Shown here: positions 1 to 64,000 of the stretch, piece by piece
How the letters are laid out: each line of letters starts with the position of its first letter
Position numbering within the stretch: the stretch's first letter is position 1
Assembly: GCF_003339525.1 (NCBI RefSeq)
Contig: NZ_CP031124.1
Coordinates: 2,294,001-2,358,000, forward strand
Reading direction: 5' to 3'
DNA length: 64,000 bases
From: Ephemeroptericola cinctiostellae
GTDB lineage: Bacteria; Pseudomonadota; Gammaproteobacteria; Burkholderiales; Burkholderiaceae
Translations under genes and position numbers: made by a program
The notes under the pieces: generated by a model
Seen by the model: the letters and a program-made list of their open reading frames with translations, nothing else
Databases searched by the model: none
Told to the model about the DNA's origin: nothing

Positions 1-166
1 CAGCCGCCCTTATGCCAGTTGCGCTTTTGCGGGTGCATGGGTCTATATTATTTTACAAAAAATAGAAATGAACGATATTTTCAGTCTCATCATTTCCAGT
101 GGCTTGATTGTGGTACTGCGTTTGGCCAGCATCAGATTTAAATGGAAGGTGCCAGCCAGTTTTTAA
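1..166 (+). CDS. TRIC/UPF0126-family membrane channel, C-terminal fragment
   Basis: Only the last 54 codons are in the window, read in frame from base 2 to a TAA at 164-166. The fragment begins SRPYASCAFAGAWVYIIL and ends LRLASIRFKWKVPASF. A small hydrophobic segment followed by an arginine-containing helix and a basic tail is how the trimeric intracellular cation channel (UPF0126, YicG-like) family usually ends. Most of the protein lies upstream of the window, so the assignment rests on this tail alone. corA starts 23 bp downstream on the same strand, so two inner-membrane ion-transport genes may be co-transcribed. Confidence 0.55.
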   Translation, partial: SRPYASCAFAGAWVYIILQKIEMNDIFSLIISSGLIVVLRLASIRFKWKVPASF

Positions 167-189
167 AAATAAAATTCAGAGGCTAAACA

Positions 190-1164
190 ATGCTGATCAA
201 TTGCGTCGTGTATCGAGATGGCGAAAAGGTTGCCGACATTCAAGCGAGTGAGATTAAAACCTATTTGGCACAACCCAACAGCTTTGTTTGGGTCGCATTG
301 CGTGACGCAGAAAAAACTGAGCTGCTGTCCATGCAAAAGGAATTTGATTTGCCCGATTTGGCGATTGAAGATGCACAAAACGGTCACCAACGACCCAAAC
401 TGGAAGAATATGGCAACGCTTTATTTTGCGTCTTGCACATTGTTGAACTGGATCAAGCATCACAAACGCTCAGTGTGGGGGAAATGAGTATTTTTGTCGG
501 TTCAAATTTTGTCCTCTCCGTTCGCAACAAAGCCAATGCAAACTTTGTGGACGTGCGCCGACGTTGCGAGAAAGAACCCCACTTGTTGCGCCACGGTTCG
601 GGCTTCGTGCTCTATGCCCTGATCGATGCAGTGGTTGATCGCTATTTCCCAATCGTTGAAGCACTTGAAACAGAATTAGAGCAATTGGAAGACCGTATTT
701 TCAAGCGGCACAATACATCACGTGGTGACATTGAGGCGCTGTATGATCTGAAAGGCAAGCTGTTGGTTCTTCAGCACGCCGCCGCCCCCTTGCTCGACAC
801 GGTGGGTAAGCTATACGGTGGTCGTGTGCCGCAGCTGTGTGCAGGCATGGGCGATTATTACCGCGATGTCAATGACCACCTTTTGCGCATTTGCAAATCG
901 ATCGATGGCATTCGCGACATGTTGTCCACCGCAATGCAGGTGAACTTATCGCTCATCGCACTGAGTGAATCTGAAGTGAACAAGAAGCTCGCGGCTTATG
1001 CCGCCTTATTTGCCATTCCAACCATGATTGCGGGTGTGTATGGCATGAACTTTGAAGACATCCCTGGGCTTAAATCTTCACTGAGCTTTCCCTTGACGCT
1101 GTCGACCATGGTGATCTTGGACATTCTGCTGTTTCGTTATTTCAAAAAATCGAGATGGTTATGA
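190..1164 (+). CDS. corA: CorA-family magnesium/cobalt transporter
   Basis: This 324-aa protein has the length and layout of CorA: a large N-terminal cytoplasmic domain, a long helical stretch rich in Glu, Leu and Asp at about residues 150-250, and two C-terminal membrane segments. The signature YGMNF lies at about residues 284-288, at the end of the first membrane helix, and the protein ends in a short basic tail (KKSRWL). CorA forms a pentameric inner-membrane channel for Mg2+ and some Co2+ and Ni2+. AGAGG lies about 6 bp upstream of the ATG. It follows a probable cation-channel gene closely and faces the convergent rep gene. Confidence 0.93.
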   Translation: MLINCVVYRDGEKVADIQASEIKTYLAQPNSFVWVALRDAEKTELLSMQKEFDLPDLAIEDAQNGHQRPKLEEYGNALFCVLHIVELDQASQTLSVGEMSIFVGSNFVLSVRNKANANFVDVRRRCEKEPHLLRHGSGFVLYALIDAVVDRYFPIVEALETELEQLEDRIFKRHNTSRGDIEALYDLKGKLLVLQHAAAPLLDTVGKLYGGRVPQLCAGMGDYYRDVNDHLLRICKSIDGIRDMLSTAMQVNLSLIALSESEVNKKLAAYAALFAIPTMIAGVYGMNFEDIPGLKSSLSFPLTLSTMVILDILLFRYFKKSRWL

Positions 1165-1208
1165 GTTTTCTGAACATGTTCTCACTCAAATCAAAAACCC
1201 AGCCTGTT

Positions 1209-3284
1209 TCACTGTGCATCGGGCGTTTTTAAAGGCAATTCCTGCTGCCCTGCTTGTTTGGCCAACATGGCTTTGAGCATCTCAATCCGTTGTTTTGGCG
1301 TGATTTGAGGCACCTCTTTGAGGTTGTCACGCTTGGCATCTTTGTCATGCGCCATTTCTTTGATGAACCGCGAAGCCTCGCGGTTTTCAAAATCCCGCCC
1401 ACGGCGGCGTTTTTGACACCATGTGATGTGCAAACTTTTCCGCGCACGCGTGATCCCAACATACATCAAACGACGTTCTTCTTCAATGCGATTGGGGTCT
1501 TCCAAGGCATCATCACGCGACATGTGCGGCAGTAAGCCCTCCTCCACCCCAACCAAAAACACATGCGGATATTCCAAACCCTTTGAGGCGTGCAATGTCG
1601 ACAAGCGCACCACGTTCTCTTCTTGTGAACCTTTGTCCAGCATGGAAATCAACACCATGCTTTGAATCACTTCTGAGAGTTTTTTGTTGTCGTCTTCGGC
1701 GCGACGTTTCATCCACGCCATGAAGTCAACCACATTCTTCCATTTGTTTTGCGCTTGTCGCTCATCAAACTGGTCAAACAAATACGTTTCGTAACCAATC
1801 GCTTTGATCAAATCATCAAGCACTTCAGGTGCTTCATCGCGTGCTGCACGCTCTTCAAACGTGTTAATGAATTCAACAAATTCCACCAAAGGGCCCAGCT
1901 GACGCGGCGTCGAAATCGACTCAAAACCGGTTTCAAACACCGCTTCAAACAACGATGTGTCGCGTCGCCCCGCGTATTGCCCCAGATGTTCCAATGTCGC
2001 CGCACCAATGCCTCGTTTCGGTGTCGTCACCGCTCGGATAAAAGCTGGATCGTCATTGATATTATTAAGCAAACGAAAATACGCCATGATGTCACGAATC
2101 TCAGCGCGCTCAAAAAATGATTGCCCTCCCGACAGCACATAGGGCACGCGCTCTTTGCGCAAGGCTTGTTCAAACACACGGGCTTGGTGATTGCCTCGGT
2201 ACAAGATCGCATAATCTGAAAACTGGGCATTCTGAGAAATTTTATGCGCTTGCAAGCGCATGACCACGCTCTCCGCTTCCTCGTCCTCATTCGCCATCGG
2301 AATCACACGAATTGGATCGCCTTCACCGTACTCACTCCACAGTTTTTTATCAAACAGTTTTGGATTGTGCGCAATCACGGCATTGGCGGCATTGAGAATG
2401 CGCTCGGTTGAGCGGTAATTTTGTTCAAGCTTGATGAGTTTCAAACGCGGGTAATCGGTTTGCAACAGTTTCAGGTTGTCCAATGTCGCACCACGCCATG
2501 CGTAAATCGCTTGGTCATCGTCACCCACCGCTGTGAACATGGCGCGTATGCCCGACAACAAACGCAGCAACTGATATTGCACGGCATTGGTGTCTTGGTA
2601 TTCATCCACCAGCATGTAGCGGATTTTGGCCTGCCAGCGATTGCACACCTCCTCATTGCTTTGCAACAACTCAACAGGCAAACGGATCAAATCGTCAAAA
2701 TCAACCGCTTGATAGGCTTTGATTGTGCCGTTGTAATTCGCGTACACGCGTGCAAATTGCAGTTCTTGCTCATCTTTTGCATCCGTAAGCGCCTGCTCTG
2801 GCGTAATCTGACCATTTTTCCACAACGAAATGGTGCTTTGCATTGTTTTGATCAAGGCTTTATCAGTGGTCGCACACAACTCTTGCAAAATTGAAAAACA
2901 ATCGTCTTGATCGAGGATCGAGAATTTTTCTTTCAATCCCAAATGCTTGGCTTCAGCACGTAAAAAATGCACGCCAAAGGAGTGAAATGTCGAAATCGTT
3001 AAACCTTTGAGGTTCACTTGACTGTTACTGGACATGATTTTCGTGACGCGCTCTTGCATCTCTTTAGCGGCTTTATTGGTGAACGTCATCGCCACGATGT
3101 GCCGTGGTTCATAACCGCAATCATTGATCAGATGTGCAATTTTTTGTGTAATCACCCCCGTTTTACCACTGCCCGCCCCCGCCAGCACCAAGCATGGGCC
3201 TTCGAGGTAATCGACGGCTTGCTGCTGCTGGGGATTGAGTTTCATTTTTTGAGTTGTTTTTTGGGTGGACGCGTGTGAGGTCAT
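1209..3284 (-). CDS. rep: ATP-dependent DNA helicase Rep (UvrD/Rep superfamily 1A)
   Basis: The protein is a 3'-5' DNA helicase that helps replication forks past bound proteins. Visible motifs are Q-motif residues in LNPQQQQAV, Walker A AGAGSGKT, the DExx box VDEYQDTN, GDDDQAIYAWRGA, QNYRS and the late motifs STLHASKGLEYPHVF and EERRLMYVGITRA. Length fits Rep (about 670-690 aa). The start is uncertain: a TTG at 3293, an ATG at 3284 and an ATG at 3245 (MKLNPQQQQ) are all in frame and none has a strong Shine-Dalgarno. The family normally begins at the MKLNP-like position, so 3245 (678 aa) is a serious alternative. Confidence 0.92.
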   Translation of the reverse strand: MTSHASTQKTTQKMKLNPQQQQAVDYLEGPCLVLAGAGSGKTGVITQKIAHLINDCGYEPRHIVAMTFTNKAAKEMQERVTKIMSSNSQVNLKGLTISTFHSFGVHFLRAEAKHLGLKEKFSILDQDDCFSILQELCATTDKALIKTMQSTISLWKNGQITPEQALTDAKDEQELQFARVYANYNGTIKAYQAVDFDDLIRLPVELLQSNEEVCNRWQAKIRYMLVDEYQDTNAVQYQLLRLLSGIRAMFTAVGDDDQAIYAWRGATLDNLKLLQTDYPRLKLIKLEQNYRSTERILNAANAVIAHNPKLFDKKLWSEYGEGDPIRVIPMANEDEEAESVVMRLQAHKISQNAQFSDYAILYRGNHQARVFEQALRKERVPYVLSGGQSFFERAEIRDIMAYFRLLNNINDDPAFIRAVTTPKRGIGAATLEHLGQYAGRRDTSLFEAVFETGFESISTPRQLGPLVEFVEFINTFEERAARDEAPEVLDDLIKAIGYETYLFDQFDERQAQNKWKNVVDFMAWMKRRAEDDNKKLSEVIQSMVLISMLDKGSQEENVVRLSTLHASKGLEYPHVFLVGVEEGLLPHMSRDDALEDPNRIEEERRLMYVGITRARKSLHITWCQKRRRGRDFENREASRFIKEMAHDKDAKRDNLKEVPQITPKQRIEMLKAMLAKQAGQQELPLKTPDAQ

Positions 3285-3506
3285 GCAGAGCAAACATAAG
3301 GGTTAAAAAATGCACTTCGCATTTGCGCAGTGCATTTTTGGAATGGCGTATTTTAACCTGTAACGGAGATGCACGCAGCGACAGTTCATGCATATTTACC
3401 CATGGGTAAAGGTTATTTTGTTCAATATTTTTCAAGCTTTCTAACCGTATGATGCGAACTCAACTATCAATCATTAATCATCGCTAAAGAATCAAAGGAG
3501 TTGTTC

Positions 3507-4106
3507 ATGAGTTTAAATTTATTTTTATCAATGTTGGCCTTTGCACTAGTTGCCTCCATCACGCCAGGCCCTGTCAATATTTTGTCCCTCAGTTCAGGTG
3601 TGCAACATGGTTTTCGCAACACCATGCGTCACGTCACAGGCGCGACAGTCGGTTTCACTTTATTATTGTTACTCATCGGTTTGGGCATGCATGAGCTGTT
3701 GCACACGCGTCCATGGTTGAGTCAATCCATTCGTTGGGGCGGGGTTGTGTTTTTACTGTACATGGCCATTCAATTGGCAAGAGACAATGGCGAGCTGAAC
3801 CCCTCTAACGACAACAAGAAGCCCTCTTACTTACGTGGCGCACTCATGCAATGGCTCAATCCAAAGGCATGGCTTGCATCAATCGCAGGCATGGGAGCGT
3901 ATGCCGCTGACGGCGATGTGCGTTTAACATTACAATTCGCAGCCATTTACTTTGTGGTATGTTATGCATCCTTGACCGTTTGGGCATACGCAGGTGTATT
4001 TTTGCGCAGATACTTCACCGAACCACGCCATTTGCATTTATTCAACCGTGCAATGGCTTTGTTACTTGCCGCCAGTGCGTTGTATTTATTGTTTTCGACT
4101 GATTAA
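3507..4106 (+). CDS. LysE family amino-acid exporter
   Basis: A 199-aa inner-membrane protein of the LysE/RhtB translocator family, which export amino acids or related metabolites by proton exchange. It shows the N-terminal family motif ITPGPVNILSLSSG, about six hydrophobic segments, and the conserved central NPKAWL. The start is fixed at the ATG at 3507 because AAAGGAG at 3494-3500 lies six bases before it; the in-frame TTG at 3501 is too close to that site. It is convergent with an AraC-family regulator whose stop lies only 4 bp away. LysE-family exporters are often paired with such regulators, but the substrate cannot be read from sequence. Confidence 0.88.
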   Translation: MSLNLFLSMLAFALVASITPGPVNILSLSSGVQHGFRNTMRHVTGATVGFTLLLLLIGLGMHELLHTRPWLSQSIRWGGVVFLLYMAIQLARDNGELNPSNDNKKPSYLRGALMQWLNPKAWLASIAGMGAYAADGDVRLTLQFAAIYFVVCYASLTVWAYAGVFLRRYFTEPRHLHLFNRAMALLLAASALYLLFSTD

Positions 4107-4110
4107 ATTT

Positions 4111-4920
4111 TTAATATGAACTGTATTGGCGAGGGGTAGCGGCCACCAGCCGCTTGAATGTGCGCTGAAAATGGGCTTGATCAGAAAAACCTGCGGCAAG
4201 AGCCACATCAGCAATGGCTTGCCCCGTTTTAAGTTGTTGCTGGGCAAATAAAATCCGCCGATTTACCAAATGGGCATGCGGCGTCATGCCGTATTGCGCC
4301 TTAAATGCCCTGACCAAATAAGATGAGCTTAAACCTGACGCCGTACAAATGTCATCCAAACTCAAATTTTCAGTGCAGTGCTGGGCAATGAAATCAGCGG
4401 CCTGTTTAATTTTCAGATTTTTTTCTAGGCGCAGTTCGGGCGTGATTTTGAGTATTTGATGGAGCTGTATAAAGAAATCAAAAACCATGGTTTGCTTCAA
4501 CAACACATCATTACTTTCGTCAATACACGTTTCGTACAATGCAATCAACCCATGATATAGCTCAGGATTTTTGCTAACCACGGTCTCAAATCGCGGCATG
4601 GTCAAGTCCACATCCAAACCCAAATCAGCTTGCAACTGCATCAACCATGCCACATCTACATAAAACATGATGTAAGACCACGGGCTGTCATAGACGGGAT
4701 TACAGGCATGAACGTCTTTTGCATTCATCAAGACAACAGCACCCGCACTGACTTCCTGCTCTTGGTGCTCATTCCAATACATGCAACACCCTGAGGTAAT
4801 CGCTCCGACCGAAAACACATCATGGCTGTGCTTGTCATAATGCACCTCACGCCCATCAGACACAGTGCGTGCCTCGATGAAAGGCAATTGAGTATCACGC
4901 CAAAACTTTAAAACCGCCAT
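4111..4920 (-). CDS. AraC family transcriptional regulator
   Basis: A 269-aa AraC/XylS-type regulator. The N-terminal half resembles a cupin-like AraC ligand-binding domain (HSHDVFSVGAITSG). The C-terminal about 100 residues carry two helix-turn-helix units, with LSLDDICTASGLSSSYLVRAF in the first and IADVALAAGFSDQAHFQRTFKR in the second, ending in the usual ATPRQY signature. GGAGGA sits almost on top of the ATG at 4926 but seven bases before the ATG at 4920, so the second start is preferred. It faces the LysE-family gene with stops 4 bp apart and may control it; the effector is unknown. Confidence 0.88.
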   Translation of the reverse strand: MAVLKFWRDTQLPFIEARTVSDGREVHYDKHSHDVFSVGAITSGCCMYWNEHQEQEVSAGAVVLMNAKDVHACNPVYDSPWSYIMFYVDVAWLMQLQADLGLDVDLTMPRFETVVSKNPELYHGLIALYETCIDESNDVLLKQTMVFDFFIQLHQILKITPELRLEKNLKIKQAADFIAQHCTENLSLDDICTASGLSSSYLVRAFKAQYGMTPHAHLVNRRILFAQQQLKTGQAIADVALAAGFSDQAHFQRTFKRLVAATPRQYSSY

Positions 4921-4956
4921 CGCCATTCCTCCGTGAAACCATCCGCCATTTGAATA

Positions 4957-6063
4957 TTAACTCAGTGGTGACAAATTAGGATTCGCACCATAAATGATTC
5001 CACCACCCAAACAGACATCCCCATCGTATAACACGGCTGATTGACCTGGTGTCACCGCCCATTGGGCTTCAGAGAAAACCAATTGGCAAAGGTCATCTCT
5101 TTCAACTATTAATCGGCAAGTCGAATCGCTTTGACGATAACGGGTCTTCGCTGCCACATCAAGATGTGTGGGCGCATGACCTGCCACCCAGCTGACATTT
5201 TCAAACGACAATGTGGTCGATCGCAATGCCGCATGGTCATGCCCCTGCGCCACGTAGAGGGTGTTGTTTTGTATATCTTTGTGCACTGCAAACCACGGCT
5301 CGCCACTGCCTTGTTTATCACCGCCCAAACCAATGCCCTTGCGTTGACCCAAAGTATAAAAAGATAAACCAATGTGCTCACCGACCACCCGACCATCCAA
5401 TGTTTTCATTGGCCCTTTATGGGTCGGTAAATAGCGATTCAGAAAATCACGGAAAGGACGCTCACCAATGAAACAAATGCCGGTTGAATCCTTCTTCGCA
5501 GCATTTGACAAGCCCAATTGATGGGCGATGTCACGTACCTGAGTTTTGGGCATTTCACCAAGGGGAAACAGTGTTTTTGACAATTGGGCTTGGTTGAGGC
5601 GGTGTAAAAAATAACTTTGATCTTTACTTGCATCCAAGCCTTTGAGCAGCTGAAATTCACCATTCAACTCACGCACCCGAGCATAGTGCCCCGTGGCAAT
5701 ATATTCAGCACCAAGACTCATGGCATGGTCAAGAAAAGCTTTGAATTTAATCTCAGCATTGCACAACACATCTGGATTAGGCGTACGACCCGCGCTGTAT
5801 TCACGCAGAAATTCCGCAAACACGCGGTCTTTGTACTCAGCAGCGAAATTAACCGCTTCAATCTCAACACCCACCGCATCAGCCACACTGACGGCATCCA
5901 ACAAGTCTTGACGAGAAGAGCAAAACTCTGAATCGTCATCGTCTTCCCAGTTCTTCATGAACAAACCGATGACCTCGTAACCTTGCTGTTTTAGCAACCA
6001 CGCACTCACCGATGAATCCACGCCACCCGACATCCCGACGACCACCCGTTTTTTTACTGACAT
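4957..6063 (-). CDS. mnmA: tRNA-specific 2-thiouridylase MnmA
   Basis: MnmA adds sulfur to U34 of tRNA-Lys, -Glu and -Gln, taking it from the Tus relay. The 368-aa protein begins [20 protein letters not shown], containing the PP-loop SGGVDSS that adenylates the uridine. The two catalytic cysteines are in [13 protein letters not shown] and [12 protein letters not shown], and GHYAR and YFLHRL match the family. The upstream in-frame start at 6108 adds 15 residues without family support, so the ATG at 6063 is chosen. It is the last gene of a NUDIX - small membrane protein - mnmA run on the minus strand; NUDIX-mnmA pairs are common in betaproteobacteria. Confidence 0.96.
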
Positions 6064-6113
6064 TTCATTTCCGTCTAAATTATTCACTGCTGTACAGCAC
6101 AGCATCACGCCAT

Positions 6114-6380
6114 TTATTTTATTGTATTTTTATAAAAACGTTCATTCATCCACCACGTCGCAGCGCCCCACAAAATACCAACCGCAGGAAAAATCATGAA
6201 CGCCCGTGGCACATCACGCGCCACATTAAAATCAGAAACCAACACCGTCATCGCCCCCGACCACAAAGCCGCCGTAGTCACACCCCACTTCAACACCCCA
6301 TGCAGGGTAATAAAAAACATGATACCGCGCTCACGCAATGGCAACCACTTATCTTCTGGCATCACTTTGGGTAAAAACAT
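6114..6380 (-). CDS. Small inner-membrane protein, unknown function
   Basis: An 88-aa protein with two likely membrane helices (about residues 20-48 and 62-78) and a basic C-terminus, [16 protein letters not shown] lies five bases before the ATG at 6380, which favours that start over the GTG three bases upstream. It lies between the NUDIX gene (8 bp away) and mnmA (50 bp away) on the same strand, so it is probably co-transcribed. I do not recognise the family. The charged stretch [16 protein letters not shown] before the first helix should face the cytoplasm. Operon position and a good ribosome site support it being real. Confidence 0.7.
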
Positions 6381-6388
6381 CACAGCTC

Positions 6389-6856
6389 CTATAAAACACG
6401 TAAATCTTTGACCAAAGACAAATCCAAAGACTGCCCAAGCAAATAATCATTTAAACATTGTTCCACAATTGGATTGCGATGAATGTCACGCTCCGCCATG
6501 ATCTCTTCAAAAGTCAACCACTGCGCTTCAATGATACCATCGTCCAAGTCATTGTGAATGGGTTCATCACCCACCTTACCAATGAACGTCAAACGCAAGT
6601 AAGTCACGGATTTATCGTCTTTGTCTGAAATATAAATGCCCAGCAATGCCGTTGGCGTGAATTCATAGCCGGACTCCTCAAGCACTTCGCGCTGGACGGC
6701 ATGTAACATGGTTTCACCCGCCTCCCAATGCCCCGCAGGCTGATTAATCCGAACGCCATGGCGTGTGTGCTCGCGCACCATGAGAAAAGCACCATCACGC
6801 TCGATGAGCGCCGCAACAGTGGCATGAGGGGTCCAGATGGGTGATGTATGCGTCAT
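6389..6856 (-). CDS. NUDIX hydrolase (NudJ-like phosphatase)
   Basis: A 155-aa protein with a complete NUDIX box: GHWEAGE, seven residues, then REVLEESGY at about residues 42-64. The catalytic Glu residues that bind Mg2+ are intact. The order N-terminal beta strand VAALIERDGAFLMVREH, then NQPAGH, then the box, then an INWHE-like QWLTFEEI resembles NudJ/YmfB, a thiamine-pyrophosphate and nucleoside-triphosphate phosphatase that is often next to mnmA. The substrate is inferred from that likeness only. It is the first gene of the run leading to mnmA and is shielded from the island by a terminator at 6944-6978. Confidence 0.9.
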   Translation of the reverse strand: MTHTSPIWTPHATVAALIERDGAFLMVREHTRHGVRINQPAGHWEAGETMLHAVQREVLEESGYEFTPTALLGIYISDKDDKSVTYLRLTFIGKVGDEPIHNDLDDGIIEAQWLTFEEIMAERDIHRNPIVEQCLNDYLLGQSLDLSLVKDLRVL

Positions 6857-6943
6857 AATGCGCTCATCCTGAAGGGTAGATTTTAGTCACAGGCATTGCC
6901 TCTGAGAGACAAGCTCTCAACCGACTTTGAGCAAAACCACAAA

Positions 6944-6978
6944 AAAATCCCTGTTCACATTTGTGTCACAGGGATTTT
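6944..6978 (-). terminator. Intrinsic terminator upstream of the NUDIX gene
   Basis: AAAATCCCTGT at 6944-6954 pairs with ACAGGGATTTT at 6968-6978 as an 11-bp perfect stem. On the minus strand it is followed by a run of seven T. It would stop minus-strand transcripts coming from the right before the NUDIX-mnmA operon. It may be the original terminator of the tRNA cluster at 12.1-12.6 kb, separated from it by the inserted element. Confidence 0.75.
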
Positions 6979-7061
6979 ACATTCTTAAAAACGGGGCCAG
7001 CTTCACACTAAGCCCGTAACACATTGATATATAACAAAAATAAATGCAATAATATTTCTCG

Positions 7062-7081
7062 ATGCCCCGATTTATGCCCCG
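7062..7081. repeat. Paired ATGCCCCG motifs near left end of island
   Basis: ATGCCCCG occurs at 7062-7069 and again at 7074-7081, 12 bp apart. A matching pair of TGCCCCG motifs lies at 11950-11956 and 11983-11989, beyond the integrase gene. Paired short repeats near both ends of an integrase-bearing element are typical of recombinase arm sites, but the binding function is inferred. Confidence 0.4.
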
Positions 7082-7154
7082 TGTTACTTTTGCAACCCCC
7101 TTTATACTTCATAAAACCACTATGGATTTTATCGGACTTAATAAAGGAGGCAGT

Positions 7155-7484
7155 ATGCGGCAAAGGCTTATTATAGCAAATTTGTTGTTGATAAGTACGC
7201 TTGTTTTATCAGGCTGTGCGACACAATTTGGTGCTCGAATTGCTTGCGATATTAAAGCAAAAGATGGTGGCGGAGTGAAAAGTTGGGAGCAGAAAACGGG
7301 GCGTACTATTTGTAAAACTACTGGTGGTGTTATTATTAACCGTAGCCCGAATCCTAACGATACGCTTTATGGAAACGTCAACTCGAATACTGTGTGTGAG
7401 CCTGAATATGAGAGGGTTATCAACCATGCCGAATACATAAAATACATGAAAGCCTGTGTTGCTTCCATGACTAAAAATAAGTGA
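7155..7484 (+). CDS. Small predicted lipoprotein (island cargo)
   Basis: A 109-aa protein with an N-terminal signal (MRQRLIIANLLLISTLVLSGC) and a lipobox LSGC, so Cys21 should be lipidated and the protein membrane-anchored. The start at 7155 is set by AAAGGAGG at 7143-7150; the longer frame from 7062 has no ribosome site and would bury the signal peptide. The mature part has three further Cys residues, suggesting disulfides in the periplasm. It precedes an LprI-like membrane protein gene by 8 bp and is probably co-expressed with it. I recognise no family. Base composition is more AT-rich than the flanking chromosome, in line with island cargo. Confidence 0.75.
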   Translation: MRQRLIIANLLLISTLVLSGCATQFGARIACDIKAKDGGGVKSWEQKTGRTICKTTGGVIINRSPNPNDTLYGNVNSNTVCEPEYERVINHAEYIKYMKACVASMTKNK

Positions 7485-7492
7485 GGTAACGC

Positions 7493-8707
7493 ATGACTAT
7501 GGTTAGTATGCCCGTTGATAATTCAACATTAGCGATAACTTCTATTATTTGTGCAGGTTTGTTATTTGTCTTTCTTTTAGTTGCGGCGGATGATGAGTTT
7601 CGTAAGCCGCCTATTGCTGCTACTATTGCTATCGTTGCAGGGGGCTTGCTTTATTGGTTGGGTTTTATCCCTATTGGAATAATGATAGCCGCTGCATTTG
7701 CGTTAGTTGTTGGTATTTTTAGGGCGTTGAAAGGAAATGCGAATCAGCCAAACCCATCTAATAAATCAGCCCAACAAACAACCAAACGAACCAATGAGCA
7801 AAATGTTAGCCCCGCCAATCACAGCGAAAAGGTTGAACGTTTTAACCAAGAAACAGGCGGCTGGGAAAAATTAGAAACTGATTTAGATAATCAAGACACG
7901 CAATCATTGAAAAGTTACGACCCTCTTTTGCATGGGTCTTTTGATGGCAAGCCAAAACTTAACTTACCAAACACAACGAATAACTATGCGCGTGTTATGG
8001 GCGTGATTATTGGCGTGTTGGTTGTAGGTATGTTATTTGTCGCTATGATGGATAGTAATAAAACAAAACCCGCGATTAACTATATTCCATCAAGTTATGA
8101 TACTAAAACTAATGTCAACAACCCAAACACTACAGCACCTAATCAGGTATTAGTTACGCCAGTCACAGAAGCCCCAGTTAATCCTGCGTTGATGCAGCAA
8201 TGCGATAGTTACGCCACGGCAAACAAACGGAAAGAACCCACTTTAACCTATCAAGAACAACGCGAGGACTACAGTAAACTCTATGAATTTTGTTTAGATG
8301 ATGCAAAAAAACTTACTCAAACAATAAGCACGAATACTGCTAATAACTCCAAAATAGAAACTGTAAGTAATGAGTTATTGCAAGCCTATCAAACGGCAAA
8401 AATTGACAATGAAACCTCACGGCAATATATCAATAAGACGTGGGAGGACTTAATCCAAACCTTGACCGATAATCAAAAGAGAGACATACTTAAATTACAA
8501 CGCGCATGGATTAAGTCAAAGCAAAATTTTTGCGGTAAAGTTGTAAAAAATAAGTCAATTGATAATCTAACGCCCGATGAATTGGCAGCGGAAATTAAAC
8601 TTTTAGAGTGTGACAGTCAAGCCAATTCAGAACGGGCTGCGGTACTCTCAAAAACAATGCAAGTACAAGACGAAATTGCAAAAATAATCAAAGAGGGTGG
8701 TAAGTAA
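7493..8707 (+). CDS. Membrane protein with C-terminal LprI-like domain (island cargo)
   Basis: A 404-aa protein. Two or three hydrophobic segments lie in residues 10-85, then a low-complexity Asn/Gln/Ser linker, another membrane segment at about 165-185 (VMGVIIGVLVVGMLFVAMM), a second Asn/Thr/Pro linker, and a C-terminal domain at about 285-395. That domain (LLQAYQTAKI, TWEDLIQTL, QRAWIKSKQNFCG, then a late LLECDSQANSERAAVLSK) matches the PF07007 LprI/DUF1311 pattern of helices joined by a Cys pair. Family members include a mycobacterial lysozyme inhibitor. GAGGT precedes the ATG. The role is unknown; protection of the envelope against lysozyme-like enzymes is one inference. Confidence 0.75.
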   Translation: MTMVSMPVDNSTLAITSIICAGLLFVFLLVAADDEFRKPPIAATIAIVAGGLLYWLGFIPIGIMIAAAFALVVGIFRALKGNANQPNPSNKSAQQTTKRTNEQNVSPANHSEKVERFNQETGGWEKLETDLDNQDTQSLKSYDPLLHGSFDGKPKLNLPNTTNNYARVMGVIIGVLVVGMLFVAMMDSNKTKPAINYIPSSYDTKTNVNNPNTTAPNQVLVTPVTEAPVNPALMQQCDSYATANKRKEPTLTYQEQREDYSKLYEFCLDDAKKLTQTISTNTANNSKIETVSNELLQAYQTAKIDNETSRQYINKTWEDLIQTLTDNQKRDILKLQRAWIKSKQNFCGKVVKNKSIDNLTPDELAAEIKLLECDSQANSERAAVLSKTMQVQDEIAKIIKEGGK

Positions 8708-8774
8708 AAAGTTTCCTTTTTTATGTTGTCAACTGTTTTTTAGCAATAAATAAAAATAATATAAATAAATTACT

Positions 8775-8789
8775 TGGCACATAGTGCCA
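8775..8789. repeat. TGGCAC-N3-GTGCCA dyad, copy 1
   Basis: A perfect 15-bp dyad, TGGCAC-ATA-GTGCCA, extended by one T/A pair on each side. An equivalent dyad lies at 9184-9198. Both are outside genes and could be operator sites for a dimeric regulator. Confidence 0.55.
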
Positions 8790-8817
8790 AATCATTCAAT
8801 CGCTAATCTTTAATCGT

Positions 8818-8842
8818 CCCCCCTCCCCCCTAATCCCCCCCC
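8818..8842 (-). other. G-quadruplex-prone tract, G-rich on minus strand
   Basis: Runs of six, six and eight C separated by T and TAAT give three long G runs on the minus strand; the run of eight can supply two quartets, so a four-stranded structure is possible. A G-rich counterpart on the plus strand lies at 9092-9115. Confidence 0.5.
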
Positions 8843-9091
8843 TCTTGCCATATTCTCAAGTAGTTACTAACAACTATTCTTCCTCCATATTATTAGTAAC
8901 TACTATCCTCTATTTGTCTTACCTTACATATCTATACTCTCTAAAAAAATTAGAAAAAAAATAGTACCCCTTAGTAGTGGAGAGGGGTATATAGGATAGC
9001 ACTAACTAATACACATACCCCAGTACCATACTACTAACAGATAATACCCAATACCCCAGTAGTAACATGTGGTAAAAATGAGACACCAACA

Positions 9092-9115
9092 GGGGGGCAT
9101 ATATGGGGGAGGGGG
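9092..9115 (+). other. G-quadruplex-prone tract, G-rich on plus strand
   Basis: Runs of six, five and five G within 24 bp on the plus strand, oriented opposite to the tract at 8818-8842. Only three clear runs are present, so intramolecular folding would need one run to be split. Confidence 0.45.
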
Positions 9116-9183
9116 TACAACTAAAGATTAACGCCGCAATGATTTATCCTCAATTGCTAACTAACAATAACACTCATTATCAA

Positions 9184-9198
9184 TGGCACTACGTGCCA
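9184..9198. repeat. TGGCAC-N3-GTGCCA dyad, copy 2
   Basis: A perfect 15-bp dyad, TGGCAC-TAC-GTGCCA, extended by an A/T pair on each side, 409 bp from the copy at 8775-8789. Confidence 0.55.
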
Positions 9199-9280
9199 TA
9201 CCTCAACTACCAATACTTAGTGCTTTATCTACCTTTTGCCCTTCACTTTTTTATGCTGCAATGCACCATTTATTACTTAA

Positions 9281-9340
9281 ATTAAACTATCAATAAACTA
9301 CAATAAACTACAATAAACTACAATAAACTACAATAAACTA
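9281..9340. repeat. Tandem 10-bp repeats (CAATAAACTA x5), iteron-like
   Basis: Five perfect head-to-tail copies of CAATAAACTA occupy 9291-9340, preceded by a degenerate copy, ATTAAACTAT, at 9281-9290. The period is close to one helical turn, so all copies face the same side of DNA, as expected for iterons or stacked binding sites. GCCAACCAT-type motifs follow at once (from 9341). There are no spacers, so this is not a CRISPR array. Confidence 0.8.
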
Positions 9341-9552
9341 CCAACCATTTTGTTATTGTGCCAACCATTGCCAACCATGCCGCCGTTGTTATATCCACCC
9401 TGCCAATAAACCTATCTACTAACTCAACCAGCCAACATCATACTAACTCAACCCTACTATCTATAGGGGGATAGACTTTTTTAGAAACTGGAGTGGGCTA
9501 TGGGCTATATAGCACCATGAAAAAATTTCTAAAGTTTTTGAGATTATTACAT

Positions 9553-9969
9553 TTACGGTGCTTGCTCATTTACTGCGATTTTCTCTTGGTACTGCAAATC
9601 AAAATACTCATCTTGGGAGGGCGTATCCTGCATCCAAAAATACCAACCTGCTACACCCCAGATTGTGTGATATCTTGCCTCATCAAGTTTTAGAGCCTTC
9701 TCTTCTGTCAAGTATTCTTTACAAATTGAAATGCGACGCGCTTTATTTGCGGGCTTACCTTGTTTAAGTAAGTCATTCAACTCTCTAACCTGCCTTCCCA
9801 AAGAACTTGCAATACTATTAGCTTGTGCCTTACTTGCTTCTTTGTTAGTAGCAGGCAATAAACAATTTTTTGCATAGCGTGGCACTCTTTCATTTGGATA
9901 TATTTTTAGTTCTCCGTGCATTAGCATTGATGTAGCACCAATATATTTAGGTGATGTCGAATGTCTCAT
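9553..9969 (-). CDS. Unknown 138-aa protein (island)
   Basis: A 138-aa soluble, basic and mostly helical protein with no signal peptide. The start at 9969 is supported by AAGGAGA seven bases upstream; the longer frame from 10029 would overlap alpA. It lies 26 bp after alpA on the same strand, so the two are probably one transcript. The middle, about residues 50-100, is rich in Lys, Ala and Leu (ASKAQANSIASSLGRQVREL), and the C-terminal part is aromatic (YHTIWGVAGWYFWMQD). I recognise no family. An accessory replication or excision protein is possible only by position. Confidence 0.65.
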   Translation of the reverse strand: MRHSTSPKYIGATSMLMHGELKIYPNERVPRYAKNCLLPATNKEASKAQANSIASSLGRQVRELNDLLKQGKPANKARRISICKEYLTEEKALKLDEARYHTIWGVAGWYFWMQDTPSQDEYFDLQYQEKIAVNEQAP

Positions 9970-9995
9970 TTTAGTTTCTCCTTGTTTAATTGAAC

Positions 9996-10211
9996 TTAGC
10001 GACGTGCATTGATTCGTTCTGATACCCAATAATCAAACTCATGCTCCACCCAAGCAACACGTCGAGTAGTGATATTGATTGGTTTTGGAAACGCATTATC
10101 TTTAATCAACTGATAAATCGTTGACTTGCTTAATGCGGTACGGGCTAACACATCTTTTAGGCTAAGTAAGCGCAATTCTTGATTTTGCGTGGTTGGTTCG
10201 TTAGTAAACAT
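9996..10211 (-). CDS. AlpA-family excisionase/regulator
   Basis: A 71-aa helix-turn-helix protein of the AlpA (MerR-like winged helix) family. It shows LLSLKDVLARTALSKSTIYQLI, then PKPINITTRRVAWVEHEFDYW, the family's typical layout with a wing Arg-Arg and the terminal W-x-x-x-E-x-x-x-W pattern. AlpA proteins of P4-like elements activate the integrase gene or act as excisionases. AAAGGG lies six to seven bases before the ATG. It sits downstream of the integrase gene, separated from it by an intrinsic terminator, so it should have its own promoter. Confidence 0.85.
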   Translation of the reverse strand: MFTNEPTTQNQELRLLSLKDVLARTALSKSTIYQLIKDNAFPKPINITTRRVAWVEHEFDYWVSERINARR

Positions 10212-10276
10212 AATTTGCCCTTTTATTTGAGTTAGTAACTCGTTAAATTTGATATTTTTTCGGTTTTAAAATAGAA

Positions 10277-10299
10277 AAAACCGCTAATTAAGCGGTTTT
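10277..10299 (-). terminator. Intrinsic terminator of the integrase gene
   Basis: AAAACCGCT (10277-10285) pairs with AGCGGTTTT (10291-10299) around a 5-nt loop that overlaps the integrase stop codon. On the minus strand it is followed by TTTTTTCTATTTT. It separates the integrase transcript from alpA. Confidence 0.8.
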
Positions 10300-11544
10300 C
10301 AATTCGGGTTTAGTAACTGGGAGTGGCGCAACTCTGATTTTAGTAAATCGACATCGTGCACCCATAAAGTAATCCGCCCAGTCTTGCATCATCTTTCGTC
10401 TTTCGGGTAAGTATTGAGCATGATTGTATGCGGCTCTAACTGCGTCACCCTCACCATGTGCTAACTGGCGTTCGATGTGGTCACGGTTATAACCTTGCTC
10501 GTTTAAGATGGTACTTGCAGTTGCACGGAAACCATGCCCTGTCGCTCTACCATGATAACCCATGCGATACAGCGCATATAAAATGGTGTTTTCGCTCATC
10601 ATTCGGCGTGGACTTTTAACGTTCGGAAATAGATATTCACGGTTGCCGTTCAATGTTTTAAGTTTAGCGATGACCTCTAATGCTTGAGTAGATAGTGGCA
10701 CAATGTGCTCAACTTTCATTTTCATGCGTTCAGCAGGTATGCGCCACTCGTTTTTATCAAAGTTAAATTCGCTCCACTTCGCACCGCGTAACTCAACCGT
10801 ACGCACAAAGGTTAAAGCAAGTAACTTCATCGCAAGCAATGTAGTAGGTTCAAGGTCTGCGCTATTGGTTTCTAACTTTTCGACAAATTCGGGTAAGGCA
10901 TCATCACGTAGATACTTATAGTGCTGTACCTTTCTTGTTTTTAATGCACCTTTTAGATTTGCGGCTGGGTTGGTTTCACTGATCCCTGATTGAGCAGCAA
11001 ACAAAAATACTTGGTTACATACTTGTAGAGTTCGCTTTGCAATTTCTAACGCGTCTCTTGCTTCGACTTTACGAATAACAGCTTTTAGTTCTGGTGTAGT
11101 AATATCAGTTATTGGACGATTGGCTAAAGTTGGAAACAACTCTTTCTCAAGTATGTTTAATTGCCTTTTGGCTGTATATGCCGTCCATCCTGATAGTTTT
11201 GTGGTATGCCACTCCAAAGCTAATACCTTAAAGGTATTTGAGGCATTTAGTACCGCAATACGTTTGTTTTCCTGTTTAACTACGCTGGGGTCTTTCCCGT
11301 CTTTAACTTGCAAGCGTGCTGCATCGCGTAACTCGCGTGCTTTGGCTAATGAAACTTCAGGGTAAACACCAAACGAGATGCGTTTTTCAGTTTTAAGATA
11401 TGAGTACTTGAAACGCCAGTATTTTGCACCGCTGGACATTACTTCCAAGTAAAGCCCGCCGCCGTCAAACTTTCGGTAAGACTTATTGGGTAGTGGCTTT
11501 AAGTTATCACAGGCGCGAGCGTTGAGCATGTTTGTTTTAGGCAT
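10288..11544 (-). CDS. P4-type tyrosine integrase
   Basis: A 418-aa site-specific recombinase of the P4 integrase family. The N-terminal DUF4102 domain is visible as the KFDGGGLYLEV pattern followed by KYWRFKY and GVYPEVSLAKARELRD. The catalytic core includes Arg in TFVRTVELRGAKW, HxxR in GHGFRATAST, LAH, and the nucleophile Tyr in AVRAAYNHAQYLPERRKMM. All catalytic residues look intact. GGAGG lies eight bases before the ATG at 11544, so the upstream 31-residue extension is dropped. Such integrases usually target tRNA genes; the tRNA-Leu 3' end lies about 590 bp beyond its start. Confidence 0.94.
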   Translation of the reverse strand: MPKTNMLNARACDNLKPLPNKSYRKFDGGGLYLEVMSSGAKYWRFKYSYLKTEKRISFGVYPEVSLAKARELRDAARLQVKDGKDPSVVKQENKRIAVLNASNTFKVLALEWHTTKLSGWTAYTAKRQLNILEKELFPTLANRPITDITTPELKAVIRKVEARDALEIAKRTLQVCNQVFLFAAQSGISETNPAANLKGALKTRKVQHYKYLRDDALPEFVEKLETNSADLEPTTLLAMKLLALTFVRTVELRGAKWSEFNFDKNEWRIPAERMKMKVEHIVPLSTQALEVIAKLKTLNGNREYLFPNVKSPRRMMSENTILYALYRMGYHGRATGHGFRATASTILNEQGYNRDHIERQLAHGEGDAVRAAYNHAQYLPERRKMMQDWADYFMGARCRFTKIRVAPLPVTKPELKTA

Positions 11545-12135
11545 GGGGAAACCTCCATTATTGGTAAGTATGTAAAGGAAACAAAGGGAAATTAAAATTA
11601 GAAATTGATAATAAACTGCATTTCGGAATTGCTCCAAAACTCATTATCAACAGCTAAGATTATAGTGTAAAACCCCATAAAAATCAATAGATGTATTTTT
11701 TAGTATCTATATATTTTGTTTTCTTTTTGTTACTTTACAAACTTACTCTTACAAGACTTATTCGGAACTTATAAGATGCTATTAGTCGGCTACTATCTAT
11801 GAGATAGTAAGGTTTTCATTTTGCCGTTACTAAAAAACAACATTAACGTGAATCAATCCACGAGTGGGCTGTTTGTACCTCTTTAAACAGTAAAGACTAA
11901 CGGGCTGCAAAGATTAAACCAAGGCACTAAAAACGGGAAATTATAGAGTTGCCCCGAAAACTTGAATCTAACACCCGAATTGTGCCCCGTTGTTTGCTGG
12001 AGGTCAATGGACGGTATTTTAAGTTACTGGACTTCAAAAAGTGAGATTACTGCAATTAACTTATTGTTATTATTATCAATTTAGGTCTTTAATGGACTAT
12101 GCTGGACTTACCAGCACAGTCATTAAATTAAAATT
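11545..12135. other. Non-coding right flank of the island
   Basis: No gene is supported in these 591 bp. The stretch is AT-rich and holds a pair of TGCCCCG motifs at 11950-11956 and 11983-11989 that mirror a pair at 7062-7081. The integrase promoter should lie just above 11544. The element's right attachment site is probably between here and the tRNA-Leu 3' end, but I could not find a convincing long direct repeat of the tRNA end at the left side. Confidence 0.5.
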
Positions 12136-12229
12136 TGGTGCCCGGGGCCGGAATCGAACCGGCACGCCCCTTATTCAGGTAAGCGGCGGATTTTAAGTCC
12201 GCTGTGTCTACCAGTTTCACCACCCGGGC
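12136..12229 (-). tRNA. tRNA-Leu (UAA)
   Basis: Acceptor GCCCGGG at 12223-12229 pairs with CCCGGGC at 12140-12146, then A and an encoded CCA at 12136-12138. The anticodon stem-loop GGACTTAAAATCC gives anticodon TAA. A long variable arm and the T-loop GGTTCGATTCC are present. It is the last gene of the four-tRNA cluster, and its 3' end faces the integrated element. Confidence 0.95.
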
Positions 12230-12244
12230 GCCATTCTGTCGCAT

Positions 12245-12318
12245 TGGAGGCGGGGGTCGGAATCGAACCGGCGTACACGGCTTTGCAGGCCGCTGCATGA
12301 CCACTCTGCCACCCCGCC
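12245..12318 (-). tRNA. tRNA-Cys (GCA)
   Basis: Acceptor GGCGGGG at 12312-12318 closes with CCCCGCC at 12249-12255, followed by T and an encoded CCA at 12245-12247. The anticodon loop in GGCCTGCAAAGCC gives GCA. D-loop and T-loop (GGTTCGATTCC) are regular. It lies 15 bp upstream of tRNA-Leu in transcription order. Confidence 0.95.
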
Positions 12319-12421
12319 AATGCTTGTTTGGCGTGTCACACACCAGCTTGTATGTGACTTTTTAACATCTAAAACTACAAAGGGAAGTTTGACGATATAC
12401 GTTAACTTCCCTTTGGAAATT

Positions 12422-12497
<76 letters not shown>

Positions 12498-12521
12498 ACA
12501 ATGTGATTTCTATTTAAAAGC

Positions 12522-12597
<76 letters not shown>

Positions 12598-12682
12598 GCT
12601 TCAAAACAGAAGTGAAATTATAGGGTGATTATGATTTTACGTCAACCCCTTTTTATCATTTTTCATCATTTATTTTAAAAAA

Positions 12683-14101
12683 TCACAAACCACCGTATGA
12701 ATGTAGGCCAGATAAAAATATGTTAACCCCCAAAAATGCAAAACCTGTGATCACCAAACCAATGAGCGCCCAGTAGGCGCTGAACACACCACGCAAACCA
12801 GCCACCAAACGCAAATGCAACCATGCCGCATAGTTCAGCCAAACCACCAATGCCCAAGTTTCTTTTGGGTCCCAGCTCCAATATTTCCCCCATGCATCGG
12901 CCGCCCACAATGCGCCCAAAATGGTGGCAATGGTGAAAAACACGAAACCAACGGCGATGGACTTGTACATGATGTCATCCAGCACCTCAAAATCGGGCAA
13001 CTTACTGGCCAAATGACGACGTGCCATTAAAATGGCTCCGATGATGACCAAACCCACAGCAAAGTAAATCGCCCAGTAAGTTGCCATGAACTGTACCCCA
13101 CGGAACATCAGGGGTTCTGCAAACAACAGCGCCCCCAACACCCACAGCACAACCGTCGCCACACGGGTTTTACGTGCATATTGAGACATCAAGTCTTCTG
13201 TCGAGGACTCGTTTGTGTTGCTCACACGAAAAGCTTTTGGCAATGCATCATACGGCGTGCCCACGTATTTAATCAAATAGGCAAACGCGACCATCGCCGC
13301 CAATGAGAAGGTACCGTAACCAATGAAATTGGCGGGCACATGGATTTTCATCCACCATGACTGCAAAGCAGGAATCAACGGCTTGATCTCATGCGCGCCA
13401 CGCGCCACGCTATACCACAACAAAAATCCAACGGACATACAGACCACCAGCAACACATAAGGGCCGAGCTGTTTCGTTTGATAATGGTTTTCATAATACA
13501 AATAAAAAGCCGTGGTCAACAATGAAAACAAAATAAACACTTCATAAAGATTGGAGACGGGGATGTGGCCGACGTCTGCTGCAATCAAATAACTTTCATG
13601 CCAACGCACCATCAATGCGGTTGAACCCAACACCAAAGCAGCGTACGCCAAACGTGAAGCCATCCAGCCCAAAGTGGGCTTATCAAAAAACACATTGACC
13701 CAATACATCACCGTCGCCAACACAAAGAGCACACTCATCCACATCACAGCGGGCTGCGAGGCCAGCATGTATTTCAGGCCGAATACAGCTTCACCACGCG
13801 CCAAGTCACCTTGATACAGGGCAACTGCAGACAAACTCAAAACGGCCACACACGCAAATACAATTTGCAACGGCCGCCAAAACCAGCCAATGGCAACCGC
13901 AGTCAATGCACCACCCATCAAGATGATCACCTCATAATAATCCATGAGGTCACGATTTTTCATGCCGCCATAAGCGAATAAGCCCAAGGTGGCCAAGGCA
14001 TACAGCACATCCATTGCGTTCAAATGCCGCCACCATGCGGGTGGAGCATCAGCGGTATATCGACTTAAATCAATGGGTGTGGTGGTATTGGTTTTATGCA
14101 T
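12683..14101 (-). CDS. ccsB: Cytochrome c biogenesis protein CcsB/CcsA (heme handling, system II)
   Basis: A 472-aa polytopic protein with many hydrophobic segments and the tryptophan-rich heme-handling signature WGKYWSWDPKETWALVVWL near residues 400-420, followed by a final pair of helices. With ResB it forms the system II synthase that exports heme and attaches it to apocytochromes c outside the inner membrane. Conserved His residues are seen, for example in VGHIPVSNLYE, LKIHVP-type WMKIHVPANFIGYG and WLHLRLVAGL. It overlaps the end of resB by 8 bp, indicating coupled translation. Nomenclature differs; in betaproteobacteria this subunit is usually called CcsB. Confidence 0.94.
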   Translation of the reverse strand: MHKTNTTTPIDLSRYTADAPPAWWRHLNAMDVLYALATLGLFAYGGMKNRDLMDYYEVIILMGGALTAVAIGWFWRPLQIVFACVAVLSLSAVALYQGDLARGEAVFGLKYMLASQPAVMWMSVLFVLATVMYWVNVFFDKPTLGWMASRLAYAALVLGSTALMVRWHESYLIAADVGHIPVSNLYEVFILFSLLTTAFYLYYENHYQTKQLGPYVLLVVCMSVGFLLWYSVARGAHEIKPLIPALQSWWMKIHVPANFIGYGTFSLAAMVAFAYLIKYVGTPYDALPKAFRVSNTNESSTEDLMSQYARKTRVATVVLWVLGALLFAEPLMFRGVQFMATYWAIYFAVGLVIIGAILMARRHLASKLPDFEVLDDIMYKSIAVGFVFFTIATILGALWAADAWGKYWSWDPKETWALVVWLNYAAWLHLRLVAGLRGVFSAYWALIGLVITGFAFLGVNIFLSGLHSYGGL

Positions 14102-16196
14102 GATCGTCCTCGTGATCGCCTTTCGTGGGCATGTATTCGCTTGTGCGCTCTGAATGTTTCATGTTTGGATTGATCGCATGACACAATGTTTTCCAAGCGT
14201 GTTGATAATCAAATGTGCGGCGTGTGCTGCTCATCGCCAAAGTTAAATGCTGAACAGCACCATTCGGCTTGATGTGCAACCACACACGACGCTCACGGAT
14301 AAAGGTCATGGCCAAAGTCCCCAACACAAGCATCAATGAACCACTGTAAACCCAAAACTGTCCTGGGGAACGTGTCATTTGTAAAACAGAGGCTTGCACC
14401 TGATCAAAGCCTTTGAGCTGAACAAACACAGGTGAACCGTAAGCAAACGCATCGGACAAACCGACCACGGCCAAACGCATGAACTTACCCGTATCAGGAT
14501 TGTCCACCAAAACAGGCAAGCCATCGGCCTGACGTGCTGTTTGCAACAACTCCCACAAACTGCCTTCAAGTAAACGTGTCACGGTTTGCGCCACAGCATC
14601 CCGTTGATCTGCGGGTACTTTGGTTTGTAAAGACTCACCCACCGTTTGCAAGCCGCCTTGAGCAAATAAATTTAAAATCTCAGTTAAACTTTTCTCCAGC
14701 TCATCGCCTTTTAATGGGTTATTTTGCTGGGTTTCACGCATGCGTTTGGCATACAACTGAATGGCCTTTGTGCGCATGTCCGTGTTCGCCAAAGCAGCCC
14801 GCAACCGCATGAAATCGCCCATGCTTTGCTCCGCATCGGCAGGAATTCGCAAGTATAAGAAATCTTTATTCGGATCGGTGCGCACGCCACTCAAAAACAC
14901 GGAAGCCCCATCCAAGGTCACAGGCACCATGTAGTTACGAAACTCCGTCGCTTGCCCAGCCTTATCCAATAACACAAACTGAATCACAGGCCCCACATTT
15001 TTTAATGTTTTCACCTTACTGGCTGGACTCATGGCATGTGCAAAAGCACTCGTTGTATCAATCGGCGCACCAGAAGCTTCTGCCAAATTCTCCACATTGA
15101 TCGGCTTAAACTGGCGCCATTCAATCGTATAGGGCTCACCCGCAAAACTGATCGGCTGGTTTTTATACATGGTCGCATCAATGTTGGCAGGCTGTGCAAC
15201 AGTGCCACTCAGAGGATAGACCGCCAATTGCAAACGTGAACCACCATCATCAAAACCAGCTTGATACACGGCAACGCCTTTATAACGCAATGGGTGATTC
15301 ACCTCAATTGTTTGATTAAAACTTTCACCAGTGCTTTTATCCTGAACGGTCACTTCACTGGCAAACCGTTTGGGCATGCCCGTGCTGTAATAATCCACCA
15401 TGAATTTATTCAAGCGCAGCACAAATGGCAAATCCTGCAACAAGTAATGGTCCTGATCATAGGCCAACGACACCACATCGGTCACCGCACCTTCAGGGAT
15501 TTTAACATCACCACGGTAACTTAACGTATGGGTTGATAACACACCATCCGTTGGCACTTGAGCAAAAGACAAGGCATTGGCTTGAGGTTGTTTGCCGAAC
15601 AAATGAACTTGAGCACGAATCGACAACTCGCTATCCATCAAACCGCCAATACAAATCACAATGATCGCCAGATGGGTCAAAATATAACCGATGCGGTTAA
15701 AACGCCCTCGTTTGGCAGCAATATAAACACCCGCCTCATTTTCTTGGGCACGCACCTGATAACCGTGTTTTTGCAATGCACGCACATTGCGTTGAGTCAA
15801 AACATCAAGCGATTCATTGCTTGTCCAATCGCTGTGCTCGGGCAAATGGCGCAAACTATTGGTGCGCGTGTGGTGCTTAAATGTACGCATGTCTTGCAAC
15901 ATTTTAGGCGTATTTCGAATCAAACACACACTGGTGGAAATCAGCAAAAAAACCAAGATAATCAAAAACCATGCTTGGTTATACACATCAAAAATACCCA
16001 ACATGGCAAACCACTGTGCCCAAAACAAACCAAACTGGGTGATGTAATTCACCATCGGTTCATTTTGCTTGACCAGTGTACCAATGGCACTGGCAATCGC
16101 CAAAATGCTGAGCAAACTGATGGCCAAGCGCATGGATCCAAGAAAATCCCACAAACGGGCGCGCATTGAGGCTGTGGAGGAATTGTTTTGAGTCAT
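14094..16196 (-). CDS. resB: Cytochrome c biogenesis protein ResB
   Basis: A 700-aa ResB/Ccs1 protein: three membrane segments in the first about 200 residues (including LRLAISLLSILAIASAIGT-like MRLAISLLSIL and GYILTHLAIIVICIGGL), a large periplasmic domain, and a last membrane helix near residue 620 (VYSGSLMLVLGTLAMTFI). It serves as the partner of CcsB in system II cytochrome c maturation, chaperoning apocytochrome and reducing its CXXCH. The ATG at 16196 is preferred to the TTG at 16205. It precedes ccsB with an 8-bp overlap and follows the cytochrome c4 gene, a natural client. Confidence 0.93.
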   Translation of the reverse strand: MTQNNSSTASMRARLWDFLGSMRLAISLLSILAIASAIGTLVKQNEPMVNYITQFGLFWAQWFAMLGIFDVYNQAWFLIILVFLLISTSVCLIRNTPKMLQDMRTFKHHTRTNSLRHLPEHSDWTSNESLDVLTQRNVRALQKHGYQVRAQENEAGVYIAAKRGRFNRIGYILTHLAIIVICIGGLMDSELSIRAQVHLFGKQPQANALSFAQVPTDGVLSTHTLSYRGDVKIPEGAVTDVVSLAYDQDHYLLQDLPFVLRLNKFMVDYYSTGMPKRFASEVTVQDKSTGESFNQTIEVNHPLRYKGVAVYQAGFDDGGSRLQLAVYPLSGTVAQPANIDATMYKNQPISFAGEPYTIEWRQFKPINVENLAEASGAPIDTTSAFAHAMSPASKVKTLKNVGPVIQFVLLDKAGQATEFRNYMVPVTLDGASVFLSGVRTDPNKDFLYLRIPADAEQSMGDFMRLRAALANTDMRTKAIQLYAKRMRETQQNNPLKGDELEKSLTEILNLFAQGGLQTVGESLQTKVPADQRDAVAQTVTRLLEGSLWELLQTARQADGLPVLVDNPDTGKFMRLAVVGLSDAFAYGSPVFVQLKGFDQVQASVLQMTRSPGQFWVYSGSLMLVLGTLAMTFIRERRVWLHIKPNGAVQHLTLAMSSTRRTFDYQHAWKTLCHAINPNMKHSERTSEYMPTKGDHEDDHA

Positions 16197-16236
16197 TAAA
16201 ATCAAACTAAAGTTGTCGATATTGGTGATAAACGGC

Positions 16237-16260
16237 CAAAAAAACAGCCCATGGGGCTGT
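16237..16260 (-). terminator. Intrinsic terminator before resB
   Basis: ACAGCCC and GGGCTGT (16244-16260) form a short GC-rich hairpin which on the minus strand is followed by seven T. It lies downstream of the cytochrome c4 terminator at 16407-16440, so a second transcript must reach it or it acts as an attenuator before resB. Confidence 0.65.
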
Positions 16261-16406
16261 CAAGTCTTAATTCAGCGCCCACTAGAAACATATAAAATAC
16301 ATCCATAAATCAAAGGTTTTGAGGTTTTATCGATTTAACCACTACACCTTTGCTTTTTAAATGCAACCTCATCCGACGGTAAATAATAAAAGGCTTTTTT
16401 GCATAA

Positions 16407-16440
16407 AATAATGGGCGGTGAAAAATCACCGCCCATTATT
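16407..16440 (-). terminator. Intrinsic terminator of the cytochrome c4 gene
   Basis: AATAATGGGCGGTGA (16407-16421) pairs perfectly with TCACCGCCCATTATT (16426-16440) around a 4-nt loop. The stem ends in an A/T-rich part, giving the U-rich tail on the minus strand. It lies about 36 bp after the cytochrome c4 stop. Confidence 0.85.
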
Positions 16441-16476
16441 ATAACCGCTATTGCAGTGCAATAGGTTAAACCGAAA

Positions 16477-17265
16477 TTAACGTAAGCCAGCCATGTAATC
16501 CGCAACGGCGGCAATCTCTGTATCCGTCATGCGTTTCGCAATGTCTTGCATCGGCGCACTGTTTTTGCGCGCATCTTCACGGAATGCCTTCAACTGCACC
16601 ACGAGATAATCAGAATACTGGCCACCCACACGTGGGTATTTTGCCATGATGCCTGCACCTGTAGGGCCATGGCAACCAGCACAAGCTGGTAAACTCTTAC
16701 TGACCACACCACCACGGTAGATTTTTTCACCCAATTTCGACAACACTGGATCATCCTGTTTTGCCACATCAGGCGTCAATTTCTGAGCAGAGAACCACGC
16801 AGACAAGCTTTTCATGTCATCATCAGACAGAGCAGCCACTTGCCCGCCCATGGTGGATACTTTGATTTGACCCGTTGCACCATCAACCATGTTGGCACGT
16901 GCAGCTTCAGTCGCACCTTCAACGGCTTTAAAGTCGTGCAATTGTTTCAGTAAATACGCTTCATGTTGCCCCGCCAATTTCGGCTGCAAAGGCACAGTGC
17001 TGTTGCCATCGGCATTGTGGCATGATGCACAAATGCCCACAGCAATCGCTTGACCACGTTCCACACCAACAGGCATGCCTTGAACAGATTTGATGTCAAA
17101 AGTGGCGGCAACAGGGGCAGCAACAGCCGTCGCAGCAACAGGTGCTGCGGTAGTCGCTTCTGCCTTGGCCACGGCCGGCGCGTCTTTTTGCTGCGCAATG
17201 GCAACACCTGAAATAGCGGCAACGATGCCAACAGCGGCGAGTAAATAAGCGTAAGAACGTTTCAT
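16477..17265 (-). CDS. Diheme cytochrome c4
   Basis: A 262-aa periplasmic cytochrome. The signal peptide is MKRSYAYLLAAVGIVAAISG with cleavage near AIAQQ, then an Ala/Pro/Val-rich spacer (about residues 28-55). Two cytochrome c domains each carry a CXXCH: CASCH near residue 80 and CAGCH near residue 195. Likely Met ligands occur in the VSTMGGQ and SAPMQDIAKRM stretches. Cytochrome c4 passes electrons to terminal oxidases. It lies upstream of resB-ccsB, which mature it, and is divergent from engB; this order is common in betaproteobacteria. The long Ala-rich linker is somewhat unusual. Confidence 0.93.
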   Translation of the reverse strand: MKRSYAYLLAAVGIVAAISGVAIAQQKDAPAVAKAEATTAAPVAATAVAAPVAATFDIKSVQGMPVGVERGQAIAVGICASCHNADGNSTVPLQPKLAGQHEAYLLKQLHDFKAVEGATEAARANMVDGATGQIKVSTMGGQVAALSDDDMKSLSAWFSAQKLTPDVAKQDDPVLSKLGEKIYRGGVVSKSLPACAGCHGPTGAGIMAKYPRVGGQYSDYLVVQLKAFREDARKNSAPMQDIAKRMTDTEIAAVADYMAGLR

Positions 17266-17479
17266 AGGGTATTCCCGTTTTATGTCTTCGGTGTAATGTG
17301 TCTTATATTCGGGTTTTTAACCGCAGTCCACCCTTTTGGGCAACTTAACTGGCAAAAAGCCTTCATAAACAGGTATCATTGTACCTCAAGACCATGTTAA
17401 AACCAAGGGTAATACAGGTCAAATTTATCAAATGCTTTGTGCATTTTTTATGTATCTTGCAAGTTTATTGAAAGTTTTT

Positions 17480-18118
17480 ATGTCCATCCTGCATCACAGC
17501 ACATTTTTCACCACCGTCAACCACATCAAAGATCTGCCCAAAAGCAATCACCCTGAAATTGCTTTTGCAGGCCGCTCGAATGCGGGTAAATCCAGTGCCA
17601 TCAATGTGCTGTGCAATGAAAAGCGCTTGGCTTTTTCAAGTAATACACCAGGGCGCACGCAACACATCAACTATTTCACGGTCGGCCGCCGCGGTGAAAC
17701 ATTTGGCTACTTGGTCGACTTACCTGGCTATGGTTATGCCAAAACGCCAATGGATGTCAAAAACCATTGGAATGAGCTGCTTGGCATTTACATGCAAGAA
17801 CGCGATCAACTCAAAGGCATGGTGTTGATGTGCGACATTCGCCGTGGCTTCACCGATTTGGATGTTGAAATGATCAATTGGTTTTCACCTTTGGCGAAAC
17901 CCATTCACGTTTTGCTGACCAAATGCGACAAACTGTCTAAAAATGCAGCCAAACAAATGCTGTTTGCTGTTGAAAAGCAACTCAAAATGATGACGGGCGA
18001 ATGGGGCACTGTTCAATTGTTTTCATCCACCAATCGTGTTGGTCTCGAAGAGGCAACTGAAGTGATTGCAGGTTGGATAGAGCAGCATCGCATTCATGCG
18101 CCAAGCGACGCCGAGTAA
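17480..18118 (+). CDS. engB: Ribosome biogenesis GTP-binding protein EngB (YihA/YsxC)
   Basis: A 212-aa GTPase needed for assembly of the large ribosomal subunit. G motifs are G1 [10 protein letters not shown]2 with [12 protein letters not shown]3 DLPGYGYA, and G4 TKCDKLS. The upstream in-frame start at 17432 adds 16 residues outside the family pattern; [20 protein letters not shown] at 17480 is the usual N-terminus. The Shine-Dalgarno is weak. It is divergent from the cytochrome c4 gene with about 210 bp between the starts. All motifs are intact. Confidence 0.95.
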
Positions 18119-18275
18119 GGAACTCGATCAACAGCACGTGAATGAAGCACCTGTAAAAAGTCGACCGAAGTGCCCTTGAAAAATGCGCATTTCGCCCCAT
18201 GTCCTTAAGATAAACTGCGCCATAAGACGTGATACACTGACGTCCAAAACACAATAATCACAACTAGGAAAAAAC

Positions 18276-19571
18276 ATGGTTCCCCACTTGCGCACCGCCC
18301 TTACAGGGGCTTTGTCTGACATCGAACACAAAATGCTGGCCGCAACACCCATGATTGAACGGTGGTTTCGCATGGAATGGCAGGAACACACCCCACCTTT
18401 TTACAGCTCGGTCGACTTGCGCAATGCAGGCTTTAAACTGGCGCCCGTGGACACCAATTTGTTTCCTGGCGGTTTCAATAATTTAGCCGAGGAAATGTTC
18501 CCCCTGGCCACCCAAGCGGCAATGGCGGCCATTGAAAAATACTGCCCAGATGCCAGAAATTTACTGATCATCCCTGAGCTGCACACACGCAACCCGTTTT
18601 ACCTGCAAAATGTGGCGCAGCTGTCAAAAATCATGCGCTTGACGGGTTTGAATGTGCGCTTGGGCTCGCTCTCGAAAGACATCACGACACCAACAGCCAT
18701 TAACTTACCCAATGGCGAGACTTTGACGCTTGAGCCACTCGAACGCAATGGACGCCGATTGACGTTAGACGGCGGTCGCTTTGACCCCTGTACCATTTTA
18801 TTGAACAACGATTTGTCCGCAGGACAGCCCACCATTCTTGAAAACATCAAAGAGCAATTCCTGCTGCCCCCACTCCATGCAGGCTGGACAGTGCGCCGTA
18901 AATCGACACATTTCAAAGCCTACGACGATGTGGCCAAAAAATTCTCGAAAGCATTGGGCACAGACCCGTGGTTAATCAATCCGTATCACGCACATGCGAG
19001 CAACATCAATTTCAACGAACGCACGGGTGAAGATGAACTCGCACACACTGTGGAAGTGCTGCTCAAGAAAATCACAAAAAAATACAAAGAATATGGCATC
19101 ACCGACAAGCCATTTTTAATCGTCAAAGCCGATGCAGGTACTTATGGCATGGGCATCATGACCGTTCGCAGCCCAGACGATGTGAAAGACTTGAATCGCA
19201 AGCAACGTAACAAAATGGCCGTGGTCAAAGATGGGCTTGAAGTGCATGATGTGCTCATCCAAGAAGGTGTACCGACCATCGAAACGCTGCACAACAGCAC
19301 CGCTGAGCCTGTGGTCTACATGATTGATCGCTATGTGGTGGGTGGCTTCTATCGCATCAATGGCGAGCGTGGTGTGGATGAAAATTTAAACTCCGCGGGC
19401 ATGCATTTTGAAACCATGCCATTCATTAAAGAATCCGAACGACGCGCAGATGATTTGGGCTTATTGCACAATCGATTCTACCCATACGGTGTCGTTGGGC
19501 GCTTGGCCATGCTCGCAGCTTCAATTGAGCTGGAAAAAACAGATCCAAATCCTGAAAATCAAATTGGTTAA
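18276..19571 (+). CDS. gshA: Glutamate-cysteine ligase, proteobacterial GshA type
   Basis: A 431-aa protein of the shorter glutamate-cysteine ligase family first described in acidithiobacilli and common in betaproteobacteria (TIGR02049 type), unrelated in length to E. coli GshA. Typical stretches are APVDTNLFPGGFNN, IIPELHTRNPFY, VKADAGTYGMGIMTV and YVVGGFYRIN, the latter two in the ATP-grasp-like region. It makes gamma-glutamylcysteine in the first step of glutathione synthesis. AGGAAA lies about 6 bp before the ATG. gshB, the second enzyme, starts 89 bp downstream on the same strand. Confidence 0.94.
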   Translation: MVPHLRTALTGALSDIEHKMLAATPMIERWFRMEWQEHTPPFYSSVDLRNAGFKLAPVDTNLFPGGFNNLAEEMFPLATQAAMAAIEKYCPDARNLLIIPELHTRNPFYLQNVAQLSKIMRLTGLNVRLGSLSKDITTPTAINLPNGETLTLEPLERNGRRLTLDGGRFDPCTILLNNDLSAGQPTILENIKEQFLLPPLHAGWTVRRKSTHFKAYDDVAKKFSKALGTDPWLINPYHAHASNINFNERTGEDELAHTVEVLLKKITKKYKEYGITDKPFLIVKADAGTYGMGIMTVRSPDDVKDLNRKQRNKMAVVKDGLEVHDVLIQEGVPTIETLHNSTAEPVVYMIDRYVVGGFYRINGERGVDENLNSAGMHFETMPFIKESERRADDLGLLHNRFYPYGVVGRLAMLAASIELEKTDPNPENQIG

Positions 19572-19660
19572 TCAAATCACTCAAACAAAGCCATCCTCGC
19601 CAACAGAAGGCTGATGTGAGGAAAATATTGCCCCCTCATTCAACACATTGAAAGCCCGTC

Positions 19661-20605
19661 ATGCACATTCTATTCATTGCAGATCCGCTGAACACATTCA
19701 AAATTCACAAAGAAACCACTTATGCCATGATGCGCGCCGCACAAATGCGTGGTCACAACATATGGGCTTGCACATCCAACGCCCTTTTTGCAAAAGGCGA
19801 TGTTCAAGCCAACGCCCAACACATTCAACTGCTCGAACATGCAGAACCAACACACTGGTTCGATGTCATCCAATCTGAAACCAAAGCACTACACAGCTTC
19901 GATGCCATCGTCATGCGCAAAGACCCACCTTTTGATGTCAATTACGTCACGGACACATGGCTGCTGGATGCCGCCGTGCGCCAAGGTGCGGTCGTATTCA
20001 ATGCCCCCACAGCGATCCGCAATCACTCCGAAAAAGTTTCCATTTTAGAATTTCCAGAGCTCACCGCCCCCACGCTGATCAGCAGCGACAAAACCACACT
20101 GACCGCCTTTCACACCGAGCACAACGATGTTATTTTTAAACCACTCGACGGCATGGGCGGCTCAGGTATTTTTCGCATCACCAACGACGGCATGAATTTA
20201 GGCAGTGTGATTGAAATGCTGACTGAAAATGGCACGCGCCCCATCATGGCGCAACGGTTTTTGCCTTCGATTGCCGAAGGTGACAAACGCATCCTGCTCA
20301 TCGGTGGTCAAGTCGTGCCCTACGCCCTCGCCCGCATCCCACAAAATGGCGAAGTCCGTGGCAACATGGCGGTCGGCGGCAAAGCCGTCGCCCAGCCCTT
20401 AAGCGAATCCGACTGGCGCATTGCCAATGCCATCGCCCCACTATTGTGGTCACGCGGGATTTTATTGACAGGCTTAGACGTCATCGGCGACTGCATCACC
20501 GAAATCAACGTCACCAGCCCAACGGGTTTTCAAGAAATTTTCAATCAAACGGGATTTGATGTGGCGGGTTTATTTGTTGAAATGCTTGAGCACGCGGCGC
20601 GGTAA
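19661..20605 (+). CDS. gshB: Glutathione synthetase
   Basis: A 314-aa ATP-grasp enzyme that adds glycine to gamma-glutamylcysteine. The N-terminal substrate domain starts MHILFIADPLNTFKIHKETT, close to the family norm. MRKDPPFDVNYVT, FKPLDGMGGSGIFR (ATP-binding glycine loop), AQRFLPSIAEGDKRILLIGG and the final EINVTSPTGFQEI (Mg/ATP ligands) are all present. It follows gshA by 89 bp and completes the glutathione pathway. The next gene, an AT-rich unknown, marks the end of the conserved block. Confidence 0.96.
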   Translation: MHILFIADPLNTFKIHKETTYAMMRAAQMRGHNIWACTSNALFAKGDVQANAQHIQLLEHAEPTHWFDVIQSETKALHSFDAIVMRKDPPFDVNYVTDTWLLDAAVRQGAVVFNAPTAIRNHSEKVSILEFPELTAPTLISSDKTTLTAFHTEHNDVIFKPLDGMGGSGIFRITNDGMNLGSVIEMLTENGTRPIMAQRFLPSIAEGDKRILLIGGQVVPYALARIPQNGEVRGNMAVGGKAVAQPLSESDWRIANAIAPLLWSRGILLTGLDVIGDCITEINVTSPTGFQEIFNQTGFDVAGLFVEMLEHAAR

Positions 20606-20647
20606 CTCATTCAACAAACCTTTAACCAAGACTTAAAAACTAATAAA

Positions 20648-21253
20648 ATGACAATTACAGAACAACTTACATTAGCCACAACTATAATCACGCTAGTTTT
20701 GGCTGTAATAACAGGAATATATGCGTGGATAACATACAAGATATTACATGTAAACGAAGTAATGGTTTTAAGTATGAAAGCCCAACAAGACATACTAATA
20801 CGAGCTTATATAGAAGTTTCAATATATATAAGCGCAAGTAATCATTTAATGTATTTAACAATTCAAAATACTGGAAAAACTGCTGCAACTAAACTGAAAC
20901 TATCAATAGATAAAGATTTTTATAAGTTTGGTGATAACCGTACTGAATCAAATAATATTAGGGGCGCTGCCGCATTTCAAAATGAAATTGACAGCCTGCC
21001 CCCAAATAGCAAGCTCTCATTTATACTCGGAGATGCCGCTTCAATATACAAAGAAATAAACAATCCCCATCAAGAAAATAGCTCCCCCCTCACATTCAAA
21101 GTTTCTGCCATATACTCTTGTGGTGACTTAGAAAAAATAACTGAAATATCGTCAATAGATTTAAGACCTTACATAAACACAACAATCCAACACGATCCAA
21201 TCGTGGAAGAGCTGAGAAAAATAACAGGTGTGCTAAAGAAGTCAAAAAAGTAA
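20648..21253 (+). CDS. Unknown membrane-anchored 201-aa protein
   Basis: A 201-aa protein with one N-terminal membrane helix (TIITLVLAVITGIYAWITY) followed by a short Gln/Met-rich stretch and a soluble domain that looks beta-rich (LMYLTIQNTGKTAATKLKLSI). The phrase IQNTGKTAA is typical of immunoglobulin-like folds in other one-helix proteins, so an extracytoplasmic or cytoplasmic beta-sandwich is an inference. It is clearly more AT-rich than gshA-gshB, with rare codons (ATA, AGA), which suggests recent acquisition. A bidirectional terminator follows. No family is recognised. Confidence 0.7.
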   Translation: MTITEQLTLATTIITLVLAVITGIYAWITYKILHVNEVMVLSMKAQQDILIRAYIEVSIYISASNHLMYLTIQNTGKTAATKLKLSIDKDFYKFGDNRTESNNIRGAAAFQNEIDSLPPNSKLSFILGDAASIYKEINNPHQENSSPLTFKVSAIYSCGDLEKITEISSIDLRPYINTTIQHDPIVEELRKITGVLKKSKK

Positions 21254-21306
21254 CCAATCCAGCGCAGACACTCGATGAATTGCGATACCAATTCAACATT
21301 CCAAAC

Positions 21307-21342
21307 AAAAAATCCCGCTCAATCACATTGAGCGGGATTTTT
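21307..21342. terminator. Bidirectional intrinsic terminator
   Basis: AAAAATCCCGCTCAAT (21307-21322) pairs perfectly with ATTGAGCGGGATTTTT (21327-21342) around a 4-nt loop. It stands between the convergent 201-aa gene and the rhlE-type helicase gene and has T runs in both directions. Confidence 0.88.
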
Positions 21343-21390
21343 ATATGGCTGTTTCGTTTATTAACGGCTTAAACTTAAAATGCCGAGGCA

Positions 21391-22731
21391 TCATCCACCA
21401 CGACCACCAGAACGACGTACGGCGGGCTTCGCGCCACCCGCACCACCACTGCGTTGCCCCGCAAATCCACCACCATTGGGGCGGCGTGCTTGGGGGCCTG
21501 CATTGCCTGCTGGACGCGGGGCAACGACATTTCGACCACCATTTGACTGACCGCCACGGCCTTGGCGTGGTTTTTGCAGAGGCTCGGGCTTAACTGTTAA
21601 ATCAGGCTCAAAACCTGCGATGACCTGACGTGGTAATTCACGTTTAATCAATTTTTCAATGTCTTTGAGCAATTTCAACTCATCCACGCATACCAGTGAA
21701 ATGGCTTCACCCGTTGCACCTGCACGACCTGTACGGCCGATGCGATGAACGTAATCTTCTGGGACATTGGGCAGGTCGTAATTGACCACGTGTGGCAATT
21801 GATCAATGTCAATGCCGCGTGCAGCGATGTCAGTGGCCACGAGGACTTGTAATTTGCTGTCTTTGAACTCACTCAAGGCTTTGGTGCGTGCACCTTGGCT
21901 TTTGTTGCCATGAATCGCCATGGCACTGATGCCACTGGTGGTCAATTGTTCAGCCAAACGGTTGGCACCATGCTTGGTGCGTGTGAACACAAGCACTTGA
22001 AACCAGTTGTTGGTCTTGATCAAGTGCTCCAGCACTTGGCGTTTTTTATCACGGTCGACAGGGTAAATGGTTTGTGCAATCACTTCAACGGTTGAATTGC
22101 GACGCGCCACTTCAATCATGGCGGGGTTATTCAACAAGCCATCGGCAAGGGTTTTAATTTCATCCGAAAAAGTCGCTGAGAACAACAGGTTTTGACGTTG
22201 CTTTGGCAACACTTTTAAAATGCGTTTGATGTCATGGATAAAGCCCATGTCAAGCATGCGATCGGCTTCATCAAGCACGAGGATTTCAACTTTCGACAAG
22301 TCAATGTTGCCCTGCTGATGATGGTCAAGCAAACGGCCTGGCGTGGCGACCAAAATGTCGATGCCTTTTTGGATTTGACGCACTTGCGGATTGATGTTGA
22401 CACCACCAAACATGACCATGGACTTCAACGGTAAATATTTACCATAAATGTCAACGCTTTCAGCCACTTGAGCGGCCAATTCACGCGTCGGCGTGAGGAT
22501 CAAAGCACGTGGTTTGGCGCTTTTACCACTGATGGTCGTAGAAAGCTTTTGCAACACAGGCAGGACAAAACCTGCCGTTTTACCTGTGCCTGTTTGTGCA
22601 CCTGCAAGCAAGTCACCACCCGCGAGCACCGCTGGAATGGCTTGAGCTTGAATCGGTGTTGGCGTGTCGTAGCCATGCTCAGTGATGGCGCGCACGATGG
22701 TATCGGCGAGGCCGAGTTCTGTAAATTTCAT
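21391..22731 (-). CDS. rhlE: DEAD-box RNA helicase, RhlE type
   Basis: A 446-aa ATP-dependent RNA helicase. Motifs in order: Q motif [11 protein letters not shown], Walker [58 protein letters not shown] and HRIGRTGR. The C-terminal about 70 residues are basic and Gly/Arg/Gln-rich ([11 protein letters not shown], ending RRSGGRGG), an RNA-binding tail. RhlE-type enzymes act in ribosome assembly and RNA decay. It begins MKFTELGL, like RhlE. It stands alone, convergent with the 201-aa gene. Confidence 0.92.
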
Positions 22732-22872
22732 TGTATTCTTTATTGGAATTCGCTCGCCGTGTCGTGTACGTCAGTCGCGGGCAAAGAGGTGTTACTGGAA
22801 AAAGAGGTTGGCGCGGGGACTGAATCAAGCGCCAAGGCAGTTAGTATAACAGAATAGTGCCAAAATAGCGCT

Positions 22873-23766
22873 TTATGCGCCCGCAACCCACTTTGCCTGC
22901 AATTGCTTGCTGGTTTGCTTATGCCCATCATGGCTCCAACCTGGTGGGGCAAAGACATAGCTCAAACGTTGTTTGATTGTTAAATTTGGCATGGTCGCAT
23001 CCTGCCAAATGGCTTGAAACTCATGTGTGATGAGATTGGGAACGTTGCGATTGTCCACATCGGTCACCAAACCGTAATGAATCGGATTCGGATCCACACC
23101 TTCAGGCGCAAAGGTACCAAACAATTTATCCCAAAAAATCAATAACATGCCCATATTTTTATCCAAATAGGGTACATTCGATGCATGGTGGACACGGTGA
23201 TGTGAAGGTGTGACCAGAATTTTTTCCAAGAACCCCAAACGATCCACTGCTCGCGTATGAATCACATTGCCATAAATTTGTGTCGCCGCATAAGCGAACA
23301 TGATGTGCAAAGGTGTAAAGCCCAGCATGGCAATCGGAATGAAGTACACGTAGCGGTACAGTGGCTGAAACACCGATGAACGAAAACCTGTGGTCAGGTT
23401 AAAGTACAGTGAGTTGTGGTGTGTGACATGCACAGCCCATAAAAGACGCACACGATGATCCATGTAATGCTGCACATAATAGGCAAAGTCTTGCAACAGC
23501 ACAAGCGCAACCCAATACAACCAAGGGTTGCTTATTTCGGTGATGCGATGCGCATACGCCCACGTCAACACCCAAAATGAGACCCCTTTCATCAACAGAT
23601 CAAGTGAGAAATTGGTCAAAGCAAATGTTGCACTCGCAAAAGAATCGCTGGTGCGATACAAACTCAGCTGCCCGATGCTCGAATACAGCAATTCGGCAAT
23701 GATGATCGCGGCAAAAAATGGCACGCTGTATTGATACAACACTTCTTGATTTAACCAGGCTGGCAT
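22873..23766 (-). CDS. Sterol desaturase / fatty acid hydroxylase family protein
   Basis: A 297-aa inner-membrane di-iron hydroxylase family member. The His clusters needed for the metal centre are present: HYMDHR, HVTHH and HHRVHH, with a further His in the region after TRAVDRLG. Four or so hydrophobic segments surround them. The family hydroxylates or desaturates lipids, including ornithine lipids and alkylglycerols; the substrate here is not readable. GAGGGG lies shortly before the ATG at 23766; the 12-residue upstream extension is not needed. Neighbours do not suggest a pathway. Confidence 0.87.
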   Translation of the reverse strand: MPAWLNQEVLYQYSVPFFAAIIIAELLYSSIGQLSLYRTSDSFASATFALTNFSLDLLMKGVSFWVLTWAYAHRITEISNPWLYWVALVLLQDFAYYVQHYMDHRVRLLWAVHVTHHNSLYFNLTTGFRSSVFQPLYRYVYFIPIAMLGFTPLHIMFAYAATQIYGNVIHTRAVDRLGFLEKILVTPSHHRVHHASNVPYLDKNMGMLLIFWDKLFGTFAPEGVDPNPIHYGLVTDVDNRNVPNLITHEFQAIWQDATMPNLTIKQRLSYVFAPPGWSHDGHKQTSKQLQAKWVAGA

Positions 23767-23835
23767 ATGCCCCTCAATGAAAAATCCGCCCACAGCACAC
23801 AACAGCCATGAGCGGACACAAACACAGTGAAAATA

Positions 23836-24888
23836 TTAAGCTTTTGGTGTGTGTGATGCGGGCTCGTCACCGTCGACAACATCATCCACTTTTTTGACCG
23901 CATCTTCAGCAGCCTCTTTCACATCATGAACCACATCGGATGTGACCTCTTTAACAGATTCAGTGACATCAGATGCTTCCTCCTTGGCGGTTTCAATTAC
24001 ATCTGACGTTGTTTTTTCAATCGAATCAATCACACCATCTTTCACCTCAACCACTTTTTCAGAGGCTTCTTTAAACGATGTTGAGTCAACATCGGTTGCA
24101 CTTTCAGCAGCCACAGGTGCCACAATCGGTGAAGTCGGCGGCGTATTTTTGCTGGATTTATTGCGCTTCATCAAGTACAGCACCGCAGCAGCAATCAAAC
24201 CAATGGCGAGTAAGATAAATAAGATTTTCCACAACAAACGGCTTTTGCTCACTTTGCTGGTGATCACATACGTGTCTTTACCTGCGATGTCGATGAAATT
24301 CACACTCACTGTATTGTCTTTGACGTCTTTTGCAGCAACACCATCGACCGTCAACACTTCAGCAGGCAAAGTCAAGTTCATCGACAAAGCCATGCCCATT
24401 TGCTTATAAGTTGCGGCTTGATCAACGGCAACGGGCACCAAGCCTTTTTGCAACATCATGCTGGCTGGGTCAGTCGCTGCGGCATCATTTTTCGTTGGGT
24501 TCAAATCAGCCACTGTTTTGAACAATTGAATGGCATCAACAGACACTTGGTTTTTATCTTTATCCAAAATCACGCCATTGCTGGCATCACCCATGAACTC
24601 ACCTGACACAATGAATTTACCTGGAGAAACATCTTTGCATTTGAGCTCTTTGGTGAGTTTTTCATTCATTTTATCGCAGCTCAAGCTTTTGGCTATGTCG
24701 CCACCATCTTTGCTCATCTGCTGTAAAGTGGGTAAAACTTTGGTCATGTCATAAGTGGTGCTGAATGCAACTTTTGCCTCGCTGCTGACTTTGGTGTCCG
24801 ATTTAATTTCAATACACGCAGACAAAGCCATGACCGCCAAAGACGTCACAACCACTTTTCCCCACAACATCATTTTTTTCGTTTTCAT
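23836..24888 (-). CDS. LppM-like lipoprotein with central membrane helix and charged C-terminal tail
   Basis: A 350-aa protein starting with a signal peptide and lipobox ALSAC, so Cys25 is the likely lipidation site. Residues 26-210 form an extracytoplasmic domain with Cys residues in SLSCDKMNEK and ELKCKDVS, reminiscent of the LppM-type domain. A membrane helix (LLWKILFILLAIGLIAAAVL) lies near 220-240, then a long acidic/Val/Ser-rich heptad-like tail (repeats of the pattern VTESVKEVTSDVV). The lipid anchor plus a second membrane helix is an unusual topology. AAGGGG six bases before the ATG at 24888 sets the start. The function is unknown. Confidence 0.75.
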   Translation of the reverse strand: MKTKKMMLWGKVVVTSLAVMALSACIEIKSDTKVSSEAKVAFSTTYDMTKVLPTLQQMSKDGGDIAKSLSCDKMNEKLTKELKCKDVSPGKFIVSGEFMGDASNGVILDKDKNQVSVDAIQLFKTVADLNPTKNDAAATDPASMMLQKGLVPVAVDQAATYKQMGMALSMNLTLPAEVLTVDGVAAKDVKDNTVSVNFIDIAGKDTYVITSKVSKSRLLWKILFILLAIGLIAAAVLYLMKRNKSSKNTPPTSPIVAPVAAESATDVDSTSFKEASEKVVEVKDGVIDSIEKTTSDVIETAKEEASDVTESVKEVTSDVVHDVKEAAEDAVKKVDDVVDGDEPASHTPKA

Positions 24889-24924
24889 CACTCACCCCTT
24901 GTGTAAAAGCATGTTATCGTTAAA

Positions 24925-25200
24925 CTATTGATCCTCACGTCGCACAATATAATGCGCGATGTGGCCATCTTCTTGTATTTGCGCTTTAAGCGCGTGACCC
25001 GTTTGTTGAGCGAAAAGAGCCAAATCGGTCACTGCGGCCTTGTCTGTTGTGAGCACTTTCAGCAACTGCCCACCCGTCATTTTAGCCAATGCTTTTTTTG
25101 TACGCAAAATGGGCAAGGGGCAATTCATACCACGCACATCTTCAGTATGCGCGACGATTCCATCCAACACCACCAACACAGCCGCATCCACCACCAACAT
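24925..25200 (-). CDS. TusA-family sulfur carrier protein
   Basis: A 91-aa protein with the TusA/SirA fold signature: DVRGMNCPLPILRTKKALAKM, where the Cys in the CPxP motif carries persulfide sulfur, then GQLLKVLTTDKAAVTDLALFAQQTGH. TusA relays sulfur to MnmA-type thiolation and to molybdenum-cofactor synthesis; MnmA is encoded at 4957-6063. A GGGGA six bases before the ATG supports the start, but it gives an extra hydrophobic N-terminus (MLVVDAAVLVVLDGI) not usual in the family. It may instead belong to a TusA-like subfamily tied to sulfur oxidation. Confidence 0.85.
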   Translation of the reverse strand: MLVVDAAVLVVLDGIVAHTEDVRGMNCPLPILRTKKALAKMTGGQLLKVLTTDKAAVTDLALFAQQTGHALKAQIQEDGHIAHYIVRREDQ

Positions 25201-25330
25201 AATCCATCCCCATTTTTACCAAAAAAAACACAAAGCCAGCACATGTGCTTAATTCACACATATAAGCTGCATTATGCCGCAACTTTTGTCAAAAAAGCCA
25301 GTATATGCACACCAAAATGACACTTAAAAA

Positions 25331-26233
25331 TTATTTCTTGATCAAAGCCAAAACCAAACCCAAGCAAACAGTAGCCATACCGAACCATTGATAAACCTGC
25401 ACATGCTCACCCACCAAAACCAAAGCCCACACAATACTGAACACTGGAATGAGGTTAATGAAATATCCCGCGCGAATCGCGCCTGCGTTTTTCACCCCAT
25501 AATTCCAAAAGAATGTCGCCGCAATCGATGCAAACACCGACATGTATACAATTTGCCAAAACACTTCGGACCACGGCACATCAACAGCGGTCGAACCGCC
25601 CGCCAACACATTTAAACCCAACCACACGCTCGTGCACACGGCTCCCAAGATAAAAAACACTTGCATGAAAGCAAAAGGATGCGCTTTCGGTATAAAACGT
25701 AAAAACACCGTGTACAGCGAATAAGAGACCACGCCCGCAAACACATACACATCGCCCATGTGTAAAGCCAAATGGCTCAACGCCCCCCAATCACCACGCA
25801 AGGCAATTTGCAGCACACCCAACATCGACAGCAACGCACCCAACCACTGCCAACGGGTGATGCGCTCATGCAACAACACTGCGGACAACACACCCAGCAC
25901 AGCAGGTGTGGTTGCGTTAATCAAAGCAGCATTGACAATTGACGTGCTGCGTAAACCAAGGTAAAGAAAAGAATTGTAACCCATCGCCCCCGTCAGCCCA
26001 AAACCCAGTACCCGCCAGCGTTGTGCCCACAAAATCGGCCAATCTCGTTTCAAATGCCCCCATGCAAAAGGTGCAAACAGCATCGCTGCCAGTGCCCAAC
26101 GCAATGCATTGAGCAACAAAGGCGGCACATGGGTCACGGTCAACTTGCCCAACACGGTGTTACCCGACCAAAACAGCGGTGGCAACACCAAAGCCCATAA
26201 GGCCAAGCGGAGGTTTTTATTTTGAAGGGTCAT
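25331..26233 (-). CDS. EamA/DMT family transporter
   Basis: A 300-aa protein with about ten membrane segments arranged as two EamA repeats, with the boundary near residue 150. The N-terminal repeat begins ALVLPPLFWSGNTVLGKL and includes LNALRWALAAMLFAPF; the second has VYVFAGVVSYSLYTVFLR and FSIVWALVLVGEHVQVYQWFG, the conserved glutamate-containing end. Members export amino acids, nucleotides or drugs. The substrate is unknown. It follows glyQ on the same strand but is separated from it by a terminator, occupying the place where glyS usually sits. Confidence 0.88.
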   Translation of the reverse strand: MTLQNKNLRLALWALVLPPLFWSGNTVLGKLTVTHVPPLLLNALRWALAAMLFAPFAWGHLKRDWPILWAQRWRVLGFGLTGAMGYNSFLYLGLRSTSIVNAALINATTPAVLGVLSAVLLHERITRWQWLGALLSMLGVLQIALRGDWGALSHLALHMGDVYVFAGVVSYSLYTVFLRFIPKAHPFAFMQVFFILGAVCTSVWLGLNVLAGGSTAVDVPWSEVFWQIVYMSVFASIAATFFWNYGVKNAGAIRAGYFINLIPVFSIVWALVLVGEHVQVYQWFGMATVCLGLVLALIKK

Positions 26234-26456
26234 GGTTTATATTGTGGAGTTTGTAAACAATCCAATGTTTCTGGCTTATGGTTTCATGTTGATTTTTATT
26301 GGTTTTGCGTAGGGCAAAGGCACGGCATGGGGCGGTACTCAAAGTTTCCAAATCCCAACAAGCGAAAAATAAGGTTTTACTTTGCAATTGACTATAAAAT
26401 TGTAAAAAACACATTTTTTTTAGTGCTTGTCATGGCAAGTGATGTCACCAAAAGCA

Positions 26457-26482
26457 TTTTTGCGCGGAAAGCCGCGCAAAAA
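26457..26482 (-). terminator. Intrinsic terminator after glyQ
   Basis: TTTTTGCGCGG (26457-26467) pairs with CCGCGCAAAAA (26472-26482) around a 4-nt loop, 33 bp after the glyQ stop. On the minus strand it ends in AAAAATGC after a T-rich stem side, so it is a plausible glyQ terminator. Confidence 0.75.
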
Positions 26483-26515
26483 TTAAGGTGATGATGTTAA
26501 AAACAAGGTGAATAT

Positions 26516-27475
26516 TTAGGCGATTTTTTCAATCGGTGCTGGAATCATTGGGAAGCCCAATGCCTCGCGCGACTCATAGTACGCCTGCGCCACTGAGCGC
26601 GATAGATTGCGAATGCGGCCAATATAAGCGGCTCGCTCCGTCACCGAAATCGCACCACGCGCATCCAGCAGATTGAATGTGTGTGCCGCTTTCAATACTT
26701 GCTCATACGCAGGCAAAGCCAATTTACGCGCACCTTCAATCGCCTCATTTGTACCGGGGTTCGTTCCCATCAACACTTTCGCCTCGCGCTCGTACTCGGC
26801 AAAATGACGAAACAGCACTTCGGCATTTGACATTTCAAAGTTGTATGTCGACTGCTCCACTTCATTTTGATGAAACACATCGCCGTAGGTCAATTCGCGC
26901 GTCACACCGTTTTCTTCCCAGCGCGTCCAAACGAGGTCATACACGTTTTCAACCTGCTGCAAGTACATCGCCAGCCGCTCAATGCCATAGGTGATTTCAC
27001 CCAAAACAGGCTTGCAATCAATGCCGCCGACCTGTTGAAAATAGGTAAATTGCGTCACTTCCATGCCGTTCAACCACACTTCCCAACCCAAGCCCCACGC
27101 GCCGAGCGTCGGATTTTCCCAGTCATCTTCAACGAAACGCACGTCGTTGGTTTCCAAGTCCAAGCCCAAAGCTTTCAAAGAACCCAAATACAGTTCCAAA
27201 ATATTTTCAGGGGCGGGTTTGAGCACCACTTGATATTGGTAATAATGCTGCATCCGATTCGGGTTTTCACCATAACGACCATCCTTTGGACGGCGTGAAG
27301 GCTGCACATACGCGGCGCGCCAATGCTCAGGGCCAATCGCACGCAAGAAGGTTGCTGTGTGACTCGTGCCCGCCCCAACCTCCAAGTCGTATGGCTGCAA
27401 CAAAGCGCAACCTTGTGCGCTCCAATAATTTTGTAAAGCTAAAATAGTTTCTTGAAATGTTAAAGCCGTTGACAT
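26516..27475 (-). CDS. glyQ: Glycyl-tRNA synthetase alpha subunit
   Basis: A 319-aa class II catalytic subunit of the alpha2beta2 bacterial GlyRS. It begins [20 protein letters not shown], the family start, and shows [39 protein letters not shown] (motif 2 region) and [23 protein letters not shown] (motif 3 region). The upstream extension to 27550 has no family support. The beta subunit gene glyS, nearly always directly downstream, is not here; the next gene is an EamA transporter after a terminator. The alpha subunit alone cannot charge tRNA efficiently, so glyS must be elsewhere. Confidence 0.96.
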
Positions 27476-27588
27476 AAGGGTCTTTCGCAGGGTGTCAAAT
27501 AAAATCGTATTGTACCGTTTCCAGCGGTAAAACCCAAGTGTTGCGGACATCCTCTTAAAAAAGAGGGCATCAACGCAATGGCATCACA

Positions 27589-28188
27589 TCACACGAACAC
27601 CACCAACGCGGCCATCGCACCATGCGCACCCATGACCAAGCTTTGCTCGATGTCTGCTGTGCGCGATGAACCTGCGATGAAGCTGCCGAAACCGCGTTCT
27701 TCAATTTTTATCTGTGCATAGGCATCGCGCATGGTGTGCACCATGCGCTCACGCGGAACGACCATGACCAAACGTTGGCATAAAAAGTACAAAGAACGGC
27801 AATCAAGGTTCGCGTTGCTGACCCAGACCGAGGCATTTTCGGCGACCGCCAATTGACCGGCAACAATGGCGATATCGACATTTTGATGGTCATGAGGACT
27901 TTGCGATTGAGCTTGCAGTTCAGTGTGTGATTGTCCAGCGTTGTTGCCCTCCAGCAAATTCACAATCCGCCCTTGCCCTGCATCAGGCCAATGTGCTTTC
28001 ACCGCATCCAATACACTTTGACCTTCATTCACATACACGGCGCAGCCACCCAGTGTTTCAACCAAGGTCGAAAATTGCTGATGTGGGTCATCGTAGTGCA
28101 CAAAGACTGGCGCATGAATATCTGGCAATTCAACAGGGGCGGGGCGATTGGCACGAATGGTGTTTAAAATCTGTTCACGACTGCTCAT
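27589..28188 (-). CDS. lutC: Lactate utilization protein C (LUD domain)
   Basis: A 199-aa LUD-domain protein matching LutC/YkgG, one of three subunits of the LutABC L-lactate oxidation complex. It starts MSSREQILNTIRANRP and contains AVAENASVWVSNAN, LYFLCQRLVMVVPRE and FIAGSSRTADIEQSLVMGAHGA, the late stretch being the best conserved in the family. Its ATG overlaps the TGA of lutB (ATGA), so the two are translationally coupled. It is the last gene of the minus-strand lactate/glycolate block. Confidence 0.93.
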   Translation of the reverse strand: MSSREQILNTIRANRPAPVELPDIHAPVFVHYDDPHQQFSTLVETLGGCAVYVNEGQSVLDAVKAHWPDAGQGRIVNLLEGNNAGQSHTELQAQSQSPHDHQNVDIAIVAGQLAVAENASVWVSNANLDCRSLYFLCQRLVMVVPRERMVHTMRDAYAQIKIEERGFGSFIAGSSRTADIEQSLVMGAHGAMAALVVFV

Positions 28189-29570
28189 TTTTTATCTCCC
28201 TGCACTCTTTTCCGCATGATGTCTTTGAAGCTGTCTTTGGGCATGTCGGGCGTGGCACGACCGTATTTGTGCCACGCTGAGTTTTTCAGTAAGGCTTCGG
28301 GCACAATCGGAATGATGGTGCGCTGAACTTTGCCTGCAAAATCAAACAATGCGGGGTGTTTCATCATGAAACCTGCCGTTTGAATCGCCCATTTTTTGAG
28401 CCTTGGCACAGCATTGGCATCGAATGCTTTGGCGCGCTGGCCAACAAGTTGCTCATGCAGGTTGATTTTCACAGGGCATACATTGCTGCATGAGCCACAG
28501 GTGGTACAGGCGAAAGCCATGCTGGCGTGTTTTTTGATGTCGCGCGAAGGTCCAAGGGTCGAACCGATCGGGCCTGGAATGATGTAGCTGTAGCTCATGC
28601 CCGATGAACGGCGATAGACAGGGCAAGTGTTCATGCACGCGCCGCAGCGAATGCATTGCAAGCTTTTGCGAAACTCGCTGCTGCCCAAAATCGCACTGCG
28701 GCCGTTGTCGACAATCACGATGTGCATCTCACCGCCCTGCCGTGCTTGGTGAAAATGTGAGGTGTATGTGGTGATCGGCGAACCAATGGCAGAGCGTGCC
28801 AATAAACGTGTAAAAATGCCCAAGTGCTCCATTTTAGGAATGATTTTTTCAATGCCCATGCTGGAAATATGAATCGGTGGCAAGCTCACGCCAAGGTCGG
28901 CATTGCCCTCATTCGTACAGACCACCACGCCACCGGTCTCAGCAATGGCGAAGTTCACACCCGTCATGCCTGCATCTGCGGTCAAGAAATGTTCACGTAA
29001 ATTGGCGCGGGCAGCGTGCGTGAGGTAAGTCGGATCGCTGTTGCCATGCTCCGTGCCCATTTCTTTTTCAAACAACTCACCGATTTGCTCTTTTTTCAAA
29101 TGAATCGCAGGCATGACAATGTGGCTGGGTCGTTCGTGGCGCAGCTGCACAATCCGTTCGCCCAAATCGGTGTCGATGACCTCTATGCCACGCGCTTCAA
29201 GGTAAGGATTGAGGCCGCACTCTTCGGTCAACATGGATTTGGATTTGACCAATTTTTTCACATGTGCTGCGGCCAAAATGCCATGCACGATGGTGTTGTG
29301 CTCCTGTGCATCTTGGGCAAAATGCACGGTTACGCCATTGCTTTTGGCTTTATTGGCAAATTCAGCAAGGTATTCATCCAAACGCGACAATGTGTGTGCT
29401 TTGATCTGATCCGCCAAGGCACGCAGCTGTTCCCATTCAGGTAATTTTTCCGCTTGCGCATCACGTTTTTTGCGCACCCACCACACGGCCGAATCATGCC
29501 AACGGGCGTGTGGGCGGTCTTGCAAAAACTCAGCGGCGGCTTGTGGGTGCTTGATGTCATCGTCATGCAT
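28185..29570 (-). CDS. lutB: Lactate utilization iron-sulfur protein LutB
   Basis: A 461-aa protein with an N-terminal LUD domain (TGVNFAIAETGGVVVCTNEGN) and a C-terminal ferredoxin-type domain carrying two 4Fe-4S motifs: CIRCGACMNTCP and CTTCGSCSNVCP. LutB is the central subunit of the LutABC complex that oxidises L-lactate to pyruvate. It lies 1 bp after lutA and overlaps lutC by 4 bp. The end of the protein, after the second cluster, fits LutB rather than a simple ferredoxin. All cluster cysteines are intact. Confidence 0.94.
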   Translation of the reverse strand: MHDDDIKHPQAAAEFLQDRPHARWHDSAVWWVRKKRDAQAEKLPEWEQLRALADQIKAHTLSRLDEYLAEFANKAKSNGVTVHFAQDAQEHNTIVHGILAAAHVKKLVKSKSMLTEECGLNPYLEARGIEVIDTDLGERIVQLRHERPSHIVMPAIHLKKEQIGELFEKEMGTEHGNSDPTYLTHAARANLREHFLTADAGMTGVNFAIAETGGVVVCTNEGNADLGVSLPPIHISSMGIEKIIPKMEHLGIFTRLLARSAIGSPITTYTSHFHQARQGGEMHIVIVDNGRSAILGSSEFRKSLQCIRCGACMNTCPVYRRSSGMSYSYIIPGPIGSTLGPSRDIKKHASMAFACTTCGSCSNVCPVKINLHEQLVGQRAKAFDANAVPRLKKWAIQTAGFMMKHPALFDFAGKVQRTIIPIVPEALLKNSAWHKYGRATPDMPKDSFKDIMRKRVQGDKK

Positions 29571-29571
29571 G

Positions 29572-30321
29572 TCACTCTCCCCGTCCCGTTAAGATTTCGA
29601 CAATATGACGCGCACGCATCGGTGTGTTTTGTGCTTTGGCGATCGCACCCATGTGCATCAAGCACGATGAGTCTGCACCCACGATGTATGTTGCCCCTGT
29701 GGCTTGGTGTTGCGCCACGCGGTCTTGCCCCATCGCCACCGACACGGCGGGCTCATCCATGCAAAACGTGCCGCCGAAACCGCAACACTCATCAACGCGT
29801 TCGGGCGTTTTGACCACGATGCCATCCACCAAAGTTAAAATCGAAGCCAAGCGCGAGTGATACGGCAGTTGCAGTTCAGATGGCATCGCATGGTGCAAAG
29901 CGCGTAAACCATGACAGCTTTGATGAATCGACACGGTGTGCGGAAAAGACACTGCTTTCGGTAAGCGCGTGACGTTTAAAACCTCTTGCAGAAACTCAAT
30001 GATTTCATAGGTCTTCACTGCCACAGCCACGTAATTTGGATCAAGCTTTGATGCTTTTGTGGCGTATTTTTTGATGTGCGCCACACAGCTGCCCGACGGT
30101 GCAACGATGTAATCGTAGCCCTTAAATACGTTCGCAAAATGCGCTTCGGCTTGACACGCCCCTTTTAAATCGCCATTGTTCACCAACGGCTGACCGCAGC
30201 AGGTTTGTGCGAGTGGGTATTCGACTTCAATACCGTAACCTTCGAGCAATTCCAAACTCGCCATCGCCACATCGGGATACAACTCATTGACATAGCATGA
30301 AATAAATAAAGCGACTTTCAT
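29572..30321 (-). CDS. lutA: Lactate utilization protein A (CCG domain)
   Basis: A 249-aa protein of the LutA/YkgE family. It has two cysteine-rich CCG motifs, QTCCGQPLVNNGD near residue 60 and DECCGFGGTFCMDEPAVS near residue 190, as in heterodisulfide-reductase-like subunits, and begins MKVALFISCYVNELYPDVA with the first Cys pair member. It is the first gene of a tight lutA-lutB-lutC run (1-bp gap, then a 4-bp overlap). About 150 bp of sequence without a gene separates it from glcF upstream. Confidence 0.94.
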   Translation of the reverse strand: MKVALFISCYVNELYPDVAMASLELLEGYGIEVEYPLAQTCCGQPLVNNGDLKGACQAEAHFANVFKGYDYIVAPSGSCVAHIKKYATKASKLDPNYVAVAVKTYEIIEFLQEVLNVTRLPKAVSFPHTVSIHQSCHGLRALHHAMPSELQLPYHSRLASILTLVDGIVVKTPERVDECCGFGGTFCMDEPAVSVAMGQDRVAQHQATGATYIVGADSSCLMHMGAIAKAQNTPMRARHIVEILTGRGE

Positions 30322-30468
30322 GTGATTTCCTTGTTATTTTAAATTCATCAAAAAAAGCTTAATGTTTTTTGATACTTTATTTTTTGATGCTTTATTTTAT
30401 GGTCACAGCTCGATTTTGTGCGGGCTTTTTGCTCAAAATCACCAACTGAAACACCATAAAGTAAGTGA

Positions 30469-31761
30469 TTACTGTTGTGATTTAACCCGTGCATCTTCTG
30501 ACCAAACCGCATCCAACCATTCAACCCAATGCAACACAGGCACATTAGCGGCACTGGCGATTTGACCGATGCAACCGATGTTACTGCTCAACACGAATGC
30601 AACTTTATCCAGTTTCAAGTCATTGATTTTATTGTTTAACAACTGTTTTGACAGCTCAGGCTGTGTGATTGAATACGTCCCAGCAGAGCCACAACACAGG
30701 TGGGGGTTGATGCTCGGCGCAAGGCGCACGCCGATCTCAGTCAACAAACCGCTCACACTGCCTTTGAGCTTTTGGCCATGTTGCAAAGTGCACGGCTCAT
30801 GGTAGGCCACGTATTTCGCTGCATCAGGCAAGGCTTCAATTTTTATTTGCAAAGCATCTCGCACAGCAGGGTATTGAGTCAAAATCAACTGAACCACCTC
30901 TGAAACATCGCGCACAGCAGTACTGACCTTTTGTGCAGATGCGGCCTGCGCTTCATCGTGTTTGAACAAATGACCGTACTCTTTTAATTGCACGCCACAA
31001 CCTGAAGCATTCGACACCACCAAAGCATTCGGCTGCTTGGATAAAAACTCACCCCACATTTGAATGTTTCGCGCCGCCATCGCCCGTGCGCCCGCCGCAT
31101 CGTCGGTGTGCGCCGCAATCGCACCGCAACAGCCATCTTGCACCGTCTGCACCGTCACACCCCACGCCGTCAACAATCGCATGGTCGCCCGATTGATGTT
31201 CGGCGACATGGTGTTTTGCACACACCCTTGGTGAACAACCACGGTTAAATCAATGGGCTCAAGAGCCAACGGTGCAGACACGGTTGATGCCGACCATGCC
31301 GCAGGTTTCAATTTGGCCGCATACGTTGCAGGCAATGCTTTTTTCACCACAGAAGCCGCGCGCCATAACACACCAAATAAGGCAGGACGCGTCAACACAT
31401 GACGCAGCACCCCGAGTTTACTGCGTTCAGCCCACGCCCGCGTGTGATGTTGGCTCAAATGATCTCGCCCCCATTCCAATAAATGACCATACTGCACCCC
31501 CGATGGACACGTGGTTTCACACGAACGACAGGTTAAACAACGATCCAGATGCTGTTGCACCGAAGCCAAATCGGCTTGACCTTCGAGCATGTTTTTAATC
31601 TGATAAATCCGACCACGCGGACTGTCTTGCTCATCACCCAACACCCCATACGTCGGGCACGTGCCCAAACACATGCCGCAATGCACACAATCTTTGATGA
31701 TGTCACGGGCATCCAACGCCGCCGCATCGTTTTTCAACGCATCGGTTAAATTAAGGTACAT
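30469..31761 (-). CDS. glcF: Glycolate oxidase iron-sulfur subunit GlcF
   Basis: A 430-aa protein with two N-terminal 4Fe-4S motifs, CVHCGMCLGTCPTYG and CLTCRSCETTCPSG, and C-terminal CCG domains (DGCCGAIAAHTDD, LCCGSAGTYSIT). GlcF passes electrons from the flavin subunits to the quinone pool. The ATG at 31761 has GGAG eight bases upstream and begins MYLNLTDALKN, close to the family start; the longer frame is dropped. It overlaps the 3' end of glcE by 11 bp. Enzymes of this type oxidise glycolate and also D-lactate. Confidence 0.94.
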   Translation of the reverse strand: MYLNLTDALKNDAAALDARDIIKDCVHCGMCLGTCPTYGVLGDEQDSPRGRIYQIKNMLEGQADLASVQQHLDRCLTCRSCETTCPSGVQYGHLLEWGRDHLSQHHTRAWAERSKLGVLRHVLTRPALFGVLWRAASVVKKALPATYAAKLKPAAWSASTVSAPLALEPIDLTVVVHQGCVQNTMSPNINRATMRLLTAWGVTVQTVQDGCCGAIAAHTDDAAGARAMAARNIQMWGEFLSKQPNALVVSNASGCGVQLKEYGHLFKHDEAQAASAQKVSTAVRDVSEVVQLILTQYPAVRDALQIKIEALPDAAKYVAYHEPCTLQHGQKLKGSVSGLLTEIGVRLAPSINPHLCCGSAGTYSITQPELSKQLLNNKINDLKLDKVAFVLSSNIGCIGQIASAANVPVLHWVEWLDAVWSEDARVKSQQ

Positions 31762-32902
31762 GGTGCATCTCCACGGTCGCATGACCCGCATGAGTTACAG
31801 TGTCAAAGCGATGTCGATTAAAAATATGTTTCGGGTCAAATTGCATCTTCAGCGCGGCTTGCACACGCTGCTCATTGGACGCTGCCAATGCTGTCGGGTA
31901 CACACGCCCCGAAAGGGGAGTACGGTAGCACGTGGCATGACCGCCCGCTGCTTTGAATGGCATGGACAAATCCTCCACCGCCCACAACCAGCGCAACGCC
32001 CCACCCCACATTGCCAAGCCTGTGTCTGCATGCACCGTCAGACCATCCACGGCTGTGGGCAACACGGCACGCCACAAGGCATGTTCATCGCTTGGGCGGG
32101 CACTAAAATATGGCAGGGACTGCTCCTGCAACGCCCCCCAAAAAGCCACCGCCTCAGCCTCGTCAACACGAGCAAATGAACCACCCACGCACTCATATGC
32201 CCAGCCATCCAACATCACGACACCCGCACTGACTGCAGCCGCCATGCCCGCCAAACGCACCGTTAAAACCCCATTCAGCCACGCCGAACCTGTGACCGCA
32301 ATCGGTTTCACCAAAAAGCGGCGACACAACACTTGCGCTGAACGAAAATCACAGCTCAAACGCAGGGTCAACACCGCCTTCGGCTGAGGCAAGACCTTCA
32401 GCGACACCTGCGTCATCAAACCCAAAGTTCCTCTGCTGCCCACCAACAGGCGAGACAAATCATAGCCCGCCACATTTTTCATGACCTGCCCACCCAACTT
32501 AAGCAACTCGCCTTGCGCATTCAACAGGTGTGCGCCGAGCACATAATCCCGAATGCCGCCGACATACAAACGCGCCGCGCCCGTCAAACCTGCATTGACC
32601 ACGCCGCCCACCGTTGCCCCCTGTGCCACGAAAGGGGGCTCAAAAGGTAAACATTGTTGTCGCTCATCCAATGCACGCACCAACTCCGCCCACGGTGTGC
32701 CCGCCCGAACCGTCACCACCAATTCGGTGGGTTCGTAGCTGACAATGCCCGTGTGTGCACGGGTGTCCAAAACATCGCCCACACACGTGCCGTAAAAATC
32801 TTTCGTCCCCGCGCCGCGTATGCGCAACGGCGTTCCACTGGCCTGCGCCTCATGAATCCGCATTTGCCACGCGCTCACTGTGTCGCTCATCTCAACATTC
32901 AT
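31751..32902 (-). CDS. glcE: Glycolate oxidase FAD-binding subunit GlcE
   Basis: A 383-aa FAD-binding PCMH-type protein. The FAD-binding part shows LRIRGAGTKDFYG, EPTELVVTVRAGTPWAEL, ATVGGVVNAGLTGAARLYVGGIRDYVLG and GYDLSRLLVGSRGTLGLMTQ. It is smaller than GlcD and lacks its C-terminal substrate domain, as is normal for GlcE. Its ATG follows the glcD TAA with no gap (TAAATG), and GAGG lies six bases before it within the end of glcD. It overlaps glcF by 11 bp. Confidence 0.93.
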   Translation of the reverse strand: MNVEMSDTVSAWQMRIHEAQASGTPLRIRGAGTKDFYGTCVGDVLDTRAHTGIVSYEPTELVVTVRAGTPWAELVRALDERQQCLPFEPPFVAQGATVGGVVNAGLTGAARLYVGGIRDYVLGAHLLNAQGELLKLGGQVMKNVAGYDLSRLLVGSRGTLGLMTQVSLKVLPQPKAVLTLRLSCDFRSAQVLCRRFLVKPIAVTGSAWLNGVLTVRLAGMAAAVSAGVVMLDGWAYECVGGSFARVDEAEAVAFWGALQEQSLPYFSARPSDEHALWRAVLPTAVDGLTVHADTGLAMWGGALRWLWAVEDLSMPFKAAGGHATCYRTPLSGRVYPTALAASNEQRVQAALKMQFDPKHIFNRHRFDTVTHAGHATVEMHHVP

Positions 32903-34378
32903 TTAGAACCTCGGTAAATCAGGAAAAGGCATCTCGCCATGGTGCACATGCATGCGGCCAAATTCAGCACAGCGGTGCAAAGTCGGAATCGCTTTATCTG
33001 CATTGAGCAAACCAGGGGGATCAAACGCCGCCTTCACCGCCCACATCGCACCGCGCTCCTCATCTGTAAACTGCATGCACATGTGGCCAATTTTCTCCAA
33101 CCCCACACCGTGCTCACCCGTGATCGTGCCGCCCAAAGCAATCGACGCTTCTAAAATTTTCGCACCGAAATGTTCCGCTCGCTCCACTTCATCGGGATCT
33201 GCACCATTGAACAAAATCATCGGGTGCATGTTGCCATCGCCCGCGTGAAACACATTCAAGCATTGCAAACCAAATTCTTGCTCCATCGCGGCAATTGCCG
33301 TTAAAATCCGCCCCAAACTTTTACGCGGAATCGTTCCATCCATGCAGTAATAATCAGGCGCCAGCCGTGCGGCAGCAGGAAATGCCGATTTCCGCCCTGC
33401 CCAGAACTTCAACCGCTCGGCTTCATTTTGCGAGACCTGCAAGCGCGTGGCGCCCGCTTCTCGCAATATTTGACTCATCGCCGCAATCTCTTGCGCCACC
33501 ACATCGGGCTCACCATCGGACTCACACAACAACAAGGCCGCCGCTTCCAAATCATAACCCGCGTGCAAATACGCCTCGACCGCCGCCGTGCTCGCCGCAT
33601 CCATCATTTCTAAGCCTGCGGGAATCAAACCCGCTGCAATCACATTCGCCACCGCATCCGCCGCCGATTGCACGGTGGGGAACGACGCCAAAATCACCTC
33701 TGCGTGGCGTGGCTTCGGTACAAGTTTCACCCACACCGTCGTCACCACGCCAAGCATGCCCTCTGAACCGATGAACACGGGCAACAAATCCAAACCCACG
33801 GCATCAGGCGCCAGTCCACCCAACTCAATCACCTCACCACTCATCAACATGACGCGAACTTTGAGGACATTGTGCACGGTCAAGCCGTATTTCAAACAAT
33901 GCACACCACCCGAGTTTTCTGCGACATTGCCACCAATTGAACAGGCAATTTGTGATGATGGATCGGGGGCGTAATACAAACCATGTACGGCTGCCGCCTC
34001 AGAAATCGCCGCATTGCGCACACCCGCTTGCACACACGCCACGCCATTGTCACCATCCACCTCAATGATGCAGTTGAATTTGCTCATCACCAACAGCACC
34101 GCGCCCGCGCTCGGCGTCGCTCCGCCCGACAGCCCAGTGCCTGCACCGCGCGTGACCACGCCGATGTTCAGCGCAGAGCATGCGCACAGCAACGCTTTTA
34201 ATTGTGTTTCATTTTCAGGTAAGACCACACACAGTGGCAATTGTTTAAACATCGTCAGCGCATCCGCTTCAAACGGTCGCATGCGGTCATTTTGACTGAT
34301 GATGTTCGCACTGGGCATGTGCGGTGCAAGTGCTCGCAACAAAGAAGACAGCGCAGAAGAGGTCACATCGGTGTTCAT
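32903..34378 (-). CDS. glcD: Glycolate/D-lactate oxidase FAD-linked subunit GlcD
   Basis: A 491-aa FAD-linked oxidase. The PCMH domain shows GVVTRGAGTGLSGGATPSAG, CVQAGVRNAAISEAA, GLYYAPDPSSQIACSIGGNVAENSGG and VFIGSEGMLGVVT; the C-terminal oxidase domain has NVFHAGDGNMHPMILF and ITGEHGVGLEKIGHM, which hold the catalytic His and metal ligands. The ATG at 34378 is chosen because AAAGGG lies shortly upstream and the length fits GlcD (about 499 aa). It is the first of the glcD-glcE-glcF run. With the permease next to it, D-lactate is as likely a substrate as glycolate. Confidence 0.94.
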   Translation of the reverse strand: MNTDVTSSALSSLLRALAPHMPSANIISQNDRMRPFEADALTMFKQLPLCVVLPENETQLKALLCACSALNIGVVTRGAGTGLSGGATPSAGAVLLVMSKFNCIIEVDGDNGVACVQAGVRNAAISEAAAVHGLYYAPDPSSQIACSIGGNVAENSGGVHCLKYGLTVHNVLKVRVMLMSGEVIELGGLAPDAVGLDLLPVFIGSEGMLGVVTTVWVKLVPKPRHAEVILASFPTVQSAADAVANVIAAGLIPAGLEMMDAASTAAVEAYLHAGYDLEAAALLLCESDGEPDVVAQEIAAMSQILREAGATRLQVSQNEAERLKFWAGRKSAFPAAARLAPDYYCMDGTIPRKSLGRILTAIAAMEQEFGLQCLNVFHAGDGNMHPMILFNGADPDEVERAEHFGAKILEASIALGGTITGEHGVGLEKIGHMCMQFTDEERGAMWAVKAAFDPPGLLNADKAIPTLHRCAEFGRMHVHHGEMPFPDLPRF

Positions 34379-34550
34379 GGTGCACCCTTTAATCATGCTA
34401 AAAAAAAGCAATTCAATGCTTTTTTTAAATATTCGTTCATCGATTTGAAGTGAGGGCATTGATCTAACAACACAAAGCCTCATTCAAATCGAAACATCAT
34501 TCTGGAAAAATCATCTGGAAAAAGTAAAACCTCACTTTTTCCTTTTTCCC

Positions 34551-36182
34551 TTAAAAATAATAAGCCATCACATAAGTCATGATACCAATAAACGTTGCAA
34601 AAATTAAACTGTGTTTCACCGTAAAGCGGAACAAATCTGATTCACGTCCCGCCAAACCAACTGCCGCTGCGGCAATGGCAATGGATTGTGGTGAAATCAT
34701 TTTGCCCGTCACACCGCCTGTGGTATTGGCTGCCACCAACAGCGTGTCATTGACACCGATTTGATGCGCTGTGGTTTGCTGTAAAGAACTGAACAATGCA
34801 TTCGATGAGGTGTCCGAACCCGTCAAGAACACGCCCAGCCAACCAATGAACGGCGAAAAGAAGGGGAACATTTTACCCGTACCCGCCAACAACAATGCCA
34901 AAGTCGATGACAAACCCGAATACTTCGCCACGAAAGCAAAAGCCAACACCATGCCAATCGATAAAATCGGTTTCTTCAACTCGCCCACCGTTTCACCGAG
35001 CAATTGCACACCATCACGGGCTTTCATTTTCAACAGCAACATGCTCAATAACGCCGCAATAAAAATCGCCGTACCCGTCGCAGACAACACATCAAATTTC
35101 AAAATCGCATTGTAAACAGGCTCTGCTGGGTTGGTGATCGGCGCAGCGGTGGCAACCATTTTATGCAAACCTGGGATTTCATACTGAATCACGGTGTCAT
35201 ACAGCGCACCGCCTTTGGCAAACATGGCTTTGAATGGTTTCAATGTCCAAATGCTCACCATAACAGTCAAAATGACAAAAGGCATCCACGCTTTAACCAC
35301 TTCACCAGCAGTATGGCGGTGGGCATCAACAGCGGTTTTTTCAACATTTTCAAAACGGAAAATATTTTTAGGCTGCCAAAATTTCAAGAACACAGTCAAA
35401 CAAATCAAGCTGACCAAAGCCGAGGTGATGTCTGGTAACTCAGGGCCAAGCAAATGCGAAGTGAAATACTGTGTGACTGCAAATGAAATGCCCGCCACCA
35501 ACAACGCTGGCCAAGTTTCACGAATGCCTTTGATGCCATCCATCATTGCAATCAACCAAAAAGGCACGATTGTGGCCAAAATCGGCAATTGCAAACCAAC
35601 GACCTTACCAATTTCAACAGGATCGATGTTGGTGATTTTACCCGCCGTGATGATGGGTACACCCATCGCACCGAAGGCCACAGGTGCGGTGTTGGCAATC
35701 AAGCACAAGCCTGCTGCGTACAAAGGATTAAAGCCCAAACCAACCAACAAGGCTGCAGTAATCGCCACGGGTGCACCAAAGCCCGCTGCACCTTCAAGGA
35801 AAGCACCGAAGCAAAAGCCGACCAAAATCATTTGTAAACGCTGATCTTCAGTGACGGACAAAATGGACGAGCGAATCACATCAAACTGACCCGTTTTCAC
35901 CGTGATTTTGTACAAAAACACTGCGGCAATGATGATCCACGCAATCGGCCACAAACCATAAGCAAAACCATAACCTGCTGCGGCGAACGCCATGTTCACT
36001 GGCATTTTATAAAAGAACAAAGCAATCACCAGCGCGATGGTGACGGTCAGCGTGCCTGCGACGTAACCTTTTAGACGAAATACCGCCAAAGCCAAAAAGA
36101 AAAAAATGATCGGAATGGCTGCAACGAGCGAGGACAGCCACAAGTTATTGAGGGGGTCATACGATTGGATCCATGGGGTCAT
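34551..36182 (-). CDS. lctP: L-lactate permease family transporter (LctP/LldP/GlcA)
   Basis: A 543-aa polytopic symporter with 12 or more membrane segments, starting [22 protein letters not shown], a start typical of this family. Conserved stretches include [29 protein letters not shown] and [16 protein letters not shown]. Members take up lactate or glycolate with protons. It heads the minus-strand block glcDEF-lutABC, whose enzymes use exactly these substrates, and is divergent from a LysR-type regulator, the likely controller. Confidence 0.95.
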
Positions 36183-36251
36183 GGTTTGTCTCCTGTGTTT
36201 TATATATGAATTGAAGCTGTCGCATTATATGCCCGCCAAATTTGCATAAAA

Positions 36252-36288
36252 ATGATATAAAATCATAGAAAACATTCTATTTTGGAAT
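36252..36288. promoter_or_regulatory. Candidate LysR-type operator dyads between lctP and lysR
   Basis: ATGAT-N5-ATCAT at 36252-36266 fits the T-N11-A pattern of LysR boxes, and ATTC-N7-GAAT at 36274-36288 is a second dyad just upstream of the LysR ATG at 36293. Both lie in the 110-bp divergent gap. Binding is inferred from pattern and position. Confidence 0.5.
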
Positions 36289-36292
36289 AATT

Positions 36293-37189
36293 ATGAACAT
36301 CCGAGCCATGCGTGCGTTTGTCGAGTTGGTCAAACAAAAAAGCGTCACTGAAGCCGCCAATGCCCTGTGCGTGACCCAGCCCACGATCAGTAAACTGGTC
36401 AAACAGCTTGAATTGGAATTGAATTTACCTTTAATGATTCGGCATGGGCATAAATTTGAACTCACACCCGCTGGGCAGCTGGTGTTTGACCAAGGCTCGT
36501 CCATCCTCAAACAGATGAAACACTTAAACGAAGCCGTCAATGAGTTTCACACACAAGAAACAGGTATTTTGAAACTGGGCATGCCGGCCACAGTGGGCAG
36601 TTTCTTTTTTAATGAGATTTTGAGCACATTTCATGCACGTTATCCGCGCATCCAAATACAGCTCATTGAAGATGGCTCCGAAGTGGTCGCACCGATGGTG
36701 CTGTCAGGCAAACTGGATGTCGGCGTGTCCATGCTGCCCGTCACCACTGAACTGGCGACGCGGGCTTTTATTTACGATGACTTGTATTTTGTTTCGCGCA
36801 AACCGTCGGTGTGGCAACAGTTCTCAGAAGTGTATTTGACCGACATTCGTGATGCTGAATTTGTGCTGTTCAGTGAAAGCTTCAGCATCACCCAACGCCT
36901 GATTCACGGTTTCGCCATGCGTCAACAAACGCTGAAATTCAACGAACGCAGCGCCCATTGGAAATTCTTGGTGTCTTTGGTCGAAGCCAGTGACCGCTGC
37001 ACCGTGCTCCCAACCACCATGGCCAATGAACTGGATGACGCTGTTTTTCACAAAGCGCGCATCCTTGATGTGGAGCAAAATTGGCATTTGGCGATGGTCT
37101 GGTCAAACACCCGTCACATCAGCCGCCCATTGCGGGTATGGCTGGAATTGTGCGAGGCCATGTTACCGCGGGTGATTGAAAAAAGCTAA
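36293..37189 (+). CDS. LysR family regulator divergent from lctP
   Basis: A 298-aa LysR-type regulator. The N-terminal winged HTH is MNIRAMRAFVELVKQKSVTEAANALCVTQPTISKLVKQLE-like (shown in part as VTEAANALCVTQPTISKL), followed by a linker helix and a ligand-binding domain starting near residue 90 (ETGILKLGMPATVGSFF). It is divergent from the lactate permease gene with 110 bp between starts, and two dyads lie in that gap, so it probably controls the lactate/glycolate block. A degenerate copy of its last 40 codons lies at about 40556-40688. Confidence 0.9.
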   Translation: MNIRAMRAFVELVKQKSVTEAANALCVTQPTISKLVKQLELELNLPLMIRHGHKFELTPAGQLVFDQGSSILKQMKHLNEAVNEFHTQETGILKLGMPATVGSFFFNEILSTFHARYPRIQIQLIEDGSEVVAPMVLSGKLDVGVSMLPVTTELATRAFIYDDLYFVSRKPSVWQQFSEVYLTDIRDAEFVLFSESFSITQRLIHGFAMRQQTLKFNERSAHWKFLVSLVEASDRCTVLPTTMANELDDAVFHKARILDVEQNWHLAMVWSNTRHISRPLRVWLELCEAMLPRVIEKS

Positions 37190-37513
37190 GACGTTCGAAG
37201 TGGTTCTGTGTTTCAGCATGCCGTCAACAGCAGTGGACAATTGAAGTGGGCATCACCTTGGACAACCTGCGGCATGGCTTGTATCAGGGGCTAGGTGACA
37301 GGTTTCGCTCTCGGAATCCATCAGTGCGTAATGAAAAAATGACCATCAATGGACACCACAGACCATCATTTCAATGCGTCGGCTTTCCGTGTGATGCCAC
37401 CATGTTTGACATGACTCAAACACTCCCAAGCAACTTAAACAACTTCAATTCAGATCAAAAAATCACCACACGTAAACAGTGAACAACAAAGGGCAAAGAC
37501 AAAGGGCAAACAT
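37190..37513. other. 324-bp gap without a supported gene
   Basis: A 78-codon plus-strand frame at 37246-37482 has no ribosome site and no likeness I recognise, so it is not called. The region may be decayed coding sequence, as it is flanked by a LysR gene whose 3' end also occurs as a pseudogene 3.4 kb away. AAAGGGCAAA occurs twice near 37489-37510. Confidence 0.4.
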
Positions 37514-38968
37514 TCATTTTGATTCTTGAAAAGAATGCGCCAATGCCCCCAAATGTTCAATGTCTGTTTCATTAAACGCCTTGCCGAATGAAGAACAATT
37601 GATGCGCAGCGCATGTTGATGGGTTTGCTTTAACGAAAAGATAGAACCTGGAGCAAAAGAGATGCCGTGTTCTGCAAGCGCACGATCAAACAGCCGATTG
37701 GTGTCAATGTCTTCAGGCAATGTGACCCACAACAAGTACCCACCTTTAAAAAGGGTGACGCTTGTGCCTGAAGGAAAGTGCTTCAGAATCAAGGCTCTGA
37801 CCACATTGGAGCAGTCTTTATAGTATTCACGCAATTGACCAAGTGTGGTATTAAATTTCCTTGGGTAAATTTGAGAAATGATGCGTTGGGTGAGCTCAGT
37901 ACAACCAATGGATGTGGCGTGGTGTAAGGTTTTAATCTGCTCATGCACAGCGGCACCATTGATGAATCCGATGCGCAAACCAGGAGAAATCAACTTGGAC
38001 AAAGAGCTGCACAAAATCACGTTGTTGTGTGTGTCCTTGGCCTTTAATGGGGGTGGGCGGCAATCCATTAAATCATGCGGCGAATCATGCGGCAACTCTC
38101 CAAAGGTGTCGTCTTCGACAACAACGATTTGGTTTTGATAAAACGTTTCAAGTATTTTAGAGCGTTCGCTTGGCTTAATTGAGCAACCTGTTGGATTTTG
38201 AAAATTGGCTTGCAACAAGCAGGCTTTAATGACGATGTTCTCAGACATTGACTGCTCAATGACTGACACGAGGTGTTCATGCTCTAGGCCATGATTGGGA
38301 TCAATGGCAATAGAAACGACATTCAGTTTTAAACTTTCTAATATTTGCAAAAAACCAAAATAGGTCGGTGATTCAACCAAAACCCAGTCACCACTTGTGG
38401 TTGTGGCTTGTAGTGCCAATGTAAGCGCATGTGTCGCCCCATTGGTCATGAGGATGTCCTCAGCCTTTAATTGACAACCTAGTTTATTGTAGCGGCTGGC
38501 AATTTTTTTCCGCAATTCAAAAAGACCTGCTCCTAAAGCATATTTAGTTAACACACTCGGATTTGATCGTATGACTTTGTAGCTGGCGGCTTGAAGCTCA
38601 CGGGTTGGATACAGCTCTGGCTCACCTGTTGCTAAATCCATTCGAACCTTTGCCTGCTTAGAATTTTCAGCCCAACGTCGTATGATCGTTGCACGCTGCG
38701 TCAACTCTTTATCATGGCTAAAGCTGAAGGTCCCTGCATTTGAATGTGTGGAGGCTTTGGGGTGACAAACAACATACCCACTTTTTTGTTCGGCAAAAAT
38801 GACGCCCAAATCTTCTAGGGTTTGCAATGCCTTGTAAGCGGTATTGATGCCCACTTGATACATTGAAGCCACTTCCCTAATGGACAAAAAAGGCTCGCCA
38901 GTACGGTAAGGCGCGTTTTGAATAAGCGCTTGAAGGTCAATGGTCAGCCTTTCGTGTTTCTTCATCAT
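37514..38968 (-). CDS. MocR/PdxR-type regulator (GntR domain fused to aminotransferase fold)
   Basis: A 484-aa fusion. Residues 1-75 form a GntR winged helix (LSIREVASMYQVGINTAYKALQTLEDLG). The rest is a fold-type I aminotransferase domain with the PLP site: NGATHALTLALQATT, LLQANFQNPTGCSI, VVEDDTFGEL and SSLSKLISPGLRIGF, where the Lys in SLSK should bind PLP. The start is uncertain: in-frame GTG at 39031 and ATG at 39022 add an Arg-rich leader, while ATG at 38968 gives the usual family length. It is divergent from a BenE-family transporter gene and may control it. Confidence 0.87.
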   Translation of the reverse strand: MMKKHERLTIDLQALIQNAPYRTGEPFLSIREVASMYQVGINTAYKALQTLEDLGVIFAEQKSGYVVCHPKASTHSNAGTFSFSHDKELTQRATIIRRWAENSKQAKVRMDLATGEPELYPTRELQAASYKVIRSNPSVLTKYALGAGLFELRKKIASRYNKLGCQLKAEDILMTNGATHALTLALQATTTSGDWVLVESPTYFGFLQILESLKLNVVSIAIDPNHGLEHEHLVSVIEQSMSENIVIKACLLQANFQNPTGCSIKPSERSKILETFYQNQIVVVEDDTFGELPHDSPHDLMDCRPPPLKAKDTHNNVILCSSLSKLISPGLRIGFINGAAVHEQIKTLHHATSIGCTELTQRIISQIYPRKFNTTLGQLREYYKDCSNVVRALILKHFPSGTSVTLFKGGYLLWVTLPEDIDTNRLFDRALAEHGISFAPGSIFSLKQTHQHALRINCSSFGKAFNETDIEHLGALAHSFQESK

Positions 38969-38973
38969 ATGAT

Positions 38974-38991
38974 TTCTGTATCTTCTGTATC
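38974..38991. repeat. Direct repeat TTCTGTATC x2 at the MocR start
   Basis: Two adjacent copies of TTCTGTATC at 38974-38982 and 38983-38991, a few bases upstream of the chosen MocR-type start. MocR regulators such as GabR and PdxR bind direct repeats, so autoregulation is possible. If the longer start is used, the repeat is coding. Confidence 0.4.
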
Positions 38992-39276
38992 TTCTATTAA
39001 CGGCTGATCTGTGTCTGTCCATTATATCCACATCACTCTAAAATCCAGTTGTGATTGGTCAATTATTCATTTGCTCAATTGCTCATGCGCTCATTGTTCG
39101 TAAAAACAAAGATTTGGGAGCTCTGGTTAAAAAAGCAATATTTTTCCCGAGGATTTAACTGTTTTTAACTTCAGAAAATGGCACATGCGCACGATGATTT
39201 CAGTCCAAAGATGAGTGAAGTGGTCGTTGGATCATCATGGTTTTGGAAATAAACGCTTCATATAAAAAGGCACATT

Positions 39277-40470
39277 ATGTTTAAAGATTTTTCAATATCA
39301 GCAGTCATTGCTGGACTCATTGCGGTGGCAATCTCATTTGCAGGGCCATCGTTGATTATTTTTCAAGCAGCTGATTTGGCGCACCTTGATTTTGCCCACA
39401 CAAGTTCATGGATTTGGGCTGTGTCCATTGGCAGCGGCATTTCAGGTTTGCTGCTCAGTTTGAAATTTAAAGCACCCGTGATTACAGCTTGGTCCACACC
39501 AGGCGCAGCACTGCTGCTTGGGAGCTTACCTGCTTTCAGTTTTTCGGATGCCATTGGTGCTTACTTATTTGCAGCTGTGCTGATTATTTTTTTGGCTTGG
39601 AGTGGATTGTTTGACTCTCTAATGAAAAAAATCCCTAAGCAAATTGCAGCGGCCATGTTGGCGGGCATTTTGTTTCATTTTGCCTCGGATGTGTTTTCAG
39701 CCATGCCCAAACAAGCGATGCTGGCGGTGCCCATGTTTGCGGGTTTCATTATTTTGCGAAAATTTCAACCCCGTTACGCCATACTGGGGACATTATTGGT
39801 TGGGATTTTGATTGCGATTGGTCAAGGGTTGTTTCATTTTGAGAACATTGAATTCAGTTTGGCACAACCACTTTGGACAACACCCACTTTTTCGTTAAGT
39901 GCAATCTTCACGATCGGCCTGCCATTGGCTTTGGTCACCATGTCTGGACAATTTGTGCCGGGTATCGCGGTGATGCGCAATGCGGGGTACAACACACCAT
40001 CGAAACCAATGGTTTTATTAACCACCATTTTTTCGGCCATTTTGGCACCCTTTGGCTCGCATGGCATTAACCTCGCCGCAATTACGGCCGCAATCTGCAC
40101 GGGACGCGAGTCGCACGAAGACCCTTCAAAACGATACGTCGCTGGGATTGTCTGCGGATTGGCATACATTGTCATTGGTTTGTTTGGTGGGACATTGGTG
40201 CTTGCATTCACGGCTTTGCCCAAAGTATTGGTCTCGACGATTGCAGGATTGGCTTTGGTCGGTGCCTTAATGAACAGCTTGGCGGGCGCCATGCAAGACG
40301 ACAGTGAGCGAGAAAGTGCACTGATCACATTCTTGGTTACGGCATCAGGCATGGTATTGTGGGGGCTGGGTTCACCATTTTGGGGGCTTGTGTTTGGTCT
40401 ACTGACCCGCGCGGTTTTGCAATTTTCTGGTATTAAAGTGTTTAATCGTGTGGCATCAGAAATGAAATAA
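39277..40470 (+). CDS. BenE family benzoate/H+ symporter-like transporter
   Basis: A 397-aa inner-membrane protein with about 12 hydrophobic segments matching the BenE/YdcO family. Visible family stretches are SFAGPSLIIFQAA, VITAWSTPGAALL, IPKQIAAAMLAGILFHF, PLALVTMSGQFVPGIAVMRNAGY and APFGSHGINLAAITAAICTG. The substrate need not be benzoate: no aromatic degradation gene is nearby. It is divergent from the MocR-type regulator, which suggests a link to amine or vitamin B6-related metabolism. A perfect 11-bp stem-loop follows the gene. Confidence 0.9.
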   Translation: MFKDFSISAVIAGLIAVAISFAGPSLIIFQAADLAHLDFAHTSSWIWAVSIGSGISGLLLSLKFKAPVITAWSTPGAALLLGSLPAFSFSDAIGAYLFAAVLIIFLAWSGLFDSLMKKIPKQIAAAMLAGILFHFASDVFSAMPKQAMLAVPMFAGFIILRKFQPRYAILGTLLVGILIAIGQGLFHFENIEFSLAQPLWTTPTFSLSAIFTIGLPLALVTMSGQFVPGIAVMRNAGYNTPSKPMVLLTTIFSAILAPFGSHGINLAAITAAICTGRESHEDPSKRYVAGIVCGLAYIVIGLFGGTLVLAFTALPKVLVSTIAGLALVGALMNSLAGAMQDDSERESALITFLVTASGMVLWGLGSPFWGLVFGLLTRAVLQFSGIKVFNRVASEMK

Positions 40471-40501
40471 AGGCCATTAAGATTATAGGTTTAAACCGTT
40501 T

Positions 40502-40532
40502 ACATAAAGCAGTACTGAGTGCTGCTTTATGT
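40502..40532 (+). terminator. Stem-loop after the BenE-family gene
   Basis: ACATAAAGCAG (40502-40512) pairs perfectly with CTGCTTTATGT (40522-40532) around a 9-nt loop, 32 bp after the stop codon. Only CTTT follows, so the U tract is weak; termination is likely but not certain. Confidence 0.6.
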
Positions 40533-40555
40533 CTTTAAGACCTTAACCTTATAGC

Positions 40556-40688
40556 GCTCTTTTGTAAAGCATGCACCCTCGATGTAAAGTAAAACTGGCA
40601 TTTGGTGATGAGCCTCGAATACCTGACACATCCGCGGCCCATTGTGGGTGTGTCTGGAATGATGTGAGGAGGTGTTACTGCTGCGAGT
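40556..40688 (+). pseudogene. Decayed 3' fragment of a LysR-type gene
   Basis: Read in one frame this stretch gives KACTLDVK, stop, KTGIW, two stops, ASNT, stop, HIRGPLWVCLE, stop, CEEVLLLRVTRK. It aligns codon for codon with the C-terminus of the LysR regulator at 36293-37189 (KARILDVEQNWHL, WSNTRHISRPLRVWLELCEAM). The nucleotide alignment has no gap, as in CTGGCATTTGG against TTGGCATTTGG and GCCCATTGTGGGT against GCCCATTGCGGGT. Five in-frame stops show it is dead. The minus-strand frame here is only its shadow. Confidence 0.85.
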
Positions 40689-40716
40689 TACAAGAAAGGC
40701 TACCCAAATCACTTTT

Positions 40717-41544
40717 TTAATTTTTAATCATCATGCCATTGACAATATCAAAGGGTATCGCTTGATCTGAAAAAGCAAATGTACCCGTAGTTTGAACCTC
40801 TTGCGCTGCACGCATAAAAGCCCCCCAAGCCGCTCGACTCAATGAAGAACCTAAACTGATTCGATGCACACCTAAGTCCCCCAACTGGGAAACGCTGTAG
40901 GTCGTGCCTTTCAAGCCCATGACAACACTCACAGGTTTACTCACAGAAGCACACACCAATCGTATGGCTTCTGCATCAGGCAAACCTGGGGCAAATAACA
41001 CATCCGCACCTGCCGCTTCAAATGCTTGCAATCGTCGAATCGTATCATCCAAATCAAATCGCCCATTTAAAAAATTCTCTGCACGTGCGGTCAACATAAA
41101 TGGAAAAGGCAAGCTGCGCACCACCTCTGCGGCCGCAGCAATCCGCTCTACAGCGTGGTCGAAATCATAAATAGGCGATTCTTGCCGTCCTGTGGCATCT
41201 TCAATTGAACCTCCAACCAGACCTATTGCCACAGCCATTCGGATCGTTTCGGCCACTGCATCAGGTGTGTCACCAAAACCATTTTCCAAATCCGCAGACA
41301 CAGGCAAATCAGAGGCGTCAACAATGTCATGTGCATTGCGCAAAATTTCATCGCGGGACAGCGCGTTCTCAGCATCCTTCCGGCCCAAAGCAAAAGCCAA
41401 ACCTGCGCTTGTCGTGGCCAAAGCTTTGAACCCCATGCCAGCCAAGACGCGTGCTGTGCCAGCATCCCACGGATTCGGCATAACAAATGGCTGTAACCCT
41501 TGATGTAAATTTTTAAAAGAAAGCGCCTTATCCAATTGATTCAT
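40717..41544 (-). CDS. Isocitrate lyase / PEP mutase family protein
   Basis: A 275-aa TIM-barrel enzyme of the isocitrate lyase/phosphoenolpyruvate mutase superfamily. Family features are MPNPWDAGTARVLAGMGFKALATTSAG at the start, LPVSADLENGFGDTPDAV with the metal-binding Asp/Glu, GGSIEDATG, ARAENFL and GADVLFAPGLPD. The catalytic Cys motif KKCGH of true isocitrate lyase is absent; the protein is of the oxaloacetate decarboxylase/carboxyPEP mutase-like subgroup. The exact reaction is unknown. It starts just after the DUF445 gene ends and stands downstream of it on the same strand. Confidence 0.88.
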   Translation of the reverse strand: MNQLDKALSFKNLHQGLQPFVMPNPWDAGTARVLAGMGFKALATTSAGLAFALGRKDAENALSRDEILRNAHDIVDASDLPVSADLENGFGDTPDAVAETIRMAVAIGLVGGSIEDATGRQESPIYDFDHAVERIAAAAEVVRSLPFPFMLTARAENFLNGRFDLDDTIRRLQAFEAAGADVLFAPGLPDAEAIRLVCASVSKPVSVVMGLKGTTYSVSQLGDLGVHRISLGSSLSRAAWGAFMRAAQEVQTTGTFAFSDQAIPFDIVNGMMIKN

Positions 41545-41556
41545 GAATTTTCCTTT

Positions 41557-42867
41557 CTAAATCCACTGCCCCACCGTAAACAGCACCAATCCAATCAACC
41601 CGCCAATCAGCGTGCCGTTGATGCGGATGTATTGCAAATCATTGCCGATGGCATTTTCGAGTGCGCTGTTGAGCCGTTCTTTGCTCCATGCATTCATCTG
41701 TGCGGTGAGCCATTCACGTATGTCATCTTGGTATTCGGTCAAACCAACTGCGGCGAGTTGAGCGGTTTTTTCAGTGAGGCGACTTTGCTGAATGGGGTCA
41801 TTGATGTAATTTAGCACGACATCACGGATTTTATCAGCGAGCGGTTCAATGAATGGGGAATCATTTGTTGTGGCGTTGTCGAGCCATGTGCGGCTTTTGT
41901 CCCAAATGGTTTTGACCAGCTCTTCAGCAGTGGGCGTGCGCAACCAGTCGTGCACATGGTAAGCGAGCCAATCGTGCCAAGTGGCATCGTTGTACAATTT
42001 ATCGCGCCAGCCGTCGGCATGTTTGGCAACCCAAACATGCACAGGGTGCTTGTCATCTGTTTGTACTTTTTCGGTGAAGTCTGCCACCCATGCCAAAGCT
42101 TTATCGATGATCCAGTCGTCAGCCCATTCAATGGCTTGTCCTGTGAGTTGATTTTTCATTTTGCCCCACCATGATGCATCGACGACTTCGGCTTTTTGTG
42201 CGGCAGTGGCCAGCTCTGTCAGCCACGGACGAACGCGTTCTTTCACGTCTTCGGCGGTGACAAATTCGTGCAGCGATTGCGCCATCGCATTGACCAGTTT
42301 TTCATCCAAACCTTGTGCGCGGGCAATGTCCATCAGGCGTGCAGTTGATCGCCCCAAACGATCACCACTCAAATAACGCGTCATGGCCTCTTGACTCCAG
42401 CCGATCAGCCGCTCTGGTGCGTCCACTGGGACGCGGCGCATCATCGCTTGTAAGACTTTGGGCAGGCGTTTGGCAATCACGGCATTGGTTAAATGCTGTT
42501 GGGCGTAAGCGTTGAGTCGTTCGCCCATTTTCAAACGCACGAGTTGCTCACTGATGACGGCGGGGTCAAGGAAATGTGTGCCAATGAATTTTGCCACGCC
42601 TTGGGCGAGCTGCGCTTGTTTGGCGGGCAAAATGGCGGTGTGCGGCAATGGAATGCCAAGCGGGTGGCGAAACAGTGCAACAACAGCGAACCAGTCGGCG
42701 AGCGCGCCAATGCAGGCGGCTTCGGCAAATGCTTTGATGTACCCCAAAGCCAACCACTCGGGGTGCTGTTTTTGTAGAAACAACATGAGCAACCACAACA
42801 GGAGGTTAAACAGCAACAAGGCCAAAGCCCAGCGGCGAACGGTGTGGTGTGTGTCAGCTGAACTCAT
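41557..42867 (-). CDS. DUF445 domain protein (YjiN-like)
   Basis: A 436-aa protein that fits DUF445: two N-terminal membrane segments (WALALLLFNLLLWLLMLFL and FAEAACIGALADWFAVVALF), the conserved ALADWFAVVALFRHPLGIPLPHTAILP stretch in part, long soluble helices, and a C-terminal membrane helix (GTLIGGLIGLVLFTVGQWI) preceded by NDLQYIRINGTL. The function of the family is unknown. The isocitrate lyase-like gene begins 12 bp downstream, so they may share a transcript. It follows lnt on the same strand. Confidence 0.9.
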   Translation of the reverse strand: MSSADTHHTVRRWALALLLFNLLLWLLMLFLQKQHPEWLALGYIKAFAEAACIGALADWFAVVALFRHPLGIPLPHTAILPAKQAQLAQGVAKFIGTHFLDPAVISEQLVRLKMGERLNAYAQQHLTNAVIAKRLPKVLQAMMRRVPVDAPERLIGWSQEAMTRYLSGDRLGRSTARLMDIARAQGLDEKLVNAMAQSLHEFVTAEDVKERVRPWLTELATAAQKAEVVDASWWGKMKNQLTGQAIEWADDWIIDKALAWVADFTEKVQTDDKHPVHVWVAKHADGWRDKLYNDATWHDWLAYHVHDWLRTPTAEELVKTIWDKSRTWLDNATTNDSPFIEPLADKIRDVVLNYINDPIQQSRLTEKTAQLAAVGLTEYQDDIREWLTAQMNAWSKERLNSALENAIGNDLQYIRINGTLIGGLIGLVLFTVGQWI

Positions 42868-43024
42868 GTTTATTCCAAATGATCAACATTAATAAAAAAA
42901 GCGCGATGAAAGGAATTGGCCAATTGAGCCTTGCTTGCCCTCACGCTTTTTGATGCTTGGTACGAGCCAAAAAACAAACACACCCTGCGCACGTGGCATG
43001 CATGAGCTCAGCCCCATCCACCCA

Positions 43025-44578
43025 TTAATCCAACGCCATGACGCGGTGGCGTAAAAACACCGACAGACCAAACAATAAACTTGCCAAGCCCAGCATGGGT
43101 GCATTGCCCCAGCCGATGTACGGTGTCAAGCCTTGCATGCCCTGCACTTGCACTGTCGCGCTGACTGCCGCATCAGGGCGCAATTGCTGCGCCACCACAC
43201 CCGATGCATCAATGTACGCCGACAGTCCTGTGTTGGTCGCAACAATCACCGGACGCGCCATTTCCAACGCACGTGCGCGAGACATGTACAGGTGTTGCTC
43301 TTGTGCCGTGCTGTGACTGACCGTGCCAAACCAGCCCAGATTGCTCATGTTCACCCACACATTGGGTGCCGCAGCATCGCCATTGCCCCATGCTTGAATC
43401 AGCTCTTCACCAAACTCATTTTCATAGCAAATGTTCACACCGATGCGGGTGGTTTGCCCTGCCACATTCAACTCAAATGGCTTTTGCGATTGACCGTAGC
43501 CGTAACCGCCGAGTGGAATTTTCATCGCATCAACGAACCACTGAAATCCCCACGGAATCATTTCACCAAACGGCAACAGGTGAATTTTGTCATAGCGCGG
43601 TGGATCAAGGGGGTCATCTTTTTCAGACAACCACATGGCACTGTTGTAAAACTCATGCTTCGCCTCATCAATGCCAACACCGCCCATCAGCACCGCTCGG
43701 CCACTCAAACGCGTGTGCAAAGCCTCCAAAGGCTCTATTGGCACTTGCGTCCACGGGTACGGCAAAGCGGTTTCAGGGAACACAGTCAATTGCGCGGACG
43801 ATTGCGTGGCGTGCCGAATAAACAACAATGTGTTGCTCAACATCACCTGCTCATCAAATTTATTGGTCTGTGCCACATTCGGCTGAACAATGTTCACACT
43901 GATCGGTGCACCCGCTTTTTCGCCCCAATTTAACCCTTGCACAATCAGACCAACCACCGCCCACACCGCCATGCTCGCAGCCGTCAAAGCCAAACCTTTG
44001 ACCTCACGCCGCCGCTCAATCGCACAACGCCCGACGAAAGCCAGCGCACCCGCACACATCGCTGCTGCAAAACCCACCCCATACACGCCAAAAATGGCAA
44101 ACCAGCCCTTGAGCAGTGGATTGTCAATGTGTGCATACCCAGAAGCCAACCATGGAAAACCACCAAACACATAGCCCCGTGCCAATTCTGCCACCAACCA
44201 CAATGCAGGAAAAGCCACAAGGTAGCTGGACACGCGCAACTCAGCAAAAAAACGCCGCCAAACACCCAAAGCCAGCATGTAATACACCGCCAAATACGAT
44301 GACAAAGCGGTGATCGCCAATGCAGACATCCACGTTGGCAAACCGCCGACACCGTGCATGCTGAAATGCAACCAATACAGACCCGCACAAAACCATGCCA
44401 AACCAAACACAAAGGCAACTCGCGCAGGACGTGTCACATAAGGCAACAGCAACAGCATTCCCGCCAAACTGCCGATTTGCACGATGCCCAAGGGCTGTGG
44501 CGCAAAACCCAACGCCTGTACCATCCCCAACACTGCAGCCAGTGCATACCATCCCATGTGTTTTATATTCAATTTCAC
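43025..44578 (-). CDS. lnt: Apolipoprotein N-acyltransferase
   Basis: A 517-aa inner-membrane enzyme that adds the third acyl chain to lipoproteins. Five to six N-terminal hydrophobic segments are followed by a periplasmic nitrilase domain with the catalytic triad in VFPETALPYPW (Glu), KIHLLPFGEMIPW (Lys) and GVNICYENEFGE (Cys), then a last membrane helix. All are intact. Several lipoproteins in this window are clients. In many relatives lnt adjoins corC and glyQS; here that order is broken. Confidence 0.95.
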   Translation of the reverse strand: MKLNIKHMGWYALAAVLGMVQALGFAPQPLGIVQIGSLAGMLLLLPYVTRPARVAFVFGLAWFCAGLYWLHFSMHGVGGLPTWMSALAITALSSYLAVYYMLALGVWRRFFAELRVSSYLVAFPALWLVAELARGYVFGGFPWLASGYAHIDNPLLKGWFAIFGVYGVGFAAAMCAGALAFVGRCAIERRREVKGLALTAASMAVWAVVGLIVQGLNWGEKAGAPISVNIVQPNVAQTNKFDEQVMLSNTLLFIRHATQSSAQLTVFPETALPYPWTQVPIEPLEALHTRLSGRAVLMGGVGIDEAKHEFYNSAMWLSEKDDPLDPPRYDKIHLLPFGEMIPWGFQWFVDAMKIPLGGYGYGQSQKPFELNVAGQTTRIGVNICYENEFGEELIQAWGNGDAAAPNVWVNMSNLGWFGTVSHSTAQEQHLYMSRARALEMARPVIVATNTGLSAYIDASGVVAQQLRPDAAVSATVQVQGMQGLTPYIGWGNAPMLGLASLLFGLSVFLRHRVMALD

Positions 44579-44695
44579 GCTTTACTCAAATTCTTTTCTA
44601 ATTCATTTTTTAAAAAACAAGCAATTGAATGTCAAAGGACATCCAAAGACCGCTTGCTCATACAATTTTTACTGCCCTAAAACCCATAACAGACC

Positions 44696-45220
44696 TCACA
44701 ACCAACCCGCCAATAATGCCCAGCCCTCAGGCCACGCCCCCAAACCACTGTCCGAATTGATGTGGCCACGATCACCCAAATTGACCAACGCACTGCCCCA
44801 TGTTGTTGCACACTGCGTTGCAAACTCAAAAGAACCATACACATCGTTCGTACTCGCCACCACCACACTCGGAAAAGCAAAAGGACGCGAAGTAAGGGCT
44901 GAAAAATTCACACTCTGGCTTGGGAATGCCACACTTTGAGGATCTGGAGGTGCGACCAACACAGCACCTTTAATGGTGTGCTCGGTGCGTTCCGCCCAAT
45001 GCGCCACCAATAAACACCCCAAGCTGTGCGCCGCAAACACCACATCCCCCTGTTGGCTCGACACGGCTTTTTCTAAACATTCAAACCAGTCAATGCAATC
45101 AGGCGACTCCCAATCGACTTGCATGACCCGCGTGCATTCTGGGTGCAAACGCTCCCATTCAGTTTGCCAATGGCCTGCGCCAGAATTGCCGTGCCCCGGC
45201 AGGATAAGAACTGTGCTCAT
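44696..45220 (-). CDS. RBBP9/YdeN-family alpha/beta hydrolase
   Basis: A 174-aa serine hydrolase-fold protein. It starts MSTVLILPGHGNSGAGHWQTEW, the family pattern, has the nucleophile elbow AHSLGC (Ser), VNLGDRGHINSDSGLG with the catalytic His, and ASTNDVYGS with the Asp. The family includes human RBBP9 and Bacillus YdeN; the substrate is unknown. It stands alone between lnt and the DegQ-type protease on the same strand. Confidence 0.88.
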   Translation of the reverse strand: MSTVLILPGHGNSGAGHWQTEWERLHPECTRVMQVDWESPDCIDWFECLEKAVSSQQGDVVFAAHSLGCLLVAHWAERTEHTIKGAVLVAPPDPQSVAFPSQSVNFSALTSRPFAFPSVVVASTNDVYGSFEFATQCATTWGSALVNLGDRGHINSDSGLGAWPEGWALLAGWL

Positions 45221-45504
45221 GGTGTGTCCGTTAAAAATTCAGGGGACTCAAAACAATAAACGATGGGCTTTTTGCCCCCTGAACAAATGATCGGTCAATT
45301 ATAACGATTTCTAGGATGGCTTTTAAGCTTCTGCCAAAAAGAAAACACAGTACTTTGCTCATGCACTCAAAATCAACAGCCCACATCAGGCGATCAATGC
45401 CAGCCCTTCACAACACACAAACGAGCAAAAGGGCTTGAGCAAAGCCCAAACCCTTCATGTTCTTATGTTTGTGTCCATCTGTTCATGAACCATCACAGCT
45501 CACA

Positions 45505-46995
45505 TCACGGGCTCAATATGACGTATTGCGTCACCCCATCACGTTGCACCAGCAACAGCACACGCCCAGTACCCGCCCCCACGATCCGATTGAACTCACT
45601 CGGGGTATTCGCTGCTGCATTGTTCACCTGCACAATCACATCGCCTTCACGCAAGCCTGCGCCCGCCGCCAAGCCTTCAACCTTGGCAATGCGCACACCC
45701 GCTTCAAGTTGTGCTTGCTTGAGTTCGCTGCTGGACAATGGCTCAACCGTCAAACCCAATCGATCGACACGCGAAAGTGTACTGTCTGAACCGCCTGAGC
45801 CACTCGAATTGCTTTTATCCACCGAGGCTTCACTCACTTTTTTTGACACATCCGAACCGACCGTCACATTCAAGTCAACGGCCTGACCTTGTCGCCACAC
45901 TTCAAATTTAAATGCTGTACCTGGTGTGCTGTTGCCGATCACACGAGCAAAATCAGCGCTGTTGTCCACCTCATGACCATCCACTTTAAGCACCACATCA
46001 CCCGCCCGCAATCCTGCATTGGCGGCCGATGAACCTGCCTCCACCGTTTTAATCATGGCACCCGATGCTTTGGACAAACCCAATGCTTTGGCAATGTCTT
46101 CGTCCACATTGCCAATCGCCACGCCGATTCGACCTCGATTGACTTTACCTGTGGCGCGAATTTGATCCGCAACTTTTAACGCCTCATTGATTGGAATCGC
46201 CAACGCAATGCCCGCGAATGAACCACTGTTTGATAAAATTTGGCTGTTGATGCCCACCACTTCACCCGACATGTTCACCAAAGGCCCGCCCGAATTACCA
46301 GGATTAACGGCGGCGTCGGTTTGGATAAACGATTCATATTCGCCCGTATCGCGTTTAATCGCACTGACAATGCCCGCTGTGACCGTATTTTTCAGGCCAA
46401 AAGGCGAGCCTGCCGCCATCACCCATTGCCCCACTTTGATCTCATCCGAATTGGCGGTGTTGAGAAAAGGTAAATGTTCGCCTTCAATTTTCAACACGGC
46501 GACATCGCTGCGTTCATCGCTGCCAATGACTTTGGCTTTGAATTCGCGCTTGTCGTTGAGCGACACAACGATGCTGCTCGCGCCATCCACCACATGGTGA
46601 TTGGTTAAAATATAGCCATCTTCGGACACGATGAAACCTGACCCCACACCACGAGGCTGCTCACGGCCTTCGCCTTGAGGTTGTGTATTTCTCTGTGCAC
46701 ACATGGGGAAATCAGGCCACATTTGACAAATCGGATCGAACCCAGCGCGTGATTGAGATTGCACCTTTTCCGCAGTGCTGATGTTAACGACCGCGGGCGC
46801 AATTTTATCCACCAGCGGCGTAAAATCAGGCAAACCCGTCACCAACGGCGCAGCAGGTGTTTTCGCTGGTGTGGCAATGCTGGATTCAGGCGCGGGGGCT
46901 TTGGCCTCTTTCTTTTGCCCCGAGCAGCCCAACAAAATGCCTGCCGTCAATGTCAAGGCAATGGCGCGGTTTACATTTTTTAGAACAACATGCAT
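45505..46995 (-). CDS. DegQ/MucD-type periplasmic serine protease, lipoprotein form
   Basis: A 496-aa HtrA-family protease-chaperone. The N-terminus ends in a lipobox LLGC, so it is probably a lipoprotein with an Ala/Pro linker. The trypsin-like domain has His in LTNHHVV, Asp in RSDVAVLKI and Ser in NPGNSGGPLVN. Two PDZ domains follow (GRIGVAIGNVDEDIAKALG and RLGLTVEPLSSSELKQ). Between them is a short Ser/Gly linker. AAGGAG six bases before the ATG at 46995 sets the start over the longer frame. It likely removes misfolded envelope proteins. The prophage end lies about 200 bp upstream. Confidence 0.94.
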   Translation of the reverse strand: MHVVLKNVNRAIALTLTAGILLGCSGQKKEAKAPAPESSIATPAKTPAAPLVTGLPDFTPLVDKIAPAVVNISTAEKVQSQSRAGFDPICQMWPDFPMCAQRNTQPQGEGREQPRGVGSGFIVSEDGYILTNHHVVDGASSIVVSLNDKREFKAKVIGSDERSDVAVLKIEGEHLPFLNTANSDEIKVGQWVMAAGSPFGLKNTVTAGIVSAIKRDTGEYESFIQTDAAVNPGNSGGPLVNMSGEVVGINSQILSNSGSFAGIALAIPINEALKVADQIRATGKVNRGRIGVAIGNVDEDIAKALGLSKASGAMIKTVEAGSSAANAGLRAGDVVLKVDGHEVDNSADFARVIGNSTPGTAFKFEVWRQGQAVDLNVTVGSDVSKKVSEASVDKSNSSGSGGSDSTLSRVDRLGLTVEPLSSSELKQAQLEAGVRIAKVEGLAAGAGLREGDVIVQVNNAAANTPSEFNRIVGAGTGRVLLLVQRDGVTQYVILSP

Positions 46996-47198
46996 GTCTA
47001 CTCCTTCAATCAAAATCAATCCAACACATGAAAAACAATATGGAGGCTTATTTAAACATCACAAGGGGGATAAAATATGCGCATTCACTAAGGCAAGACC
47101 TCATCAAAAATGGGTAACAAATAGGTGTTTTTTAACTTTGAATGTTAACGCTTATTTTTAAACAACTTGTATATTATATTTTTAAAGGGAGTTTCATA

Positions 47199-47284
47199 TG
47201 AAGAGTAGCGCGGATTTTAATTTGATATAAATTTTAATTTAATTTGATACACTCAATTATGGCTTAAGTGAGCATATTTTGATA
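47199..47284. mobile_element. Proposed right end of the Mu-like prophage (attR side)
   Basis: The sequence from 47199 starts TGAAGAGTAGCGCG, like the Mu right end, which starts TGAAGCGGCGC. Inside it, TTTAATTTGATA occurs at 47216-47227 and 47238-47249, exactly 22 bp apart, the spacing of MuA sites R1 and R2. A third, weaker copy (ATTTTGATA) is at 47276-47284. The first protein genes inside are phage-like. The left end is outside the window, so the target duplication cannot be checked. Confidence 0.55.
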
Positions 47285-47294
47285 TGTCATTTTT

Positions 47295-47334
47295 TAATAA
47301 AAAACCTCACCAATTTCAGTGAGGTTTTTTATTA
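47295..47334. terminator. Bidirectional terminator at the prophage edge
   Basis: TAATAAAAAACCTCAC (47295-47310) pairs perfectly with GTGAGGTTTTTTATTA (47319-47334) around an 8-nt loop. With T runs on both strands it closes the phage late transcript and blocks host readthrough. Confidence 0.88.
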
Positions 47335-47341
47335 AAGCCGA

Positions 47342-47518
47342 TTATTTGCAAGTACGTTGTAATTTGGCTTGAGCAAACGTAGTGTCCCAAGTACACGGAG
47401 GCTTGCCCATCTTGTTCTCTTCATCCCAGCGTTGGATGATTTCTTGAGTAGTCCAACCCTTTGCTTGCAAATATTTAAAGTCGTTGGCATTGTATTGTGG
47501 GTGTTGTTTGATGTCCAT
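47342..47518 (-). CDS. Small unknown prophage protein (58 aa)
   Basis: A 58-aa protein starting MDIKQHPQYNANDFKYLQAKG, with AAAGGAG about eight bases before the ATG at 47518. The longer frame to 47545 is not needed. It contains WTTQEIIQRWDEE, which could be a short helix-turn-helix, and one Cys near the end. It is the last gene before the terminator at the phage end, where Mu-like phages carry non-essential genes. I do not recognise the family. Confidence 0.65.
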   Translation of the reverse strand: MDIKQHPQYNANDFKYLQAKGWTTQEIIQRWDEENKMGKPPCTWDTTFAQAKLQRTCK

Positions 47519-47670
47519 TTTAACGCTCCTTTGTTTTGATGACACCAGTGTCGCGCTCCAACAGTCGGAAGTCGAGTGCTTTATCCATCAGTCGCTACTA
47601 TCTGACACTATCAACTTATACCCTCAATTAAAGCCCTGTTAAACGGGTTTTAATTACCTATTTAACAGCA

Positions 47671-48474
47671 CTATTTATCAGCTACGGGTAAAACATAGTT
47701 ACTAATCAGCAACTCGACCACGTCGTTGATGCTGTCTCTGCAAATGCTGTACTGCGTCGCGACCTCTTTGATGTGGAAGTCGGCGAATAGCTCGCGTATT
47801 TGCGGCGTATCGTTAATGCTCATAATAAATTTGCCTTTGACCTGAAGCAATAGGTCACGCAGTACAGCGAAGTCATCCTTACCGAATATGCCTTTTCCAT
47901 AGACATTCTCACAGTCCCAATATGGCGGATCGATGTAGAAGAATGTATTGGGCTTGTCTAAACTTGGAATCAATTTGGCGAATGATCGGTTCTCAATCCA
48001 CACGCGTTTCAGTCGTTCGTGCGCATCTTTGATATCTTGCTCGAGCAGAGTTAAGTTGAGACGTGAGCCACGCGCTGCGCCAACGCTAAAACATTGCCCG
48101 ACAATCTTGGCTGCATAAGATGTGCGCAGCATGTAATAGAAGCGCACAGCCCGTTGAATATCGGTCAAGATGCGTGTAGGTGTTGCCATAAACGTATCAA
48201 ACTGGTCACGACTGACCAACACTTGCTCAAACGCATCAATAAATGCAGCGTGATGATGCTGAATGACTTTGTACATATTGGTCAAGTCGCTGTTGATGTC
48301 GTTAATTACTTCAACTTTTGACGGTGGCTTACGAAATAACACCCATGCTGCACCTGCGAACACTTCGACATAGCAGTGGTGCGGTGGGATGAGTGGGATG
48401 ATGGTGGCAGTCAGTTTAGACTTGCCTCCGACCCAACTAATTGGGGATTTTGGGCGGGTTTGGTTGTGTGCCAT
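47671..48474 (-). CDS. dam: Phage DNA adenine methylase (Dam family, D12 class)
   Basis: A 267-aa N6-adenine methyltransferase of the D12 class. It has the SAM-binding motif WVGGKSKL near residue 16 (in place of FLRWAGGK), YVEVFAGAAWVLF, INDINSDLTNMYK and the catalytic DPPYWDCEN. The start is set at 48474 by GGAGGT six bases upstream. The gene overlaps com by 38 bp, in the place where Mu has mom. Its initiation region folds into a hairpin (48471-48490). It probably protects phage DNA from host restriction or sets methylation-dependent control. GATC specificity is not shown by the sequence. Confidence 0.9.
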   Translation of the reverse strand: MAHNQTRPKSPISWVGGKSKLTATIIPLIPPHHCYVEVFAGAAWVLFRKPPSKVEVINDINSDLTNMYKVIQHHHAAFIDAFEQVLVSRDQFDTFMATPTRILTDIQRAVRFYYMLRTSYAAKIVGQCFSVGAARGSRLNLTLLEQDIKDAHERLKRVWIENRSFAKLIPSLDKPNTFFYIDPPYWDCENVYGKGIFGKDDFAVLRDLLLQVKGKFIMSINDTPQIRELFADFHIKEVATQYSICRDSINDVVELLISNYVLPVADK

Positions 48475-48634
48475 GAGATACCTCCGATGGTTTGGCGGTG
48501 CTCGATGTGGCACTCAGTTGGTTGATGCACTTACATTTTGTGCATTTGATTTGAAACTCTACTACTTGGCCGAAGCCCAATTTTCTGTTGCATTGATAGC
48601 AACGATATTCTCGTCCTTGCATTTTTAGCACCAT
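48437..48634 (-). CDS. com: Com-like zinc-finger translational regulator
   Basis: A 65-aa protein with a four-Cys zinc finger, YRCYQCNRKLG and IKCTKCKCINQL (CxxC ... CxxC), followed by a Ser/Thr/Pro-rich tail, as in Mu Com. Mu Com binds mom mRNA and opens a hairpin that hides its ribosome site. Here com overlaps the start of the downstream methylase gene by 38 bp, as com overlaps mom in Mu. No clear Shine-Dalgarno is seen for the ATG at 48634; the in-frame ATG at 48622 is an alternative. The role on dam is inferred from this order. Confidence 0.82.
   Translation of the reverse strand: MVLKMQGREYRCYQCNRKLGFGQVVEFQIKCTKCKCINQLSATSSTAKPSEVSHGTQPNPPKIPN
48471..48490 (-). promoter_or_regulatory. 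Hairpin hiding the dam ribosome site and start codon
   Basis: On the minus strand CCAT (48490-48487) pairs with ATGG (48474-48471) and GAG (48484-48482) with CTC (48477-48475), leaving a GTAT loop and a CG bulge. The GGAGG Shine-Dalgarno and the dam ATG are both inside it. In Mu, a similar hairpin represses mom until Com opens it. Confidence 0.6.
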
Positions 48635-48763
48635 AAGTCATGACAAGGTTACAATAACGTCGCCTGTACAGGTGGGGCGTGCCTTGCCGTTGGTGCTGGT
48701 CTGTTCAGCTAAAACGGGGCGGTGGGGTTGCTTCCAACAACTCTGCCGTCGCCGTCTCTTTTT

Positions 48764-48925
48764 TTATTGCTCGTTTACATCATTATCGATATTGTCACCA
48801 CCCAAATCGTCATCTTCTATATAGTAGTCTGCGACTTCGCAGTTGCGGCGGCCACATTTTTGGCAAACGGTGTGCGTCAACTTATAGTGCCACACCACAC
48901 GGCCATGGCAATATCCGCACATCAT
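48764..48925 (-). CDS. Small zinc-ribbon protein (prophage)
   Basis: A 53-aa protein: MMCGYCHGRVVW, then TVCQKCGRRNC, two CxxC pairs of a zinc ribbon, and an acidic tail (EDDDLGGDNIDNDVNEQ). The ATG at 48925 overlaps the stop of the DUF1353 gene (ATGATGA-like junction), so translation is coupled; the longer frame to 48973 is less likely. It is followed by a second four-Cys protein, Com. It may be a Com-like RNA-binding protein or a general phage zinc ribbon. The acidic tail differs from Com. Confidence 0.65.
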   Translation of the reverse strand: MMCGYCHGRVVWHYKLTHTVCQKCGRRNCEVADYYIEDDDLGGDNIDNDVNEQ

Positions 48926-49326
48926 CGGTATGCCCCTCGCCCAAATAAGCGCACCGAGCAGTACATCAACCACTTGCGCCAGCGCGGTACACCCAACACG
49001 CCCATCGCTTCACAAAACACCTCATCTGCCCATTTTTTTGAGCCTATCGCGTTGGTGTACAGATAGTCGTGCACAATGGCGGCTTTGGCGTATTTACCAT
49101 GCGGTGGAAAGATTGACCAAAGCGCACGCGGTACACTGGTTAAATCGGTGACGTAGCCCGCTGGCACTTGAATTTTATCGACCACCAACGACCAATCATC
49201 CAGTCCGATCAATATGCCAACTGAAGTTGGAGAGACATGGTTCGTCCAATATTCAAACGGCTCAACCAACCGCCAACGGTAATTGTCGAGCAGCTCTAAA
49301 ACGGCAGGTGATGTGAATTGGCTCAT
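48922..49326 (-). CDS. DUF1353 family phage protein
   Basis: A 134-aa protein matching DUF1353: VPAGYVTDLTSVPRALWSIFPPHGKYAKAAIVHDYLY. The His-Asp in VHDYLY and the early YVTDLTSVP are the conserved parts. Such proteins are common in tailed phages near tail fibre or lysis genes; the role is unknown. A small lysis-like enzyme has been suggested for the family, but nothing here proves it. It overlaps the zinc-ribbon gene and starts 6 bp after the fibre-assembly-like gene. Confidence 0.85.
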   Translation of the reverse strand: MSQFTSPAVLELLDNYRWRLVEPFEYWTNHVSPTSVGILIGLDDWSLVVDKIQVPAGYVTDLTSVPRALWSIFPPHGKYAKAAIVHDYLYTNAIGSKKWADEVFCEAMGVLGVPRWRKWLMYCSVRLFGRGAYR

Positions 49327-49332
49327 GACGGC

Positions 49333-50151
49333 TCACAAACTTGCGGCCAAAATAAATAAGTCATCCAACTGCCCATCTGTTAATTTCAACATTTCAGCCA
49401 GCCCTGAGCCCTCAACCCACACACGTTGAACTTCCGATGCATATTCCCACTCTATTTTTAAGGTTCTCGGTGTTCCATCGGCAGAAATTGCCGCATCCAC
49501 ATTATCCAAATAACCTGCTTGTAATAAAGCCAACTTCGCTTGACGCATCGTCACTACCTGCGGTATCGCTGCTTTGCGTGCAGCTTCGTTTATTGCTGCT
49601 TGTTTTTTAGCACTCACGATCCAATCTGTGCCATTCCATTCATCCGCTGCGCTGTTGGGTATTTTAGTTGTGTACCCATCTGGGACGCTGCGGTCTGTAC
49701 TGGTAAGCGTGGTGGTACTTGCGTCTTTGGTGCTGTATGCCACCACACCCGCAAGGTCTGCGCGATACGTCCACGCCTGTTTATGCTCATCCCATGCATC
49801 CACCGTTTGCCCTTGTGCAGGTTCTGGCGCAAGGGTCGTGAGGTTGTTGGGCACGGGCTGACCAAAGGCTGGTGCAGCGACCTGTTGACCCGTGGCGGTG
49901 TCATAGTAAACCGCACCATCAACTGCACCCACCAGCAGCCACTGGCCTTGTTGACCACCCGAGCGAAACCAGTCCTTGCCCTCGGGTGCGAGGTACGGGA
50001 CAGGATCAAATGTGCAATGCTCATCAAGCAGGTAAACGGCTGTTTCACCCGCAGATTCAGCAGGTGAGATGTGCGCCAAGGTCACATTGAGGTATCGGTA
50101 TTCGGCATCAAATTCGTAGGCCAGCTTAAATTGAGGGTGATTGGGGTACAT
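49333..50151 (-). CDS. Tail fibre assembly-like protein
   Basis: A 272-aa protein. It starts MYPNHPQFKLAYEFDAEYRY with AAAGGA seven bases upstream. The middle has a phage carbohydrate- or fibre-linked pattern (AVYLLDEHCTFDPVPYLAPEGKDW in part, TVDAWDEHKQAWTYRADL), and the C-terminus VVTMRQAKLALLQAGYLDNVD with LKLTDGQLDDLFILAASL matches the end of phage tail fibre assembly or DUF4376-like proteins. It lies directly downstream of the tail collar fibre gene, as expected for a chaperone. Confidence 0.72.
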   Translation of the reverse strand: MYPNHPQFKLAYEFDAEYRYLNVTLAHISPAESAGETAVYLLDEHCTFDPVPYLAPEGKDWFRSGGQQGQWLLVGAVDGAVYYDTATGQQVAAPAFGQPVPNNLTTLAPEPAQGQTVDAWDEHKQAWTYRADLAGVVAYSTKDASTTTLTSTDRSVPDGYTTKIPNSAADEWNGTDWIVSAKKQAAINEAARKAAIPQVVTMRQAKLALLQAGYLDNVDAAISADGTPRTLKIEWEYASEVQRVWVEGSGLAEMLKLTDGQLDDLFILAASL

Positions 50152-50189
50152 GTTGAGTCCTTTTTTTTTAAAAAGTTTTTAAAAGTATT

Positions 50190-51341
50190 TTAAAACGCCT
50201 TGTAACAAATAAACACACGTACCTTTAGACCAGCAGCCAAGTTACGCGTGCCTCCGCTGGCCGATGTGGTCGCGGTTTGGGTGTTGTCGAGCGAAAAGTT
50301 GCTGGCGTATCCGCTTGCGCCCCGATCGGTGTCCGCACCCAGCAAGGGACGGTCAAGCGTGTGTGTATGGCTCAAGTTTTCGCCGATGGTGCTGCCACCC
50401 ACATTGGCCTGTGCCAGCGTTGCGACCAGCGCATCGCCTTCGTTTAAAGTTGGCAATTTGAATAAAGTCGAATTGTCACCACCATACGTGAAGCCAAACA
50501 AAGCAAACAGATCGGGATACGCCGACACTGAAATCATCGATGAGGTCCAAAATATGCAATTCTTTGGCGGGGTTGTCGCCATCGACAATCCCACATCGCC
50601 TGCCCGTCGGCCAAAGGCAGCTCCAAGCTCTCCGTAGGAGTAGGGGCAGGTTATTTTGCCGTCGGAACCAAACGTGGTGTGGCGAGACAACGTGGAGGCA
50701 TCACCGTCCTTGATAAAGTCGAGTGCAAGATGCGTGCCGCTGTCTGCGGCCGCAGTTTTCACTGATTTGATCGCAGCAACCAAGACACCATCGCGGAACA
50801 TGCGCAGACCTTGTTGGGCACTCATCACATTGGCTTCCGCGCCGTTGCTGTGCAGCTGCAACGTTGCGCCGTTAATACTTGTGGGATTGTCATAAACGAT
50901 CACACCATTTTTATGTATTGGGTTACCCGTTGTTTCAGCGTACAAGTCCAAATCTTTATCGAATACAAAATTGCCTTGGTCTGAAACGTCAACTGTGGCT
51001 TTTAGCTTGCTGCCTGTCCAGCCAATCATGACCTTGTTGGTCGATTGGCCGACACCGCCACCTTGCTTGACATAGGCCGCATTGTCAGCCGCAGAGGATG
51101 CAGTGCTGCTGCCCCACGCCAATTTTTTCATGGATGCGAGCAGCTGGGTGTAGCTTGATTCGTCGGCGACATTAAATGATTTGGGTGTGATGCCTGCGTA
51201 TTTGATCACGCTCATCACCTCCCACATCATGCCGTTCATGTCGGCACTTGAGACTTCGGTGGGGATGGCCTTGCCCGAATCGTGCATGCGATTGCCTGTG
51301 GCGGTATCCGTACTGTAGCTGCTGCTCTTGGTGTAGTCCAT
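50190..51341 (-). CDS. Phage tail collar fibre protein
   Basis: A 383-aa fibre. The N-terminus (MDYTKSSSYSTDTATGNRMHDSG) should attach to the baseplate; the middle is a beta-rich shaft, and residues about 240-300 contain the tail collar domain signature PKNCIFWTSSMISVSAYPDLFALFG-like with FKLPTLNEGDAL. The C-terminus is Ser/Thr/Ala-rich. AGGA lies seven bases before the ATG. It follows gp48 and precedes a fibre assembly gene, the Mu S/U positions. It sets host range. Confidence 0.85.
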   Translation of the reverse strand: MDYTKSSSYSTDTATGNRMHDSGKAIPTEVSSADMNGMMWEVMSVIKYAGITPKSFNVADESSYTQLLASMKKLAWGSSTASSAADNAAYVKQGGGVGQSTNKVMIGWTGSKLKATVDVSDQGNFVFDKDLDLYAETTGNPIHKNGVIVYDNPTSINGATLQLHSNGAEANVMSAQQGLRMFRDGVLVAAIKSVKTAAADSGTHLALDFIKDGDASTLSRHTTFGSDGKITCPYSYGELGAAFGRRAGDVGLSMATTPPKNCIFWTSSMISVSAYPDLFALFGFTYGGDNSTLFKLPTLNEGDALVATLAQANVGGSTIGENLSHTHTLDRPLLGADTDRGASGYASNFSLDNTQTATTSASGGTRNLAAGLKVRVFICYKAF

Positions 51342-51376
51342 GAGGCTGTCCTAAACGTCTAAATTTATCAAAGTTC

Positions 51377-51991
51377 TTAAAAAATGGTGTTGATGGTGAA
51401 GCGTGCGGGCACGATGCGCGTGAGGTAGCACACCAACTCTAATCCCGTTTGAGTACACATTTCCAATCGATCGCCGACCCGATTTGCACCAGCACGAAAC
51501 GGCTCGCAAACCCGATTGATCTGTACATTGAGCACTCCGTCAAGTGCGCCCAAATGATCACCGACCGCGTCGCGACCAACACGAAATGGCGTGCTGTACC
51601 ATACATCGACGTCGTAGCCAATCACTGCGCACATGGACTTAATTGATTCAGGTGCCGCAGGTGACGAGTCGTCATACGCCAAACCACTCAAGCCACGCAG
51701 ACGCGTGAGCATCTGTGTTCGCAGTGAAATTTCACTCGACTCAGCAAAACATGCATCGGGTAAGCCAACAGCGCGTTTCCATTCCGCAAATCGGTTGCAT
51801 GTTGAGTGTGGGTAAAACTGTTCAACAGTTCGGTAGGTGTATTGTTCAAAGTCGTTGAACTCTATCGCCTTGGCAGTTAACCAAGCATATTGTGCCGAGC
51901 CCTTATCCTTACTCCACGCGAAACCACTCGGCATCAACCGTGACAGACTGGTACGATAGCCCTCGATGTGATTAATATCGAAAGTGCTCAT
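51377..51991 (-). CDS. Mu gp48-like baseplate protein (YmfQ/DUF2313)
   Basis: A 204-aa baseplate protein of the DUF2313/YmfQ family. LMPSGFAWSKDKGSAQYAWL at the start and FAEWKRAVGLPDAC, LRTQMLTRLRGLSG match Mu gp48. It overlaps the end of the gp47-like gene by 4 bp. Gp48 links the baseplate with the fibre. Its position before the fibre gene is the same as in Mu. Confidence 0.88.
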   Translation of the reverse strand: MSTFDINHIEGYRTSLSRLMPSGFAWSKDKGSAQYAWLTAKAIEFNDFEQYTYRTVEQFYPHSTCNRFAEWKRAVGLPDACFAESSEISLRTQMLTRLRGLSGLAYDDSSPAAPESIKSMCAVIGYDVDVWYSTPFRVGRDAVGDHLGALDGVLNVQINRVCEPFRAGANRVGDRLEMCTQTGLELVCYLTRIVPARFTINTIF

Positions 51992-53106
51992 ACAAACGTC
52001 ACCTCACCCAAAGTGACCAGTTCAAACTCGGTGGCGGCGAAGTATTCACCGCTGGTCAGCGTTGGCGACATATATTTATGGGTGTGCTCACCTGTTGCCA
52101 TGCTCACTGCCTCAATCAGGTGTGAGTGAGGCAGTGCATACCCTGGTTGCGATTCACGGAAAAATAAGTCTTGCAGCTCAACCAAAGCTGCGGCTCGCGT
52201 GGCTGTACTGTCGGGCGTTAGGTCAATCACTGGATTGATGGGTTTGAGCGTCGGCGCAAATACAAACAGCTCATCGGGTGGACCGCGTTTAGGGTCACGG
52301 ATATAGTTATAGACGTCCTGAATTTGCTGGGGGCTGGGTAAACCATTGGGATTACCATCACACACAATCATCACACCCGCACTGGTCGCCCCAGCAGGAT
52401 TACGCAAACCCCAAGCACGCGTCACACCTGCCACCGCCATTGCCCAGCGTGCGTAGTCATGTGGCGCACCACCCATCGGCTCGTAGGACAGGCGTTGAAC
52501 CAATCGATACAACGCCTGTGCGTCGGTCTCGGTATCCGTGCCACCACTGATGCCTGCGATTGATTGACATGTCGCGTTGATGCCTGTGACGCTGCTGGTC
52601 AACGTGAGCACGACATTGCTTAATGTGTTGCCAGCCAACCCTGAACCAACCGCTGTCACGGCTGCACTGAATGCACCATTTGTATCCACCTGTACATCTG
52701 CGTCGACTTGATACTGCACACCCGATGTGGTTTGCAAGTGAGTGCCCGCCGTGAGCCATGCCCCTGCTGTGCCTGTGCCCGTCACCACACCACGCGCAGG
52801 TGTGGCTTGTTTGCGGGTCATACCGTATGTTTCGAGCCAACCATCCAAAAACACGCCCGTTGCCCAAATGGGCACAGCTTGTCGGGCGATGTATTTAGAC
52901 AGCCATTGATACAAGCCATGCATCCCGATCGCAGAGACCACCGACTGCACGTTGATGTTTGAGCGAGCCAGCACCAAATCGCTCGCCATTTGTGGTGAGA
53001 CGACACCCGCTGATATTGCCGCTTGAGCCAAGGCCTCCTGCAAGCTGCGCGCATGGTTGTTGGTTAAATCCTGAACACTCGGTATTGGCGTGTTAGGTCG
53101 AAGCAT
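51988..53106 (-). CDS. Mu gp47-like baseplate J protein
   Basis: A 372-aa baseplate wedge protein of the baseplate J family, like Mu gp47. It starts MLRPNTPIPSVQDLTNNHAR and has the conserved TGTAGAWLTAGTHLQTTSGVQYQ-type stretch (seen in part as WLTAGTHLQTTSG), GGTDTETDAQALYRLVQRL and GAPHDYARWAMAVAGVTRAW. GAGGAGGG five bases before the ATG at 53106 fixes the start, inside the end of the gp46-like gene. The upstream frame to 53169 is an overrun. Confidence 0.9.
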   Translation of the reverse strand: MLRPNTPIPSVQDLTNNHARSLQEALAQAAISAGVVSPQMASDLVLARSNINVQSVVSAIGMHGLYQWLSKYIARQAVPIWATGVFLDGWLETYGMTRKQATPARGVVTGTGTAGAWLTAGTHLQTTSGVQYQVDADVQVDTNGAFSAAVTAVGSGLAGNTLSNVVLTLTSSVTGINATCQSIAGISGGTDTETDAQALYRLVQRLSYEPMGGAPHDYARWAMAVAGVTRAWGLRNPAGATSAGVMIVCDGNPNGLPSPQQIQDVYNYIRDPKRGPPDELFVFAPTLKPINPVIDLTPDSTATRAAALVELQDLFFRESQPGYALPHSHLIEAVSMATGEHTHKYMSPTLTSGEYFAATEFELVTLGEVTFV

Positions 53107-53710
53107 AATAGCCCTCCTCATGGGCGATGGTCGAGCCCCACACGGCGTCATAGATGGGCATATTGTCATTGTCGCGATACATCACAATACCGATGGCAAG
53201 CAGTTCGACACCATCTTTGTGGCGGTAATCAGCGTTTATGATCATGCTGTCAATCACACCATCATCAATCAACCAGGCGAGTGCTTCTTGCGCGGCGAAG
53301 CGTTGGGCTTCTAGAGCTGATTTTTTGTGACCTGAATTGCGTGCGGGCTTGTAATAATTGAGCCACAGACGCGAGCCATACTCACCACGGCCATTGCCGA
53401 CCGTGCGCGGGATGAATTCAGCACCAAGCCAGCCACGTTTATCTGTGCTGTTGTACGGCAAACCATCATCTCGCCCCGCACGTGCGTCGGTGTACAGCGA
53501 ATGAATCACTGCCGTGTGCAGTCCACACTCAAGCGCAAAGGCATAAGTCTTGGGCATTTGCTGCATACGACTGATGAGCCCAGCGCACAAGTTGCCTGCG
53601 TCGATCCAAGGCATGTCCACCGCACTCGCGTCCGCCATCAATGCCCAATCAAAGGGCATGGACAAGCTTGTGGTTGCGGGATTTGTGGCAATGGTGGCGA
53701 TGTCGATCAC
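53093..53710 (-). CDS. Mu gp46-like baseplate protein, GTG start
   Basis: A 205-aa protein matching the phage GP46 family. The start is taken as the GTG at 53710 (reading VIDIATIATNP), because TTGGAG lies seven bases before it and family members begin at this point. The ATG at 53746 adds 12 residues with no ribosome site. SRLWLNYYKPARNSG and the ALAWLIDDGVIDSM stretch fit gp46. A terminator-like hairpin lies 49 bp upstream, so expression may be lowered compared with gp45. It overlaps the gp47-like gene by 14 bp. Confidence 0.85.
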   Translation of the reverse strand: MIDIATIATNPATTSLSMPFDWALMADASAVDMPWIDAGNLCAGLISRMQQMPKTYAFALECGLHTAVIHSLYTDARAGRDDGLPYNSTDKRGWLGAEFIPRTVGNGRGEYGSRLWLNYYKPARNSGHKKSALEAQRFAAQEALAWLIDDGVIDSMIINADYRHKDGVELLAIGIVMYRDNDNMPIYDAVWGSTIAHEEGYYAST

Positions 53711-53758
53711 GGTGTACTCCAAGTAATGAACACAGTGTAAAGTCATGGCGCATAAAAA

Positions 53759-53782
53759 AAGACCTGCAATTTTGCAGGTCTT
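53759..53782 (-). terminator. Terminator-like hairpin inside the late operon, copy 1
   Basis: AAGACCTGCAA (53759-53769) pairs perfectly with TTGCAGGTCTT (53772-53782); on the minus strand seven T follow (53760-53754). It lies between gp45 and gp46, and 26 bp of it recur, with one mismatch, at 60094-60119. Confidence 0.75.
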
Positions 53783-53808
53783 GACCTTGAGGCATTAAAC
53801 CAAATTGG

Positions 53809-54327
53809 CTACATGGGTTGGTTTGGCTTGCCCGTCACATTATCCGTCTCATTGTGGTCATGCTCGTTGTGCGTGTCCCGCATCGACTGCATCGAGCCAG
53901 CGCTGTCGGACACTTGGGCAGCGGACACCACATCGCCAGCCCCCGAATACTCACCCGAGTTGGTTATTTTTGGCGTGGTGAAATTGACGCTTGTGCTGGC
54001 TTTAATATTCAAGACGGCGCAGTCCACATCAATAATCTTGCCTGCTTTGAGCCAAATAGAGTGCCCCTCTTTGTGCCACACGGCCACGTCATCTGCGGAC
54101 AGTTTTGGCCGATCTTTGAGGCGGTCGATGCGCAATACCATCTGTACACCACCCGCATCGATGACCAAACCTTCGCCTTCAGACGGTTGTGCAGCGAAAC
54201 CGTAATCCTGAAAGCGCTCGGACTCCTCAGCGTCTTTGGTTTCAAAAACGCTGATTTTATACTTTTGCACCAGTGCCACACTGGTAAAGACCATTTTTGC
54301 TTTGCGTATCAGTTCACTCAATGCCAT
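53809..54327 (-). CDS. Mu gp45-like baseplate spike protein (baseplate assembly V)
   Basis: A 172-aa protein matching Mu gp45, the trimeric membrane-piercing tail spike. The N-terminal OB-fold part has SERFQDYGFAAQPSEGEGLVIDAGG; a beta-helical part (IDVDCAVLNIKASTSVNFTTPKI) follows. The His/Asp/Glu-rich end (DTHNEHDHNETDN) contains the H-x-H type iron-binding site of the spike tip. It follows gp44 by one base. All of this is as in Mu. Confidence 0.88.
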   Translation of the reverse strand: MALSELIRKAKMVFTSVALVQKYKISVFETKDAEESERFQDYGFAAQPSEGEGLVIDAGGVQMVLRIDRLKDRPKLSADDVAVWHKEGHSIWLKAGKIIDVDCAVLNIKASTSVNFTTPKITNSGEYSGAGDVVSAAQVSDSAGSMQSMRDTHNEHDHNETDNVTGKPNQPM

Positions 54328-54328
54328 C

Positions 54329-55471
54329 TCACACCACCTTTTTTGTCAACTGTTTGCCATCTGTGCCAGTGGCTTTGCCTTGGCTGTTTCGGCCGCCTTT
54401 TTTGCGTTTGCCCGATTCGTGGCGCTCAATCTCAGGCTCGGGTTCGTAGGCTTCCGCTGGGCGCACGGTCACGGTACGCACGTCACCATCTTGTACGTCG
54501 ACGTTGTAATCAATGCTGGCAATCAACCATTCTTCACCCTCCAAGCCCGCGATGTCATCGTAAATAGGGATGATCTGATTGGCGTCCCATCCTTTGCCCA
54601 ACGTGACCCAGCCCTCGACTTTGTAATTAAGACCATACGCATGGCCACGGCGCACGCGCATTTGATGATCGGTGAGCTTTTGTAAATCCGCAGTTGACAC
54701 TTTGCTATCGGCTTGCACCATCACGGGCAAATAGCGTTTGAGCTCTTTGTCCACCGTCTTGGCTTTTTTTTGCCGTGCACTCTCGAAATCATCCGCCACT
54801 TCGGATTGGCCATATGCGATGTATTCAGAGCCGCGTTCCTCATCCGTACCGATGTCCTCCATTTCGATCACATTTTCCCCGCGAACAATCGCACCGCTGG
54901 CTTTGGTTTTACCTGCTTTGCACAACACCACTTCGCCTTCAGCATTGTCGGTGACCAGTAAGCCGCGTTTTTTGGCGGCACGACTCGCAGCAGCAAGCAC
55001 GGTTTCACCTTGCTCAAGTTTGAACTCTTTCAATGGCTCACCCACGTCATCAAGCACACGCAGGGCAAGTTTAAATGGTTTGATTAAATCGCCGATGATG
55101 GTGTCAACTTTGGCATTGCGCCACTGCCCGCCTTTGTGCATGGCAGCAGCAAGGCACAAATCACCCGTAAGCGAGCGAATGGTCACCTTGTAGCCCGCAT
55201 CATCTTTACGGTAAAACGGCGCAGCCGCCAACACAATGCCCCGCATCAATTGTGTATTGCCCACTTTTACGGTAACAATATCTTGCCTAAATATTTCGGG
55301 TGGATGACCAGGAATCAGTGCCACAGGAATCGTTGCCACACGGCCGAGTTTTTCAATATTGATAGAGATTGATGCGGACAGCCAGTGACTGTATTCTTTG
55401 CCATCTTCTGTGGTGATGGTGATGATCGCTTTTTCTTTTGGCAGGCGCTCGGTGTAATGTTGCTCAACCAT
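54329..55471 (-). CDS. Mu gp44-like baseplate hub protein
   Basis: A 380-aa baseplate hub protein of the Mu P/gp44 (T4 gp27-like) family. It starts MVEQHYTERLPKEKAIITITT and has GHPPEIFRQDIVTVKVGNTQL, ITIRSLTGDL-like VTIRSLTGDLCLAA and the C-terminal IDYNVDVQDGDVRTVTVRPAEAYEPEPE, then a Lys/Gly-rich tail. The ATG at 55471 lies inside the end of gp43 (8-bp overlap); the TTG at 55477 is less likely. It forms the hub that holds the spike gp45. Confidence 0.9.
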   Translation of the reverse strand: MVEQHYTERLPKEKAIITITTEDGKEYSHWLSASISINIEKLGRVATIPVALIPGHPPEIFRQDIVTVKVGNTQLMRGIVLAAAPFYRKDDAGYKVTIRSLTGDLCLAAAMHKGGQWRNAKVDTIIGDLIKPFKLALRVLDDVGEPLKEFKLEQGETVLAAASRAAKKRGLLVTDNAEGEVVLCKAGKTKASGAIVRGENVIEMEDIGTDEERGSEYIAYGQSEVADDFESARQKKAKTVDKELKRYLPVMVQADSKVSTADLQKLTDHQMRVRRGHAYGLNYKVEGWVTLGKGWDANQIIPIYDDIAGLEGEEWLIASIDYNVDVQDGDVRTVTVRPAEAYEPEPEIERHESGKRKKGGRNSQGKATGTDGKQLTKKVV

Positions 55472-56819
55472 GATCAACCAATCTCAATGCAACGCCCGCT
55501 GGTACGAGTAACGGGTTGGTGATGTGTGGGTTCATTGCCCAAATCTCATCCGCATAGCGCGTTGAGCCGTACATTTGATAACTCAGCGCATAGATTGAAT
55601 CGTCTGCTTGCGGGGTGTATTGAATCATGCGCGATAAAGCGACTGATGAGACGTGTAGATGTGTGAGTGCAGCCGCATGGGCGGCACTGAGCGCATCGTA
55701 AATACCCACATGAGAAGCATTCACTACGCCCACGACCACAACGGGCGCAGTCGACGTAGAATTAACAGGATCAGCGAAATGACTTGACGTGCTCAAGTCA
55801 CGCACATGCTGCTCGTAACGCGAGTGAATGACCTGTCGAATGGCCAATGCCACATCGTAATTAGACACCTCCATCAATGCGGATGCTTGCACCAATGTTG
55901 CCCAACTCAATTGCTGGCACAGCGACTGCAACGCGGCACAGGCATATGCCTCGACTTGGCGTGATGGGGTGAGGTAAGGTGAATAAACAGGGGCAACGGC
56001 CACATCAAGCAGGTTGGTTAAACTTGGATTGCGCACGGGTAGCAGCGTGGGCAATAGCACCTCATTGGTCACCGTGTCTGTGGGTAACAGTTGCGCCACA
56101 ACATACGCGGCCTGTTCTGCACTGATATTCTTGGGCAAGTCAAACAATTGGGTGAATCGCGCGCCCAAGTCTTGCGGCATTAACAGCATGTCTTTGAGCA
56201 AAGACTCTGCGCCAATGCCCATGTTGGCAATATCCGCAAAGCCATCTGTACCTTGCTTGATCGCGTACAGCACGTCAAACACGGCACCGTGCAACACCAA
56301 TAAATGATTAAAGATATTTTCGCGCACCCAACCAGCAGCACCCTCGAGGCTGTAGCGCGCCATGAAGTCTTGCACAATGGCGACCTTGGCCGCCACGGCA
56401 GCTGCGAATGCGGATAGCCCCGTGTTTTCAGCCTGCATTGGATAACGCCGCGCTTCGGCACGCACAAACGACAGGTCAAACTTGGCCATGCCACCTTCGG
56501 ATGCATAGGCTTCAGCAATGCTGAACTTGCCATGGTGCCACACGCGCACAGAGCCAATGGTTGGATGTATCAGCACCCCCGATTCCTGCACCAACAATGC
56601 CTGCTCGAGCGCGTTGGCTTTGTCCATGTAATCGCCGCCGATGACATAGGCCGAGAACTTGATTTCGCCCGCAGCTTGCCCCATGCTAAATAAGGTTGGC
56701 AAGTCCTGAAACGGATATTCACGCAGCACTGTGTTGTTGCCCTCACTGCGCGTGCTCGTATCGACCTCGAAAGCCACACCTCTAAACGATGCGGGCTGTA
56801 ATTGATTCAGCCAGCTCAT
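55464..56819 (-). CDS. Mu gp43-like DNA circularization protein (N)
   Basis: A 451-aa protein whose first about 90 residues match the DNA circularization N-terminal domain (PF07157): MSWLNQLQPASFRGVAFEVDT, REYPFQDLPTLFSMG and FSAYVIGGDYMDKANALEQAL. Mu N is also a baseplate/tail protein that enters the cell with DNA. The C-terminal part carries a LysM-like end (IYALSYQMYGSTRYADEIWAMNPHITNPLLVPAG). It overlaps the tape measure gene by 4 bp. Confidence 0.9.
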   Translation of the reverse strand: MSWLNQLQPASFRGVAFEVDTSTRSEGNNTVLREYPFQDLPTLFSMGQAAGEIKFSAYVIGGDYMDKANALEQALLVQESGVLIHPTIGSVRVWHHGKFSIAEAYASEGGMAKFDLSFVRAEARRYPMQAENTGLSAFAAAVAAKVAIVQDFMARYSLEGAAGWVRENIFNHLLVLHGAVFDVLYAIKQGTDGFADIANMGIGAESLLKDMLLMPQDLGARFTQLFDLPKNISAEQAAYVVAQLLPTDTVTNEVLLPTLLPVRNPSLTNLLDVAVAPVYSPYLTPSRQVEAYACAALQSLCQQLSWATLVQASALMEVSNYDVALAIRQVIHSRYEQHVRDLSTSSHFADPVNSTSTAPVVVVGVVNASHVGIYDALSAAHAAALTHLHVSSVALSRMIQYTPQADDSIYALSYQMYGSTRYADEIWAMNPHITNPLLVPAGVALRLVDHG

Positions 56820-59413
56820 CGAACACCTCGATAACCACCAGGGTTGGTCGAGCCGCCATCCGCGAGCTTCAATGGAATGGTTTGTGGCACTTGTGCCGTG
56901 GCACTGATGAGCTCTGACGTCGGCGACACTTGCACTTGGATTTTGAGCGAGCCGTCTTGCACGTTTAGGTTGACGTCTTGTTTTTGAGGGGGCGCTTGGG
57001 TTGTAGGCGGTGCATTGAACCGCTCCGCCGCGCTCATCAATGGAGCAGTAATCGCAGTCAACGGGTTCAGCATTCCCGTCAATTGGGCAAGTATTTGAGT
57101 TGCGGTCACAGGGCTGCCGTTATTACCCGCATCATTACCGTACAATCTTTGGCTATTGGACTTGTTGACATTGAGTTGACGCTGATACTCATTCACATCG
57201 GTCTCGCCTCGAAATGGGATAGCAACTGAAGCGAGCGGGTTCAGCATCCCCGTCAATTGGGCAAGCATTTGAGTTGCGGTCACAGGGCTGCCGTTATTAC
57301 CCGCATCATTACCGTACAATCTTTGGCTATTGGACTTGTTGACATTGAGTTGACGCTGATACTCATTCACATCGGTCTCGCCTCGAAATGGGATAGCAAC
57401 TGAAGCGAGCGGGTTCAGCATCCCCGTCAATTGGGCAAGCATTTGAGTTGCGGTCACAGGGCTGCCGTTATTACCCGCATCATTACCGTACAATCTTTGG
57501 CTGTTGGACTTGTTGACATTGAGTTGACGCTGATACTCGCCCGCATCGATTTCGCCTCGATCAAAGCGCGAACGGCTGGCAGCATCTTGCGGTGACAATC
57601 GTTCTTGCCCGATCAACTTGCCAAGCATGTCGCTGATGCCCGTTGTCCAACTGATTTCTGTACTGTGATCTTCCTTGCCAGCCCATTGCGTTGCACCAAA
57701 CATCGCAGCCAATGGTGCCAACGCCATCGATAAAGGTGCCAATGCAGCCATCATTGACGTGCCGACACCCGAGCCAGCCGCTGCGCTTGCACCCGCTGCT
57801 GCCGTTTCTGCCCCCGCACCTGCAACAGCCGTTTCGGCAGCGACAGTGGTGGCGACTTCGGTGGCCGCTGAGGTTGCACCATTGCCCAAAAGCTTTTTTA
57901 GTGCATATAAAATTCCACCGCCACCCAAACCAACACCGGTAGCCAATGTTGCACCACCCGCAGCAGTCGGGTGTTCTGCCATCTTATCCGTCACGGTATC
58001 GGCGGTAGGCGCGATGTAGCTTAATATATTACTTAAGCCTTGCTCGACAGCATTACCCACCTTTTCATACGATGTTTTTGCATCCCCAGTCACCCGCTGA
58101 TCGTACGACAGACCAACCGTTGAGCCGTCTTCAGCTTTGATTGCTTCTGAACGTTTTTTCAACTCCGTCGTATCCATATCGTACATTTCGGCAATCAATG
58201 CTTTTCTTGCCTGTAAGTCTGAGACAACATTGCCGACCACGCCTTGCTCGGTGTAACCAGCAAGCTCCTCCATTTTTTGTTTGCGCTCGTCGTCGCCCTT
58301 CGTGGCACGAATATCTGCCATTTTCTTGACGAACTCAGGGTCTCTTTTGGCCGCATCTTGAACAGTGCGGGCATATGCCGTTAAAAAATCATCGCCTTGG
58401 TTCATGTATTTGTCGACCGATTTTTTACGATTGATGCCGTAGCCTGCTAAATCTTTATCACCTTTATTTGATGTGGCAAAGCCTATTAAATTTTCAAGAT
58501 TTGTCCCAGCCTCATCATCCGTACCTGCGGTTTTTCGCGCCGTTTGGGCATGTGTGAACAGTGCGTCTGCTGAATGCTCTCCTTGTAATGCTTTGCCTGC
58601 GCCTGCCAACCATTTAGGCAACCACTTCGCCATTGTTGCCGCGCTGAAACTACCCGCATTGTCCGAGACAATCGACTTACCCATTGCCGCATTGACTTGT
58701 TGGTCATTCAATCCCTTATTTACAAAGGCCACTGCCATTTGCGCCGCTGATGCCGCATCCATACCCGTTACAGAGACTGTCTTCATGATTTGCGGCAGCA
58801 TCGCATCAATCCGTTTTAAACCATCCTCGCCATTGAATTTGCCACTGGCCAATAATTCTTTTTGCGCATTGAGGGCTTCGTCACGCGAGGCAACCCCGCC
58901 CACTACCGATTGGTCAATTTGACTGCCCAGCCGTACCTTCTGGGCGAGGGCTTGCTCTCGGGTATACACATTGCCCTGGTCATCTTTGTTACCGAACATA
59001 ATTTGTGCATTACGTGACAACTCACGGTCAAATTCAGCCTGTGGGCGAAGCACGGCAGCACCTGCAACGGCAGCACCCGTGATGGCAAATCCACCTTTCA
59101 CAGCGCCCGCCCCCAAGGTCATTGCTTTTTTGAACAATTCAGCTTCACTGCGTATTTTTTTCATTTTCGCCAATGAATCTGAAAAAAACCGAGCAAAGCG
59201 CGCACCGCCACCTGCATTGAGTGCTTCAATTGGATTTTCTTTGGCCAGTGTTTTTGCCAAGCGTTTACCCACTTGTTGAGTCTCATAGGCTTGTTTGAGT
59301 AAGTCTTGCGACAATCGCTTGTTTGTGTCCTTGACCCGTTCGGCTTCCTCGGCGAACTTCTTGGCCATGTCCGAAATCATGTGCAGACGGATTTGTACAT
59401 CTCTATTGCTCAT
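56816..59413 (-). CDS. Tape measure protein (Mu gp42-like) with three internal repeats
   Basis: An 865-aa tail length-measuring protein. The first part is helical (KFAEEAERVKDTNKRLSQDL), the middle has Ala/Gly-rich hydrophobic stretches (about 95-125 and 505-585), and residues about 620-790 carry three copies of a 58-aa unit (EYQRQLNVNKSNSQRLYGND, then TGMLNPLASVAIPFRGETDV). The ATG at 59413 is preferred over the GTG at 59416: it overlaps the stop of the small upstream frame (TGATG) and has GAGG about seven bases before it. The length sets tail length. Confidence 0.9.
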   Translation of the reverse strand: MSNRDVQIRLHMISDMAKKFAEEAERVKDTNKRLSQDLLKQAYETQQVGKRLAKTLAKENPIEALNAGGGARFARFFSDSLAKMKKIRSEAELFKKAMTLGAGAVKGGFAITGAAVAGAAVLRPQAEFDRELSRNAQIMFGNKDDQGNVYTREQALAQKVRLGSQIDQSVVGGVASRDEALNAQKELLASGKFNGEDGLKRIDAMLPQIMKTVSVTGMDAASAAQMAVAFVNKGLNDQQVNAAMGKSIVSDNAGSFSAATMAKWLPKWLAGAGKALQGEHSADALFTHAQTARKTAGTDDEAGTNLENLIGFATSNKGDKDLAGYGINRKKSVDKYMNQGDDFLTAYARTVQDAAKRDPEFVKKMADIRATKGDDERKQKMEELAGYTEQGVVGNVVSDLQARKALIAEMYDMDTTELKKRSEAIKAEDGSTVGLSYDQRVTGDAKTSYEKVGNAVEQGLSNILSYIAPTADTVTDKMAEHPTAAGGATLATGVGLGGGGILYALKKLLGNGATSAATEVATTVAAETAVAGAGAETAAAGASAAAGSGVGTSMMAALAPLSMALAPLAAMFGATQWAGKEDHSTEISWTTGISDMLGKLIGQERLSPQDAASRSRFDRGEIDAGEYQRQLNVNKSNSQRLYGNDAGNNGSPVTATQMLAQLTGMLNPLASVAIPFRGETDVNEYQRQLNVNKSNSQRLYGNDAGNNGSPVTATQMLAQLTGMLNPLASVAIPFRGETDVNEYQRQLNVNKSNSQRLYGNDAGNNGSPVTATQILAQLTGMLNPLTAITAPLMSAAERFNAPPTTQAPPQKQDVNLNVQDGSLKIQVQVSPTSELISATAQVPQTIPLKLADGGSTNPGGYRGVR
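57063..57562 (-). repeat. Tandem 174-bp repeats in the tape measure gene (2.9 copies)
   Basis: Near-identical units start at 57063, 57237 and 57411, each 174 bp (58 codons); the third is complete to about 57538 and then drifts. Differences are only a few bases, so the duplication is recent. The reading frame is kept. Confidence 0.92.
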
Positions 59414-59544
59414 CACTGTCCTCGCGGTTGCTCAATGGATTTATTGATATGGCGGATGTGCATGCGCACTTGCGCTTTTGGTGTGGCGAGCCACTCAGGC
59501 ATCGAGCCGCCCAGCAAACGGGCGAGGCTGGTCAGATGGCTCAT
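59413..59544 (-). CDS. Second tail-assembly reading frame overlapping gp41
   Basis: A 43-aa frame (MSHLTSLARLLGGSMPEWLA and on) that overlaps the end of gp41 in the +1/-2 frame. GGAG at 59554-59551 lies six bases before the ATG at 59544. Its TGA overlaps the tape measure ATG (TGATG), so it is set in the translation chain. The frame is open back to 59682, and tailed phages often make a frameshifted fusion of two tail-assembly chaperone frames just before the tape measure gene. It could be made by frameshift from gp41, by its own start, or both. Confidence 0.6.
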   Translation of the reverse strand: MSHLTSLARLLGGSMPEWLATPKAQVRMHIRHINKSIEQPRGQ

Positions 59545-60028
59545 CCATCGCTCCAGTCTCGCCCGTTGGCTGTGGGGTTGTTTGCTTGGCAGCGTCTGCG
59601 GTTGATGGGTTAAAAATCGCATCAAAATCCGCTTGCGATATGTTGCCGTAACGCACTTGTTCGGCAAGGTCGTAAAGGGCAATGCGCTCTTCGACGATAT
59701 TCAAGTCATGTGGGGTCAATCGCGCCATCATATCCATGTCCATCAAACTGTGACCAATCGCTTTCACATTACTGTCGGTACATTCGAGACGGTCAATGCG
59801 CAGCATCGTGATGGCAATGCGATACACGGCATCCGACAGCATCAGCGCAGGCTTGCCGTTGATATAGACCACCCGTTCTGCCAAACGAATCGCATCCAAA
59901 TCCATGCCAACCGTGGCAGGGCGAAGTTTTACGATGGTATAAGGCACTTGTTTACCGTCAATGTCCGTTTTATAACCATCCGCTAGAATGGCTGTACCAA
60001 TATCACTGGGCTGGGTCGTCGGAGTCAT
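59495..60028 (-). CDS. Mu gp41-like tail assembly chaperone
   Basis: A 177-aa protein matching the phage tail assembly chaperone family of Mu gp41 / P2 E. It has VPYTIVKLRPATVGMDLDAIRL and MLRIDRLECTDSNVKAIGHSLMDMDMMARLTPHDLNIVEE in part. It lies between the tail tube and the tape measure, as in Mu. The end overlaps a second frame at 59413-59544, described separately. A terminator-like hairpin lies just upstream (60091-60119). Confidence 0.88.
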   Translation of the reverse strand: MTPTTQPSDIGTAILADGYKTDIDGKQVPYTIVKLRPATVGMDLDAIRLAERVVYINGKPALMLSDAVYRIAITMLRIDRLECTDSNVKAIGHSLMDMDMMARLTPHDLNIVEERIALYDLAEQVRYGNISQADFDAIFNPSTADAAKQTTPQPTGETGAMDEPSDQPRPFAGRLDA

Positions 60029-60090
60029 TTAAAGCCTCTTTAAAATTATTTTAAATGTGTATTTAGAGGCTTCATGGTACTGCGAGGTAG

Positions 60091-60119
60091 GCAAAAAAAA
60101 GACCTGCAATATTGCAGGT
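60091..60119 (-). terminator. Terminator-like hairpin inside the late operon, copy 2
   Basis: ACCTGCAA (60102-60109) pairs with TTGCAGGT (60112-60119); on the minus strand eight T follow. It lies between the tail tube gene and gp41. A 26-bp match with one mismatch links it to 53754-53779. Confidence 0.7.
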
Positions 60120-60161
60120 GCAATGTCATGCGCTCAGGCACGACTGGAGACACTTCTTGGC

Positions 60162-60533
60162 TTAAAGCCATTGAATCTTTGACAACAATAACCATGTCTC
60201 TTCAGCTGAGTCACCGTTACCGATGGTGCCGCCTGTGCCCACCACTGCACGGGTCACACGTCCACGGCGACCCGTATCACTGTCTCGAAATGATATTTCG
60301 TGGTTTTCATTATCGGTGTTTTGTGATGGGTCATACACACCACTGGTTTGGCGTTTGAATTTCAATTTTGGCGTGACGCGTTTGGATTTAAACGAGTGGT
60401 CGCCTGACGCTGAAGGGACGGCTTCATTTTCGCGACCTTGGTAATCTTCAATGGTCGCAGAGCCGTCATCGATGGCGATCATGACACCATCGATTTTGAT
60501 GTCGTTGATGTTGAGTTGTTTACACTGGTTCAT
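60162..60533 (-). CDS. Mu gpM-like tail tube protein
   Basis: A 123-aa tail tube protein (PF10618 type, Mu gp40). It has the sequence NINDIKIDGVMIAIDDGSATIEDYQGREN, in part, and the repeated beta pattern KRVTPKLKFKRQTS. It is directly downstream of the sheath gene, which is the usual pair; the terminator-like hairpin behind it would raise tube over chaperone, fitting the high demand for tube subunits. Length is normal. Confidence 0.88.
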   Translation of the reverse strand: MNQCKQLNINDIKIDGVMIAIDDGSATIEDYQGRENEAVPSASGDHSFKSKRVTPKLKFKRQTSGVYDPSQNTDNENHEISFRDSDTGRRGRVTRAVVGTGGTIGNGDSAEETWLLLSKIQWL

Positions 60534-60575
60534 TGCTTACTCCTGTTGTTTTTTGGTGTTTATTGCTTAGCCTGT

Positions 60576-62066
60576 TTAAACGTGCCCAGCGACCCACTGT
60601 GATGTAATGGCCGTTTGATAGAGTTGGTTCATGATCACGGGCTCGTCCCGGATTTTCAAACGACCTTGCGGTCCATCGATTTGGATCAGCAAAGTGTCCT
60701 TGTAATACTCTGGGTTTTGCATGCGACCGATGCCGATCGCATTGTCATAAATACCGAGCAGCATGTCCTGCGCGACATCGTAGGTCATGATTTTTTGCCC
60801 TGGTATTGCCTCGGCATACTCACCCATTTTGAAGCCTTGGGTTTTAATCGAGAACTCGGCGTTGCGATACCAACGAAACCATGACAATGTTTTAATCCAG
60901 TTCAGTTCTCGCATTGAGGTGTCATACGCACCCGTGTTATGCGTTGTGTAATTGGTCACCATGCGCATGAGGGTGGCTGTATTGTCCGCATGGACACTGA
61001 CTGACGAGCCACCTTCGAGCATAATATTGTTGATTTGATCTTCGTTGAGAGATTCGCCTGTCGCAGCAGGTTTGTAGCCGACCAAAGCCGCACCTGTATG
61101 CGGTGTTGCTGGGTCAAGCATCGCCATTGATTCAATCGTTGCGCCCGCCATCGATGCCAACTCCCAAGGACTCGACATGTCTTTATTGGTGTGGATACTG
61201 TGCACCAGTGGGCAGTTGCGCGACTTGAGCCAAGTCGTATGTGCACCTTCGGTGCCGCGCATGGCCACGATGGCCTGCACGTCGGACTGTACTTCCTGAC
61301 CCCAACGGCGCATCAATTCTGCCTCGAGGATGCCCATGTTTGCCCCATCGGTGTAGGGGATGACCCACTCGGTGTCGCGGGTCTTGGCTAAATTGGCAAT
61401 GGCTGCACTGATGCTCGGGTTGACCGCGCCATTGACTGTGGTTTTCATCGAGACGGTCACACCGCTGACCAGCTCGTCAGTGCGATAGTAACGCGTGCGA
61501 AAATCAATCAAATTGGCCAGTTGACCTTTGGTTTTGGCCTTCAACGTCATGACATTGCCCACGAGCAGGACGCTGAATAAGTTGTTGGCCGTATTGAGTT
61601 TTGCGGCGAATTTTTCAGCAATTGCAGCGGCACTATCGGTTGACAAGATACCCACGCTGTAACGTTCGCCGCCGATGTAAATCGCTTGCTCACCATTTTG
61701 ACGGCTCGCTGGTGCGCCAACAGAGATGGTGATGGTCACGACTCGCGCCACGGCCGTTGCATCGTCGCGCTGCGCGACGAATCGGATGGGCAGCCCTTTA
61801 ATGGCATTGGCCTTCGCCGCTTTCCACATCTGATAGCCAATCGATGCTGCACCGAGCATGCCGCGTGCTGCTGCATCAGTGGTGAGGGTGATGGCGTGGT
61901 CAAAGTTGGCGGGGTTAAACAGGGGATTATTAATCGGACCAAACAGCGCAATTGAACGTGGCATCTCACGTGGACCGCGCATCGCACTTGATGGGTCAAA
62001 TTTATTAAAAACACCTGGTATCAGGTATTGAGTGCTGATGATTTCAGCAATGGCAGTTTTGTTCAT
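60576..62066 (-). CDS. Mu gpL-like tail sheath protein
   Basis: A 496-aa contractile tail sheath protein. It starts MNKTAIAEIISTQYLIPGVF and shows RSIALFGPINNPLFNPANFD, VIPYTDGANMGILEAELMRRW, GTEGAHTTWLKSRNCPLVHSI and the C-terminal GPQGRLKIRDEPVIMNQLYQTAI, all typical of Mu gp39. It is the largest structural gene of the tail and confirms a contractile tail. It is followed by the tube gene. Confidence 0.92.
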   Translation of the reverse strand: MNKTAIAEIISTQYLIPGVFNKFDPSSAMRGPREMPRSIALFGPINNPLFNPANFDHAITLTTDAAARGMLGAASIGYQMWKAAKANAIKGLPIRFVAQRDDATAVARVVTITISVGAPASRQNGEQAIYIGGERYSVGILSTDSAAAIAEKFAAKLNTANNLFSVLLVGNVMTLKAKTKGQLANLIDFRTRYYRTDELVSGVTVSMKTTVNGAVNPSISAAIANLAKTRDTEWVIPYTDGANMGILEAELMRRWGQEVQSDVQAIVAMRGTEGAHTTWLKSRNCPLVHSIHTNKDMSSPWELASMAGATIESMAMLDPATPHTGAALVGYKPAATGESLNEDQINNIMLEGGSSVSVHADNTATLMRMVTNYTTHNTGAYDTSMRELNWIKTLSWFRWYRNAEFSIKTQGFKMGEYAEAIPGQKIMTYDVAQDMLLGIYDNAIGIGRMQNPEYYKDTLLIQIDGPQGRLKIRDEPVIMNQLYQTAITSQWVAGHV

Positions 62067-62113
62067 GTCAACCTCTTATTAAGATGAGTGTATTCGTTGC
62101 TTGATGACTGGAT

Positions 62114-62365
62114 TTATTGTTGAATCAAAATCAAATCACCGTCCACCAACAGTTGATAAATGTGCGGGGTCACTGTGACTTCGGTTGGCTCTGTTTCACT
62201 GTAGTACCCACCACCCGTCTTGCGCAGGCTCAGTCCACCCGCAGCGACCACGCGAGCAACCGTATTAAGCTGTGGAATCACTGAGTCACCAATCGTGGCG
62301 TACTGAGGGTTTGCGTTCGGTGCAATGGCTTCATCGCCAAGCGTTTGAGTTGTATCAGTCATCAT
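62114..62365 (-). CDS. Small gp38-like phage protein (DUF2635-like)
   Basis: An 83-aa protein with an acidic N-terminus (MMTDTTQTLGDEAIAPNANP) and a C-terminal segment RVVAAGGLSLRKTGGGYYSETEPTE, TVTPHIYQLLVDGDLILIQQ. The end with a LxxGDL pattern resembles DUF2635 (Mu gp38), which sits between gp37 and the sheath, as here. It is longer than the usual 50-60 aa. The role is unknown. It overlaps the gp37-like gene by 11 bp. Confidence 0.65.
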   Translation of the reverse strand: MMTDTTQTLGDEAIAPNANPQYATIGDSVIPQLNTVARVVAAGGLSLRKTGGGYYSETEPTEVTVTPHIYQLLVDGDLILIQQ

Positions 62366-63008
62366 CTACTCCTATGTCGTTGTGATTTAAGTTCACGTTT
62401 TGCGTCAGTTCTGCTGACGCTTCAGTTGGATTCGTTTGCACATCGGTTCGACTGAGTCCATCGGTTAAAATCTCTACCCTTGGCGCAACAAGTGTCTGCA
62501 TATACGCTTCAATGCTGCCGCCGTGACTCACGGCAGGCTCACGCAAGCCGCAGTAGCTCACATTGATGGATGCACGCACAAGCCACAATCCCAAACCCGC
62601 TGCATCGGTCGATCGCCCATATAGGTTCTCGGCATGTATGTCCGTAAATTTGCCCACACAGCCATTCGCGACAGGATGGGCGAGCTTCCAGTCTTGCAAA
62701 AACCCACACAATCGTTCAGCAATGCCAATCGCCTGCATCATGCGCCCAGCGCGGTCACTTGATCGAGTAAGGATAAAAAAAGCGAATTGGATTTTTCTCG
62801 CGTTACTGATTCGCGCACCCTCGCCAGACGGAGACCAACCCAGACAAGTCAACACACAGGCGGGCGATGCGGTACTGTGCTTGCCAAGTTCTGTTGAGTT
62901 GAGTTCGCCACCATAGATGCTGACAACGTTTAAAATCCGCTCGCCTGTCCCTTTGCGGCCGAATTTCGCCTCGATGTCATCGCGCAGCGTTTCGATTAAA
63001 CTTTTCAT
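62355..63008 (-). CDS. Mu gp37-like protein (DUF1834)
   Basis: A 217-aa protein of the DUF1834/Mu gp37 family. It begins MKSLIETLRDDIEAKFG and includes SPACVLTCLGWSPSGEGARI, FAFFILTRSSDRAGRMMQAIGIAERL and GLWLVRASINVSYCGL. In Mu this gene (K) is a head-tail connector or tail component. The C-terminal about 40 residues are Asn/Thr/Asp-rich and seem added. It overlaps the morphogenesis gene by 4 bp. Confidence 0.85.
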   Translation of the reverse strand: MKSLIETLRDDIEAKFGRKGTGERILNVVSIYGGELNSTELGKHSTASPACVLTCLGWSPSGEGARISNARKIQFAFFILTRSSDRAGRMMQAIGIAERLCGFLQDWKLAHPVANGCVGKFTDIHAENLYGRSTDAAGLGLWLVRASINVSYCGLREPAVSHGGSIEAYMQTLVAPRVEILTDGLSRTDVQTNPTEASAELTQNVNLNHNDIGVDDD

Positions 63009-63496
63009 GAGGCAAATCCTTGCGCTAAAACAGCCGCGACTTCATCACACATATCACGAATGTTGCGTGGATTGATGCCCAGCACAGGACGAGCTTCAAT
63101 ATACTTTGTCCCTTGATCATGAAAAATCGCATGATCTGCATCAGAGCCCATCACCACACTTGCCACGCCGTCATACTCGGCTCGGTAGGAGTCCATGAGC
63201 ACGCCCGTGTCAATCAACGTGGCGCGACCTGCGCGACGTTTCTTGATGGACTTATGCACACGCCCCGTGCGTGATGTGCGATAAGTGGTTTGTTGTTTAT
63301 TACCTTGCGCGGCTTTTGATGGTGGCATTGCCGAGTCATCCCACAGTGTCTGACTGGTGAAATGTCTCGTCAACTCGCCCCCCATGTACACAGCAATCGC
63401 GCGGCCTGCACGGTCAAGCAATAATGGTTCTTTCGCCATCAAATCACCAATGACCTTGGTCAACGCGCTGATGTCAAAGTTCATGCTGACGCTCAT
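63005..63496 (-). CDS. Phage virion morphogenesis protein (Mu gpG family)
   Basis: A 163-aa protein of the virion morphogenesis family (PF05069; Mu G). Visible stretches: RHFTSQTLWDDSAMPPSKAA, LIDTGVLMDSYRAEYDG and DADHAIFHDQGTKYIEARPVLGI. The ATG at 63496 overlaps the stop of the gp36-like gene (ATGA), with GGCGAGG six bases upstream; the frame start at 63511 is dropped. In Mu, gpG lies upstream of the head genes; here it lies between gp36 and gp37, a known variant in Mu-like prophages. Confidence 0.87.
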   Translation of the reverse strand: MSVSMNFDISALTKVIGDLMAKEPLLLDRAGRAIAVYMGGELTRHFTSQTLWDDSAMPPSKAAQGNKQQTTYRTSRTGRVHKSIKKRRAGRATLIDTGVLMDSYRAEYDGVASVVMGSDADHAIFHDQGTKYIEARPVLGINPRNIRDMCDEVAAVLAQGFAS

Positions 63497-64000
63497 GGAT
63501 AGCCTCGCCATTGGTCATCAAATCCAGTACGACCCCGACCATGCCGCACTTCACCCACAGTGGTCGCCACGGTACTGGCGACATCATTGGCGAACAAAGA
63601 TACTTTTTTCGCAGCAATATCACGCAGCCACGCCCGCCAACTCTTGCAATTGTTACTGCCTAAATCAGTGGCGTTTTCGTCGTCATCACGTAACCAACAG
63701 CGTGCCAATGAGGCGTTGCATGTTTTCAACGGCGTTTGAGCAATCTGCTCATCCGACAATGGCAAGCTCACGCCAGCACTGCGTAAATAGCCATCCATTA
63801 AATTTTTTGTTTCGCGAAGCGCGCAATTAAGCCTGGCCAACGCGCTGTCCGTCACGGCCAATTGTGTACCATCCAAAGCCAAATCAGCCAATGCATCACC
63901 ATCGCCACTGACCAACGCCACCAGCCACGTTTGCTCAAGTGTGTGCTGTTCGTCTTGCAGCAGCATGGTTGCCTCACTCGCACCATATTGGTCGAGGTAT
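63493..64000 (-). CDS. Mu gp36-like protein (DUF1320), 5' end outside the window
   Basis: The frame is open to the window edge, reading YLDQYGASEATMLLQDEQ before an internal Met at 63966. Members of DUF1320 begin with a YxxxxDLxxRYGxxE-like stretch, so YLDQYGASEA is part of the protein and the true start lies beyond base 64000. The visible part includes ALARLNCALRETKNLMDGYL and LPLSDEQI, typical of the family. Mu gp36 is a head-tail joining component. It overlaps the morphogenesis gene by 4 bp. Confidence 0.85.
   Translation of the reverse strand, partial: YLDQYGASEATMLLQDEQHTLEQTWLVALVSGDGDALADLALDGTQLAVTDSALARLNCALRETKNLMDGYLRSAGVSLPLSDEQIAQTPLKTCNASLARCWLRDDDENATDLGSNNCKSWRAWLRDIAAKKVSLFANDVASTVATTVGEVRHGRGRTGFDDQWRGYP

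Follow-up and report, generated by a model that had tools for sequence, protein, structure and literature searches.

The prophage region described here raises the question whether the translational switch by which Com of phage Mu opens a hairpin over the mom ribosome site has been retained in front of a different DNA modification enzyme. The region lies in a 64,000-nucleotide stretch of the Ephemeroptericola cinctiostellae genome (contig NZ_CP031124.1, positions 2,294,001 to 2,358,000), hereafter the window, in which a com gene runs into a DNA adenine methylase gene on the minus strand (Table 1). RNA modelling favors the view, to which we assign a probability of about 0.7, that the methylase start is locked in the com mRNA and that Com would free it by holding an operator.

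Table 1. Features of the com-methylase junction (positions in the window)
Feature	Position	Strand	Details
com, 65-aa Com zinc-ribbon protein	48437..48634	-	PF10122; phrog_6417 (PHROG 6417) 'translational regulator'
D12-class DNA adenine methylase, 267 aa	47671..48474	-	PF02086; phrog_56 DNA methyltransferase
Methylase start codon ATG	48472..48474	-	sequence
Shine-Dalgarno GGAGG of the methylase	48481..48485	-	sequence
20-nt hairpin over GGAGG and ATG	48471..48490	-	-4.7 kcal/mol, z -1.34
Translation-inhibiting fold (predicted lock)	48468..48513	-	-16.7 kcal/mol, z -3.11
Predicted Com operator GAGUGCCACAUCGAGCACC	48497..48515	-	stem GUGC 48513-48510 / GCAC 48501-48498, loop CACAUCGA

The original prediction for this DNA described a four-cysteine Com-like gene overlapping the start of a D12 methylase by 38 bp, and profile searches bear this out. 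Com, for which an ATG at 48622 is an alternative start, scores 32.3 bits against PF10122 (cut-off 22.9) and has the four cysteines of that family, and the methylase scores 109.6 bits against PF02086 (cut-off 22), its best PDB chain being the adenine methyltransferase DpnII 1 (2dpm_A, E 7e-15). The methylase ATG lies inside com, an overlapping start of the Mu type. The surroundings are Mu-like as well: the tail genes Gp36, Gp44/GpP-like, Gp45, GP46 and Baseplate_J were recognized (Gp48 below its cut-off), and the com-methylase pair is located 3' of the tail genes, as is com-mom in Mu. The Mu transposase family PF02914 had no match in the genome, where control searches were equally silent. Com matched no chain in a PDB sequence search, and as the query of a protein search it matched itself alone. 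Directly upstream of com, positions 48764-48973 (minus strand) encode a second small four-cysteine protein (CGYC...CQKC), for which Pfam, NCBIfam and PHROGs gave no family (E up to 0.001). The same genome contains a second D12 methylase (G000:C1:2588821-2589579, 42% identical) and only one Com gene.

The hairpin originally proposed to hide both the GGAGG and the ATG is present in the sequence, pairing as CCAU..GAG-GUAU-CUC.AUGG from 48490 to 48471. Taken in isolation it was equalled by 25 of 200 shuffles, and thus does not by itself exceed chance. Folding of the minus-strand RNA from 48520 to 48440 did yield a stable structure, but not this one: the 81-nt leader adopts a larger fold at -16.7 kcal/mol, matched by 7 of 200 shuffles, which displaces the hairpin. 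Being weak in isolation and outcompeted by the larger fold, the 20-nt hairpin was rejected as the sole switch. The larger fold, our predicted lock, was the minimum-energy structure in all seven contexts tried (60 to 210 nt), and only 2 of 200 shuffles equalled its 50-nt core (z -3.11). Over the start codon it pairs GUGCCA (48513-48508) with UGGCAC (48473-48468), and at the ribosome site GAG (48503-48501) with CUC (48477-48475), ACC (48499-48497) with GGU (48482-48480) and CC (48495-48494) with GG (48485-48484). L008, the nearest relative, whose methylase is 77% identical, has a longer outer stem of the lock.

The 5' part of the lock overlaps a candidate target for Com. According to the part of Nowacka et al. 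(2019, PMC6483171) accessible to us, a Mu-like Com of Haemophilus sputorum selected RNAs in vitro (SELEX) whose winners had a pair of GAG(N)2CC cores flanking a short stem closed by C-G. Positions 48515-48497 of the window read GAG-UG-CC-ACAUC-GAG-CA-CC, which gives a GUGC/GCAC stem with the loop CACAUCGA; this hairpin (-4.0 kcal/mol) matches the strict pattern introduced below, with a CC-to-GAG spacer of 5 nt as compared with 2-3 nt in the SELEX motif. By analogy with that other Com protein in vitro, we regard it as a putative binding site for the window's own Com. A covariance model of the operator had its best match in the window at 48494-48518 (19.6 bits), which is not independent since the window's own site is among the rows of the underlying alignment (A4). 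In a whole-genome search two other sites scored 17.6 and 16.9 bits and the operator was not among the 150 scored of 485 candidates, so that over a whole genome the 22-nt model lacks specificity. Rfam gave no match at window positions 48000-49000 at E up to 1, and none at gathering thresholds in L090, L061, L165, L221, L084 and L020.

Comparison with Mu (L090, PMC6483171) shows both likeness and difference. In each, com overlaps the next gene, and a hairpin over the ribosome site and start lies beside the operator. The Mu operator, AUGC[CUGCGA]GCAU, shares the codon phase of the window's, and its distance from the com stop is 82 nt (79 nt in the window), with the codons CUG-AAU-GCC as against CUG-AGU-GCC. 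In the window, as in the Mu arrangement, the operator hairpin is 5' of the inhibiting structure, and when it was imposed in folding the 20-nt hairpin formed beside it, which reproduces the Mu layout. However, the downstream gene is Mom in Mu and a D12 methylase (PF02086) in the window, which therefore departs from the Mu switch in this respect, and the Mu lock is adjacent to the operator and hardly relieved in our model (9.1 to 8.4 kcal/mol), whereas the lock in the window uses both operator arms. The suggestion that the Mu switch was kept while the enzyme was exchanged is supported in part, in that a non-mom gene follows Com with a covarying operator upstream of its start, and starts in 63 selected loci are closed beyond shuffles (see below), but the main lock is a larger fold built from the operator arms.

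Because the operator arms are the strands paired in the lock, operator and lock are mutually exclusive. According to the mechanism we propose, the 5' arm would be paired with the start codon region and the 3' arm with the GGAGG until Com, itself encoded by this mRNA, binds to the operator hairpin; the arms would then leave the lock and the methylase start would become accessible. The residual Mu-like 20-nt hairpin would still have to be opened, either by Com or by ribosomes. The methylase would be made late, once Com has accumulated, and, judging from the class of the enzyme, methylated phage DNA may be shielded from restriction. If this is true, a phage can swap its anti-restriction enzyme yet retain late timing. 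In silico, opening the stretch -12 to +3 at the start cost 12.0 kcal/mol with the RNA free and 6.2 kcal/mol with the operator formed; across seven contexts the cost fell from 9.6-12.2 to 5.0-7.3 kcal/mol. For the window taken singly the picture is mixed: the predicted lock is a stable fold, but the opening energy of the start had a z of 0.56 relative to shuffles (p 0.25), and 26% of 77 other starts were at least as closed.

Closure was more distinct when measured over many loci. Eligible were 144 loci whose paired operator was no farther than 75 nt away, with a ribosome-site match of 4 and the start no more than 5 nt past the com stop; 109 of these were unique and 63 non-redundant. The 63 Com-linked starts had a mean opening energy of 10.5 kcal/mol, versus 7.7 kcal/mol for the 77 other starts at the same loci (GC 0.59 versus 0.55); the mean for 34 D12 starts without Com was 5.05 kcal/mol. 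Relative to shuffles that kept the ribosome site, z was 1.46 for the Com-linked starts and -0.36 for 20 Com-less D12 starts (p 1e-6), the 20 being a subset of the 34 from which mainly near-identical ones had been dropped by eye. The excess closure holds separately for the D12, C5, N4/N6 and Mom classes. When the downstream half was swapped between loci, the predicted switch was 1.51 kcal/mol as compared with 3.27 kcal/mol for native combinations (p 0.006), although by class significance was achieved for Mom (p 0.008) only (D12 p 0.15, N4/N6 p 0.16, C5 p 0.66). Natural pairs ranked in the top 5% of swaps at 14 of 63 loci (p 2e-6) and at 7 of 41 D12 loci (p 0.004), the window itself being marginal (0.081 and 0.065). 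A predicted switch of at least 3 kcal/mol was found at 27 of the 63 loci and is thus not universal. In the model this subset looks like a competition switch, and the remaining loci, Mu included, must have another mode of action or be mis-modelled.

The operator recurs near the end of com far beyond the window. Our sample consisted of 277 loci and the window; 15 of these 278 sequences had no Com by the model and were dropped, and the remaining 263 were kept without removal of duplicates, so that some are copies of the same locus; the window itself is L001. Near the com end, 246 of the 263 have a hairpin CC(N)1-9GAG of at least 4 bp, against 454 of 5601 same-strand tiles (8.1%) and 126 of 1315 shuffles (9.6%). 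When pairing was not required, 230 of 479 unique CC(N)2-5GAG sites near the com end had at least 3 further pairs, and elsewhere 425 of 6419. A strict pattern that ignores pairing, GANNNCC(N)2-5GAGNNNC, was drawn up once these loci had been inspected; 236 of the 263 contain it (D12 134/142, C5 33/34, N4/N6 17/24, Mom 13/15), and 226 have a fully paired site. In most Com loci examined, as in the window, Com precedes a modification gene other than mom. Of 177 unique operator sites 152 were fully paired, compared with a mean of 42.5 and a maximum of 59 in 1000 arm shuffles and with 18 of 98 background sites. The unchanged pattern was then applied to 27 of 28 loci fetched later (one had no recognisable zinc finger), a set whose host families include one with two loci (L080, L083) already in the first set; 13 had a site, which was paired in all 13, and 14 had none, while the background was 4 sites, 1 of them paired, in about 807 tiles. 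Com-less D12 homologues (34 measured of 36 given) had no paired operator within 110 nt of the start. Two fully paired operators stand 22 nt apart, in different reading frames, in 92 of 101 two-operator loci, a spacing that suggests paired Com molecules.

The genes following Com were clustered by similarity, with phmmer for D12 and Mom and single-linkage BLAST for the others, and one representative of each cluster was checked in Pfam or PHROGs; start codons were assigned automatically by a rule on the ribosome site. Among 214 loci from Com-based searches, the window's copy included, there were 94 D12, 34 C5, 24 N4/N6, 14 Mom, 13 ABC-GNAT, 3 D12b and 32 other genes; in the full set the D12 count is inflated, since a methylase query contributed 46 of the 263 loci. 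The start overlapped com in 121 of 142 D12, 32 of 34 C5, 18 of 24 N4/N6 and 13 of 15 Mom loci, and in none of 13 ABC-GNAT and 3 D12b loci. The median distance from operator end to start was 21 nt for D12 (n=120), 17 nt for Mom (n=12), 40 nt for N4/N6 (n=16), 43 nt for C5 (n=8) and 193 nt for ABC-GNAT (n=11). In the mixed 'other' class (levansucrase-like, lectin-like and more), where 17 of 32 loci had a measurable start, the operator was 47-58 nt from the start in 12 of 16 measured loci. An operator defined by sequence suggests that the strongest responders would be com-overlapping starts with an operator some 15-24 nt upstream, and the weakest those genes whose start follows com. We give roughly even odds to the broader proposition that Com and its operator are an exchangeable switch before at least four unrelated modification enzymes, in which the operator arms often form the lock, unlike the adjacent lock of Mu, and Com binding and start closure exclude each other in many such loci. 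If it is correct, these loci provide a set of natural Com-RNA pairs.

Alternatively, conservation of the Com protein (LKAES, ERPRAS) or a GC-rich sequence might have produced the hairpin as a by-product: it is located within com, and its distal copy, LKAES-like and in com codon phase 2, encodes a recurrent KAxS-like motif. The proximal copy is mostly in phase 0 and ERPRAS-like, however, and 8 single copies are in phase 1, so that one RNA hairpin encodes three different peptides. Nor does a by-product explain the compensatory changes in alignment A4 (79 of 225 operator windows, that of the window included), where both sides had changed in 74 cells versus 20.7 after shuffling and 94.6% of stem cells pair versus 71.7%; the covariation score was 0.618, with 0.181 for shuffled and at most 0.11 for slid alignments, controls that only partly remove relatedness. 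The tile and shuffle rates of the looser hairpin speak against it as well. Given these backgrounds, the arm shuffles, the covariation and the three phases, coding constraint and base composition were rejected as the cause of the hairpin, and this explanation appears highly improbable to us. An operator at this place also suggests that some of the conservation in the Com tail was perhaps retained for the RNA and not for the protein.

Two other accounts accept the RNA structures and dispute the role of Com. Under plain translational coupling, ribosomes translating com would run through the lock and start anew on the methylase, and the Com protein would be unnecessary. The entire lock is indeed within the com reading frame, the two genes overlap by 38 nt, and in Pseudomonas syringae, according to the accessible part of PMC3899960, a stop codon in com had no effect on expression of the levansucrase gene lscB, whose start does not overlap com. 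Coupling nevertheless leaves unexplained why there should be a hairpin that covaries and carries the SELEX motif of Com, why 34 of 34 Com-less D12 genes have no paired site, and why the hairpin occurs in three reading frames, and we consider it unlikely. Slightly less credit is due to the idea that the operator is real and serves Com's own control or mRNA stability, any control of the methylase being incidental. Retention of operators at distant starts (the ABC-GNAT loci) and at 47-58 nt in the mixed class would fit, but the short median distances before D12 and Mom starts, the closure of starts beyond composition in four enzyme classes and the action of Mu Com on mom all argue against this idea.

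The lscB result also bears on the proposal that Com is a portable module for late control of DNA modification genes. That proposal gains from the presence of Com before D12, C5, N4/N6 and Mom genes, but it is drawn too wide, since bacteriocin and levansucrase genes occur in the same position (PMC6240691, as far as accessible) and at one levansucrase gene the com stop changed nothing. The four levansucrase-like loci in our sample have a start after com and an operator 54 nt away, and the start is predicted to be open in 82-nt context (opening energy 1.2-3.4 kcal/mol), in agreement with the silent com stop. In longer context they were still given a predicted switch of 1.0-4.3 kcal/mol, and a value of 3 kcal/mol was reached at 5 of the 16 loci measured in the mixed class, so that the model fits the silent com stop only in part.

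Exchange of the modification enzyme behind Com is not new: it is apparent from the record of Pseudomonas phage B3, and the non-specific adenine methylases Hia5, Hin1523 and Nma1821 occupy the mom position of Mu-like prophages. The window's methylase is, like these, an adenine methylase in the place of mom. These enzymes are named in the accessible part of PMC5399793. In phage B3 (AF232233) an annotated Com overlaps a Dam-type methylase by 31 nt and the operator is present, as in the window; the listed features include no RNA element, and the predicted switch is slight (5.8 to 5.7 kcal/mol). Com before non-mom genes is likewise partly known, from B3 and from Pseudomonas. The portion of a 2018 review available to us (PMC6240691) reports that genes for bacteriocins, lysis and glycosyl hydrolases are preceded by com-like genes, whose wider role it terms unexplored. 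The Pseudomonas bacteriocin, lysis and levansucrase loci, as far as PMC6240691 and PMC3899960 were accessible, share with the window a PF10122 gene before a non-mom gene; unlike in the window, the starts at the comparable loci of our sample follow com, with the operator 47-58 nt away. In the accessible portions of the literature outside subscription papers, neither conservation of a Com operator nor regulation of other methylases by Com is described, and those of PMC4553209, PMC8541194, PMC12724379 and PMC3447690 contained nothing bearing on the operator.

Several less familiar genes follow Com in our sample. Levansucrase-like genes were seen at L148, L149, L152 and L160 and a lectin-bacteriocin-like gene at L177, all named by resemblance to what is accessible of PMC3899960 and PMC6240691 only. 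A divergent cytosine-methylase-like family with a PPC motif follows Com in small genomes (L313, L322, L323, L324, L325 and L332); L324 matches phrog_2882 and PF00145 (28 bits), and the other five were assigned by resemblance. Finally, an ABC ATPase-GNAT fusion whose start lies about 190 nt past the operator follows Com at L102, L104, L111, L121, L158, L185, L192, L210, L212, L214, L216, L241 and L251; its representative falls in phrog_11143, where no function is assigned, and the fusion is perhaps a Mom-like modification enzyme.
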